Positions 1-64,000 of a stretch of 64,000 nucleotides of DNA are shown here, piece after piece. The DNA is from Umbilicaria muhlenbergii. Taxonomy: Eukaryota > Ascomycota > Lecanoromycetes > Umbilicariales > Umbilicariaceae. The first letter of the stretch is position 1, and every line of letters begins with the position of its first letter. The position numbers were made by a program, and so were the translations under genes. The DNA lies in contig KK106981.1 in the NCBI GenBank assembly GCA_000611775.1, forward strand, positions 3,462,672 to 3,526,671, written 5' to 3'. A model generated the notes under the pieces. That model saw only the letters and a program-made list of their open reading frames with translations, had not been told where the DNA came from and did not search any database.

Positions 1-482
1 GGGTTGCCTGCAGCAATATGTTTGTCATCATCAATGATGTCAGAAGTAAAGGTATTAATGACTGATAATGTAAACCTGTTAATTGAAGAGCTTGCCTCAG
101 CTTAATTATCAACTGTTTCACTGACCTGATGAGATTGAAGTGTTGATGTCATCATGTCTTATTTGCTTTCAATGTGACTGTTCACCTGAAGGTACTGAGT
201 GATCAGTATGTAAGAGGCTGAGTGTATGACAGTCATCATAGTGGTGTTTGAACAGGGTGTCATAAGCAATATAGTCATGATGAGGTCAATGCAATGATTA
301 TACATCTTTTATTCAGTGATAAAACTGATCACTGAGGAAGCAGGTTTCTGAACCTCCTTGTGAAGAGTTTTACTTGATGTCAAGGCGCTAGGCGCTGAGT
401 CATCATGTTTATATAATGTCATACTATAGTGTCATACTATAGTGTTGTACTTGTTGTACTGTCATACTATTATATGATGTCA
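1..482 (-). mobile_element. Gypsy family B, 5' end fragment (LTR and leader)
   Basis: This fossil is a minus-strand fragment of the same Ty3/Gypsy family as the element at 32256-40594. Bases 1-209 match, in reverse, the region just inside that element's left LTR. Bases 210 to about 482 match its LTR in reverse, including the GCGCCTAGCGCC near-palindrome (384-395) and short repeats of the TGTCATACTATAG type. The rest of the element lies to the left of the window. It appears inserted into the family A fragment that follows, because the family A match starts directly after it. It is broken. Confidence 0.75.
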
Positions 483-1680
483 TCTTTCTTTTGTATAAAC
501 AGAATTGATGAGGCTACTGATGACTGACTGACTTCAATGAAACTTTTTCATAAGTTGTCTTCTATGTAGTTCTTCACTGCTACCAGTTCCTCATGTGATA
601 TATTGTAGAGAAGTGTGTATTCAAGCTTTTGCTCACCTTTTAAGATGATTTTGTGATCATAAGGTTGATGCAGAGGGAGTTCATTTACAGTCTTTTTAGA
701 AAAGACATCAATCAGGTCATGATATTCAGAAGGGAGAATCATCTTGATATTTAATTCACTTGACTTCAGTTCAAGGTTCAATGCTTTCTCAATCTGTTGA
801 ATAAAGATAACAAAGATTTTGTTGCCTTCCTTCATATTCAATGTGAACAGTGCTGCACTGATCATCTTGATATTGACTGCATTTAATACAGAGGCTGGTT
901 CAGGATCTGCTTTTGTGATGAATTTCTTCAAGATCTGATGAAGTTTCAGTGATTCAAGTTCAGTTGTTTAATTTGTTTGTTCATTTGATGTTCAGTTCTT
1001 CAGTGTTGTTCATTTATTTGGTTGTTCATTCAGTTGTTCAGTTTGTTCATTTAATGGGAAAACCACTACCTGGTTCACAGGGTTGATTAAAATTCAGGTG
1101 TGATTCATTTAAAGTAATCTCAATATAATGCTGAGATCTTTCATGTCTACAATCATCATGAGAGTGAGTCACTGAGAATAACTGCAGACCTTCATGATTG
1201 AATAAATTATGTGTGTAACTCATCTCACTGTCTTCTTCTGGAAATCATGTAGAGTTCAGGGCTTTGACAGTGACATTGTCTCAATTTCAGATCATTCAAT
1301 CAGAGTCTTTGCCAGGTTAATATTAATAAATGCATATTCAGTTGACTCAGTATCAAGTAGAGCCTTGACTTGTAACTTAACCTCATTCAGTGTGAGCTTG
1401 CAATTCACTTTGAATGATGTTCAGGTGAACAGCATGTCTTCATTAATCATCAGTGCTGATATTACAAGGGGATTATCATCAATTCTTATCATGACTTTGA
1501 TAGGGGAACGCCTTTTCCTAAACCTGATTCAGAATCAGAATCAGAATCAGAGTTGAATATGATTCATTGCATGCATTTTAATGTTGAAGTCTCTTTCTTT
1601 TTGTCTTTGTTTGAATAATTTAAGGCAAGGTGCCTCTGTTTATTGCATTTAAAACAACATTCTTCCTTTATCTGTTGTTT
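483..1680 (-). mobile_element. Gypsy family A, gag-protease-RT start fragment
   Basis: This minus-strand fossil matches the family A copies at 25857-31863 and 45187-51101 closely. The clearest coding remnant (548-931) resembles the protease-to-reverse-transcriptase junction of Ty3/Gypsy polyproteins, with the ELPLHQPYDHKI-type stretch just upstream of the RT palm. The part up to about 1680 corresponds to the gag/protease region of the other copies. It is cut on the left by the family B fragment and on the right by the foldback element. It carries several breaks. Confidence 0.75.
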
Positions 1681-4204
1681 ATCAGCAATTTAGCAAGTTA
1701 GCTCTGAGTTAGTTTTTAGCACTTTGAGCGCTCTGAGCTTCTGATCTCATGTTTCAGCTAACAGCCGCTCTTAGCACCCTTTGAGCACTTTGAGCTCAAC
1801 CTTAAATCTTGAGCGGAACATCAAAATTTTGTGATAAAAAAATAATTATTAAAACAATTGTTTAAACAAGTACAGACACAGTGTTATAATAACAGTAAAA
1901 CTTATAATAAGTAAACTTTTGCTAAAGTTCACTTTTCTGCAATAAAAAATCATGATTTGTTGAGTCTGCAAGCACTGTATAAGTGTTGAGTTCTGAATAT
2001 TTAAAGAACTTCAAGATTTTCATCACTTGAAAATTTACACACTTTAATAACTTTTGCACCTCGACAGATATGAAGAAACTTTCAATGCATAAGTTATAAA
2101 GAATAGTATTTTTTATTAATGTTAAATTAAAAGTTTCTTTATAACTGCTGTTGTTGTTAAGTTATATTTAATTCAAGTTTTCAATAGCGAAAAATCTTTC
2201 AAAAAAAGTCATATACTTTGAATAACTATTGCGCTTTTATACTTATGATATAACTTTCAGTTTATAAGTTGTCGAGAAGAAGCTATTAAACAGTTTTATA
2301 ATTTAAAGTTTTTTTATAACTGTTGTTGTTAAAAAGTTACATTGATTTCAAACTTTCAGTGATGAAAATTACAACATTAATAAACAGATTTTTAATGACT
2401 TTTTGAATAACTCAATAACAACAACACATAAAAAGAAACTTTGTATCAGAAAACTCTTAAACAGCTTATTCTCTACAACTTATAACCTGAAAGTTATATT
2501 ATAAGTATAAAAGCGCAATAGTTATTCAAAGTATGTGACTTTTTTTGCAAGATTTTTCGCTATTGAAAACTTGAATTAAATATAATTTAACAACAACAGC
2601 AGTTATGAAGAAACTTTTAGTTTAACATTAATAGAGAATACTGTTTTTTATAACTTATGCATTGAAAGTTTCTTCATATCTGTTGAGGTGCAAAAGTTAT
2701 TAAAGTGTGTAAATTTTTAAGTGATGAAAATCTTGAAGTTCTTTAAATATTCAGAACTCAACACTTATACAGTGCTTTCAGACTCAACAAATCATGATTT
2801 TTTATTGCAGAAAAGTGAATTTTAGCAAAAGTTTACTTATTATAAGTTTTACTGTTATTATAATACTGTGTGTGTACTTGTTTAAATAATTGTTTTAATA
2901 ACTGTTTTTTTATCACAAAATTTTGATGTTCTGCTCAAGATTTAAGGTTGAGCTCAAAGCGCTCAAAGGGTGCTAAGTGCGGCTGTTAGCTGAGACATGA
3001 GATCAGAAGCTCAGAGTGCTCAAAGTGTTAAAAATTAACTCAGAGTTAACTTGCTAAATTTACTTTTCTGCAATAAAAAATCATGATTTGTTGAGTCTGA
3101 AAGCACTGTATAAGTGTTGAGTTCTGACTATTTAAAGAACTTCAAGATTTTCGTCACTTAAAAATCTACACACTTTAATAACTTTTGCATCTCAACAGAT
3201 ATGAAGAAACTTTCAATGCATAAGTTATAAAGAATAGTATTTTTTATTAATGTTAAATTAAAGGTTTCTTCATAACTGCTGTTGTTGTTAAGTTATATTT
3301 AATTCAAGTTTTCAATAGCGAAAAATCTTTCAAAAAAAGTCACATACTTTGAATAATTATTGCGCTTTTATACTTATGATATAATTTTCAGTTTATAAGT
3401 TGTAGAGAATAAGCTGTTTGAGAGTTTTCTTATACAAAGTTTCTTTTTATGTGTTGTTGTTGTTGAGTTATTCAAAAGTCATTAAAAGTCTGTTTATTAA
3501 TGTTGTGATTTTCGTCACTGAAAGTTTGAAATCAATGTAACTTTTTAACAACAACAGTTATAAAAAAACTTTAAGTTATAGAACTGTTTAATAGCTTCTT
3601 CTCTACACTGGCAACTTATAAGCTGAAAGTTATATCATAAGTATAAAAGCGCAATAGTTATTCAAAGTATGTGACTTTTTTTGAAAGATTTTTCGCTGTT
3701 GAAAACTTGAATTAAATATAACTTAAGAACAACAGCAGTTATGAAGAAACTTTTAGTTTAACATTAATAGAGAATACTGTTCTTTATAACTTGTGCATTG
3801 AAAGTTTCTTCGTATCTGTTGAGGTGCAAAAGTTATTAAAGTGTGTAGATTTTTAAGTGATGAAAATCTTGAAGTTCTTTAAATATTCAGAACTCAACAC
3901 TTATAGAGTGCTTTCAGACTCAACAAATCATGATTTTTTATTGCAGAAAAGTGAATTTTAGCAAAAGTTTACTTATTATAAGTTTTACTGTTATTATAAT
4001 ACTGTGTGTGTACTTGTTTAAACAATTGTTTTAATAACTGTTTTTTTATCACAAAATTTTGATGTTCCGCTCAAGATTTAAGGTTGAGCTCAAAGCGCTC
4101 AGAAGATGCTAAGAGCGGCTGTTAGCTGAGACATGAGATCAGAAGCTCAGAGCGCTCAAAGTGCTAAAAACTAACTCAGAGTTAACTTGCTAAATTGCTG
4201 ATGA
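1681..4204. mobile_element. Compound foldback DNA element with ~600-bp inverted arms
   Basis: The stretch 1681-3060 folds back on itself: bases 1683 to about 2280 recur in reverse complement at about 2475-3060, leaving a core of about 200 bases. A second unit (3061-4204) starts inside the left arm, about 245 bases from the arm's outer end, and ends with a full right terminus. The outer ends are inverted repeats beginning ATCAGCAATTTAGCAAG. Subterminal DNA is rich in GAGC/GCTC motifs such as GAGCGCTC. The joint between units lies at a shared TTGCTAAATT-like motif. I see no coding capacity and no clear target duplication: flanks TTGTTTAT and ATGATTAT match at only 6 of 8 bases. It is probably a non-autonomous DNA transposon, hAT-like at best. 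A partial copy lies at 8850-9985. Confidence 0.7.
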
Positions 4205-4954
4205 TTATACGCCTGATTATCATGATTTTTTAAAAGAGACTTTAAAAAGTTCTTTTGACTTTCTTAAATATCTTTTAAGCTCTTTTCTTCATGATGTGTG
4301 ACTCATCATTTTGTAATTTTATAATTCAGATATTAATTTGACTCTTCAAGACAGAGCTCTGCAGGAAGGTGCTTAATTTAATGTATATACTGCTGAAAGT
4401 GAGGGTAGTTCTTCATACAGTAAAGATTTTCATCTTTGACTCACTTTTCATAATGAGCATGTTTCAGAGCTGAAGATAAATTTGATGTAAACTGTTTATG
4501 AATTTTAAGTTCAGTCTGCTTAGTATGTTTCTTCTCACTCATGAGTTAAATCTTTACAAGTTGAATTTTAATATTCATCATGATCAACTCCTCAGAGAAT
4601 GTAGAAGTGATGAGTCATGACTGAAAGTCAAGAATGATAAAATCATTATTAATTATTACTTGCAAAGTTTCTGAAGCAGTTTGTGAAATCATTGTGAAGG
4701 TTAATTGAGGAGTTTATGAGCTTTTAATTATTCTTATCAGACAGCATTCTTACAATGAATCAGAGTAATAAAACTGTAAGTGTATTATTATGAGATGATA
4801 TCTTAATTAAGGAATTATGAAGTTATGTGACAATAATGACTTAAGCTTATAATTGATGATTCACAATAATATGATATTGTTAGTAGGTAGAGAATTATTG
4901 TTAAGAAAGAAAGTGAGATATGCTTTAACCTCATTATATATCTCTTTTGAAGTT
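4205..4954. other. AT-rich DNA without a recognisable gene
   Basis: This is AT-rich, CpG-poor sequence with stops in every frame. Short stretches recall degraded retroelement sequence, but I cannot place them in a family. It does not continue the family A fragment interrupted by the foldback element, so the right flank was probably rearranged. Confidence 0.5.
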
Positions 4955-5575
4955 AATCAGTTTGAGGAAGATTTCATGAAGCAGTCACTTTAATGAAGCT
5001 GTCTTCATAAGGTGTTCATTACTGAATCACATCTTCATAAGGTGTCACTGATGATGTCAACTTCTTAAATCACTTTCATGAAGTGTTGAGAGTGATATTC
5101 ATTAATTAAATTCTCTTGTGAGGTTGATCTGTGTGAAGCAGTCACCTCAGTGAAGCTGCTTTTACAAGTTTATTGTTGAATCACATCTTCATGAGATATC
5201 ATTAATGATGTTGACTTTTTTAATCACTTTCATGAAGTGCTGAGAATGATATTTCTTAACTGAATTCCCTTGTGAGATTGATTCATGTGAAGCAGTTTAT
5301 TAAATCACATCTTCATGAGATGTCATCAATGATGTTGACTTCATTAATCACTTTCATGAAGTGTTAAAAGTGATATTCCTTGACTGAGTTCCCTTGTGAG
5401 GTTGATTCATGTGAAGCAGTCACTTCAGTGAAGCTGTTTTTACAGGTTCATTGTTGAATCACATCTTCATGAGATGTCATCAATGATGTCAACTTCTTTA
5501 ATCACTTTCATGAAGTGCTGAGAGTGATATTCTTGACTGAGCTCCCTCATGAGGTTAATTCACTAATGGAAGTTA
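4955..5575 (+). repeat. Tandem repeat, ~122-158 bp unit, about four copies
   Basis: The landmark TCACATCTTCAT recurs at about 5027, 5185, 5307 and 5459, giving spacings of roughly 158, 122 and 152 bases. Each unit also has TTTCATGAAGTG, a TGAGAGTGATATT-like stretch and GTGAAGCAGTCAC. The short unit has lost part of the last segment. It has no coding capacity, so it is satellite-like or an expanded repeat of the neighbouring retroelement's non-coding part. Confidence 0.75.
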
Positions 5576-7191
5576 CCTTCATAAGATCACATCATTGTTA
5601 AACATAATCTTTTTTATTTTAAACTAGCATCTGATGAGTTTTATACATTGAATGCTCACATGAAGTTCACTGCTTTTGATTTTAATATCTTGCATTAATC
5701 TGAAAAGATCAACTCTGCTGATGCATCATTAAAGTGATCAGACTACAGGGATGTTAAAAAGATGAGTGAAATCATGAAGAAATTACTCTCAACACTTCAG
5801 AGAAAGTTAATCACTTTTATGAATATATTCTCACTCAGATATGCCTTTATTGTGAGGCAGTTACTTGCAGAAGTGAAGAGAATGATCAAGATTAAAAATC
5901 TTAAACTTCAGAAAAAATGCTGAAGGAGTGACAGTAAAACATCTGCTCATGATGATTATAATATAACTGTGAAACAGCTTAACCCTGTCACTGAAACTGT
6001 TGATTGTAAACAATTTATTTCACATGTGATGATAAGAGATCTTGTCATTCATGAAATAACTGATGAAAGCCTGAGTTTATTCTTAAGAGATTTGATTCAA
6101 ACTTTACAAAATGATGATTCATTTGTAGAAGTGACACACAACACTGATTATACATCAGTGAAACACAAAGCTAAAGTTGAAAGTTTTTAAAAATTTGACT
6201 CTGAAGGCCTTCTATTTCATGAAGAACAAATATACATTTGAGAAGAAAAATCAGTAAGAGTAAAGATCTTGAAACATCATCATGATGATGTCTTGACAGA
6301 ACATTTCAGGGTAGAAAGAACTCTTGAATTAATTAACTGCAAATATTATTGAATTGATATGAGTCAAGATGTTAAAGATTATGTTGCATCATGTGACATC
6401 TGTTAAAGAGTGAAAGTGTTTAAACATCATTCTTATGATGAGCTACAGGTGCTGCCTCAGTCAGAAGAATCATGACAACAAGTTATAATGAATTTTATCA
6501 CTGACTTACTGCTGAGTAAGTGCAAGAATTGCGTTTATGACATAATCTTAATGATTATGAATCAGTATATGAAAATGACTCAATATATTTAAATCATGAA
6601 AATGATTACAGCAACAGAGTTGATTAACTTGTTTTATGAGGAAATAATATGTCAGTTTAATATATTGAAAGAAGTTGTCTTTGATTAAAGATCAGTTTTC
6701 ACAAGCACTTTCTGATCAGAAATGTGCTATTATTTAAGAATGAAGTATCAGCTAAACACTGCTTTTCACTTGCAGATGAACAGACAGACAGAATGACAAA
6801 ATTAAACCTTAAAATATTACCTTCACTGTTATTATTCAGATGAACAAGACAACTGAATGAATCTTTTACCTCTGACAGAATTCATTTACAACAATAAAAT
6901 GCAGGCATTAATAAAATGCAGCTCTTTATATCATGTATGCTTATCATTCAGAAGTAAGATTTGAAGTCAAGAATAACTTCAGAAAAGAAGAAGTACCTGC
7001 AGTTAAAAATTAAGTAAAATGATTTCATGACATACAGGAAGTGCTGTCACAGTGATGAGAAAATGTAATTAAATCTCAAATCAAATATTATAATGTTAAA
7101 CATAAACTCAAGACTTATAATGTGAAAGACTTGATAATGTTATTCATGAAGAACTTATGACAGAAGTGCTCAAGCAGAAAACTGTTTCACA

Positions 7192-8254
7192 TACACTGCA
7201 CCATGAGTTGAGTTTTACCCAGTGGGTTTGGGTTTGAGTTGAGTTTGGGTTGGGTTTTGAGGTGGGTTATACATGTCAAAACTCAACCCAGAAAAAACTC
7301 AACCCATTTAACTCAAACTCAGAAAATTCTGAGTTAACTCAGTACATACAAATAGTTATAGTAGTCTTTATGGTAGTCAAACAAGTCAGTTCAAAAGGTG
7401 CCTTCTCAAGTCATTTTCAAGGCTATTTTTTGAGGTCGTCATCAAAGCTATTTTGGAAGCTGTTTTGGAAGCCGTTTTAGAAGCCGTTTTTCGAGGCCGT
7501 TTTTCAAGGCCGTCGTTGAGGTGGTTTTGGAAGCCGTTTTGGAAGCTGTTTTTCGAGGCCGTCGTCGAAGCCATTTTGAAAGCTGTTTTGGAAGTCGCTT
7601 TGGAAGCTGTTTTTCAAGGCCGTCATCAAAGCCATTTTGAAAGCCGTTTTGGAAGTCACTTTGAAAGCTGTTTTTCGAGGCCGTCGTAGAAGCCATTTTG
7701 AAAGCCGTTTTGAAAGTCGCTTTGAAAGCTGTTATGGTAGTCTTTATGGTAGTCAAGAAAGTCAGTTCAAAAGGCGCCTTCTTAAGTCATTTTTAAGGCC
7801 ATTTTTTGAGGCCGTCGTTGAAGTCATTTTGAAAGCCGTTTTGGAAGTCACTTTGGAAGCTGTTTTTTGAGGCCGTTTTGAAAGCCGTTTTGAAAGCCGT
7901 TGTTCAAGGCCGTTTTTCAAGGCCGTTTTGGAAGCCGTTTTTCAAGGCCGTTTTCCAAGGCCGTTTTGGAAGCCGTTTTTCAAGGCCGTTTTCGAAGGCC
8001 GTTTTTCAAGACTGTTGTTGAAGCCGTTTTGAAAGCTGTTTTAAAAGCTGTTGTTTGAGGCCGTCATCAAAGCCGTTTTGAAAGCTGTTTGAATGAGTCA
8101 TATATGTGAACTTGAACTGGGTTACTCAGTGAAAACCCAACCCAAACCCAAAAAAACCCAACTCAGTGTGACTCAACTTAAAAAAACCCAACCCAGTCTG
8201 AGTTGAATTACAATAGTCAAAACTCAACTCAAACTCAACTCATGATGCAGTGTA
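7192..8254. mobile_element. hAT-like non-autonomous DNA element with 8-bp TSD
   Basis: The ends are inverted repeats starting TACACTGCA and continuing CATGAGTTGAGTT, with one mismatch in the first 22 bases. The element is flanked by exact 8-bp direct repeats GTTTCACA (7184-7191 and 8255-8262). An 8-bp duplication fits the hAT superfamily, although other 8-bp-TSD families cannot be excluded. Subterminal DNA is packed with GGGTTTGAGTTGAG-like and AACTCAACCCA-like repeats. The interior is a 37-bp-type minisatellite. It encodes no transposase. It retains many CpG sites, unlike the chromovirus around it, which suggests it arrived after most of the decay. Confidence 0.85.
7425..8092. repeat. Minisatellite, ~37-bp composite unit
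   Basis: Degenerate tandem units are built from three short words: GCCGTTTTGGAA (12), GCTGTTTTTTGAGG (14) and CCGTCATTGAA (11). The words occur in varied order and number. A cleaner 37-bp version lies at 42655-42985. Because no stop word occurs in the repeat, long open frames appear on both strands; I regard these as artefacts. Confidence 0.85.
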
Positions 8255-8849
8255 GTTTCACAAATTCATTAAATCATTTCAGATTGAAGACTTAATAAGA
8301 AAGCAAGTTTACAGATTAACTTTACTGCTCATTTATTAAATTCATAATGTCTTTCACATCTTTTACCTGAAGCTGTATCAGTGCAGAGCTGATGATGACT
8401 TGAAATCATTACTGCTGCCTTCAAAGTTAATTGATGATGAAGAGGAATATAAAGTCAAAGAGATTTTAAACTGCTGAAAATTCAGAAATGAAATCCTGTA
8501 TAAAGTGAAATGAAAGGACTGATCAGAAGAATATAATCAATGAGTGTTAAAAAAGAACTTAAAAGATGTGCAGGAAATGTATGCAGCCTTTAATAATAAA
8601 TTAAAAGAGTGCAGGAAGAAATGATTTAAAAAGATTTAACTGATATCATAAGAACACTTTTTCCTGATTTTCCTTAAAAAGTTTTACAGATTTTATCAAG
8701 ACTTTATAAGTGATTTATGACAAGAGTCAAGAGTGACAAGTTCATTAAAAAAGGTAAATCATCAGCAAGACATAAATGAAACATAATATTATTATCATCA
8801 TAACAGTGTACTTGATCAGGGCAAAAGGAAAAAGAAATTATCATACAAC

Positions 8850-9985
8850 ATCAGCAATTTAGCAAGTTAGCTTTGAGTTAGTTTTTAACACTTTGAGCGC
8901 TCTGAGCTTCTGATCTCATGTTTCAGCTAACAGCCGCTCTTAGCACCTGCTGAGCGCTTTGAGCTCAACCTTAAATCTTGAGCGGAACATCAAAATTTTG
9001 CGATAAAAAAACAGTTATTAAAACAATTGTTTAAACAAGTACACACACAGTGTTATAATAACAGTAAAACTTATAATAAGTAAACTTTTGCTAAAATTCA
9101 CTTTTCTGCAATAAAAAATCATGATTTGTTGAGTCTGAAAGCACTGTATAAGTGTTGAGTTCTGAATATTTAAAGAACTTCAAGATTTTCATCACTTAAA
9201 AATTTACACACTTTAATAACTTTTGCAACTCAACAGATATGAAGAAACTTTCAATGCATAAATTATAAAAAACAGTATTATCTATTAATGTTAAATTAAA
9301 AGTTTCTTCATAACTGCTGTTGTTGATAAGTTATATTTAATTCAAGTTTTCAACAGCGAAAAATCTTTCAAAAAAAGTCACATACTTTGAATAACTATTG
9401 CGCTTTTATACTTATGATATAACTTTCAATTTATAAGTTGTAGAGAATAAGCTGTTTAAGAGTTTTCTGATACAAAGTTTCTTTTTATGTGTTGTTGTTG
9501 TTGAGTTATTCAAAAAGTCATCAAAAGTCTGTTTATTAATGTTGTGATTTTCGCCACGGAAAGTTTAAAATCAATGTAACTTTTTAACAACAACAGTTAT
9601 AAAAAAACTTTAAGTTATAGAACTGGTTAATAGCTTCTTCTCTACAACTTATAAACTAAAAGTTATATCATAAGTATAAAAGCGCAATAGTTAATCAATA
9701 TGCTAATATATTTATAATTAGTTAAAAGTTTTTTAATTCATAACCATTGCAAATTAAAACTTATGAAGAAATCTTTAATCTATAAAGTGTACAGAATAAA
9801 GAGATCTAAAACTTTTCAATAAAAAGTTTTTTATTATTCATGAAGGTATAATAGTTATTTAAAGTGTAAGATTTGTATGAGCTCATTTACTGCTCAGAGA
9901 GTGCTCTGAGCGCATAAAGTACTATTAACTAAAACCTTATTTTTGAGCGGGCTGCCAAGTTGCGGATGAAGATCAGCAAAACATC
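8850..9985. mobile_element. Foldback element, second copy, truncated right arm
   Basis: The left end starts with the same TCAGCAATTTAGCAAG terminus as the element at 1681-4204 and matches it through the whole left arm and the core (to about 9690), with the core in the opposite orientation. The right arm then diverges after about 60 bases and ends in different AT-rich DNA (9695-9985). That DNA also contains a CTCTGAGCGC-type motif, so it may be a related element or an alternative end. Confidence 0.65.
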
Positions 9986-10935
9986 AGCAAAACATTATTT
10001 ACTTATCATCATCATCATTGTTCTTCTTTTCATCTTTTTTATTCTTTTTTAATTTCTCTGATCTCTTTGACTTCTTGAAAGGAGAGAAGTCCTCATCATC
10101 ATCATCATTATCATCATTGACAATGACAGGCAAACACTTCTAGAATAAGATGCACATTAACTGATCATAATCATCATGTCAGAGGTGAAGAGAAGGGGAT
10201 TAAACTGAATATCACATGATATTTAAAATATCTTCAAGTGTGTTGTTGATGCACTTGATCTGCTTAAGGAGCAGGAGGTTAACCTTAATAATAAATTTCA
10301 ATTTTAACAGCTTCTGATGATGATCAGTAACATGAAGATGTGCTGTAATCTTCTTATTATAACACTTTTGACACGCCTTGAGAGCGGCCAGGAGAGCAGG
10401 CAGAGGAGCATTAATATTAACTTTATTAATCAGATGTATCAAGGTGTTTATCTTGCAGATGAAGTGCATGAGGACCTTGAATCATCAGTGAGATGCAACA
10501 AGTAAGCAGGTTAAACTTATCAGAAGACAAGCTTTGTGCAGGTTTACACAATATGCACACTTGACATTTAAATGAGCATCACAGACCTGAGTTGTGTCAT
10601 CTGTGAAACAACAACTACATCAGAGGCAGAAGGATTTGATAAGTCACACATGAAGTTCAATGAAATGCTTGACAATGAGTGAGCACTATACAATGACTCA
10701 CATTAAAGGCGCATCTGCAGAGCCAGCTTCTTTAACTTACAGGCATAATGACTGATGTTGCAGTGATGAAGATGATGCATTTTGAGGGTGCATTGATGAT
10801 GTTGCAGTGATGTGTCACTGCTCTGACAAAAGTTGATGACAGAAGGCTGAGGAGTTGACAGTATTTATACTCTGAAGCCCTTGTTGTGATATCATCACTC
10901 ACGGCCTTGATAACATTATCATGATGCTGTCACGC
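9986..10935 (-). pseudogene. Relic of a Cys-rich reverse-strand ORF, unrecognised
   Basis: On the minus strand a coding-like relic can be followed from a TATAAATA-like motif near 10866 down to about 10200. Its best open piece is 10212-10469 (85 residues, Leu/Lys-rich). Upstream pieces carry spaced Cys and His residues (CAYCVNLHKAC) like a small zinc-binding module. A comparable reverse ORF lies inside the Gypsy element at 39285-39512. I do not recognise the family. It could be an accessory transposon gene or a host gene decayed with its surroundings. Confidence 0.3.
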
Positions 10936-11124
10936 CTTCACTGTCATGACTTCACTGCTGCCTCTTCACTCCTCAGGGTTTTCACTGTCATGTGACAAGC
11001 TCACCTCGCTACCATCTCACTTAGTCATCATCAGCGCCGCGTCACTGATTCAACTGTTAACTGAGCCTTCTATCAGTCACTCACCTTTCTGCGCCGGAGG
11101 GCCGCCGCATAGGGGGGAGGCAAT
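10936..11124. other. Left edge of the first gene island
   Basis: Base composition changes here from CpG-free AT-rich DNA to CpG-containing DNA within about 150 bases. I see no gene. Confidence 0.5.
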
Positions 11125-11352
11125 TGTCACAGGTTAGTGACAATCTGAGACTCACGTAGGGCATGCGCCCTACAAGCGGCTTGGCAGCGTTAATGAGCCA
11201 CATGGAAACTCTGCACTGCTCAATCTCATCTTCATTCCTTAGTTATTAGTTCTATATAGTTAGGATCATATAACCTCTATACATTTATATCTCACGCTGC
11301 CACGAACCTCGACTATACTTCCCTTTCTAGTAAGGGACGCTATAGTCTCACA
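11125..11352 (+). repeat. Possible solo LTR
   Basis: The stretch begins TGTCACAGGTTAGTGACA and ends ...GTCTCACA, close to the TG...CA form of LTRs, and has the usual length and a TATATAG-like promoter word. No matching target duplication or second LTR is present in the window, and the following bases do not show a clear primer-binding site. The 3' limit is uncertain. Confidence 0.3.
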
Positions 11353-11420
11353 GGAGGCTTCAGCCTCCTCTCAGAGAGGTCAGGGTCGTGGAGGACGTAA
11401 AGGGCGTGAAGGGTGTGAAG

Positions 11421-11474
11421 GACAGTGAGGGCAGCAAGGGCAGTGAGGGCAGTGAGGGCAGTGAGGGCAGTGAG
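11421..11474 (+). repeat. 10-bp minisatellite (GGGCAGTGAG)
   Basis: About five consecutive copies of a GGGCAGTGAG unit occur, with minor changes in the first two. The same word recurs singly at about 11620 and inside the DNA element at 15384-16551. Confidence 0.9.
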
Positions 11475-12249
11475 AGAGAGCCTGTGATCAGACTCAGCAG
11501 CAAGAGGAGCCACAGGAGCAGCTGACTTCAGATCAGGAGCAGCTTCAAATGACCCTCTCTCAGTTCACTGACTTCACCCCTGTTGCTAACCGTCTCAGCG
11601 ATATGAGAACTTGGGGGCAGTGGGGGCAGTGAGCTCAAGGCGCTCCTTCCTATCAGGGGGTACTGGAGGCTCTGGTAGGGTCATTCCAGCTAGCTAGTCA
11701 GTAGCTAGCGGAATTTTGGCAGCACTTCATTGCCTGAGGACCACCCAGATTCTTGGGGGTGAGGGGGTGGCTGGGCAGTGATAGTGGTGACAGCGGCGGC
11801 GACAAGCCAGCTGTTATGTGGGGGGGGGGTTGAGGGGGCGGCGGCGACAGTGAGGTAAGGGGTAGGCAGTGGTCTCTGTACACCCGTTAGCTAGATCTCC
11901 ATATGTCATGAAAAACAGGCAGTGGTCTCTGTACACCCATTAGCTAGATCTTCATATGTCATGAAAGACGCGTTCAAAAGCACTCGAAAGAACTCCTTAA
12001 TATATGAAACATAAAAACATGAAATCTTGAAGTTATTGCTTGATTAGGCTAGCGTAAAGGGGGGTGTCAACGTAGAAAATAAGGGGGTGTCAATGTAGCA
12101 AGTAGGGGTGTCATTTTAGGCACGCCCGAGAAAGTGCTGTGGTTAACCGATCGGGGGGCTGTCGTTATCCTTGCCCATCGGCAACCTGTCCTCTCTCTCT
12201 CCTCACTTAGACATGACAAGCCATCAACACAAAATCCTTGCTCACCCAA
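11475..12249. other. Non-coding DNA upstream of the oxidase gene
   Basis: A short Gln-rich open stretch near 11500-11620 may be a decayed gag-like remnant. G-rich runs lie at 11750-11860, a 53-bp direct duplication at 11865-11970, and repeats of GGGTGTCAA at 12060-12110. A pyrimidine-rich stretch (CTCTCTCTCTCC, about 12191) just before the oxidase start may be its promoter region. Confidence 0.4.
11865..11970 (+). repeat. 53-bp direct duplication
   Basis: Two adjacent copies begin GGCAGTGGTCTCTGTACACC at 11865 and 11918 and differ at only a few positions, mostly C/T or G/A. Confidence 0.9.
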
Positions 12250-13803
12250 ATGCTGCTTCATCCTTTAATTTGCGTCGTTGCAATTTTCGGTCTTGTGTTT
12301 GGGGAGCAGGTCGCCCTAAAATTGCCCTTTTCAAAGGATGACCAGGCTCCTCATGCCCCCAAAGTTGCCGTCATTGGCGCAGGCATCGCTGGTGCATCAG
12401 CCGCATATCATCTACATGATCAGTATGCTCACGCTGATCTCGACGTTACAATCTACGAAGCCAATCCTCAAGTGGGAGGAAGGATCAAATCCGCCAAGGT
12501 CTACGACGGCGCATATACTTTCCAGCAGGTAGAGACTGGCGCGCAGTCGTTTTATGCTGATGACGAGTGTGTTCAATCTTTGATTGACGAGACTGGGCTG
12601 AGACGGAAGCTGGAGCCTCATTATCCGGTTAAGAAATCGGTGGGAGTCTGGGATGGCGCAAGCTTCATTCTCCGAGGCGAGGGTGATCTCAAAGGGAGGA
12701 CGTGGACTGATTGGGCTCGCTATGCTTGGAGATACGGATTTTCCGTCAATAATATACGCAAATGGCTCTCCGAAAAGCTTCCACTATTTCAGAGATTGCT
12801 TGGAAGGTGGGAATACGCTAATCGTGATATCCCTGGGGATATAGAGAATCTAGGCTTGACAGCCGAGCGGAAGAGCAATGCTTGGAGCTTTTTGCAAAAT
12901 CTCACTTCGCCAGAATTCTCGAGAGAAATTGTGCAGGCAATTACACGTGCATGGTTTGGCCAGAATCTAGCTACTATGCACGGCCTTGCTGCACTTGCAG
13001 CTATTAATCCCGCTGCTACAGATTCTATAATGAACGGAGGAAATCTCAAATTGATTGAGAGGCTGATCAAATTGTCGGATGTTGATCTGCACCTCAACAG
13101 CACCGTGACCAAGATCCAGAGATCACCAGTACGAAAGTATCGTCTCACCGTCAAGACATCAAGCCATCATCGCGACCAATCTCCTTCCAACAACGAAGAA
13201 GCAGACTACGACGCAATCATCATCGCCGCTCCTCTCCAAATGGCCAACATCGAATTCGAATTCGACATCCACATCCACATCGCCACTAGCTCCCCACGCC
13301 CCTACACCTCACGACACGTCACGCATTTCACATCCCCCGACCCCCTCTCCCCAACCTACTTCAACCTCTCTACCAGCTCCTCCATGCCATCCAAGATCTA
13401 CACCACCACCTCCACCAACACCCCCCTTCCCCCCTTCTTCAGCATCGAGCACTCACTCGCATCTTTCGGCCTAGACGGCTGCATCGCGCAAAGCGAAAAC
13501 ATGTACAAAGTCGTCACCGCGTCACCTCTCCTCGACACAACAATTCTGAACCTTCTTGGTCAAGATCCGGATCGCGCGCTCGAGGATGCTGGAGTGCAGT
13601 GGGTGCATCGGGAGGAGTGGAAGCACGCTCTTCTGGAGTATGATGGGGGGGCGATGCTGGATGATATTGGGATAGCGGATGGGATGTTTTATACGGGAGT
13701 TGGGGAGGAGGTGGTGAGTAGTTTGGAGATGAGCTGTAGGATGGGGAGGAGGGCCGCGGATTTGCTTTATTATGAGAAGTTTGCACCGGAGGTTGAGCCA
13801 TGA
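12250..13803 (+). CDS. Prenylcysteine oxidase-like FAD protein
   Basis: A 517-residue single-exon protein. Prenylcysteine oxidases are FAD thioether oxidases that split prenylcysteine, from breakdown of prenylated proteins, into cysteine, a prenyl aldehyde and hydrogen peroxide, in lysosome/vacuole-type compartments. An N-terminal hydrophobic segment (residues 3-18) looks like a signal peptide. The Rossmann motif GAGIAG is at 43-48, with the ribose-binding Glu70 and the following GGRI at 76-79. The NLTSPEFSREI region (near 212) and the C-terminal EEVVSSLEMSCRMGR signature are typical of the Pcyox family. Length matches the family's usual ~500 residues. I chose the ATG at 12250 because upstream in-frame codons include only a TTG and because it begins the signal peptide directly. 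The second half has a strongly C-rich block (13200-13450) and then a G-rich block, but the frame stays open. It converges with the peptidase gene. The family assignment is firm; the substrate is inferred. Confidence 0.92.
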   Translation: MLLHPLICVVAIFGLVFGEQVALKLPFSKDDQAPHAPKVAVIGAGIAGASAAYHLHDQYAHADLDVTIYEANPQVGGRIKSAKVYDGAYTFQQVETGAQSFYADDECVQSLIDETGLRRKLEPHYPVKKSVGVWDGASFILRGEGDLKGRTWTDWARYAWRYGFSVNNIRKWLSEKLPLFQRLLGRWEYANRDIPGDIENLGLTAERKSNAWSFLQNLTSPEFSREIVQAITRAWFGQNLATMHGLAALAAINPAATDSIMNGGNLKLIERLIKLSDVDLHLNSTVTKIQRSPVRKYRLTVKTSSHHRDQSPSNNEEADYDAIIIAAPLQMANIEFEFDIHIHIATSSPRPYTSRHVTHFTSPDPLSPTYFNLSTSSSMPSKIYTTTSTNTPLPPFFSIEHSLASFGLDGCIAQSENMYKVVTASPLLDTTILNLLGQDPDRALEDAGVQWVHREEWKHALLEYDGGAMLDDIGIADGMFYTGVGEEVVSSLEMSCRMGRRAADLLYYEKFAPEVEP

Positions 13804-14180
13804 AACTGATCAATGATAACTAGGAAGGAATGGGTTTTGAGCTCGCAGCCGATGACGGTCCGGGTATAAGAGGTAGAAGGCATATGAAACAAAGCATTCT
13901 TGGATTACACAAGGGACGGAGAAAAGGGCTCATGAAGCAAAAGAAGCTCAGATCACTTGCTTGATGCGCCTCCTGTGACGCAACTCGGCGACATTAAAGT
14001 CGCAAAAATAATAATTAGTGGACTCAAAAGCAATTGTCCCCAACCTGACAGCGCCGCAATATACCACCCCGGCACAGAACAGGACTTCTCAGGCCGCTCT
14101 CTCACAAATGACTCCGCGTCCGACCAGACACCCTACGCCAAAAGAATCGTCACAACGCCAAAAAAGACCTTTCCACGGCT
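13804..14180. other. Convergent intergenic region
   Basis: These 377 bases hold the 3' ends of the oxidase gene (plus) and the peptidase gene (minus). Open frames here overlap the peptidase 3' exon in antisense and look spurious. I see no other gene. Confidence 0.6.
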
Positions 14181-16998
14181 TCACGATCCAGGAGCCTCTC
14201 CCTGCGGTGGCTCACCACTAGTTGTGATGACCTCAACCTGGGCTGCACACTTGTCCATCCCAAATTGCGACTTGCCTCCGACTTTCCCATTACTTGGATT
14301 CTGACACCCTTCGAAGATAGCTGATGCGTAGTCATCGATATCTTTCAGCGTTGCTTTACAGTCGTCTGTCCAGTCTTCTTGGTAGTAGATTGCTAGGGCG
14401 CAGGAGTTGACGTACTAGATAGAGCCGATCAGCATACACTCATCGCAAGAACACATAAGAATTAAGACTTACGCCGGCCCACCACGTCCCATCCTTCTTC
14501 CCCTGCAAGGGCCCCATCGTCGGCGCCACCCTCAACGATCCAAACGCATGAATACAATCCTGAATATCCGGCGACGCATCCGACGTCTCACACGTAACCC
14601 CCGTCTTAATATCCGGCCCATTATAACTGATCCCACTCTGACTCGGCTGCGTCAAATCCGGCGTCGGATCATCAAACGTCGCCTTAATTAGCGGCTGATA
14701 CCAGTCCGGATAATCATTCAGCGGATAAATGGAGTCATTATTTGGAGACCCAGGTCCATCATCGTGTTCTTCATCCAATGTGTCTAGAGATGGTGGCGCG
14801 CCAGGCTGCTTGCTGTCGCGGTCTTCGTTTGCTTCGCGGGATTTGGTCGGGTCCCAGACGGTGGGGTATTTGGGGTACTGCTTCCAGCGCTTCTCCATGA
14901 ATTTCGCCATGGCGTAGTAGGCGAAGTTGTCGTTGTTGCTGGATGCTTCTTCGACATTTCTCTGAGCTAGAAGCTTCGAGCGCCCGGTCTTATATGTCTT
15001 TACTAGCTTATTGCCGATGATCTGATAGTGGTCTATGCAGGCGTTCTTTCCGCTGCACTCCTGCGCGGTACCCCAATTTATATGGAGTAGCTCGTGCAAG
15101 AATGTGGTTGCTCTGCTACGCATGTTCGCAAGATTCTGCTGCAGATCTTTGTTCCCGTCGATTTTTGCAACGACGTCGCTGTGGGAGGAGAGTTTGGTGA
15201 AGAATTCGGGGCACAAGACTACGAGTGGGTAGCCGTAGTCGTGCTTTGAGCTGTAGAAGTATGCGGCGCTTTTGCCTTCGCATTCGTTTCCTTCGTCGAT
15301 GCAGCTTAGCTGGACGTAGCGGGCGTTCCACCAGTCGGAGAGACCCCACCCAGGGTAAGCATTCGCGGCTTTGAGCATAGCGTGGGAGTTTCTATTCTGC
15401 AGCCACGCTAGAATTTAATACCATACTAATAAGCCTGCCCCCTGCGTGGCAACCCCCCCCTTTGCATGTAAACAACGCGCTGACACGTCTGCAGACTTCT
15501 TAAACCCTTCCTCCTCGTCCTCCCCGTCCTCCTTAATGTCCCCGTCGCTCCCCTCGCCGTCGCCCCCTACGCCCCCTACGCCCCTTATAGCCCCCTATAG
15601 CCCCCCTATCGCCGCCGACACCCTCACACCATCCCCGGACATGATGTCTAGGCTATACACCGCCCCCCAAAACATTATAGAGGTCCGAGAACGTCTCTTT
15701 TCCGCCCGTGAGACTCAGGTGCTCACTGCCGCCGACTTAGAGGCATACTGGCCGCACGTCGAAAACGTCTGGTCGTCATCAAGGAAGGTCCGGACCTATC
15801 CTGACAAGAAGATGGCCTACTTCCGCTGTCAACAGCATAGGAAGAGGGACCATAGGCTGAAAGGAGAGGGAACAGGCCTTTGAAAGAGGCAGAAGCCCTC
15901 CTTTTCAGTCATTGATTGCTCAATGAAGATTCAGGTGGTCACTGAGGCGGAGAATTGAGGTAAGCCTACCCCCGATCTACAGTACACTACTAATGACTTA
16001 CAGGTTCAGGAGATCTGCGACTCCCTTCTTCAGCGCTACTACCGACAAGAAGAGGCAGCGGCAGAGCTCTCAGAGCAGGCAAGAGACTCACTTTTCATGA
16101 GGTGGATTACTCATTTGAGTAAAGTCACAGGTCTCATAAGGAAAATGAGGGTTTTGAAGGTTTTGAGGGGGCTTTCAGAGTTCCCCTGAGCGTGGGTGGA
16201 GGTCACAGACTCCCAGCTACACTTGAAGGGGACTACAGAGTCTCAACTGAATGAGCGGAGGCGTGAACGCGCTGGGGCAATGCCTGGGGAATGAGGCCGC
16301 GACGACGACAGTGAGCTGGAGGGGTAGGGGGGGCGGCGGGGAGCTTGAGGAGCAGTGAGGGCAAGGGGTGAACAGTGTTAAGAGGGGTGGCTGTATCTAC
16401 TTGCAATATATTCTATTTAATCAACTTCATTTTTTACCCTTCTAATTTTTAAAGTAGAATTACCGTATTTGGAAAAGTCAGGCTTGGAAAAGTCAGGCTT
16501 ATTAAGCTGTATGGTATTAAATTCTAGCGTGGCTGCAGAATAGAAACTCCCCATAGCGTCTATGCAGGAACGCGTTAGCGACGTGTAACATTATATCTCA
16601 GAAAGACTTGGGAGAAGCAGCAGCAGAGTATCGACAATTAGCGTCTTGAGCCGCTTTCCTGGGTGTGACTCACCGAAAATAAAGTGCTGATACGGCTGAT
16701 TTTGCGACTCCGGGCCAAAAAAGTCGATTGCAGCTTGCTTGGAAAAATCGACTTGTTGGTGCCCATAACTCGGGTAAGTGTTGACGACCTCATCATTCAC
16801 ATAGTCCAAGCCAGCAGAGGCGAGTGCCACCGCATCTTTGACATTTTGGTTGAGAATGTTGGTCTGGTCATCGGAGCAACCTGCGAATTTAAAGCTCGTA
16901 AGGATGGAGGCATCAGGGGCTGGAGGGTCGTCGGCTGGTGTTGGTGCAGCGATGACTGTTTTAGCGATCAGCGAGAGGAAGGAGAATAGAAGCAGCAT
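14181..16998 (-). CDS. Secreted HExxH metallopeptidase-like gene, interrupted by a DNA transposon
   Basis: Without the insertion the gene would encode about 489 residues in three exons: 16998-16674, then exon 2 from 16559 (first 8 bases) resuming at 15375 to 14473, then 14414-14181. Introns are 114 and 58 bases with GTGAGT...ATAG and GTAAGT...CTAG ends. Residues 1-18 form a signal peptide. The zinc motif HELLH is at about 205-209, and a downstream NNDNFAYYA segment is typical of fungal secreted aspzincin/M35-like putative peptidases. The expected role is extracellular proteolysis, and the substrate is unknown. A 1168-bp element (15384-16551) lies in exon 2, duplicating that exon's first 8 bases. 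Use of the original acceptor would read into the element and stop after about 45 codons. A TTCTAG acceptor inside the terminal repeat (exon start 15407) would instead keep the frame with a short insertion. So it is either a disrupted gene or one with a transposon-derived splice site. Family confidence is good; functional state is open. Confidence 0.8.
15384..16551 (+). mobile_element. hAT-like DNA transposon with perfect 43-bp TIRs
   Basis: The ends are a perfect 43-bp inverted repeat (15384-15426 and 16509-16551) starting GGGAGTTTCTATTCTGCAG. The flanks are exact 8-bp direct repeats CATAGCGT (15376-15383, 16552-16559). Similarity continues imperfectly inward (TAATAAGCCTG). An 8-bp target duplication suggests hAT, with Mutator-like or other 8-bp families possible, because the GGGAG terminus is not the commonest hAT end. 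A 16-bp direct repeat (GGAAAAGTCAGGCTT) lies inside the right end. The perfect terminal repeats and retained CpG indicate a recent insertion compared with the AT-rich fossils. The interior carries a split ORF, not a recognisable transposase, so it is probably non-autonomous. Confidence 0.9.
15536..16310 (+). pseudogene. Intron-bearing ORF carried by the DNA transposon
   Basis: From the first in-frame ATG (15536) an open frame runs to 15883 (115 residues). It starts with a Pro/Ser-rich stretch and then has a charged, aromatic segment (AADLEAYWPHVENVW, PDKKMAYFRCQQHRKRD). Coding-like sequence goes on beyond the stop. It is followed by a well-formed small intron, GTAAGC...CTAAT...TTACAG (15960-16003), and a further Gln/Glu-rich exon-like part to about 16300 (QRYYRQEEAAAELSEQ). 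TGA codons at positions where CGA or TGG would fit suggest mild decay. I do not recognise a transposase catalytic region. It may be a captured gene or an accessory transposon gene. Confidence 0.45.
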
Positions 16999-17059
16999 TT
17001 TGATCCAGGCTTGCGGTCTTGCTAACCCAAACTCGCGCCAAGGTGGGCTCTCAGAGCCT

Positions 17060-17070
17060 CTTTTATATTC
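17060..17070 (-). promoter_or_regulatory. TATA-box-like motif of the peptidase gene
   Basis: On the minus strand the word GAATATAAAAG lies 62-72 bases before the peptidase ATG (16998), a plausible core-promoter position. Confidence 0.5.
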
Positions 17071-17805
17071 TTACTTGGGATTCTGAAGGCATTCCCTGTG
17101 GTCAGCTTCTGCCCCCAAGTTTCTTGCAGCAACTATGGCAGCTTCTAAAAATTGAAGACTTCGCCTCGATTGCTTCAAGAGCCTGCCCTACCAATCTTCA
17201 TGATGCTGAGGATACCAAGAAATTGTGTTCGATGACCGCTCCTTCCACGACAATGCCGCAGCTATAAAAGGGTGGTCAGCGAACAATTTTCAGGCCTGCA
17301 GCGCAGAACAGCTGATTCGAGGCTCAGCTTGGTGGGATTTGAAGCGTGCATAGACCGTTGAATGTTCTAAATAGGTGCCAAGAACCGAAAAAGACACAAA
17401 AGACCCTTGCGGACAGTCTGCCTAAGGTATAGATGTGGAGAGGATGTGATAACCATCAAAGCGCAGCAGGATTTGAAACAAGAGAATTCGCTTGTCTGAA
17501 ACGCTGCATGTCAGCATCGCCACTAACATTATTCCTTAAGAAATACTAAGACTTTCAGCCTCGAAGGATTCTACGCGCCCATGCCTGCCATCCTTCGCTC
17601 TGCCAAGCGCTGTGCTTATTGCTCAACCACACTGTCATCACCCTTCAATAATTGACATGAAACATGATTCTTACACACTAAGCCACGATTTCATGTAAAC
17701 GTCAGCTGTTTGTTCGATAAGATATGGTCGCCGTTGGGTGTGGGAGGGAGCAGACCTGAAGATTTTCAGTGAGCAATACCAGCAACAAGCAGGCGGGAAA
17801 CACAC
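17071..17805. other. Upstream region of the peptidase gene
   Basis: I see no gene. A plus-strand CTATAAAAGG word (17262-17271) looks like a TATA box, but no coding frame follows it on that strand. Open frames at 16.7-17.3 kb on the plus strand are antisense to the peptidase or are too short. Confidence 0.4.
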
Positions 17806-17959
17806 CTTTGTCCTCTTTCACGGGAGCAGCAACCTCGGTCAAAGCCGATGATGCAGCATCATCGACTCCGCCGACCTCGTCGTTGAGAATGTCTCAATAT
17901 TCTCGTCCTCAGACACAAAGGCAAGCAGACCGTCGTCGCTGATTGTGTTCTCTGGGTCG
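17806..17959 (-). pseudogene. Relic exon of an unrecognised host gene
   Basis: On the minus strand a stretch bounded by a good acceptor (branch-like CTTAAC, then TTGACTCCAG) and a donor (GTGTGT) translates in two neighbouring frames into acidic, well-formed protein: first DSSDPENTISDDGLLAF, then NDEVGGVDDAASSALTE and KEDK. The frame changes once in the middle. It looks like one acidic exon with an indel. I do not recognise the protein. Confidence 0.4.
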
Positions 17960-18209
17960 CTGGAGTCAAGATTGTGTTAAGCCTGTTCTAGCTAGAAGGT
18001 AGACCTGTGCCGTTGTAGATTGCATTTAATGTATATAAGACTTAGGTTTCACAAAGTTTTGGTTATCATCTTTCTACCTTGCTTCTCTATTCGTGCTAAC
18101 ACTAAAGAATGCAGTGAATTGATCCATTTCTGTCCTTGTAAGCCACATATGTGAGAGACGAGCAACAAGATATCAATTAGGCCCATCTCATCTTCACGTA
18201 TGTGGCCGA

Positions 18210-18368
18210 CTACTTGAGATGCTCCTTTGCTTTGCCTTTTAACACGCCGAACACTCGGTTCAGCTCTGCGATTTGGTCAATAGCGTTTGTGTTGAATGTA
18301 GCAGTGGCCAACTTCGTGTGCGTAGAGTTCTTCCTATACTTAGAGAAGCGCCCCACAGCGTTATACAT
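18210..18368 (-). CDS. Small 52-residue ORF or relic exon
   Basis: An open frame of 52 residues begins at an ATG placed one base after a strong acceptor (CTCTTTCGCGCATAG). Its intron would have a GTAAGT donor at about 18410. The protein (start MYNAVGRFSKYRKN, end GVLKGKAKEHLK) is lysine-rich and amphipathic, and looks coding. Upstream in-frame sequence has a stop before any ATG, so this would be a leader-intron gene or the last exon of a broken gene. The relic exon at 17806-17959 could belong to the same locus. The family is unknown. Confidence 0.35.
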   Translation of the reverse strand: MYNAVGRFSKYRKNSTHTKLATATFNTNAIDQIAELNRVFGVLKGKAKEHLK

Positions 18369-18760
18369 ACTATGCGCGAAAGAGAGGAGAAATCTTTGTG
18401 TACTTACGAAGTTTTGATTTTAGACAGCTAGAGGCGTGTGGCTAAGCCACAAGCAATTGGAGGCGTAGTTAGGCAGCAGCCTCGACAGAATGTTATTGAG
18501 CTCAAAGTGAGTAGCTTTAGCCGGCTATGAGGCTGCCAATTTAGACTCCTTTGTGCCGTTGCTCCCTCTAAAGCGGCCCTGCTCGCTTTCCCGAACCGAA
18601 ACGGCAATCTCAAATCCTAAGTTCGGGGTGTATATAAGAAAAACACCTCATACAGCTCAACCCTAATTTTTGAAAAAACTCTACCAAAACAAGCCCTATA
18701 AACCCCAAAATCAAAGCCCTAGACTCACCCCGCCGCCCCCTATCATTTAACACGCGTCAA
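18369..18760. other. Right edge of the first gene island
   Basis: The minus-strand frame 18428-18613 has no recognisable features. From about 18640 the DNA turns AT- and C-rich and leads into the LINE. The composition boundary is at about 18760. Confidence 0.4.
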
Positions 18761-21700
18761 TCATAAGAAATGATATCAAAAGCTTCATAACTAAAAATAA
18801 AAGTGATACCTGCATCACTTCTGAAGCATGCAACCCACTTAAAGCATGAGGCATCAACACTTCAGGAGTTTGTCAATGGCAAAAACAACAACAGCAAGCT
18901 CAAGAAGATTGTACAGTGATCATATATTAAGTCCTTCATCATCTCAGTCATGAAGCTGGTGGAAAGAGTCCTGAATCAATCAGAAATCACTTAAATCACT
19001 GCAGATTTAAAGGCCTTAATTTAAAGGATGAATTCAGTGAAGAAAAATACTATAATAACAAAGAACCTGTTAAAGGCATCAGTTGACAGGAACTCAAATT
19101 CATCTGTTACAACAGAGTACTGAAACACACATCTTTAAGTGCAGGTGACTGCTCAGGTCATGCTTCCTCTGTCAACAGTCTTCTTTTCATCTACATTTGC
19201 AGCTCAGAGCACTTAAAGCACTTCAGTGAACCTGTCAACACCTGATGATCACAGAGTTATCATCAAGTTGAATCTCATCCTCATTAATCACTTCTGTACC
19301 CTTACACTCAGGGCTCTACATGACTGAATTGTTAATCACATCAATGTGTTCACAGACCTCAGCGTCACAGCTACTCAGATGACAGCAGTTAAACAGTTAA
19401 GGTTCAGAGACTTAATGATATACATTCATACAATCACAGAGAAAGGAACCCTGCAGGTCAACCTCAACTGAGTGAAGGCCTTCAGAGCATGCAAGGTCAT
19501 AATTATAACATACAGTGTCATTATTTATGAAGTCTCAGTAAACAGCATTCAGATAAATGATCAGAAGCAGATCATTGTCTGCATTTAAACTGAAAATCAC
19601 AAAATTGAAGCTGACAAAGACATTTTAATCAGTTATGTGAGATGATTATGCACCTCAAAACATGTCATCAGCTTCATGATGATGAAATTCACAGATGCAG
19701 AGCAGGTTAATGTGATGTTACAAACAGATTTAATCTGAGACTTAAAATACAAGAAAATAAAACTGTATGACAGAGCTTGCTGCATTCAGAAGTGTTTCAG
19801 ATGTCATAAGTTTAATCACATAAATGCTTAATGCAGTGAACAGCAGAAGTGTGAGTTATGTGCTGAAAATCATAAATCTGAGAAGTGCCTCTTCAAAGAC
19901 TTAAGAAAACAGAAGTGTGCAAGCTGTGAAAGCTCACATAAAGCTCATGACAACAAATGTTCAGAATTTCAGAAAGAAGTGACAAGAGTGCAGATAACAT
20001 GCAGTAATAAACAAATCTGCTGAAAGATGCTCAGTGCAGATGTTTAATCTTCACTTTTAATCTTTTTCATCACCTCAAATGCTTTCACATCACTCAACAT
20101 TTCACAGATGAATGCTGACATCTTCACTTTCATTAACATCATCAGTGTCAACAACCTCCTCTCTGCCTCATCAAAGGCTTCAGTGATTAAAGAACTTCAA
20201 AGAGTACCTGTTCTACTCATCTTAAAGTTGATATTAAATATAAATGAAAAGTGCTTTGCTTCTTCTGTAAAGATTGACAATAACTGCACCTCTTTAAACA
20301 TCATCAACAACAACAGAAGAGTTAAACACAACATCATTAAATTTCTGAAACAACAATTCATAAAGGCAGAGGTGAAGTGAAAAAAGAGTGAAAGAGAAGC
20401 AATCATGAACAGAACACATTCAAAGACCTTAAACATGAAGCAAAAAAACTTAATAATTGCAGACATTAAAGTTTTCACTCATACTGAATGTTAAAACACT
20501 TGAATTTAATCATCTTACAGCACAACAACATGAAATCATGTGACAAAGTCATGACTTTTATGCTTCAGGATCTGTGAACATGAGAATATAACATATTAAT
20601 AATTTAAAAGTCATGAAAGAATCTCTTTACTGTCAGCACTCATTATTCATGTAAAGATTAATTTCACCTGACATATTTCACAGTCATAAACTTGAAATTT
20701 AAGCCTGTCAGAGTGTGTTTCTTTGTGAACACATGACTGAACAGAGCACAGTGAACATTTAAGAAGCACTTAAAGAATTTAATCACTCTGAACTTGCACT
20801 ACCTGAAGCATAAATAGAGGAAACATCTTCACATTCACAACATTTACAGAGAGGCTGTCAGAGGAGATATCATAAAAACTTTAAATCAATTGAATAACTT
20901 GTTTAATGAAAACTCAGATGAACAGCATCTGATGATGAAAGACTTCAATTTACATCATTTCACCTGAGGAGAGGTGAGGATTGAAGGAGACAGAAAGATG
21001 AATTAATTATTAATCATCATAAATGAGAGGCAATTATCTCTTCTACTTTCTTAAAACTTTATTACCTGAAGAGTTGATGAATCACAGAGCATAATTAATC
21101 TCATGTTGAACACATCCTCTGTGACACAGAGGCTGATGAGCTGCAGTGTCATGAAGAAGAATTATGACTTAAATCACTTCTCAATACTGACAACACTGTT
21201 ACTGAAAGTGCTGAAGGCCACATCAATAATGTGCAGGCAATGAGACAGAATGAATAAAGAAGTCTTCAGAAGAGTTTTAATTGCTTAACTCCTCAACTCC
21301 TCATCAAGATCAATGAAACTGAAGCAGATGAAGTAACAAATTAAGAACATTATAAAGATTTTACAGCATGTTATTCAAGAGACAGTTCCTTTAACATGCT
21401 CAAGCAAATGATCAAAACCTGAATTTAAATCAGAGGTGAAGAAGATCATATGAAAAGTCAACAGAACTTAAAGAAGATAACAGAGAAAATAAACAGTAAA
21501 ATTATAAAAGATTTACAAGAAGGCTGTTAATGAGAAAGAAAAAAAACTCATTAAATTAATGAAGAACACACACTGAGAAAGAGTTAAGAAAACCTCAGCA
21601 GACTTAAAAGATTTTTAAAAGCTGATAAAGTGAGTAAAGAACAAAAAAGCAGAGAGTTAAACTTTCACATCAACATTATAATAACAGGATGAAAGTGCAG

Positions 21701-24362
21701 TCACAGAATTAAAAAATAAGATAAAGTTTTTATGAGCTGCTTTTTTTTTAACACTCTTGAAGGCTGACCTCAGGGACATGAAGAATTATGAGTATTTAAA
21801 ATCTTTACAAATGCTGTTAATTATGAAACAGGAACTCAAGAATGTTATATTATAAACTTTAAGTAATAAAACTTTCAGATTAAATAACATTTTATATGAT
21901 GTTTTACATCTTTTCCTTCATCAGATTCTCTCATTACTTTTATTATTATATAATCAGTGCCTGAGGAGTGACACTCATTTGAAAGTTTTTAAACACTTCA
22001 TCACAGTGACTCTTCAGAAGTTAAATAAAGAAGATTATAAGATGATGAAGACTTATAAATCAGTAACACTTTTGAACACTCTGAAGAAAGTCATGAAGTC
22101 TGTGATGATTAAAAGATTAAATTAAATGACAGAGATTTATAATCTCCTGTCAAGAACATTATTAAATGAATGAAAGAAGATTTCAATAAAGCATGCAGTT
22201 CACACACTCATGAAGATCATTCAAGAGGCATGAAATTTAAACACATCAGTGATATCACTTCTTATGCTTGATGTCTCAGAGGCTTTTAATAATGTGTCTC
22301 ATCAAAGACTTTTACACAATTTAAGAAAAAGAAGAATTTTTTTAAACATGATTAACTGAATAAAAAGCTTTCTAAAGGACTGAACCTCAACATTTAAACT
22401 TTCAGAATATGAATCAGAGCAGTTCAGCATATATATAAACATCTTTTAAAGCTCATCTTTTTCATTTATTTTTTACTTCTTCTACAATGTAAACCTGTTA
22501 AATATTGAGAACAGGGAGGATTTACAGGCAGCAGCAGTGAGTTGAATTAATGATGTGAAATTTGCAGTGACAGAAGTCACAGCAGAAGTTAACTGTTAAA
22601 CATTCTAAATGCTACACATGAAGGCAGAGGTTTAAGTACATAAACATGCATTAATATTCACCTTCATTAAATATGAACTCATTCACTTTATGAACAAGTC
22701 AAGTGAACATGACATCTTTACAGAGTTGACTCTGAGAATCAGCAGCATCTCTTCATTTAAGACATGTCAAGTGCTGAAAGTCATCCTGAACTCACAACTG
22801 AATTTTGAGACTCACATTTGACATATTAAAGCAAAGGCAACAATGAGCTTAAAAGGACTGACAGTCATTACAGACTTTATGTGAGACTTCAATCTCAGGA
22901 ATCTGCAGAGATTATACATTGTAATGATCCTCCCTCAGATCACATACTGCTGCTCAGCATGACACATTACAGATCAGGCTCATGAAACAGTTATATGATG
23001 ATAACATATCATTCAGAAGCTCATCATCATTCAATGACATGCAGAGGCAATTATAATGAGAGTTTTTCATATAACAGCAGGCTCTGCTCTGAATATAAAG
23101 CTTTTTCTGCTTTTTATGAAACAACAATTAAAGAAAGCTGCAGGAGATGTTATAATCTGCATATTCATCTCTTTCATACATCAAAAGCTTATGAAAGACT
23201 GAAGATTCAAATGAAGAAAGATGCAGAAGCTCTGAAGTCTCATAAAGTGAACAACAAGACAAGAGATGACAGACAGTTGAATACTTAATAATAAGTTGAA
23301 AATCAGACACTCATATGTGATCTCATCATGATGAATCTCATCAATCACACACATCATCACCTTCATTGAGACTGTCATTCATACACATGACATCAATGCT
23401 TTATGCAGAGATGACAGGGTGCTGAACATCTTCATAGATGAAAACATCATCAGAGATCATGTGAAAGCAGCAGCAGTAACATTTAAATTAAAAGAGGAGA
23501 AACTGTGTTACATGAATATAAAAAAAGTGATGACAGTCTTTAAGACTGAGCTGCAGAGCATAATCATGATCACTATTATGACAATGACAATAAAAGAGAC
23601 ACAGATTCAGAACATGTGAGCAGTGAATATTTATGTGAATAATCAAGCAGTTATTCAGGTCACAGTTAATTCAAAAAGACAGTTAAGACAATATCTGCTG
23701 AGAGATGTCATTCAAGACATCAACAAACTACAAAAGACTGAAATTTAAATGAAGATTCATTGAATCTCAGCACACTCAGAGGTTTCAGAGAATAAGAAGA
23801 CAGACAGAACAGTTAAAACAGCAGCTCAGAGATTTAAAATTTATTTAAGAGAAATCTTCTACATGCTGTTAATCTGCAAGCAGAGTCTCTGAAAGTGAGT
23901 CATCAAGTAATGAGTGAATGAGTGAGAGAATGAGAATACAGAGAGAACAGTTTTTTATTTAAAGAAAAAGCTTAATTTAAGAGTTCTGATAAAGCATACA
24001 AGAGTACAACATCCTCTGAGCTCACTAATCATGCAGCTTTGAACAGAGAAGATCACCTTAACACATTATTTTCACAAGATTCAAAGGAAAGACTTCTTTA
24101 AATGCTCATACTTACAAGGTATTCAGACAGTTCATCACATACTAACAGAATGCCTGAGGAACCAGGACCTTCAGAAGAAGTTATTAAGATGAGTTCATGA
24201 TGTCTGAAGAATTCTTAAAGACTCAGCATTAATTAAAGCAGCTGTTGTTTTAATATTATGAGACAACCTCCTGAGGCAGTTTCAGGATGTAAGAGAGGTT
24301 TCAGAAGACTTACAAGCTTAAGAAAGCCTCTGAAAGATCTTAAAATAAATAATTTTAAGACT
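18761..24362 (+). mobile_element. Tad-like LINE (non-LTR retrotransposon), degraded
   Basis: The domains appear in the order expected for the fungal Tad clade of LINEs. An ORF1-like part has two zinc knuckles at about 19790-19960 (CFRCHKFNHINA, CELCAENHKSEKC, then CASC...HKAHDNKC). An endonuclease-like part lies at about 20480-21280, a reverse transcriptase at about 22030-23000, and an RNase H at about 23390-23890. A C-terminal region with HHILTECLRNQ (a Cys/His motif) is at about 24120-24260. All frames are split by many stops, most of them TGA, and CpG is essentially absent. The open pieces 22995-23288 and 23419-23619 belong to the RT tail and RNase H. The 3' end is hidden because the Gypsy element at 24368 follows immediately after GCAAA. 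Confidence 0.85.
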
Positions 24363-24367
24363 GCAAA

Positions 24368-24668
24368 TGTAAAAGACAGGTTACAATAAGTATGACAGAA
24401 TTAACATCATAATCATTATATAATTATAAAATGAGGTATCTAAGCAATATAATCATGTATGAAAGTAATAAATAATAAGTCTTTTATTTGATGAGGAAAC
24501 TGATTATTAAGAAAGCAGATTTTTAACTCTTCTTGTGAAGAGTTTTCACTTGATGTCAAGGTGCTACTCATTAAGTCATTATATAAGTGAGTTATAATGA
24601 TGTACTGTCATACTGTCATACTGTCATACTGTCATACTGTTATACTATTATATATGATGACTCTGACA
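24368..24668 (-). repeat. 3' LTR of the nest-host Gypsy element
   Basis: It starts TGTAAAAGACAGG and ends CTCTGACA, and pairs with 52322-52614. It contains runs of a TGTCATAC word. It is more AT-rich than its partner, which keeps several CpG sites. Confidence 0.85.
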
Positions 24669-25856
24669 CAGCATTCCCCTTCTCATGACATCATCTTCAG
24701 TGTCAATTGATTTCAAATTCATCACCATAGACATCATCATGATAATATGATAAGTGATTGATCATGTAAAGTGAGTGTGTGAAACTGCATTAAGCTCTTG
24801 CTGTAAATCACTTATAAGATCTTGATAAAACCTGTAAAACTTCTTGAGGAAAATCAGGAAAAAGTGTTCTTATGATATTAATTAAGTCCTGTTCAAGCTG
24901 TTTAAATTGTTCAGCATGTTCAGAACTGTTTAAATGTAAGTCTGTCTTTCTTACTCCTCTTTCATTTTTGTTTAGTATGACAAAATGTCATAGTAATTAT
25001 CATACTTTTGTCATACTCATGTTTATTCATTGTATTAATATATTCATCAAGACTTGCTTCTTGAGTATGTAAGTTTCAGACTGCTGATGTTTCAGCTCAC
25101 TTGTAGTGTCTCTCATAAGAAGTAACATAAGTGTCATAACTTCTGTTGTATTCTTGTCATAAGGAACAGGCTCTGTCATAAAAGATCAAGTTAACAAAGC
25201 TGACAAAGTTTTCAATTCTTAAGACTCATGACTTTTACAACAGCTTCTCAATTAATTTTAAAGAGTCATGCTGTACAGCTCACCTGAATTTCAGTTTATC
25301 AGAGTTGTCAGCATGAAATTTTTACATTTTTGCCTTTACATTATGAATGAAGTGTGTTGACTTTCATGTGTTGTCTCACACTTGATCTGTCAGCTTTCAT
25401 TTAACAAGGTATTGAAGCCTGCTGTTATGAATACAGTTATTCATAATTACTTCAACTTCTCACTCATCATCTTGATTGAGTAGTAGGTCTTTTCCTGTTA
25501 ATGCAGAGGACACATGACATGTGCCTTAAAATGACTTCAATAAAATGATGTTGAACATGTTATAAATATTTCAATCCTCTGAGAGGTTGAGTTCATATGA
25601 GGATTGACTTATCACATGTTATATTTTAAATGAGCTGAGTTTTTTTCAATGCAGTTTCTTCATCTGCTTGTTCATTGATACATTCTTTTCATTAATCAGT
25701 ATTAAATCACCTTCTTTGAATGTTATCTTCATTCAGTGCTGATTGTAGTAATTTGTATACATCTTATTAACTTGTTGTAGCTGCTTTTAAGTTGTTGCAA
25801 TTTGATCTTGAAGTCACTGTGCATCTGCATAAAGTCTTATTTGTTCATGTGAATGC

Positions 25857-26137
25857 TGTCAGGTTTACACCTGAACTGAATGATTTAAACTTGAATGTTG
25901 AATTGAACTGAATGATCTGAATGATCTGAATGATATCAAATTGAATGACTGAACAGGTTAACATCAAATGACTGAATGAGTTAACAGTGATTAAATTAAT
26001 GAGCTTAATGTGCACATAAAAACTTTAATCTTTATGCTTTCTCTTCCTTTTGCTCCTTAAACTAGAATTCTTCTTTGTAGTTAAATGTCAGCCTGTTAAA
26101 ACACATGCATTAATTCTTAATCTGTATAATTTTAACA
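25857..26137 (+). repeat. 5' LTR of Gypsy A copy 2
   Basis: It starts TGTCAGGTTTACAC and ends TTTTAACA, and aligns with 31592-31863. Confidence 0.85.
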
Positions 26138-29100
26138 TTATTTTAGTCTTTCTCTTTATCTCCTGTCATGAGGCACCCTGAATAAATTCTGAATCAGATT
26201 GAAATTGAATCAGAATCAGAATCAGAATCAGAACTCAATCATGATGATTAAAGAAATTAATAATAAAGTTTATTCATGAATCAGAAAGTCTCTGTTGACT
26301 TCAGTGAATGATGAACAATTCACTTTGAATAAAAACCTGATCAATCAGATCTTGACAGCTTTGATTGCAGAGACTTTAATTAATTTTTTACAAGAACATT
26401 CCTCTGAAGTAATGACTGCTCTTTAATAAGTGATCATCAATCATGAGCAGTCTTTGAATGAAATCAACATCATTATAAAGGCTCATGAAGAAATACAAGC
26501 AGACTATGAATAAATGAAGGATAAGAATAAGAAACTGAAGAAAAAAGTTGCTGAATAAACTGATGTGATAACATATCTTAAATAAAAAATCACAGTCACA
26601 AGAACCTCCTGACTTGATTTTCCTCAACTCACAGTTGAAAAATCATTCAAATTATTAAAGCTTCTTGATTCACTGATGTTCTTCAGTGACTGTTCAAAAT
26701 ATGATGAATGAGTAATGAAGATTAAGAACTATTTATTAACAATGAATGAATAATATCTCACTGAATAGATGAAGATAACATACATGAAAACAAAAGTTGA
26801 AGGTGACTCTGTTAAACACATAAGGTCTCAAATGAATTCAGCATCCTGAACAGCTTATTTAAATGTTATTAAACTGCTAAAACATTTGACCTGAATTTAC
26901 AGAGACTCAGATTGAAAATGTATCATCACTGATGAATTTCATAAACTTTATTAAGAATTTAAAGACTTCTCATTCTTCTGAGTTAATTTTCAGTGATATA
27001 TTACTGAACTGAATGAGTTTTTTAATTTATACTGAATAAGAGAACTTCTGAACAAGGTGAACAGCATCATTTAATAATAATTAAACACTGACAACAACAG
27101 ACCTGAAGATCTTTATGAACTCATCAAGTGCTGTCAGTGAATCAATCAGACCTTATGACTGCTTGATGCAAAGAAGATCATTAAATTAAATCAGATGACC
27201 CTCTTCACAAGTCAAACTCATACAAGGACTGAATGTTTTATTGAGACCTTAAAATCAATTATCTGAATGATCACTGAGTCTGTTCCTCAAACACTAAACT
27301 GAACATCACACTCAGACGCCGCCAAAGAACAACAGATGAAGAAAGAATGTTATTTTAAATATAATGAACAAAAGCACCTTGCCTTAAACTATTCAAACAA
27401 AAAGAAAGAGACTTCAGCATTAAGATGCATGCAACAAATCATATCTGATTCTGATTCTGATTTTGAATTAAATTCAGGAAAAGGCGTTCCTCTATCAAAG
27501 TCATAATAAGAAATGATGATAATCCTCTTGTGATATCAGTGCTGATGATTAATGAAGACATGCTGTTCACTTGAACATCATTCAAAGTGAATTGCAAGCT
27601 CACATTGAATGAAGTTAAGTTATGAGTCAAGGCTCTACTCAATACTGAGTCAAGGCTCTACTCAATACTGAGTCAACTGAATATACATTTATCAATGTTA
27701 ACCTGGCAAAGACTCTGATTGAATGATTTAAAATTAAAGCAGTATCACTGTCAAAGCTCTGAACCCTACATGATTTTCAGAAGAAGACAGTGAGATGAGT
27801 TATATACACAATTTATTTAATTATGAAGGTTTGCAATCATTCTCAGTGACTCACCCTCATGATGATTGTAGACATAAAAGATCTCAACATTATACTGAGA
27901 CTCTCTTGAATGAATCACACCTGAATTTTAATCAACCCTGTGAACCGGGTAGTGATTTTCTCACTGAATGAATGAACTGAATGAAAACTGAATGAATGAA
28001 CTAAACTGAAACTGAATGAATGAATCAAACAACTGAACAACTGAATGAATGAATGAACTGAGCTGAAGGAACAAATGAAACTGAATGAATAAATGAACTG
28101 AATGATTGAATCTGAATCACTGAAAATTAAATTCATCTTAAAGGCAGATCCTGAACCAGCCTCACATGCAGTTAATATCAAGATGATTGACACAACATTG
28201 TTCACATTAAATATGAAGGAAGATAATGAAATCTTTGTTATCTTTATTTAACAGATTGAGGAAGCATTGAATCTTGAACTGAAATTAAGTGAATTAAATA
28301 TCAAGGTGATTCTCTCTTCTAAATATCATGACCTGATTGATGTCTTTTTTAAAAAGACTGCAAATGAACTTCCTCTGCACTGACTTTATGATCATAAGAT
28401 CATTTTAAAAGATGAGCAAAAACTCAGATATACACCTCTCTACAATATGTCACATGAGGAACTGATAATGATAAAGAACTACATAAAAGACAACTTATTA
28501 AAAAGTTTCATTGAAGTCAGTCAGTCATCAGTGACCTCACTGATTCTGTTTATATGAAAGAAAGACAGGTCTTTATGATTATGCATCAACTACTGAAAGT
28601 TGAATTTGATCATGAAGAAAGACTGATACTCATTGCCTTTAATTGAGAAAGCCTTGACTCAGATTTTAAAAACAAAATACTTCATCAAGATCAATATACA
28701 ACAGGTATTTCACTGTATATAAATGAATCCTGAATCTGAAGACCTGATAATCTTTTAAATGAGGCATGATTCTTATAAATATAAGGTCTTGCCTTTCAGA
28801 CTCATCAACAAATCAGTCACCTTTCAGCACTTTATTAATGATGTATTATTCAATCTATTGAACACCTGTTGTACAACATATTTAAATGATATCTTGATCT
28901 ATTTAAAGTTCTTATCTGAATATTAAACTCATGTCTGAACTGTTCTAGAATGACTGAGAAAAGCAAACTTACAAGCTGAAATCAAGAAGTGCAAATTTCA
29001 CAAGACTGAAATTCATCTAGAATGACTGAGAAAAGCAAACTTACAAGCTGAAATCAAGAAGTGCAAATTTCACAAGACTGAAATTCAATACTTAAAACTG

Positions 29101-31591
29101 ATCATTAAATGTCATGACATTCAAGTAGACCCTGAAAAGATCATGATTATAAAGACTTAAAAAGTGCTCATTAATTTAAAACAGCTGCAGGCATTTTTAA
29201 ATTTTTGTAACTTCTACTGATGATTCATAAAGGGATATTTCAAAATCACAAAGCCTTTAATCAGACTGACAGGCAAGAACATACTCTTTAATATGTAAAT
29301 TGAACAGTGTCTTCAAGCATTTAATAAATTAAAGAACTGACTGATTAACATGTTAATATTACAACATTTTAACTGAACTTGAACATGTTATCTTGAATGC
29401 AACTCATCTGATTTAATATTCACAGGAGTACTATCTCAGAAAGATGATTAAAGATTAATGCATTCAGTGACATTTTTCTTTAAGAAACTCATACCAGCTG
29501 AATGTAATTATGAGATTTATGACAAAAAATTGTTGATCATCATTTAAAGTTTAAAGGAATGATGCACTGAATTAACAGAAACAGAGGATCTGATTTAAAT
29601 CTTAACAGATTATAAAGTCCTGAAGTACTTTATGATGATCAAGAAACTGACTCACAGACAAGTCAGATGAGCTGAATTTTTCTCATAATTCAACTTTATA
29701 ATCATCTACTGAACAGGCAAGGAAAATGAAAAGGCAGATACACTCATTAAACACTCAAGTGATTAATTAAAAAAGAATGAGAATGATGAGCATTTATGAT
29801 ATTAATCTTAAATCATGCTACTGAGCTGCTGCTTAAACTCATGCATCATTGTTGAACAAAAAGAAAAAGCTTCTCATTTTTTAAAATCAGCTGAACAGAT
29901 CTTGAATGAATCAAATGAACAAATTCTGAATGAATCAGTTTTAAACAAATCAATCCTGAATGAATCAGTCCTGAACAAATCAGCTGAACAGGCTCTGAAT
30001 GAAATGTTAAATGAGTTGATTACTTGATATGTGAAAGCAGATGATTTCTGTCAGGAAATTCTAAGCTTATTACAGACTGAGGCAAGACATTCAACAAAAA
30101 TCTTTCTCAGTGATTGCACTGAGGACACAGGCTGACTGCTTTATCAAGAACATGTATGAGTCTCAGGCATTAATAATGATCTGAATCAGAATGAATTATG
30201 ATGATGATTGATTCAAGAAGCTCATGAACAGCTGATGATAAAACATATTAAACACTGAAAGACTCTGAAACTGCTTGCACGCTTCTACTACTGACTCTGA
30301 ATGAATTGAACAGTCAGTCATTTTGTTCAGAATTGCCACATCTGCCGCTGAACAAAGAACATGAATGAGCAGTATCAAGGAGCTCTGAAATCACTCTTAA
30401 TTTTAAATCACTCATGACAAGATATTTCACTCAACTTGATTATCAGGTTACTTGAAAATAAAGGGTTCAACATAATCCTGACAGTCATTTGCAGACTGAT
30501 CAAGAAGAGACATTATATCTCTTATTTAATAAATAAGAATGAGAGAACATCAGCTGAATATATTATTAAACTCTTGCTTCAAAATGTATGAAGATTTCAT
30601 GAATTATCACAGACAATTACATCAGACTGAGGATCACAATTTGTAACATTACTCTGAAAATACTTATATGAATGACTTCAAATCAGACTGAAACCTTCAA
30701 TCACTTTTCACTCTGAGACAGACAGGCAGTCTGAAAATGTAAATGTGAATATTGAATGTTACCTTAAAGCATTCATGAACTATCAGCAAGATGACTAAAC
30801 TAAATGACTGTTAATAATTAAGTTCACAGTCAATAATGCAGATTCTGACTTCATTAAAGTTTCATCATTCTTTGCAAATAAGAAATATCACCTCTGAATG
30901 AGCTTCAACCTTGAATGATTGATCACTTCACTGCTGACAAGAGAACAAATTCTGAAGGAAAAAGTTAATTTTATAATGAATCATATGAAAGCTTTACATT
31001 TGATGTTACAGGAGAACATGACAGCAGCATAACTTCAACAGAAAGACTTTATGAACTGAATTTAAACATTAACCTCAACATATCAAGTGAGAGACCTGAT
31101 ATGATTGTTGATAAAAAACATTTAAATGACTCACTTGTTCAAAAAGTTGAATCACAAGAATGAAGGACCTTTTTGAATTAAAAAGAAAATATCAGCTCAA
31201 GCATATAAATTTGAACTGCTTAAATCAATGAAAATACACTCTGTATTTCACACCTTCTTACTTCAACTCACTGTGAATGATTTTTTGTTTAAATAAATTA
31301 AGTCACCTCTGCCACCTGTAATAACTGAACAGGCTGAACTGAAATGAGAAGTTGAACAAATTGATGACAGCTGTTGATGAAGGAATAAACTACAGTACAG
31401 AGTGACATGAAAAGAATATTCACCTGACAAGACCTGATACAACACAGATGAATTCAAACACTCACTTAAACTGAAAGAGGTGTTTCATAAAAGGTACTCA
31501 AATAAGTCAGCTGAGTCACTGAATACATCAATGATGAAGCAGAAAAGTAAATGATCAGCTCATGAAGCTCATTAAACAGAGAGAGAAGTAA

Positions 31592-31863
31592 TGTTAAGTT
31601 TACATCTGAACTGAATGATCTGAATCTGAATGTTGAACTGAACTGAATGATCTGAATGATACTGAATTGAATGACTGAACAGGTTAGCATTGAATGACTG
31701 AATGAGTTAACAGTGATTAAACTAATGAGCTTAATATGCATATAAAGACTTTAATCTTCATGCTTTCTCTTCCTTTTGCTCCTTAGACTAGAATTCTTCT
31801 CTGTAGTTAAATGTTAACCTGTTAAAACACATGCATTAATCCTTAATCTGCATAGTTCTGATA
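31592..31863 (+). repeat. 3' LTR of Gypsy A copy 2
   Basis: It starts TGTTAAGTTTACATC and ends TTCTGATA, followed by the AATGC target repeat. Confidence 0.85.
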
Positions 31864-32255
31864 AATGCTGTATAAGCAGCTTACTTAAACTCATCTGAGG
31901 GTTTTACTTTAAGTTAAGCTGAAAGGGGCTCTTTCTCATAACAGCATGTATGAAGTTGTTATATGAGAACTCAGTGCAGGATAAAAGCTTCACTCAGTTC
32001 TCTTACTGCTTATCAATAAATATGTGTAAATATATCTTCAGAGACTGATTCTGCCTCTCTGTTTGATCATCAGTTTGCAGGTGAAAAGCTGTTGACATGT
32101 TATGACAACATCACATGTGAAAACAGAAGCTGATTCACTGCTTTGATGTAAACAGCTTGTCTCTGTCTGTGATTAAAACTTTTGACATATCATGATGCTT
32201 AATTATGTCCTGAATAAACACCTCAATGAAGTCAGCAACTGACATTGTCTTTTGT

Positions 32256-32526
32256 TGTCAGAGCCATCATATAATAGTATGACAGTACAACACTATAGTA
32301 TGACACTATAGTACAACATTATATAGATATGATGACTCAGCGCCTAGCGCCTTGACATCAAGTGAAAACTCTTCACAAGGAGGTTCAGAAACCTGCTTCC
32401 TCAGTGATCAGTTTTGCCACTGAATAGAAGATGTATAATCACTGCATTGACCTTATCATGACTTTTGCCTATGACACCCTGTTCAAACATCATTATGACA
32501 CTCTGTCATACACCTCACCTTTTACA
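32256..32526 (+). repeat. 5' LTR of Gypsy B
   Basis: It starts TGTCAGAGCCATC and ends CCTTTTACA. It keeps a CpG-rich near-palindrome GCGCCTAGCGCC at 32340-32351. Confidence 0.88.
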
Positions 32527-35500
32527 TACTGATCGCTCAGTACCTTCAGGCGAACGGTCATGTTGAAAGCAAATAAGACATGATGACATCAACACTTCAA
32601 TCTCATCAGGTCAGTGAAACAGTTGATAATCAAGCTGAGGCAGGCCCTTCAATTAGCAGGTTTACATTATCAGTCATCAATACCCCTACTTCTGACATCA
32701 TTGATGATGATGAACATATTGCTGCAGGCAACCTCAATGACATCATTGAAGACCTTGAGGCAGTCACTGCTCATAATCAGGAGATCATCAAGTGTCAGTG
32801 ACTACAGCTACAACACATATGACAAGAAATTAAGTTTAAGGACAATAAAAGGGAGCTTCAGAAGTTTAATCAACATCTGCAAGAAAGTCCTTCAACTACA
32901 ATAAACTCAAGAAATGATGCAGGTTCATCACATGAACTATGATGTTGAGTTACAACAGACATCACACCTTCCCCTTTTCAACACCTTATAAAGTCATGAG
33001 AGCCTCATCTCTATGCAGGAGGCATCAAAGTCATGAGATGAAGACTTCAGAAATACCTGAATGAAATTAATCAAAATCAGGAGCTGATGTCAGAGCAATT
33101 CTTTACTGAATGAGATTTCATCATCTGAGCAGGCACCTACCTTGAGAAAACAGTCATGAGCAACTGATGAAAGCAAAAGAAGCAGCATGATCACATTTAA
33201 GTCATCTACAACAACTTTTTAAAGGTTCTAGAGAAGAACCTATCCCTCAGTGAAGACATGAACAAATGAAATATCATCACCTTCAATGCAGTTGAACTCT
33301 GCAGCCATGATACAATCACCTTCTGATATGACAGATTATCAGAACTCTACTGCTTCCTTTCAACCTCACACAAAGAGATCAGCAAGACGCTCATTTAAGA
33401 CTGTTGATGATTAAGACTTCCTCATCACATCTTGACTGAACTATGATGTTGGGATCTGACGCAGGTTGCAAGACAGTCAGTGCAGGAAATTTCAGCACAT
33501 CTTGATGTCATCATCAATCATGAACTGTTCTGAAGCTGCTCAGACACCAAAAAGGATCATCAAAGCAAAACTGACAACAACAACAAAAGTATGACACAGA
33601 TGTTGTACTACGACAGAAAAGAATCCCTCACTGAATAATAAACAACTCACACTCAATTCACTCAATTCAGCTGTGGAAGAGAAAACAACTCATGAGGTTT
33701 TTATCATGAAAGTGGCTGCAATCAGAGCCAGAATCTCAATCATATATCAATCACTGAGGGAGCAACTATGATGATGACACAGACATTCACAACCCCCTCA
33801 TGCTGACAAGGAGACTTCATCTCAAGGAATGAAGTGAATGCATGAAGGTCAGCAGGTCTCTGCATTAAATGTGAAGTCATCAGTCATTGAACAAATGATT
33901 GTATGACTGAATGATCTACAGCCGTCTTCATCACAGTCAATGTGAATAAATGACTCACAGATCACCTTCAGTTTGCCTCACTACTGATTATTGATGATAT
34001 CACACGTCTGATATCAGGGCAACTAGAGGTGGAACTGCACATAATGACAATGAGTGATATGATGAGCAAATCTCCACAATATTAATATATTATAAACAAA
34101 GACAGACAGAGCAATAAAATCACATGAGATGTTGTCAATAAGCTGTCTCTACTGACTGAATCCTATGAGGCTCAAGGCAATGCATGAGGTAATGTGATTG
34201 AGCTATCAGAGTCTGTCATACTGATGATTACAGTGTATGACACTGACGGTTAATCTTACCACTATAGCAATCATTTCTTTGTCACACAAGACAACACATC
34301 AGCTCCTTTTGTCCTCAGGCTATCATTTTTAGTTCATGCAAACTCAAATCACTACTATGATACGGGTAAATTCCTATGGAGAAAGCCAAAACATATTATC
34401 ACACATCATATATTCACTGCTGATGAAAAGAAGGCGTTGAAGAATGTTTTACATATGAACAACCTCATCATTACTGACTGCTTTATAGGGCCGGCGGACC
34501 TAGTGATCAATATGGAAAAATATACTCTTCAGATGAACTCATTACAGTATGACAGAGGTAGAAATGTGTACAACACATTATCACCTGAATATCATGAGTA
34601 CATGAACATATTTCAGGCGGCTGAGAAGCAGTCTCTGCCTGAGAGAGGTTCACATGATCATGTCATTGACTTGAAATCAGAGCAGCAACCTTCATTCAGA
34701 AAGTTATACTTAATGTCTTCAGCTGAGCTTGATGTACTGAAGGTATATTTAGATGATGTTATGAAAGCAGGCATAATCTGTAAATTAATATCATCTGCAG
34801 CTTCACCTGTCATGTTCATGCCTAAATCAGACAGAAGCCTGTGACTGATCATTGACTATAAATGATTGAATGACATTATCATTAAGAACTGTTATCCCCT
34901 ATCACTCATATCAGATATGTTGAACCATCTTCAAGGAGTTAAGAAGTTCATTAAGCTGAACTGCAAGAATGCATATAATCAAATATGAATCAAGGGCAGA
35001 GATGAGTGGAAAACAGCATTCTGAACATGATTCAGCCTGTTCAAATATCTTGTCATGCCTTTCAGTCTCACAAATGCTCCTGCTATGTTTCAGGCCTTCA
35101 TTGATAAGGCTTTTAATAAGTTTCTTGATATAACTTGTGTGATTTATCTAGATGATATCCTGATCTTCAGCAAAGATGAATCTGAACATGAGGAGCATGT
35201 ATGACAAGTATTAACTGCATTATGATGTCATGATCTTCATCTTAAGATCAGCAAATGCTTCTTTAATGCAACAGAAGTGAACTTCCTAAGGTTTAAAATC
35301 AATACTGAAGGCATAAATATGAGTTCAGAAAGGATTCACGCCGTTGAAGAATGAATAAACTCAGAGAACATTCATGAATTGCAGGTTTTTCTAGGCTTCA
35401 TCAACTTCTTCTGAAGATTTATAAAAGATTATTCATGAATTGCAGCACTGCTGTTAAATCTTCTGAAAACAGGAAAGAATAAAAAGAAAACTGAGGATAC

Positions 35501-38234
35501 ATCACCCTCTCCTCTTCAGTCTCAACAGACTGTTATTAAAAGAAAGCAGAACAACCTGACCTCATTGTGAAGATTAAATACAAAGTATTCAGCATGCAAC
35601 CTGCAAGTCAGAGGAGAGTTACAACAAGAAAACATCATACCTGCCTCTTTTTCACTCTCAGGAGTCACATTGAAAGTGTTTAATGCTCTGAAGGAGACCT
35701 TCATGAGTGCTTCATTAATAAAATATTTTGATGAAAACAAACTCATGAGGGTTGAAACGGACGCCTCTGAATTCACAATTGATGAAATCTTGAAGCAACA
35801 CTTAAAAGTTGAAGGTCAATTGCACTGATTATCAGTTACTTACTACAGAAAGAAGCTGCTAGATACTGAGACCTGATATGATACAGATGAGCAAGAGCTC
35901 CTTGTCATCATGAAAGTCATGCATCATTGATGACACTACTGTTGAGGCGCTAGGCACCTGATCATCATATTGACTGACCACGCAAACCTTGTTTGATTTA
36001 TGACTACCTCAAACCTCACATGAAGGCAGCTCAAGTGAGCTGAAAAGCTCACTGAGTATAATTTTAAGGTGACATATTAAGAGGACAAGAAGAATCCTGC
36101 TGATGATCTGTCAAGATGACCTGATTATGAACTGCTGAAGGCTGTCAGTACCTCAACTGCTGCTGAAATAATGCAACAGTCCTTCCATTTAGGAAGCAAG
36201 AACTATAAGTCAGTGCAGAAGAAATTATACATGCTTGCTGCAATGACACTGCAGTCAAGACGCTCAGTATGACAGAAGTTACAACAAAAGAATGTTGTAC
36301 CTGTCACAATGAATAATACCAGTATGATGAATACTGAAGTCAGCAGCATGATTGAAACATCAGCAGTTCATGACCTACATGCTCAAGAAGCAAGTCATGA
36401 TGAATATATCAGTATGACAAATACTGAAGCTGATGATACAACTGAAACATCAGCAGTCTGTGACTTATATGCTCAAGAAGCAAGCTGTGACTGAATGAGA
36501 GAACTTGAGTATGCAGAATCTGAGCAGCACTCAATCAAGAATAGTGCAGCAGGCACTGTAATTATGAACAGTGACACAAGTCATGTTCTTATTAATCTTT
36601 AAATTGAGGATAACACTTCTTCTGCTGACACTGTTGAAGCGCTTCAGCTCATGTCTGCTCACTCACCTCTAAGTGAGGAGATAACAGCTTATACAAGGAT
36701 GTCTATTAAACAACTTAAATATATGATTCATATCAAACAGTTGAAAGATGGTTTGATATGATGAGTATGACAGGGATTAGCTACCCCTCTTGAGGATAAA
36801 AACAACTTGATCAGGTCAGAAATGACAAATATGATGATAATACTTCCTGACATAATGAAACGTTGAGAGGAAATTGAGGATGTCATATACTACAATGATA
36901 AAATCTACATTTCACAGAACCCTGCCCTCTGCAATGCAGTGATCAGTTGATTTCATGATGATGTCTTTGCAGGTCATTTCAGGAAGTCAAGAACTGCAAA
37001 ATTAATGCAGTGATCTTATGACTGACCTGATGCTGTCAGAGACATATGATGTTACTGTCATGACTGTGTTGAATGTCAAAAGGCAAAGCCAGCTCATCAC
37101 AAATTATACAAGTTATTAAACCCATTATCAGTCCTGAAAGTGTCATGACATATGATGACAATGAACTTCATTATGAACCTGCCACCAAGCAGCACATATG
37201 AAAGTATGACATGAGATTCAATCCTCATCATAATCAATAAGTTGATCAAAATGGCTCACTATATTCCTGTACAGAAGACAATGTTGGTTGCTGACTTCAT
37301 TGAAGTGTTTATTCAGGACATTATTAAGCATCATGACATGTCAAAAGTTTTAATCACAGACAGAGACAAGCTTTTTACATCAGAGCAATGAACCAGCTTC
37401 TGCTTTCACATGTGATGTCATCATAACATGTCAACAGCTTTCCACCCGCAAACTGATGATCAAACAGAGAGGCAGAATCAGTCCCTGAAGACATATTTAC
37501 ACATATTCATTAATGAGCAGCAAGAGGACTGAGTGAAGCTCTTACCCTGCATGAAGTTCTCATACAACAACTTCATACATGCTGCTATGAGAAAGAGCTC
37601 CTTTCAGCTTAACTTAAGGTGAGACCCTCAGATGAGCTTAAGTAGGTCACTTATACAGCACTCACATGAACAAATAAGACCTTATGCAGATGCACAGCAG
37701 CTTCAAGATCAAAAGGCAACAGCTCATGAGCAGTTATGACAAGTCAATGAGATGTATGCAAACTATTATAATCAGCGCTGAACAGAGATAACATTCAAAG
37801 AAGGTGATTTAGTACTGATCAATGAAAAGAATGTGTCAGTGAACAAGCAGATGAAGAAACTGCATTGAAAAAAGCTCAGCTCATTCATGATATGACATGT
37901 GATAAGTCAGTCATCATATGAACTTGACCTCTCAGAGGATCAAAACATCTATAACATATTCAACATCACTCTATTGAAGTCATTTTGAGGCACACATCAT
38001 GTGTTCTCTGCATTGACAGGAAAAGACCTACTACTCAACTGAGATGATGAGTGAAAAGTCAAGGCAATTGTGGATAATCATGTTCATGACAGCAGGCTTT
38101 AATACCTCATCAAATGAAAGCTGACGGACCAGGTGTGAGATGACACATGAAAGTCAACACACTTCATTCACAATGCAAAGGCAAAAATGTGAAAATTCCA
38201 TGCTGACAACCTTGACAAACAGAAATTCAGATGA

Positions 38235-38456
38235 GCCTTAAGATGTGATCCTTCAAGATTAATTGAGAAGCTGTTGCAAAAGTCATGAGCCTTAAGATGT
38301 GACCCTTCAAGGTTGATTGAGAAGCTGTCACAAAAGTCATGAGCCTTAAGACGTGGCCCTTCAAGGTTGATTAAGAAGCTGTCACAAAAGTCATGAGTCT
38401 TAAGACGTGACTCTTCAAGGTTGATTGAGAAGCTGTCACAAAAGTCATGAGTCTTA
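38235..38456 (+). repeat. 54-bp tandem repeat, four copies, inside Gypsy B
   Basis: GCCTTAAG or GTCTTAAG starts recur at 38235, 38289, 38343 and 38397, exactly 54 bases apart. A partial fifth start is at 38451. The related minus-strand element has a single copy near 25.2 kb, so the array grew in this copy. Confidence 0.92.
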
Positions 38457-39111
38457 AGAATTGAAAACCTTGTCAGCCTTGTTAACCTGATCTCCTATGA
38501 TGAAGCTTGTGCTCTACAACAAGTATGACAGAGGCTATGACGCTATGATGCTATGACATTATGACGCTATGACAGGATCTTTAATAGGATTACTGCATGA
38601 ACTACATTATCACAGACATGTCACATTGCAGAGAACACTCAAGTGCAGAAGCATTTCATTTCAGATCTGAAGATTAAAGTGAACCTGAGATCAACACCTT
38701 GCGCTCAACCCCTCATCAGTGTCATGTCAAGTCACTTTCATTTATTTACTTGTCTTCTGCTGTCTCAAATTCTTCTTCACTGTTTGATGAAGCCTTTGAC
38801 CTCATCTCCTCAACATGATGCTGCTCACAGAGTTCAATATACTCTTGATGACAATGAGATTGATGAGCATTGAGGATGCAGAGAGCGTGAGCAGTGCTCT
38901 TCAGCAAGACAGCAAGGGCTTGAATGAGCTCCTCAGAATTACTGAATTAACACATTTCAACTCAAAGGAGTCAAGAAACTCATGTTGAGGAGCAGCTGCA
39001 GAGGGCACAGAGGATGTCAATAGTGACTGATAAGAGGTGACAGCATGAGGAATTAATCAGTCATCAAGCGCTATACAACAATTAACATATCAGTAGTACA
39101 ACAGTGCAACA

Positions 39112-39233
39112 GTACAACAGTATGACAAAATGTTGTATGTACAACAATATGACAAAATGTTGTATGTACAACAGTATGACAAAATGTTGTATGTACAACA
39201 GTATGACAAAATGTCATAGGTACAACAAGTACA
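39112..39233 (+). repeat. 27-bp tandem repeat, about 4.5 copies, inside Gypsy B
   Basis: GTACAACAGTATGACAAAAT units start at 39112, 39139, 39166 and 39193. They share the GTATGACA/GTACAAC words with the LTR, so they may derive from LTR sequence. Confidence 0.9.
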
Positions 39234-39284
39234 TCATATTTATATTAAATGAAACAAAATGAAAGGGGATTAAGAAAGGCAGAC

Positions 39285-39512
39285 TTACAGTGTGTCATCA
39301 CCCCTCCTGTCATCATAAGCACGCGCGTGCAGAACAACAACATCAGAGCTCTCAGAGGCTGAGGCAGTGATGATCAGAGGCTTCATCATGCATTGATCAT
39401 GAGGGTTGCAGAGTGATGTGCAACAAGTGCAGGCTGAATTGACTTGTGACATGAAGCACTGATCAACTTTGACTCTTCTGCAAGAGCCACAGTGAGCAGT
39501 ACCTGACAGCAT
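39285..39512 (-). other. Reverse-strand Cys-rich ORF inside Gypsy B 3' region
   Basis: This open piece of 75 residues runs against the element's own genes. It begins MLSGTAHCGSCRRVKVDQC and carries about eight Cys residues in C-x2-C spacing, like a small zinc-binding domain. It lies in the 1.5-kb part that is absent from the related element. It resembles in style the relic at 9986-10935. It may be a captured gene or an accessory ORF. Treated as a fossil; no function is assigned. Confidence 0.35.
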
Positions 39513-40323
39513 GTGACTGAGGTTCTCTTAAATCACACGCTCATGATGATGAGCCTGCTGCACGTGAGCCGGCAGTGAGGTATCATCATGACATCACACA
39601 GAGCAGAAACTGCTGCTGAAGATGTCATTCAGAGGTAGACGCCTGACCCTCTTCAAGCGCTGAACAGTCAGTTTTATCACTCTGTTTCCTCATCTCTTTC
39701 TGAAGGTGTTGATCATCACAGTTTCACTCACTGACTCTGACTCAGAGCCCTCCTCATCACACTGAGCTCAGAGATCAACGGGCTTCCCTGATGAAGATGA
39801 GTCTCCACCGTTGTTCACGGCCGTGGGTTTGAGAGTTCAAGTATTGATTGCCTATATATCATGTTAGCATCCATATGATGTATGACAGGAAGTATGACAC
39901 TGCAAGAATGTTGAGCCATGAGCTGCAAGCTTCATGATGCTCCCTTCATGAGGTGAACACCTCTGCAATGAGGATGACATCATGAAGTCATCAGGTCACT
40001 CAATGAGCTGTGGAAAAGTCATGAGAAGTATGATGACATGTCATAATAGAAATGATGAAGAAGAAACACAAGGGAAGGGGTGTTTTGAACTTACAGTAAA
40101 CATTGTGATTTTTGATGTTTATGTTATGAAGAAAGCTTACTGCCAGTGTGATATCATCACAATTAAGTGAGGCATGTGATCAGCCTTACTTTAGTGCAGT
40201 CTCACGCAATCACCCTACAAGCTCAACGCGCTCACCCTACAACCTCAACTGTTACAACGTCATAATGAAGTTTATGAGCGGTCAGTTGACTTCAGGGACG
40301 GCGTCATGAGAAGGAGAATGCTG

Positions 40324-40594
40324 TGTCAGGGTCATCATATAATAGTATGACAGTACAACACTATAGTATGACACTATAGTAAGACATTATATAGATATGA
40401 TGACTCAGCGCCTAGCGCCTTGGCATCAAGTGAAAACTCTTCACAAGGAGGTTCAGAAACCTGCTTCCTCAGTGATCAGTTTTGCCACTGAATAGAAGAT
40501 GTATAATCACTGCATTAACCTTATCATGACTTTTGCCTATGACACTCTGTTCAAACACTGCTATGACACTCTGTCGTACACCCCGCCTCTTACA
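40324..40594 (+). repeat. 3' LTR of Gypsy B
   Basis: It starts TGTCAGGGTCATC and ends CCTCTTACA, with GCGCCTAGCGCC at 40408-40419. It is followed by the TTTGT target repeat. Confidence 0.88.
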
Positions 40595-41009
40595 TTTGTA
40601 CTGAAATATAATGAGTCATTTTGATCAATTTATCAATTATGATAAGAATTAAATCTCATGTTGTACTTCTGTATGTGCTGCTCAGAGGCAGGTCTGTAAT
40701 GAAGTTCATGATTATCATATGTCATGACTCAGGTGAGACAGGTAATGAGTTTAATAACTTAAATAATTTATGATGTGAAGGCTTAACTTTTTAACATTTA
40801 ATGCAGTCATGATAATAACATCATACATCCTGAACTGCACCTGATCAGTCATAACTTCATCACATCAACTTAATTGTTCTTGCTTTGCTGAAGTGACTTG
40901 TGAAGACATCATCATGAAATCAGTTAATTACTGCTTTGCAGAGGGCAGGGTTCTGCAGAATATAAATCTTATCATCATAATATATGACATCATCAATTTC
41001 TTATCATCT

Positions 41010-41770
41010 TGCTTGTATTGCTGTCATGATTGCTGCTGTAGCCCTCTCAGGCGTTTTCATAATTATCATCATGTCAAGCATTTTCATAATTGCCTTCATG
41101 TTAAGTGTTGTCATGATTGCCTTTATATTAAGTGTTGTCATGATTGCCTCTGTATTAAGTGTTGCCTTTGTATTAAGCTCAGTCAAGTTGTTTTTATTCT
41201 TAATAGAGGTAGTTAATCCCTGTTGTACTCATTATACTGAATCATCATTAAACTGTTCAGTATAAATAGTACATTTAAATTATTTAATAAACATTCTTGT
41301 ATAAGCTGTTATCTTATCATCAATTGATGTGTGAGTAAACATGAGTTGAAGTGTTTCAACAGTGTCAACAGAAGCACCTTCATCAAATTAAAAATTAATG
41401 AAATCATTGTTGACTGTGTTTTTAATGTTCATAACTGCAGAGCTTGCTGAGTTATTTTTAATTAAATAATGTTGAGGCTCTGCATACCTGGCCTCATTTG
41501 TAATTAATTAATTCATATTGTCATGACTTGCTTCTTAAGCAGATAAATGTCATCATCACTGCTTTAAATGTGCTTAAATGACGTCATCAATGACATGTTT
41601 CATATTAGTGTTCATAATTATGTTATTTTTCATACTGACATCTGTAGTTATGCTTTTTATACTGACATTCATAATTATGCCTTCTGTATTAACATTCATA
41701 ATTATGCTTTTTATACTGACATCTGTAGTTATGCCTTCTGTATGTATAATGCTCATTTGTCATAACAGTT
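41010..41770. repeat. Short tandem repeats in the RNase H-integrase linker
   Basis: Two arrays (about 41070-41175 and 41600-41760) consist of 24-30-base units built on TCATAATTATG, TCATGATTGCC and ATACTGACATC. They correspond to the linker repeats at about 36310-36480 in the plus-strand Gypsy B copy. The open frames found here on both strands are by-products of the repeats. Confidence 0.7.
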
Positions 41771-42325
41771 GTACTTGACACTGTAATTGCAGTTTATTAC
41801 AGCTTGCTTCTTCTTGAGTTGATAAATTTCACATCACTGATGTTCTGATGAGATCATCATCTTCAGTATTCATTGTACTGATAATATTCATTGCAGCAAG
41901 TATGATATTCTTTTGTTATAACTTCTGTCATACTGATTGTCTTGACTGCAGTGTTATCACAACAAGCATGTATAATCACTTCTGCACTGACTTATAATCC
42001 TCACTTCTTAAGCAGAAGGACTGTCACATTATTTCAGCAACAGTTAAAGTTGTTGCAGTTTTCAGCAGTTTATAATCAGATCTTCTTGATAAGCTGTCAG
42101 CAGGATTCTTTTTGCCTTCTTGATATGTGACATTAAAGTCATACTCAGTGAGTTTTTCAACTCATTTGAGCTGCCTTCTCATGAGATTTAAGGTGATCAT
42201 AAATCAGATCAGATTTGCATGATCAGTTAATATGACAATTGAGTGTCTGATGCTTCAGCAGTAATGATGTTAATGATGCATTGCCTTCATGATAACAAGG
42301 AGTTCTTGTTCACTTATATCATATC

Positions 42326-43150
42326 TACAGTGACTGTTGAGACAGGATAAGATCAGATTTTTAGTCTCTGTCCTGTCTCAGTCTCATCTTGTCTTAATGA
42401 TGAATTTTCAGTTCAATCTCAGTTCTGTTGATTGAACGGGACAGGAATAGTCCTGTTGTCTCAGCACTATTGATATGTCATGATGACAATAATCTAAGCT
42501 TAACCTAAAGAGGCTTGATACAGTATCACATTAAGTTAGATGTCATTTAAGGAGTCATCAGTTTACATTTCATCATAGATCATTACATTGAATCATTAAA
42601 ATTATTAATTTGAATCTCAACATCATGTAATAATCAGTTCACTGACTCTCAGTCACATTTTGAAAGTCATTTTTTGAGGCTGTTCTTTGAGGCTGTTGTT
42701 GAAGCTGTTTTGGAAGCTGTTCTTTGAGACTGTCATTGAAGCCGTTTTGAAAGCTGTTTTTTGAGGCTGTCATTGAGGCTGTTTTGAAAGCTGTTTTTTG
42801 AGGCCGTCGTTGAAGCTGTTTTGAAAGCCGTTTTTTAAAGCCGTCATTGAAGCCATTTTGGAAGCTGTTTTTTAAGGCCGTCATTGAAGCCGTTTTGGAA
42901 GCTGTTTTTTGAGGCTGTCATTGAAGCCGTTTTGGAAGCTGTTTTTTGAGGCCGTCATTGAAGTTATTTTGAAAGCTGTTTTTCCCTTTTCCGTGTCCCA
43001 AAACCACTGACAGTCATATAAGGAGTCACGTGACCAGGATTTCACTGAGATCACAGGATGAGATGAGACTACTGCTTGATCTCATATCCTGTCCCATCCC
43101 GTCTCATCCCTTCATCTCAGACTGGGACTTCCGTCCTGGTGGTCACCCTA
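42326..43150. mobile_element. hAT-like non-autonomous DNA element with minisatellite
   Basis: Exact 8-bp direct repeats ATCATATC (42318-42325 and 43151-43158) flank ends that read TACAGTGAC on the left and, in reverse, TAGGGTGACCACCAGG on the right. The terminal match is short and partly decayed. The left half is AT-rich and CpG-poor, while the right half (42990-43150) still holds CACGTGACC and CpG sites. The centre is the 37-bp minisatellite. No transposase is present. It interrupts the RT/RNase H region of the minus-strand Gypsy element. Confidence 0.8.
42655..42985. repeat. 37-bp minisatellite, second locus
   Basis: Units of the form GCCGTTTTGGAA + GCTGTTTTTTGAGG + CTGTCATTGAA repeat with a 37-bp period, most regularly at 42850-42970. 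The words are the same as in 7425-8092, inside a different DNA element. Confidence 0.9.
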
Positions 43151-45186
43151 ATCATATCATGTCTCTGCATTTAGTAACTTTCTACTGTAGTACACAACTG
43201 ATAAGCAATGAAATTGCTCATTGACCTCAAAGCGCTGAGTTAATATTTCATCAATGATGAATGCAGAGGTGTTCATTTCAACTTGCATAAACTTATTCTC
43301 ATCAAAATAATGTAATAAAAAAGCACTCATGAAGGTTTCCTTTAAAGCCTTGAACACTTTCATTACAGCTTTTGAAAGTGAAAATGAAGGGAATACAATA
43401 TTTATGATATTCATTTATCATAATTGTTGTGATTTTAGTGATACCTCAGCCTTCTTTTTATTTTTTCCTGTTTTCAGAAGTTTCATAAGAGGTGCTGTGA
43501 TTCATGAATAATTCTTAATAAACCTCTGAAAGAAGTTAACAAAGCTTAAAAAGACTTACAATTAATGAACATTCTCTGAAGATAATCATTCCTCAACAGT
43601 GTGTATCCTCTCAGAGTTCATGAATATGCCTTCAGTGTTGATTTTAAAGTCAAGAAAGTTAACCTCTGAGGTGTTAAATGAGCACTTATTAATCTTAAGG
43701 TGAAGATCATGACCTCAGAGTGCAGTAAGAACTTATTGTACATGCTCTTCATGCTTAAACTCATTTTTACTGAAAATCAGGATGTCATCTAGATAAATCA
43801 TGCAGATGATGTCAAGAAACTCATTAAACACCTTGTTCATGAAAGCTTGAAACATAACAGGAGCATTAATAAAGCTTAAAAGCATAATGAGATATTTAAA
43901 CAACTTGAATCATGTTCAGAATGCAGTCTTTCATTCATCATTATTTTTAATGTGTATTCAATTATATGTATTCTTGCAGTTTAGCTTTATAAATCTTCTT
44001 GCTCTCTGAAGATGATCAAGCATGTCTGATATCAATGACAGTGAATAACAGTTTTTGATGATGATGTCATTGAGGCACTTATAATCAATGATCAGTCATA
44101 AGCTTTCATTTGATTTGAGTATAAACATAACAGGTGATGCTGCAGATGATATTAATTTATGAATAATGCCTGCTTCAACAGTGTTATCAAGGTACATCTT
44201 TAGTGTGTTGAACTTAACTGAAGACATTAAGTATAACTTCTTAAATGAGAGTTGCTGCCCTGATTTTAAGTCAATGATGTAATCATGAAGATCTTTTTTT
44301 AATAAAGATTATGTCTTCATCACCTGAAAGATATTTATGAAGTCATGATACTCAAGTGATAAAGTGTCATAAACATTGTTGTACTTTTTATCATAATGTA
44401 TGAAATTCATTTGCAGAGCTTTCATATCAGTCATTAAATCTGCCAGGCTTATGAAGTGTTTCATAATGAAAAGGTTGCTCAGGTGTAAAACACTTTATAA
44501 TGTCTTTCTTTCATTAATAATGAACATCTGTTGTGTTTTAATATGTTTTCTTTTTCTTCATAAGAATCTTCTGATTTCATAATCATGATTGAAGTTTGCA
44601 TTGACTAAAAATGATAATCTGAGGACAAAGAGTGCTGATGTGTCATTTAAACTGACATAAAAGTGATGCTTATAATGATAAAGCTGATCATCACTGTCAT
44701 ATGTGATAATCAACAGTATGATGAACTTTGATAAGTTTACTACATTGCCTCATGTGTTACCTCAAGCTTCATATCACTCTGTATGTAGAGACAGCTCATC
44801 AATGATGTTTCATGTGATTATATTGTCTTGACTGTCATTATTAATGATATATTAATAAGTTGATCTATGAGTCAGCTCACCTCTTATTATAATTAAAAGA
44901 TTCACCTTTAACTGCTCTGTTATCAGTGATGACATCTCATCAGTGATAAATAATAAAGCAAGCTGAAGGTTGACTGTGAATCATTAATCAGTGTTAACTG
45001 CAGTAGTGACTGCTGTTGATCATCTTATTTAACACTCATTAATTCAGTGACCTGTGACTTCACACTTAATGCAGAGGTTTGCAACTTTTCATGCAGTTAT
45101 TTCATCTGTCAGTATGTGATCCTCTTTCTTACATGACTTCATGACTTTGTAAGTGATTGTCATCATGATTTTCTCAGCAATCAGAA

Positions 45187-45425
45187 TGTCAGGACTATGC
45201 AGATTATGAATTAATGCATGTGTTTTAACAAGCTGACATTTAGCTACAGAAGAGAATTCTAGTCTAAGGAGCAAAAAGAAGAAAAAGCATGAAGATTAAA
45301 GTCTTTATGTGCACATTAAGCTCACTAGTTTAATCACCGCTAACTCATTCAGTCATTCAGTTCAGTGTCATTCAGATTGATGTTCAGTTCAACATTCAGT
45401 TTAATGTTTAAGTGTAAACCTGACA
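45187..45425 (-). repeat. 3' LTR of Gypsy A copy 3
   Basis: It starts TGTCAGGACTATGC and ends AACCTGACA, preceded by the target repeat CAGAA. Confidence 0.83.
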
Positions 45426-48400
45426 CTACCCCTCTTCTTTATTTAATGAGCTTCATGAGCTGATCATCTGCTTTTCTGCCTTGTCATTGATGTTGATGAC
45501 TCAGTTAACTTATTTAAGTACCTTTCATGAAACACCTTTTTCAGTTCAGGTGAGTGTTTAAATCCTTCAGCATTATATCAGGTCTTGTCAGGTGAATATT
45601 CTTTTCATGTTACTTTATACTGTAATTTATTTCTTCATCAATGACTGTCATTAATTTGTTTAACTTCTCATTCTGGTTCAGCCTGTTCAGTTATCACAGG
45701 TGATGAAGGTGACTCAATTTATTCAAGTAAAGAATCATTCACAGTGAGTTGTAGTAAAAAGATGTGAAAGACAGAGTGTATCTTCATTGACTCTGACAGT
45801 TCAAGTTCATATACTTAAGTTGAGATTTTCTTCTTGATTCAAAAAGGTCCTTCATTCTTGTGATTCAGCTTTTTGAACAAGTGAGTCATTTAAATGTTTT
45901 TTATTAACAATCATATCAGGTCTCTCACTTGATATGCTGAGGTTAATATTTAAGTTCAGTTTATGAAATCCTCTTGTTGAAGTTGTGCTGCTGTCATGTT
46001 TTCTTGCAACATCACATGTAAAACTTTCATATGATTTATTATAAAATCAGCTTTTTCCTTCAGAATTCATTCTCTTGTTGATGAAGGTGAGGTGATCAAC
46101 TGTTTAAGATTAAAGCTCATTCAGAGGTGATATTCTTTATTCACAAAGAATGATGAAACTTTGATGAAGTCAAAATCTGCATTGTTGGCTGTAAACTTAA
46201 TCATTGATAATCATTTAGTTCAGTCATCTTGCTGATAGTTCATGAATGCTTTAAGGTAACATTTAACATTTGCATTCACATTTTCAGACTGCCTGTCTGT
46301 CTCAGGGTAAAAAGTGATTGAAGGTTTCAATTTAATTTGAAGTCATTCACATAAGTATTTTCAGAGTAATGCTACAAATTATGATCCTCAGTCTGATGTA
46401 ATCATCTGTGATAATTCATGAAATCTTCATACATTATGAAGCAAGAGTTTAATAATGTATTCAGCTGATGTTCCTCCTTCTTTATTCATTGAGTAAGAGA
46501 TATAATGTCTTTCCTTAATCAACCTGCAAATGACTGTCAGGATGATGTTGAATCCTTCACTTTTAAATAACTTGATAATCAAATTGAGTGAAATATCTTG
46601 TCATGAATGACTTAAAATTGAAAGTGATTTCAGGGTTCCTTAATACTGCTCATTCATGTTCTTTGTTCAGCGGCAGATGTGGCAATTTTGAACAAAATGA
46701 TGAATCATTCAGTTCATTCAGGATCAGTAGTAGGAGCGTGTAAGCAGTTTCAGAGTCTTTCAGTGTTTAATATGTTCTGCAACTGATTGTTCATGTGCTT
46801 CTTAAATCAGTCAGAGTTGTAGCTCATTCTTATTTGAATCATTATGAACTTCTGAGACTCATACCTGTTCCTGATACAGTAATCAATCATTTGCATCTTC
46901 AGTACAGTCACTGAGAGAGATTTTGATGAAATGTCTCACTTCAGTCTGTAGTAAGTTTATGACTTCCTGACAGAAATCATCTGCTTTCATGTAACAAGTA
47001 ATCAACTCATCTAAAGTTTTATTCAGAGCTTGTTCAGTTGATTCATTCAGAGTTGATTCATTCAGAACATCATTCAAATTATTATTTAAATCATTCAGAG
47101 CCTGTTCAATTAATTTTAAAAGCTGAGGAGCTTTTTCCTTTTGATTAATGATAATGTGTGAGTTTAAGCAGCAGCTCAGTAGCATGATTTAAGATTAATA
47201 TCATAATCACTCATCATTCTCATTCTTCTTTAGTTGATCACTTGAGTGTTTAATGAGTGCATTCACTTTTTCATTTTCCTTGCCTGTTTGATAGGTGATC
47301 ACAAAGTTGAATTATGAGAGAAATTCAACTCATCTGACTTATCTGCAAGTCAGTTTCTTAATTATCATAAAGTACTTCAGGACCTTATAATCAGTTAAAA
47401 TTTAAATTGAATTCTTCATTCCTGTTAATTCAGCGCATCATTCTTTTAAACTTTAAATAATAGTCAACAATTCCTTGTCATAGATTTCATAATTACATTC
47501 AGCTGATATGAGTTTCTTAAAGAAAAATGTCACTGAATGCATTAATCTTTAATCATCTTTCTGAGATAATACTCCTGTGGATATCAAATCAGATGAGTCA
47601 CATTCAAGATAACATGTTCAAGTTCAGTTGAAGTGTTGTAATACTGACATGTTAATCAGTTAATTCTTTAGTTCATTAAAGGCTTAAAGACACTGTTCAG
47701 TTTACATATTAAAGAGTATGTTCTTGCCTGTCAGTCTGATTAAAGGTTTTGTGATTTTGAAATATCCCTTTATGAATCATCAGTAGAAGTTACAAAAACT
47801 TAAAAATGCTTATAACTGTTTTAAATTAATGAGCACTTCTCAAGTCTTTATAATCATGATCTTTTCAGGATTTACTTAGATGTCATGACATCTTATGATC
47901 AGTTTTAAGTATTGAGTTTCAGTCTTGTGAAATTCACACTTCTTGATTTCAGCCTGTAAGTTTGTCTTTCTCAGTCATTCTAAAATGATTCAGACATGAG
48001 TTTAATGTTCAGATAAAAACTCTGAATAAATCAGGATATCATTCAAATATGTTATACAGCAGGTGTTCAATAGATTGAATAATACATCATTAATAAAGTG
48101 CTGAAAGGTGACTGATTCATTGATGAGTCTGAAAGGCAAGATCTTATATTTGTAAGAATCATGCTTCATTCAAAAAGTTATCAAGTCTTCAGATTCAGGA
48201 TTCATTTGTATATGATGAAATGCCTGTTGTATATTAATCTTGATGAAGTATTTTGCTTTTAAAATCTGAGTCAAGGTTTCCTCAATTAAAGGCAATGAGT
48301 ATCAGTCTTTCTTCATGATTGAATTCAACTTTCAGTAGTTGATGCATAATCATAAAGACTTGTCTTTCTTTTATATAAACAGAATCAATGAGGCTACTGA

Positions 48401-50889
48401 TGATTAACTGACTTCAATGAAACTTTTTTATAAGTTGTCTTTTATGTAGTTCTTCACTGCTACCAGTTCCTCATGTGACATATTGTAGAGAGGTATGTAT
48501 TTAAGTTTTTATTCACTTTTTAAGATGATCTTGTGATCATAGAGTTGATGTGAAGGGAGTTCATTTGCAGCCTTTTTAAAAAAGACATCAATCAGGTCAT
48601 GATATTTGAAAGAAAGAATCATCTTGATATTTAATTCACTTAATTTTAATTTAAAGTTCAATGCTTTCTTGATCTGTTGAATAAAGATAACAAAGATTTC
48701 ATTGCCTTCCTTCATATTTAATGTGAATGATGCTGCACTGATCATCTTGATATTGACTGCATGTGAGGGGTTATTACTTTTTAATGTGAAGACTGATTCA
48801 GGATCTGCTTTTGCAATGAATTTCTTCAAGATCTGATAAGTTTTCAGCAGTTCAGGTTCAATCATTTGATTCATTCATTCATTCAGTGTTCAGTTCTTCA
48901 GTGTCATTTGTTCATTCAGTTTGATTCATTTGTTTGATTTCATTCAGTTTCATTTCATTCAGTTTCATTTCATTCAGTTTCATTTCATTCAGTTTCATTT
49001 CATTCAGTTTCATTTCATTCAGTTTTATTTCATTCAGTGAGAAAACCACTACCTGGTTCACAGAGTTGATTAGAATTCAGATGTGATTCATTCACAGAAG
49101 TCTTAATATAATGCTGAAATCTTTCATGTTTACAATCATCATGAGGGTGAGTCACTGAGAATGATCACAGATCTTCATGATTGAATAAATTATGTATATA
49201 ACTCATCTCACTGTCTTCTTCTGAAAATCATGTAAAGTTCAGAGCTTTGACAATAATACTGCTTTAATTTCAGATCATTCAATCAGAGTCTTTGTCAGGT
49301 TAGCATTAATGAATGCATATTCAATTAACTCAGTATCAAGTAGAGCCTTGACTTGTAACTTAACCTCATTCAGAGTGAGCTTGCAATTCACTTCAAATGA
49401 TGTTTAAGTGAACAGCATGTCCTCACTGATCATCAGCACTGATATCATCAGAGGATTATCATCATTCCTTATCATGATTTTAATAAAAGAACGCCTTTTC
49501 CTGAATCTGATTCAAAATCAAAATCAGAATTAAATATGATTTATTGCATACATCTTGATGCTGAAGTCTCTTTCTTTTTTAAACAGTTTAAGGCAAGGTG
49601 TTTTTATTCATTGCATTTGAAACATCATTCTTTTTTCATTTATTGTTCTTTGATGACATCTGAGTGTGACGTTCAGTTCATTCATTCAGTTCAGGAAACT
49701 GACTCAGTGATTATTCAAATAATCAATTTTAAGATTTTAATGAAATGTTCAGTCCTTGTATGAGTTTGACTTGTGAAGAAGAGTGTTTGATTTAATTAAG
49801 GTTTAATGATCTTCTTTGCATCAAGCAGTCATAAGGTCTGATTGATTCACTGACAGCATTTAATGAGTTCATAAAGATTTTCAGATCTGTCATCATTAAT
49901 GTTTAATTATCATTGAATAATGTTGTTCACCTTGTTCAGAAGTTCTCCTATTCAGTATGAATTAAGAAACTCATTCAATTCAGTAATATATTACTGAAAA
50001 TCAGCTCAGAAGGACGGGAAGTCTTTGAATTCTTAATAAAGTTTTCAGAATTCATCAGTGATGATACATTTTTAATTTGAGTCTCTGTAAATTCAAGTTA
50101 AATGTTTTAACAGTTCATTAACATTTAAATAAGCTGTTCAAGATGCTGAATTCATTTGAAGTTTTATGTATTTAACAGAGTCATCCTCAACTCTTGTTTT
50201 CATGTATGTTATTTTCATCTGCTTAATGAGGTATTGTTCATTCATTGTTAATAAATAATTTCTGATCTTTGCTACTCATTCATCATATTTTAAATGATTA
50301 TTGAAGAACATTAATGAATCAGGAAGCTTTGATAATCTGAAGTTAAATAATTCTTCAACTGTGAGTTGAGGAGAATCAGGTCAGAGGGTGTTTATAAAAG
50401 TGACTGTGATTCTTCATTTAAAGTATGTTATTACATCAGCTTGTTCAGCAACTTTTTTCTTCAGTTTTTTATTCTTATTCTTCATTTCTTCATAATCTGC
50501 TTGAAGTTCTTCTTGTGCCTTTATAATGATGTCAATTTCACTCAAAGACTGCTCATGATTGATGATTAATTATTAAAGAGTAATTATTACTTTAAAGAAA
50601 TGTTCCTGTAAGAGATTAATTAAAGTCTCTGCAGTTGAAGCTGTCAGAATCTGATTGATCAGGTTTTCATTCAAGGTGAAGAATTATTCATTAATCACAG
50701 AGATTAATAAAGACTCTTTAATTCATGAGTAAATTATATTACTGATCTTTTTAATCATCATGATTAATTTTTAATTTTTAATTCTGATTTTAATTCTGAT
50801 TCTGATTATGATTCTGATTTGATTTCAATTCAATTCAGAATTCATTCAGGATGCTTCATGATAAAAGATAAAAGAAGAGATTAAAATAA

Positions 50890-51101
50890 TGTCAAGATTA
50901 TACAAATTATGAATTAATGCATGTGTTTTAATGAGCTGACATTTAGCTACAGAAGAGAATTCTAGTTTAAGAAGCAAAAAGAAGAAAGAGCATGAAGATT
51001 AAAATCTTTATATACATATTAAGCTCATTAATTTAATCACTGTTAACTCATTCAGTCATTCAGTTCAATATTCAGTTCAACATTCAAGCATAAACCTGAC
51101 A
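50890..51101 (-). repeat. 5' LTR of Gypsy A copy 3
   Basis: It starts TGTCAAGATTATAC and ends AACCTGACA. It is about 27 bases shorter than its partner. Confidence 0.83.
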
Positions 51102-52321
51102 CAGAAGATGATTTGAGTTAATACTTTTTAATTGATCATGCTTGCCTTCTCAGTGAGATCCTCCCTTGTCATGACTGAAAGATTAATCATGAAGTGTGAG
51201 GTCTTCAGTGATAATTTTAATCTTGTCATAATCTCAGCTCTTGTCATAATATGATGTATGTATTATAGTTTTTTCAGAATTATCTGTTGCATATTGATGC
51301 TTCTTTTTGCCTTCAGTGCAGCTTCAGAATGATTCATTATTAATGATAATATCAAGCTGCACTGAGATTTCACTCACTGACTGTGTCATCATTTGCTTTT
51401 AATCTTAACATTGTAGTTCTGTCAAGACATGATGAGGAAGCCTTGATCTTTAATGATTTTAAATGAGTATTTCACTGATCTCTTTATGTGTATCTGATAA
51501 GAAGCAGTATAAGTCTGACAGCCTGTCATGTTAAAATGTAATAATGTTATTACTGCATGATTCAGCTGTGTTGAAGATAATGATGTTTCACTCATTAATG
51601 TCTTCATCTGATGATAAATTCTTCTCAAGTACCTTAAGATAACTTTTATAAGTTATTTAAGCAGAGTCATGCTGTTTCTTTTTTTTGCATCAATCACTTA
51701 ATGTGATCTTCTTTAAAAAGGTGACTGATCAGAGGATAAAGTTCAACTCAGTAAAAAACTGCTTCAGCATTATCTTTCTATTTTAATTAATTTCATTTAA
51801 ATAGTCTTGCAGCTTTTATCTGTCACATTTAATGTTACCTGCATACAGGTGAGGTGATCATGACTTGATGAAATGATGAAAAGAGGGTGAAGTGATATCT
51901 GTTGTAATTTAACATCATACTTCAAGATTAAGGTCTGTGTCTCCTGAATTCATCATAATCTGAGACTCTTGTTGTAGGTGTAAGTTGAGTTCATTGAGCT
52001 TTTTTTAATTGTTGTCATATTCAACCTCTTGTTAAGCACGTCAGATTTGTGCTCTCTGAAGCTCAAGAGCTCACTGATTATGAACAGTAGTCACGTCAAC
52101 ATCTTTTATGTTGTCATTAAGGCGGTCTGTATCAATGTTATCATCATTGATGTTGTTATCAGAGGGGGTATTGACTGCTGACAGTGTAAACCTGCTCATT
52201 GACGGGCCTGCTGTGACTTGATTATCAACTGCTTCGCTGACCTGATGAGATCAAAGTGTTGACGTCATCATGCTATTGCTCCGACGTGGCTGTTCGCCCG
52301 GTGGGTGCAGAACGATCAGTA

Positions 52322-52614
52322 TGTAAGAGACAGGTTATGACGGATATGACAGGATTAACATCATAGTCATCATACAGTTATAGAACGGGGTATCTAAGCA
52401 ATATAATCACATATGAAAGTAATAGATAATAGGTCTTCTATTTGATGAGGAAACTGATTGTTAAGGAAGCAGGTTTTCAACCCTCCTTGTGAAGAGTTTT
52501 CACTTGATGCCAAGGCGCTACTCACTGAGTCATTATATAGGCGAGCTATAGTGACGTACTGTCGTACTGTTGTACTGTCGTACTGTCGTACTACTATATA
52601 TGGTGGCCCTGACA
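52322..52614 (-). repeat. 5' LTR of the nest-host Gypsy element
   Basis: It starts TGTAAGAGACAGG and ends GGCCCTGACA, followed by GCAAA. It retains CpG-containing words (GTCGTACTGT, AACGGGG) lost in the left LTR. Two overlapping small open frames here are spurious. Confidence 0.87.
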
Positions 52615-52619
52615 GCAAA

Positions 52620-53107
52620 CTGCTAACTGCAGGAAAGGCAATTAATTGTTTATAGGAACGCTCATCCCTGAAGGTGATGACCTGAGGGAGGCATTAACTT
52701 TCAACCCAACAGAGACTAGAGGCATTGAGAGACACAGGCTTAGACCCTAATCAAGGGGCTTAAGCAGTGAAAGGTGGAAGGATAGGCAGGGGTGAGCAAA
52801 TGAGGGGTGGCAGTCACGGGGTTTTAAGGCCTACAACATACGATGAAGCCATTTGCAACCATTTATTTGCTTATATTTGCCTATTTTGCCTATTTACGCT
52901 GCGCATAATGCGCTAGTCTTTGCTTAGTCACATGGTGTATGGCAGCGTTAGGCAGCCTCGGTCACCTATGAACCAATCAATCAATCAATCAATCAATCGG
53001 GGTGTATATAATATATATATATATCCATCGCTCCAACTTATCCGCCAAGCCGAACCCCATCACTTGAATGTACTATCAACTTTTATATATACAACACCCC
53101 ACCCAAC
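52620..53107. other. Left edge of the right gene island with simple repeats
   Basis: CpG content returns directly after the GCAAA target repeat. The stretch holds an (AATC)6 microsatellite at about 52974-52998, a TA-rich run at 53004-53025, and the 3' flank of the cupin gene. I cannot tell whether 52620-52790 is the missing tail of the LINE. No gene is seen. Confidence 0.5.
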
Positions 53108-53878
53108 CTACTTAAACTTCGGCGGCTCATCCTTCCCCTCTTCCTCCAACTTATCCCCCTCCTCCTTAGTCTTATGCACAGTATGCGGATCATGTTCCGC
53201 AGGCGCATAGACCGTATACAGCAGCAGCGGGCTATCCCCCTAGAAAACAAATTCCCATCAGTTCAGGAGAACGGCAAAACCCAGAGAGTCCACATCTTAC
53301 CGTGTTAACAAAGTTATGCTTCGCCCCCGCCGGCACAATCGCCAGACTCCCCCCGGAGACTTCCTGCTCTTTGCCGTTGACGATCGCTTTGCCCTAATAT
53401 AAATATATATCAAAATCGCATGAGCCACTGCCGGAATGAAATAGAGACGCAGGGCCACGACGGAGCAGGACCAGGGGGCAGGGCTTACGGTGCCAGATGT
53501 AAACGTCAGATGCTGATCCACCGTGTGGATCTCCTCGCCGATCTCTCCGCCCACGGGCACGTTCATGATGACGAGTTGCGAGTGTTTGCCTGTCCAGAGG
53601 ACGCGGCGGAAGACGGAGGATTTTTGGACTTCGGCGTCGCTTGGGGAGGAAATGTAAGCATTTATCTAGTAGAATGGATGGATTGATCGGGTTGTTGGGA
53701 GAGGGGAAGGTGTGGGGGGGGCATACATTTTGAAGTGCGACATATCCTTGGGCGCTTCCATGTTGCTGAATCTAGTTGCAGAGAGGGAGAAGTTCCTGTA
53801 GACGCGGGTGCTGGGGGTGAAGACTGAGCGAGTGGATGCGAGGCTGGTGAGGGATTTGGGGATGAGTGAGCGGAGCAT
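53108..53878 (-). CDS. Small cupin-domain protein, probable mitochondrial targeting
   Basis: The gene has four exons: 53878-53727, 53639-53489, 53393-53301 and 53239-53108. They give 175 residues. Introns are 87, 95 and 61 bases. The N-terminus (MLRSLIPKSLTSLAS...STRVYRNFSLSATRF) is rich in Arg/Ser with no acids, as in mitochondrial presequences. The rest is a single-domain cupin of the bacterial/fungal type with motif 1 IGEEIHTVDQHLTF (metal-ligand Glu and His) and motif 2 AIVPAGAKHNFVNTG. It ends in YTVYAPAEHDPHTVH and a charged tail. Reaction unknown; such proteins are metal-binding and often annotated mannose-6-phosphate isomerase-like. For intron 1 the nearest acceptor (CTAG at 53673) gives a stop at once. 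The downstream CCCCAAG acceptor, preceded by CTTAC and a pyrimidine tract, keeps the frame, so I used it. Confidence 0.85.
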
Positions 53879-55826
53879 ATGGGGGAAGATAATTGAGGGA
53901 TGGATGTAGGAGGGAGGGGGGCAGGGGTGGAAGGGATCGGAGTATATATCTATTTGGATTTACTCGCGGACTGGGCCGGGTTGGATGGAAACAATGGATG
54001 GTCTGACGACATCGATTTTTGGGGGGAAGATCTAATCTTATCTTATCGTGGTGACGTGACTAGGAAAGGGGCGTGAAAAAGGGCAGTTGTCAATTACGGT
54101 AAGGGAATCGTCGACTGGTCAACAAGGAGAGCGAGTTTCAAGGAAGGCGTGTTGAGTAGATGATTGAAGATATTTGTTTTGTACAAACTCACTGCTTTTG
54201 ATCTTAGAATGCCCTCATTGTTGAGTTATTGATAGTGTCTCTAGGGACAACTGTGATTTATGTCATCTCATGTGTCACTCCTGCTTCGTCATCATCCTTT
54301 CTGTGATTTCTATTGCTTTACGAATGTGTACTAGCGTCTCAGAGGAACAAAAGCCGCTCTGAGAATAAGAGCTTGTTTATGAACTCACTCTGATTACGCT
54401 CCTATGAGCATTTAGTTAGATTTTTCGCTTCGTAGCACACACAATACACATTATCAACCACATTTTCACACCCTAGAGAGTGAATTGCACCTGTGTAGTT
54501 CTTGTATGTCTTTGCTATTGATTTACTTCATGGACTGCTGTACATGTGCAAATCCCCTCGGTCATGACCTCTAGCTGCTGGCATGCTCTTGCTATTCTGT
54601 AAGCCTCCATGTCGAGACAGACGGCCGAACGTTTCACTTGACGCTTTGAGTAGAATCTGCTGTCCTACCATATTCACAAATATCGTCCAATGCTGCTGGG
54701 TATGTCGGACTGTTTCTACTTGCTATAGAACAACCTGGGCTTGGCTTGTACCCTTTATGATTCAACTCTGAATGCATCCTATCCTCTTCACTACCTGCCC
54801 ATAGCTATGCCCTATACTCCGTATTTGATATCATGTAGTTTTGACAAAAGTGAACGACCTGGCAGAGAAGGGAGAACGCTTCCCCATTGTCGGCTATCCT
54901 GCGGGGCTGTACTCGGATTCGTGAAAAGGGGGGAGTTAGCTTCCACTGGAACTATCGGTTCTTCTTACTATAATATGTTCGATTCGATGGACTCCTACTC
55001 TTCCTTCAAGGGCTCACATCATGTCCGCGCGGGGAAACTGTTAACCTCAATTTGCCTTGAAGGCTTTTGTGCAAGGACCGCGCTTTCAGTTGCTCAGCAC
55101 TCTGCCTCAGTGACACTTTGAGAGCTGCGGCTAGGGTTAAATAAGCTCAAGTAAACTGTCCGCCATGTGTGAACTGTGCAGGGCGTGAGTGACGTGTCCG
55201 ATCCATCGAGGGCTCAGGATGGCAGGAGCAGCAATCTAATGTTCATCTGCACTGGATTGTTTCGTGAGCCTCTCATACATATTAACTGCGGAGGATTAGT
55301 TGTAGGCCCCTGAGGCCCTGGAGTGGACCCGGAGACTCCTTGAATGCCAAGAAACAAGAGGCGCGTATTTTCAGACAGTTCTCCTTTCTTCCAGAATCGC
55401 GCTCTAAATTGCGATCACGAGCCTCACCTCGGCTATGGCAATGATGTCAGACGTCTCAGGCACTTTGGAGAGAGCCCGTCTGAACAGTGACCGGATGATG
55501 GGCAGGCAAAAACACATATGGTTAATAACGCTTAATTAAATGTGGAGTTCCGTGTCGTAACAACGATACATCTGATACGAGTAATTTCTTGGGATGATGT
55601 CGAGCTACGGACGCTGCCTTGGTAAAGCAGAATTTTCCACCCATACGTCATGGCCGAAGCGAGATTTCAAGTCGAGCCTAGCGTCTTTGGCGTGTGGCTT
55701 GCGTGCGCTTCCCCTTCAAAACACGACCTCACTCCGCTGAACCTGACTTCTTTTCCACTCCATCAACAAACCACCGATCCATCATCCATTCTATAGTCCC
55801 ACCACACCTCACACAAACCTATCACA
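53879..55826. other. Intergenic region between divergent genes
   Basis: About 1.9 kb upstream of both the cupin gene (minus) and the DUF1761-like gene (plus). A TATATATC word at about 53943 may belong to the cupin promoter. Pyrimidine-rich DNA just before 55827 is typical of a fungal leader. The open frames 54583-54771 and 54741-55121 have no motif and poor coding character, so I do not call them. Confidence 0.5.
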
Positions 55827-56617
55827 ATGGCCACCCTTCACTGTAAGTTGCTTTCTATTATCATCGCGTTGTGGATATGGGAATCGTGCATTGTGACGAC
55901 ATCGTCGAGGCATTGTTTCTCCAGCGTAGCTGCGATACGAGAACATCAGAGGATAGCAGCTCTATCTCTCATGAAGCTGAGTCTGCAGCTCCGACGATGT
56001 CGCATGAGTTTTCGAGAATCAAAACCTCTCGAATCACTTCAACACCCATCTGCAAAATGCATTATCTGACGCTGAAGCGCAATCTCGCTAACGACTGTGA
56101 CCACAACAGACCTCCCACCCGTCAAGCCTTCCGCCATCGCCCTCGGCACTCTCTTCAACCACACCGCCTCGCTCGCCATCCTCGGCCCGCTCTTCGGTGA
56201 CACCTACAACCGTGCTCAAGCCGCCAACTCCAAGGAGGAATTCTTTAAGTCGAAGGAGGCCGCCTCCGCCGCCGCCGCCTGGGGTAGCTCCCTCGTCGGC
56301 AGCGCCATCCAGTCCTATGGTGTCGGTGCTCTGATCAACGCTACCGGTACGCTCAGCTACAAGGGTGCTGCCTACCTGGGCAGCTTGATCTTCATGGCCA
56401 GTTCCGCACCAAGTGTAAGTCTTATATGACCTCGACCTTATGGTGAAGATTATTTCTACGGCTGGCTAACACGAATATCTAGTTCGTCTCGCAAATCTTC
56501 ACCGAGAAGCGCCCCATGGACACCGTCGCCGTTGGTGCTCTGGCCCGCGTTTTCGAAACCGTTGGCCTCAGCATGTTCCTCACCTGGTGGGGAACCCGCA
56601 CCAACCCATTCGACTAA
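55827..56617 (+). CDS. DUF1761-like fungal membrane protein
   Basis: Exons 55827-55842, 56110-56414 and 56483-56617 encode 151 residues. Introns are 267 and 68 bases (GTAAGT...CAACAG; GTAAGT...TCTAG). The first exon holds only five codons and one base, so ab initio gene finders may miss it. The protein has about four hydrophobic segments, starting at SAIALGTLFNHTASLAILGP, and at AAWGSSLVGSAIQSYGVGAL, then AAYLGSLIFMAS, and the last near VGLSMFLTWWGTR. It lacks a cleavable signal. The size, the early A-LG-LF...LGP-FG pattern and the four-helix layout fit the DUF1761 family, whose function is unknown. Reading frames join exactly at both introns. Family confidence is moderate; gene structure is strong. 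Confidence 0.85.
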
Positions 56618-57146
56618 GCGTGTCGCCCTCGGAGTTCCCTAAGTGCTAGGCAAGAAGGGTAGATAGGCGTGTGAATGGCAGCGAAGGAGTGGTTTCTGGG
56701 GTTGTGCGGACCGCGGTGGATGTGTCAACTTGAACCCTTTCATCTCCCATCGAGTTTTGAGTCTACTGGTGCTAGTTCAGTAGTGCAATGAATAGTTTGC
56801 TTGTACCAATATCAACTGAGATTGACCGTTACTCGCATTTGAACTCGCTATCTGGCTGAACTACTTTAAAAAAAACCACGCATCGTAGAGTGAAATTTAA
56901 AAAGAAGACTAGCATACCATAATCTATCGAAAAAAGTTGCCATGGTCCTGGATGTGCTGCCGGCGGCCGCTAAAGCATAACAACATCTCCCAGCATCCAT
57001 AGTAGTGGAAAAAAAAAGAACGGCTCTAAACAAGACTCCGGCGTCCGCCAGAGGCACAAGCAAGCCCAACACTCAAAGACCCAGGCGACACCGATCGACA
57101 ACCCAGGCGGCCCCCATGCCCCTCAGCACGCCTCCCCCCCTCCAAC
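56618..57146. other. Convergent 3' region
   Basis: It contains the 3' UTRs of the DUF1761-like gene (plus) and the RING gene (minus). Adenine-rich stretches lie at 56866 and 57008. Nothing else is recognised. Confidence 0.6.
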
Positions 57147-59600
57147 CTACCGATGCACATTCCTCCTCCCCCCCGCCGAAGAATACGCCTCCCTGGCGCC
57201 CCCCGTGCTCGGATCCCGAACAAACGACAGCCCATTCATGATCTGCTGATTTGCAGTCATAGCCCTCGGTTCGCGGCCGAAGAACGGACTCGCGACGTTG
57301 TGGCTGCGGGGAGCGAGGGGGGAGCGATGGGCGGTGCTGGTGCGGATGTGGGTGAGGAGGCCGGGGGTGTGGTTGGTGCGTGGGCGGTGGGTGCGCGAAA
57401 GGGTGGGTGTTTGTGGGGGGAGGGTCAGGCGGCGGGCGGGGGAGATGTAGCTGCTGATAGGTTGGGGGATGCGCGGGGGGAGGTGCCGGTAGTAGTGGTC
57501 GAGTTCGCCGTCGTTGAAGGTGTTGGTGGGCCGGTGGGAGAGGGGGTCGGCGGGGCTGAGGTAGGTGTCGTACGGTTGGTTGGACGATGTAGTGTGCGGA
57601 TTGGTGCGATAGCTGTCTGGATAGAGGGGCCTGGGAGTATTTTGGATGGTCGGGGCGCGGAAGGGAGCGTTGATACTTGTAGTGGTCGTTGTTTTTCTCT
57701 CTTCGAAGCTGGAACGCTGGGGTAGATACGAACGGTTCAAATCTGCTGTGCTTGGGGCTCTCTGCTCGAAGCTAGACTGCTGGGGCAGATACGAACGGTT
57801 TAATTCTGCTGTGTTTGGGGCTCTCTGCTCGAAGCTAGACTGCTGGGGCAGATACGATCGATTGAGAGTTGCTGTGCTCGGGGCTCTCTGTCCGAATCTC
57901 GGCTGCGGGAAGTAGAAAAGCTCGTGCTTAGGTTGATCTGGAGTGTCATGGGGGGGGTTTGCTACCGGATGCCGTGTACCATGGTCCTGCCCATTTTGAT
58001 CGCTGGATTCCATCGTCGAATGTCTGTCGTGTACTGCTAATGACCTAGGGCCACCTTCGTTTTCAGAATCTTGGGATGGTGCGCCGGTCAAGTAGCTGTT
58101 TTGAGGGGCAAAGTGTGGAAAATCAGGTGTCATGACTGTATGTTCGGCACGTACATCAAGTTGGGGAACACGGTTTGTCGAATGAATGTGTCCGCGATGC
58201 CTTGGACTTGCATAAGCGTGGACGTTCGACACAACGTTTGGTACCTTCGTAGGTGGTGGTGGCATCGCAATGCTGCTCTCCCCACGCTGAAACGCGCGCC
58301 CTCCTGGAATATATCTTTGATCGTAGACAGCATCGTTCCCCGAATCAACACGTTTTCGCTTTTCTGGAGATACATCTCGGGCTTGAGGCGCCTGAACAAC
58401 GGGAGTAGACTTTGACAGTGCGTACAGGGCATCTGCAGCAGGCGACCGGCGACTCAAGGCTCTAAGATCGGCATTAGAGGCCTGAGCTAATCGAGATTCG
58501 CCAGGGTGATCGCTCGGAGCTACAGTGTTGCTTTCGTTGCTTGCAGGTATAATGCCAGTACCTTGTTGTTGAGCAGGTGCATGACCAGAAGGCCGTGCCA
58601 TAAGACTCAAAGCCTGGTCTATGCTAGACACATCTTGGTTCAAGCCTAACAGCGTCCGTCGAGCCTCATGTAACTTCCTAGAACTAGTCAGCCTGTTTGT
58701 TGTTGATGAGGTTCCATCACGCACGTACTGTACCAGGAGTTGGAATGCCTTGAGACATTGGGTAATATCTGGCGCCCGTTCGTTCCAATACTTGATTATG
58801 CGCTCCTGCTTGGCGATTTTGGCTTTCATTGAATTTATTCTTGCAGCATCTGCAACTTTCCCCAGCTCCAAATCTCTCATTTGAATCTCTATATTCTCGA
58901 TCGTAGCCTGCGCCTTTGTACCGTAACGCACAAGCGCCAAGTATTGAAACTATGACAGTCAGTGGATGCATCCATAAACCCCTAAAATCGTACAAGGTGA
59001 GGTGTATCTTACCCTCATGGCCTGCAGACCAGCATCTCCGCCTCCTAGTTTCATTGGAGGAATAAGGAAATAATCGTCCGGGATCTGACCGTCATATTCA
59101 CCCTTCTTGAATCCATTGATAGCGAACAGGGCCTTGGGTGACCTATCGCCCTTCTCGGCACTGCAGAAGGGGCATGGAGCACGAGGAGCTTGACCTTCAG
59201 GATGGAATGGTGCGCCTACTGATTTAGTCAATCGTTTGCGGTTCCTTCCTGGTTCTTATATGACAAACATCCAAATATTAAAAATGAACTTACCTCCTCC
59301 ATCAAGGTGCTTTCCACAGGTGAGATGCGCACATTCTGACAACCATAGCTTAGTAATTACTGCCTCGTCTGAGTCCGCTGTACTTCGAAGTCCTCTGCTC
59401 TTGTCATTTTCTGCGTAGAGCTGCGCAACGGTGACTTGACAAATGGCACAGCTAAAGATCAGATCTAGAGGCGATGGATTCTGCGCTCCAGTGCCGGCTG
59501 TTGACATGATCCCCAAGCCAGTACCGTAAGACTCGACTCTGATCAAGGTGGTGGGGCTCGGAAGGACGGCGACACCATTATCCGCTCCGGCTGGTGACAT
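57147..59600 (-). CDS. RING-finger protein with coiled coil and 21-residue repeats
   Basis: Three exons (59600-59294, 59218-59013, 58949-57147) encode 771 residues. The start is the ATG at 59600; the GTG upstream is not needed. Cys/His pairs form a RING-like pattern: C51-x2-C54, C90-x-H92, C95-x2-H98 and C118-x2-C121. The finger is encoded across the first two exons. A helical, heptad-rich region follows (about 185-230, MRDLELGKVADAARINSMK), so the layout is RING plus coiled coil. The remaining 500 residues are low complexity, rich in Ser/Pro/Arg, and probably disordered. A basic KRKRVD stretch may be a nuclear signal. Residues about 520-591 hold a tandem repeat. The exon 2 acceptor is ambiguous (AATCAG or AGTAG, two bases... 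both in frame after the phase-1 donor is not certain), so residue 103 may be Val or Gly. A ubiquitin or SUMO ligase role is possible but inferred only from the RING. Confidence 0.85.
57690..57905 (-). repeat. 63-bp coding tandem repeat in the RING gene
   Basis: Three and a part units of 63 bases encode 21-residue copies of the form RAP-TA-LNRSYLPQ-SSFE. Two boundaries, GGGGCAGAT at 57783 and 57846, are exactly 63 bases apart. The frame is kept because the unit is a multiple of three. Confidence 0.9.
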
Positions 59601-59693
59601 TTTAGGGTCTAAGCTCACGTGATCAGATCTTGGACCTCAGCAACATGATGTGTAGGAATGAAGAAGCTCTTAAGGAGGTGTGGTACTTACTAA

Positions 59694-59993
59694 CTAGAGC
59701 TGTAGTTCGTCCTCAAAAGGAATAGGATCCAAACCCTCAGTTGTAGGTCGTAGCTTCGGGGTCTGAGGACGTGGCGGGATGACGCTGGTGCTGAGTTCTT
59801 GGGATGTTATCGCAGAGATAGTCACTGACTCCGTTGAAGCCTGCACGGCAGTTTGACCGGCCTGTAGTATCGGTGGCATGTTGGTATGGTCGAATTGCTG
59901 TGAGAAATAGCATGAAGCAAGTTAGGAGATAGAACGTAAATAAGCTGGCCTTACGAGGATCTGACGAGGGTACACCCCGGCATTGTAGCCCAT
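59694..59993 (-). CDS. Small two-exon protein, 80 residues, unrecognised
   Basis: Exon 59993-59955 (13 codons, MGYNAGVYPRQIL) joins exon 59897-59694 across a 57-base intron with GTAAGG...CTAAC...TCACAG ends, exactly in phase. The protein is polar, rich in Thr/Ser/Pro, with a QFDHTNMPP stretch at the exon joint and a proline-rich acidic end (GLDPIPFEDELQL). It lacks a signal peptide, membrane segment or cysteine. It is packed tightly, 119 bases after the complex I gene stop and 93 bases before the RING start, all on the same strand. An acceptor-like TTGTAG lies just before the ATG, so an upstream exon is possible. I do not recognise the family. Confidence 0.6.
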
Positions 59994-60112
59994 ACACTAC
60001 AAGACATCAACAGCATACGAAGGTTTTTGAGCATGAATCATTGTATTGTAAGTACACACCCAGAACACCGCTGTCTGATGGCAAAGTTGCGAGAAAGAAC
60101 CACTCAGCAGCT

Positions 60113-60822
60113 CTAAACAAACGTTCGACACGGATACCTACTCATGTTAGCAGGCTCTTCTATACTCGGAAGAAAGAACGTACTCCTCCGGGTAGCCCTC
60201 CTCCCTATCCGCATCCATCACGTACTTCCTCTCCCCTTGAGCAGAGGTCCTGCCCATCCCAGTTGGAAACGGTGGCAATCCATTGGGCCCGAAGACACTC
60301 GCTACGCTCTTTTTATCCTTCTCGAACAACGCTGCTAAACCCTTCTCTTCGCCCTGTTGCTTCACCTGCACCAATTGCTTCGCGCCCGCGTCTCCAATCT
60401 GCAGTATATCGTCCTTCGGGCTCGCCTTGCTTCCAACAGTCAATAAGCCTACTACATCGGCTTGACTGACAACGCTCAGCTTCGGGTAGCTGCGGCGCAT
60501 GTCGCGTTTGAAGTAGGGATTCTCTGCGATATCGCCAGCAGGAAGAGTGACCGGATCGTCATAGGCATGGGGAGGATTCGCTCCTGGAGGAGGGTTTCTG
60601 AATTGGGGGTTGAGGGGAACGCCATTGGAGCGATTGGGATCGACGGCCAGTGCTCTTCGTATACGCTCCCAGATACCGGTGGATTGGACGGTGTATTTCT
60701 TCCCACTATATCAGCCTTTGGAATCAAACACCGCGAATCACCACGCTTACCTTCCAAACATCCATCGAGCCTCGTTTCGAGGCGAGTGCACGGGCAGCTC
60801 CAGGTCCAGCTCCGGTTGCCAT
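60113..60822 (-). CDS. NADH:ubiquinone oxidoreductase 21.3 kDa subunit (fungal complex I)
   Basis: Exons 60822-60751, 60698-60184 and 60137-60113 encode 203 residues, about the mass the name implies. Introns are 52 and 46 bases. The last exon has eight codons (YPCRTFV after a split Glu). The protein matches what I recall of the Neurospora nuo-21.3a-type accessory subunit: YTVQSTGIWERIRRALAVDP near the start, then LNPQFRNPPPGANPP and YDDPVTLPAGDIAENPYFKRD. A central LSVV-QADVVGLL-VGS segment and an EEKGLAALFE helix follow. It is an accessory subunit in the inner mitochondrial membrane and adds to assembly or stability of NADH-quinone reductase, not to catalysis. The yeast-type name would be NUZM, but I am not certain enough to use it as a symbol. 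A probable leader intron lies upstream. Confidence 0.88.
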
Positions 60823-61536
60823 TTTGGCCGATTCAGGGGACCTTGTGGAGGGCTGTTAGGCTGATCTTACTTATCAAAAGAGCTTCCCGCCGAGGCAGCT
60901 AAGGGAAGTCAGTCCGAGAGGTCAGACTTACCTCAATGGCTTCTTGATTGATGTGTTGATGTCAGGTGCGCAGCAACTACGAGTACAGAATCAATCGCTT
61001 CGATAAGACGCTCGGACCACTCAGTCGATTCCACGCCTCCTCAGCCTCTACTCTACGGGCCTGATGTACGGCTTACCAGGAATATAATGCTTTTGCGTTG
61101 GTCTTGGAAAGTTTGAAGAGTCCTTACGGGCTCATGATTAAAACTCTTTTCTTCACTATGCCTGGACAATTTTGTCGAAAAACGTCCAGTCTCTCCGGTG
61201 GAACGGGAGGCATTGCTCATGTACAACTACAGGCATCCTAACCACGTGGATTGTAGGCCCTGCAATACTGCAGGCAGATGTTCTTAGGCTTGATGCCAGG
61301 TACGTGCAAGGTCGTTACATTGCGACCGCAAAAACAACACTGCTAATCTCATCAATATTTTGGTTCTGAGGCAATAACCCACAGCTTGAAACAGGCCCAC
61401 CCACAGAAAAACCCTCTAGGCGAAATACCATATCATGAAAAATCCGGTCATGCTAAAGAAGTCGAGAGAACTCTTTCCCAAGTCTCCGAGGTCAGACATC
61501 CCAAATTCTCCCACGGGAGGACGCGAGATAGTCCGC
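60823..61536. other. Leader and promoter of the complex I gene; 3' flank of the peroxiredoxin gene
   Basis: A likely 5' UTR intron occupies 60842-60931 on the minus strand, with GTAAGT donor, CCTAAC branch word and CCACAAG acceptor. The rest contains promoter DNA and, toward 61536, the 3' UTR of the peroxiredoxin gene. Plus-strand frames here have no recognisable protein. Confidence 0.5.
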
Positions 61537-62433
61537 TCATGCTGGCACACCTTCATTGAGCTTCTCGGCGGTATCAGCCACATCAGCAGCAACATCGGCT
61601 TTCTGCTGATCTTCCTTCTGCTCCGCTCCGCCGTTCGAAGCTGCAGGGACTTCAACGTCCTGAGCATCTGCTTTGCCCTCCTCGATCTCCTTTTCAACCT
61701 TTGAGCCCTCAGCCACGTTCCCAATATCTTCGCTAGTGGTAGCAGGGGCGCCGACAAGCTTCTTCACTACATCGACAGTAGCAGCTGGTCCTCCTGCCTC
61801 GGATGCAAGGACTTTGCCCTCTTTATCCACAACGAAGACACCTCGTGTGGTTCCTTTGGGAACTTTCTTCATGCCGATGGCTGCGATGAGGGATGCTGAG
61901 GGGTCGCAGAGGAGCGTATACGGCAGCTTTTGCTTGGTCTTGAAAGTGCTATTTGCTTTAGGCGCATCCGTGGAAAGGCCGTAGATCGAGAATCCGGTAG
62001 CGGTAAGTGATTGATAGTCGTCCCGGAACAAGCACGCTTGCGTGGTACCTGTCATGCCGTCAGCAACCCCAAGGGGCTTCCATGACGTCTTTGCTGTATG
62101 TTTCAGGCATGAAGGAAATCGGCATGATGCGGACTACTCACATCCAGGAGTCGAAGCTTTTGGATACGTGAAGAGGACAACCCCAGCCTTACTATCGTCG
62201 ACCAACTTCTTCAATGTCGTCTTCTCTCCATCATGGGTTTCTATCTCCCCGCCGAAGCCTTCGAGCGTGATGGAGTCGCCAAGCGCGTTGGTGCTACTAG
62301 AAGATGAGCCGTTGACAGGCATATCTTTCTTACCACCCTTAATTTTGGATCCTGCCGACTTGATTGAACTGGCTTTCTTTGCTGGGGGTGCTGGGGGCGG
62401 CTCTGCTGCCTTGCGCTTGCGTAATTCAACCAT
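61537..62433 (-). CDS. Nuclear-type peroxiredoxin (DOT5/BCP-like)
   Basis: Two exons (62433-62142 and 62048-61537) separated by a 93-base intron encode 267 residues. The core is a BCP-type peroxiredoxin that reduces hydrogen and organic peroxides with thioredoxin. The peroxidatic Cys98 lies in STPGC-TTQAC with resolving Cys103, a five-residue spacing typical of BCP/DOT5 proteins. The intron splits the codon of Cys98. The N-terminus is basic with RKRK and KKASS stretches, as in nuclear DOT5 proteins. The C-terminus is a long acidic Ala/Glu-rich tail (about 65 residues) beyond the thioredoxin fold, longer than in yeast Dot5. It contains no motif I know. Antisense frames overlap it. Localisation is inferred from the basic N-terminus. 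Confidence 0.9.
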
Positions 62434-63942
62434 ACTGGAGCTGGCGAGAAGTGGGAAAAGAAAGAGTATGAAGAGAAAAGGTGAGAAAGAAGGATGCGAC
62501 AGAGCACTTGGAATTCAGCGATTTCAATGAGTGATGCAGAACTGCTGCGCTCAGTTGGCGCAAGTAGGTAATTACTTTGAGCGCAATGCGTAGGGTTTCA
62601 CGTTAATCCGTTTCACGGTCGGACACTCAAGATGATGTCAATTGAGTGTTCTAGGTGCTTTATGATACCCACAGGGTCGCGTTGGGGTTGAGGGAAGATG
62701 GAGGATGAGGGCAGTCGTTGCGATTTAAAGCGCAATCTCCACAGCAGAGGCCGGTGGCAGGCGCAAAGTGCAAGTCAGGGGGATAGCTCGAACAGTAGAC
62801 ATCGAATCGAGATCAGCCCTTGGTGGTACTACTAAGTCCAGTTACTCCACGGTCATGGCGACCACTTATGCCGCGCAATGTTGGCACAAGCTTTCCAGGA
62901 GGTTGGCGCAAGCGAATGCTGAATGCTGGGGAGAGTTTGGCAGCAGAATCGATCGAGCGGCATCGATTGGATCTGCCCGGTTGGCAGCACCCGTAATATT
63001 TCCACACCTGGGCGGCCCGCAATGGAGAGGGGAAGGGCGATAGTCAGGTTTACGAGATAGAACTCATGCGCCTCGACGTACATGCGGCTTTAAATGCGAC
63101 AAAACTCGCTGAGACTGTATCATTCTCTAGCCCGCAGCGATCCTCCGTATCTGACCACTCGGAGCGACGGTATCTCCGCACCAGAGTACGATTGTGACGG
63201 GTCTTCATACGAGTACATAGGCCCGACAGGATGCGATGACCGGACATCGGATCAGTCTAGAGATCTCGAGATCGTCTTTCTGATCTCGAAGGGCTCAGTA
63301 CACGAATGGGATTGACGCGTTTCCCCACGGCAAGGAGTATTATGAGGGATTCGAGCTCCATAAAATCTGGCAATGAATGGGAAGGACAATTCAGAAGCAA
63401 GCTGAAGGATCATGGCCGGAGGAGCTGAGCTCATCACCGAAAGATAAGGTACATGTAGGCAGACCGGCCTGAGCCCCCGCAGGAATACTCGTAGAGGAAA
63501 ACACAGAGTGCACACCTGCCTACGACGTTCGACGGTCATGCTTGCCGACGCGCTATTCCACTTTAGGACTGCCCTTCCGTCTTCAGCCTAAACTCGGTCT
63601 CCGATCATCGGCAGATCCCGGTTGTGATCCAGGCCTTGGAGAGGCGAACGAAAAGTTGAGATGATGCTTTTCTCCGGTCGTACAATAACAACAAAGTCCG
63701 CACAATCAAGCAAACCTCGACATCATCCACTCCTTCAGCGAACAACGCGTCAATCGACAACCCCGTCTACAACATCATCCAACGAACATCACGACCTACG
63801 ACCAAGAACCCTCCTCTACGATTCTGCCCTCGCTACAAAGACCTCCCACGCCACCCTATCCCTATCCCCAATCCACCTCACACGACCACCTAACCCTCCA
63901 CCCCACGCCACTCATCCAACCCCCATCCCCACTCCCGCAACC
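62434..63942. other. Divergent promoter region of peroxiredoxin and PRELI genes
   Basis: No gene is recognised in these 1.5 kb. The last 250 bases are extremely C-rich with few G (for example CACCCTATCCCTATCCCC), a usual fungal leader composition before the plus-strand gene. The small frames at 62768-63539 lack motifs. Confidence 0.5.
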
Positions 63943-64000
63943 ATGAAAGTCTTCTCCTCAACCTGCACCTTCGACTACACCTGGACCGAAGTCTCCACAG
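63943..64000 (+). CDS. PRELI/MSF1-domain protein, first exon only
   Basis: The first 19 codons read MKVFSSTCTFDYTWTEVST and run off the window edge. This is the conserved start of the PRELI/MSF1 domain of Ups-type proteins, which carry phosphatidic acid or phosphatidylserine between mitochondrial membranes with Mdm35. The ATG follows a C-rich leader without G runs. Only the N-terminal strand of the domain is visible, so which Ups paralogue it is cannot be told. Confidence 0.75.
   Translation, partial: MKVFSSTCTFDYTWTEVST

Follow-up and report, generated by a model that had tools for sequence, protein, structure and literature searches.

The window, that is, the whole 64,000-nucleotide stretch of Umbilicaria muhlenbergii DNA analyzed here, comes from a genome of 34.8 Mb in 7 contigs and carries on its minus strand a gene that likely encodes a secreted-type, M35-like peptidase and that is interrupted by a DNA transposon. 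In the order in which the gene is read, with a slash marking the splice point, the features are as follows:

16998-16674, minus strand: exon 1, 325 nt, phase 1, 108 codons plus one base
16673-16560, minus strand: native intron 1, 114 nt, intact, donor G/GTGAGT, acceptor CATAG
16552-16559: target-site duplication CATAGCGT, the copy adjoining the native acceptor
15384-16551: DNA transposon, 1168 bp, with 43-bp perfect terminal inverted repeats
15376-15383: target-site duplication CATAGCGT, the copy adjoining the rest of exon 2
14473-15375, minus strand: rest of exon 2, an open frame with an HELLH motif and a weak Aspzincin_M35 match
14472-14415, minus strand: intron 2, 58 nt, donor GTAAGT, with a CTGAT branch motif 15 nt from the acceptor

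The N-terminus of exon 1, judged by eye, resembles a signal peptide, and the exon has no Pfam match. The rest of exon 2 matches Aspzincin_M35 (PF14521) with E=2.1e-4, scoring 22.2 bits against a curated cut-off of 30. One other gene, at 33.9 bits, was listed by a six-frame genome search with this profile, and the element-bearing one was not. A stretch of 52 residues at the HEXXH motif aligns with the other aspzincin gene (L057) at E=8e-4, and the exon 2 piece used as a genome query matched only itself. Given this subthreshold score, the omission from the genome search, the short alignment and the self-only match, the peptidase label is likely but not firm. Searches of the PDB with the peptidase returned no match at E up to 1, and L057 itself had only weak matches there, the best being neutral protease II (E=0.16); the structure of the exon 2 piece predicted without an alignment had a mean pLDDT of 35. 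A BLASTP match between exon 1 and L057 (E=2e-4) was set aside: exon 1 pairs with the region around and beyond the HEXXH motif of L057, and a local alignment of the exon 1, exon 2 and L057 pieces agrees with this picture. That match is not collinear with the one between exon 2 and L057 and does not test the junction of the two exons.

The transposon sits 8 bases into exon 2, the first base of which is 16559. Its ends begin with GGGAG, and its 145-aa open reading frame matches nothing in Pfam at E up to 1; the element is apparently nonautonomous. Two full-length relatives were found, at C1:7443059 and C6:326573 (contig and position), along with a partial copy on C7 (bases 1-620), a diverged full-length one near 850 kb on the same contig and a fragment on C3. 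The 8-bp duplications at the four complete copies are CATAGCGT, CGCCGTTG, CCTGCATA and GAATAACC. The copy in the window lacks 15 bases near its plus-strand left end that are present in all four other close copies covering that end. Of 10 open frames beside five other copies, hand-chosen from a longer list and compared with Pfam at E up to 0.01, nine matched nothing and the tenth matched DUF433 over a short stretch.

The 8-bp duplication suggests that this may be a hAT element. The genome contains 13 hAT-dimerization matches, of which 11 have internal stops and two, in loci L010 and L012, do not. The ends of the element, with up to five substitutions allowed, were absent from the eight hAT-transposase loci searched among these 13 matches (about 1.5 kb on either side), and neither the 145-aa frame nor a same-ended relative at those 8 of 13 loci connects the element to a hAT transposase. 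hAT elements have short inverted repeats with usual terminal bases. With the fungal nonautonomous, hAT-like transposons that make 8-bp duplications, the element shares these duplications, the inverted ends and the lack of detected coding capacity, but it differs from them in the length and perfection of its 43-bp ends, in their GGGAG start and in their absence from the hAT loci searched.

One further copy is split. Its bases 1-965 are separated by 58.5 kb from its bases 1024-1168 on C1 (C1:1243001-1249000 and C1:1302001-1308000), both halves being flanked by the duplication TCCCGCCG, and a 63-base piece corresponding to bases 964-1026 lies near the end of C4, at 4555083 (C4:4550001-4557415). 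By eye, the right-hand junction on C1 and the piece on C4 adjoin similar sequence that resembles the terminus of a different repeat, pointing to a nested insertion and a later rearrangement. From about 1303001, C1 contains up to 2 kb in which the G+C content is 0.00-0.17 per kb; these bases are probably N, and the split copy might therefore reflect an assembly join.

The window also holds AT-rich blocks, at 20000-32000 and 44000-52000, which, like loci L046-L049, have a CpG observed/expected ratio of 0.00-0.10, an excess of TpG and CpA, and low TpA (0.57-0.62). Repeat-induced point mutation usually follows a CpA pattern; the decay in these blocks is aimed at CpG, unlike that usual pattern.

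Returning to the peptidase gene, the branch motif of native intron 1 is CTAAC; its A, at 16575, precedes the 3' splice site by 16 nt, with no AG in between. Because this intron is intact and strong, the transcript likely loses it and enters the element, which would yield the following exon:

16417-16559, minus strand: exon 2 after native splicing, entering the element and ending at TAA 16419-16417

The stop, like the element, its duplication and the reading frames, is read directly from the DNA. Once the transposon had landed in exon 2, removal of native intron 1 would leave a transcript running on into the element, where translation would continue for 47 residues past the junction before ending at 16419-16417. 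The predicted product has 155 residues and lacks the HELLH metal site, and nonsense-mediated decay might act on the resulting message. Splicing most likely follows the native signals, and the gene is most likely inactive. We therefore consider it highly probable that the gene is disrupted, with native splicing leading into the stop within the element and the terminal repeat offering at best a rarely used cryptic acceptor. Against disruption, neither exon 1 nor the remainder of exon 2 contains a stop, as would be expected if the gene were still in use, but equally if the insertion were recent.

The sequence-only reading had instead proposed that the terminal repeat supplies an acceptor that restores the peptidase frame. 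The sites involved in this and in a related route are the following:

16458-16463, minus strand: alternative donor ACG/GTAATT within the element, giving a 1056-nt intron to 15407, in frame
15408-15409, minus strand: proposed acceptor AG, ATTAAATTCTAG/CGTGG, in the terminal repeat
15384-15407, minus strand: 24 element bases that would be exonic if the proposed acceptor were used

As far as the frame is concerned, that proposal holds. The element is located at the start of exon 2, the terminal-repeat AG gives an exon start at 15407, and the donor G/GTGAGT opens an intron at 16673, all as proposed. The 24 element bases and the 8 bases of the target copy keep the phase without a stop, and the frame stays open through exon 2. 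The expected gain of AWLQNRNSH in place of one residue agrees with the junction AWLQNRNSH-AMLK obtained for a two-intron model that uses the same acceptor and phase. Two neighboring sites had been dismissed, correctly: CTGCAG (exon start 15396) is out of frame and reaches a stop after 1 residue, and AATAG (exon start 15391) is out of frame with a stop after 28 residues. Among the 11 AG sites examined, only that for 15407 is in frame and open, and the whole insert has one such acceptor; the in-frame open stretch begins at 15414.

An acceptor of this kind is nevertheless frequent by chance, and the in-frame AG is explained by chance, with about 4 in 10 random inserts having one. Of 5000 dinucleotide-shuffled versions of the insert, 42.7% had at least one open in-frame YAG (a repeat run gave 2118 of 5000), as did 36.4% of 20000 fragments of genomic sequence drawn from 12 loci, seven of them mainly AT-rich, and 4762 of 10000 GC-rich fragments from 5 loci. 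When any AG was counted, the proportions rose to 65.6% of shuffles and 59.0% of genomic fragments. The 24-base element end is stop-free in two of its three phases, and the insert in the reverse orientation gives the same in-frame outcome because the element ends are inverted repeats. An open in-frame YAG accompanied by YTRAY within 60 nt occurred in 798 of 5000 shuffles and in 2164 of 10000 fragments, a combination that the real element lacks.

The branch point of the proposed intron had been called weak; the signal is indeed poor, but this wording understates the case, since no YTRAY branch motif was found within 250 nt upstream of the proposed acceptor. The 15 bases missing from the window copy would sit 19 nt upstream of the proposed junction, and no YTRAY lies within 60 nt of the acceptor with or without them. 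In the sequence fetched from this genome, 4504 of 10172 YAG sites have YTRAY within 60 nt and 5668 of 10172 do not, so a random AG without the motif is nothing unusual. For another fungus, Trichoderma longibrachiatum, PMC4324775 reports a median intron of 72 bp. A branch motif of the form CURAY, UURAY or YURAY could be placed in 14642 of its 14678 introns, and in 14394 of those the branch point lay no more than 60 bp from the acceptor. In addition, AGs that lie 18, 27 and 34 nt upstream of the proposed site (exon starts 15425, 15434 and 15441) lead to stops, and these three would be met first from any more distant branch point.

The length of the proposed intron, 1266 nt, also counts against it, being about four times the longest of 26 estimates for this genome, which range from 46 to 307 nt with a median of 61.5. 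These estimates are the distances separating exons that match two Pfam families, actin and kinase, a method that could miss very long introns, and the 26 pairs were chosen by eye among 159 match rows, most pairs in the same open frame being omitted. In five of the 26 retained pairs, both matches lie in a single open frame, and these gaps may instead be insertions; dropping the five leaves 21 pairs with a median of 61 and an unchanged maximum of 307. One omitted actin-family pair (C1:7557650-7557976 and 7559433-7559810) lies 1456 bases apart with 156 profile positions missing, which leaves about 990 bases unassigned, possibly a protein insertion, missed exons or a long intron. According to PMC2397502, fungal splicing is inferred to proceed mainly by intron definition. 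A genome-specific splice model trained on the fetched loci was too noisy and was dropped except for intron 2 of the peptidase gene.

In the predicted RNA fold of the insert, a prediction made without shuffled controls, the two ends pair, the first 43 pairs being unbroken, and the proposed acceptor AG is paired with 16526-16527 in the terminal-repeat stem. A read-through transcript would, according to this model, form a terminal-repeat stem opening with 43 unbroken pairs, and such a stem is a possible source of small RNAs against the element family.

In favor of splicing from 16673 to 15407 stand the preserved, stop-free frame and the identity of the acceptor-containing inner repeat across copies: the inner 19 bases of the terminal repeat were found at 9 ends with 0 mismatches in a pattern search that allowed up to 2, and the diverged C7 copy has ATATTAG at the position of the acceptor AG. 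The native acceptor, however, is upstream and strong, and together with the missing branch motif, the preceding AGs, the intron length, the pairing of the AG and the chance fit, this makes the 1266-nt route very unlikely. Thus, of the proposed rescue, the existence of a frame-restoring AG stands, but its role as an acceptor is unsupported.

A second route, which the sequence-only reading had not raised, would leave native intron 1 unaffected: after its removal, the donor at 16463 within the element would be joined to the acceptor at 15407, adding about 40 residues in frame and without stops. The donor sequence is present in all four close copies covering that end, the window copy included. By eye, though, it is not a strong consensus, and the route would share the paired acceptor and the missing branch motif and require a 1056-nt intron, which makes us regard it as extremely improbable. 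Three further donor and exon-start pairs are in frame (16547 to 15407, 16437 to 15396 and 16425 to 15396); their donors look poorer by eye, and they too would need terminal-repeat AGs and introns over 1 kb. Alternatively, a 5'-truncated transcript arising in or near the element could start at ATG 15378, which opens the remaining exon 2 frame, and would encode an unsecreted HELLH protein devoid of the signal-peptide-like exon; we give this possibility only a slim chance. Disruption of the gene, with native splicing into the stop, remains our preferred interpretation.

A more general conjecture is that a conserved 3' splice site faces outward from the inverted ends whichever way the element is oriented, allowing insertions to be removed or bypassed as introns (16673 or 16463 to 15407); the terminal stem would draw the two ends of the intron toward each other. 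We hold this to be exceedingly doubtful; if it were true, the element would be partly self-masking in genes.

Terminal sequences of the plant Ac/Ds (hAT) transposons supply cryptic splice sites when these elements are inserted in genes, and the splicing has been seen in transcripts. The Ac/Ds insertions and the element in the window are alike in that a DNA transposon lies in a host exon and a splice site in its terminal repeat could partly remove the insert. In contrast to Ac/Ds, for which spliced transcripts have been seen, the case of the window element consists of the in-frame AG alone, without a branch motif. A literature search returned no paper combining a hAT transposon, a splice acceptor, a terminal inverted repeat and a fungus.

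As it stands, the locus represents an ordinary gene disruption, in which the in-frame AG is of a kind that about 4 in 10 inserts would carry by chance. If the acceptor were used, this would be a fungal transposon whose own terminal repeat removes it from messages, and the locus would test whether kilobase introns lacking a branch motif can be handled by fungal spliceosomes at all.
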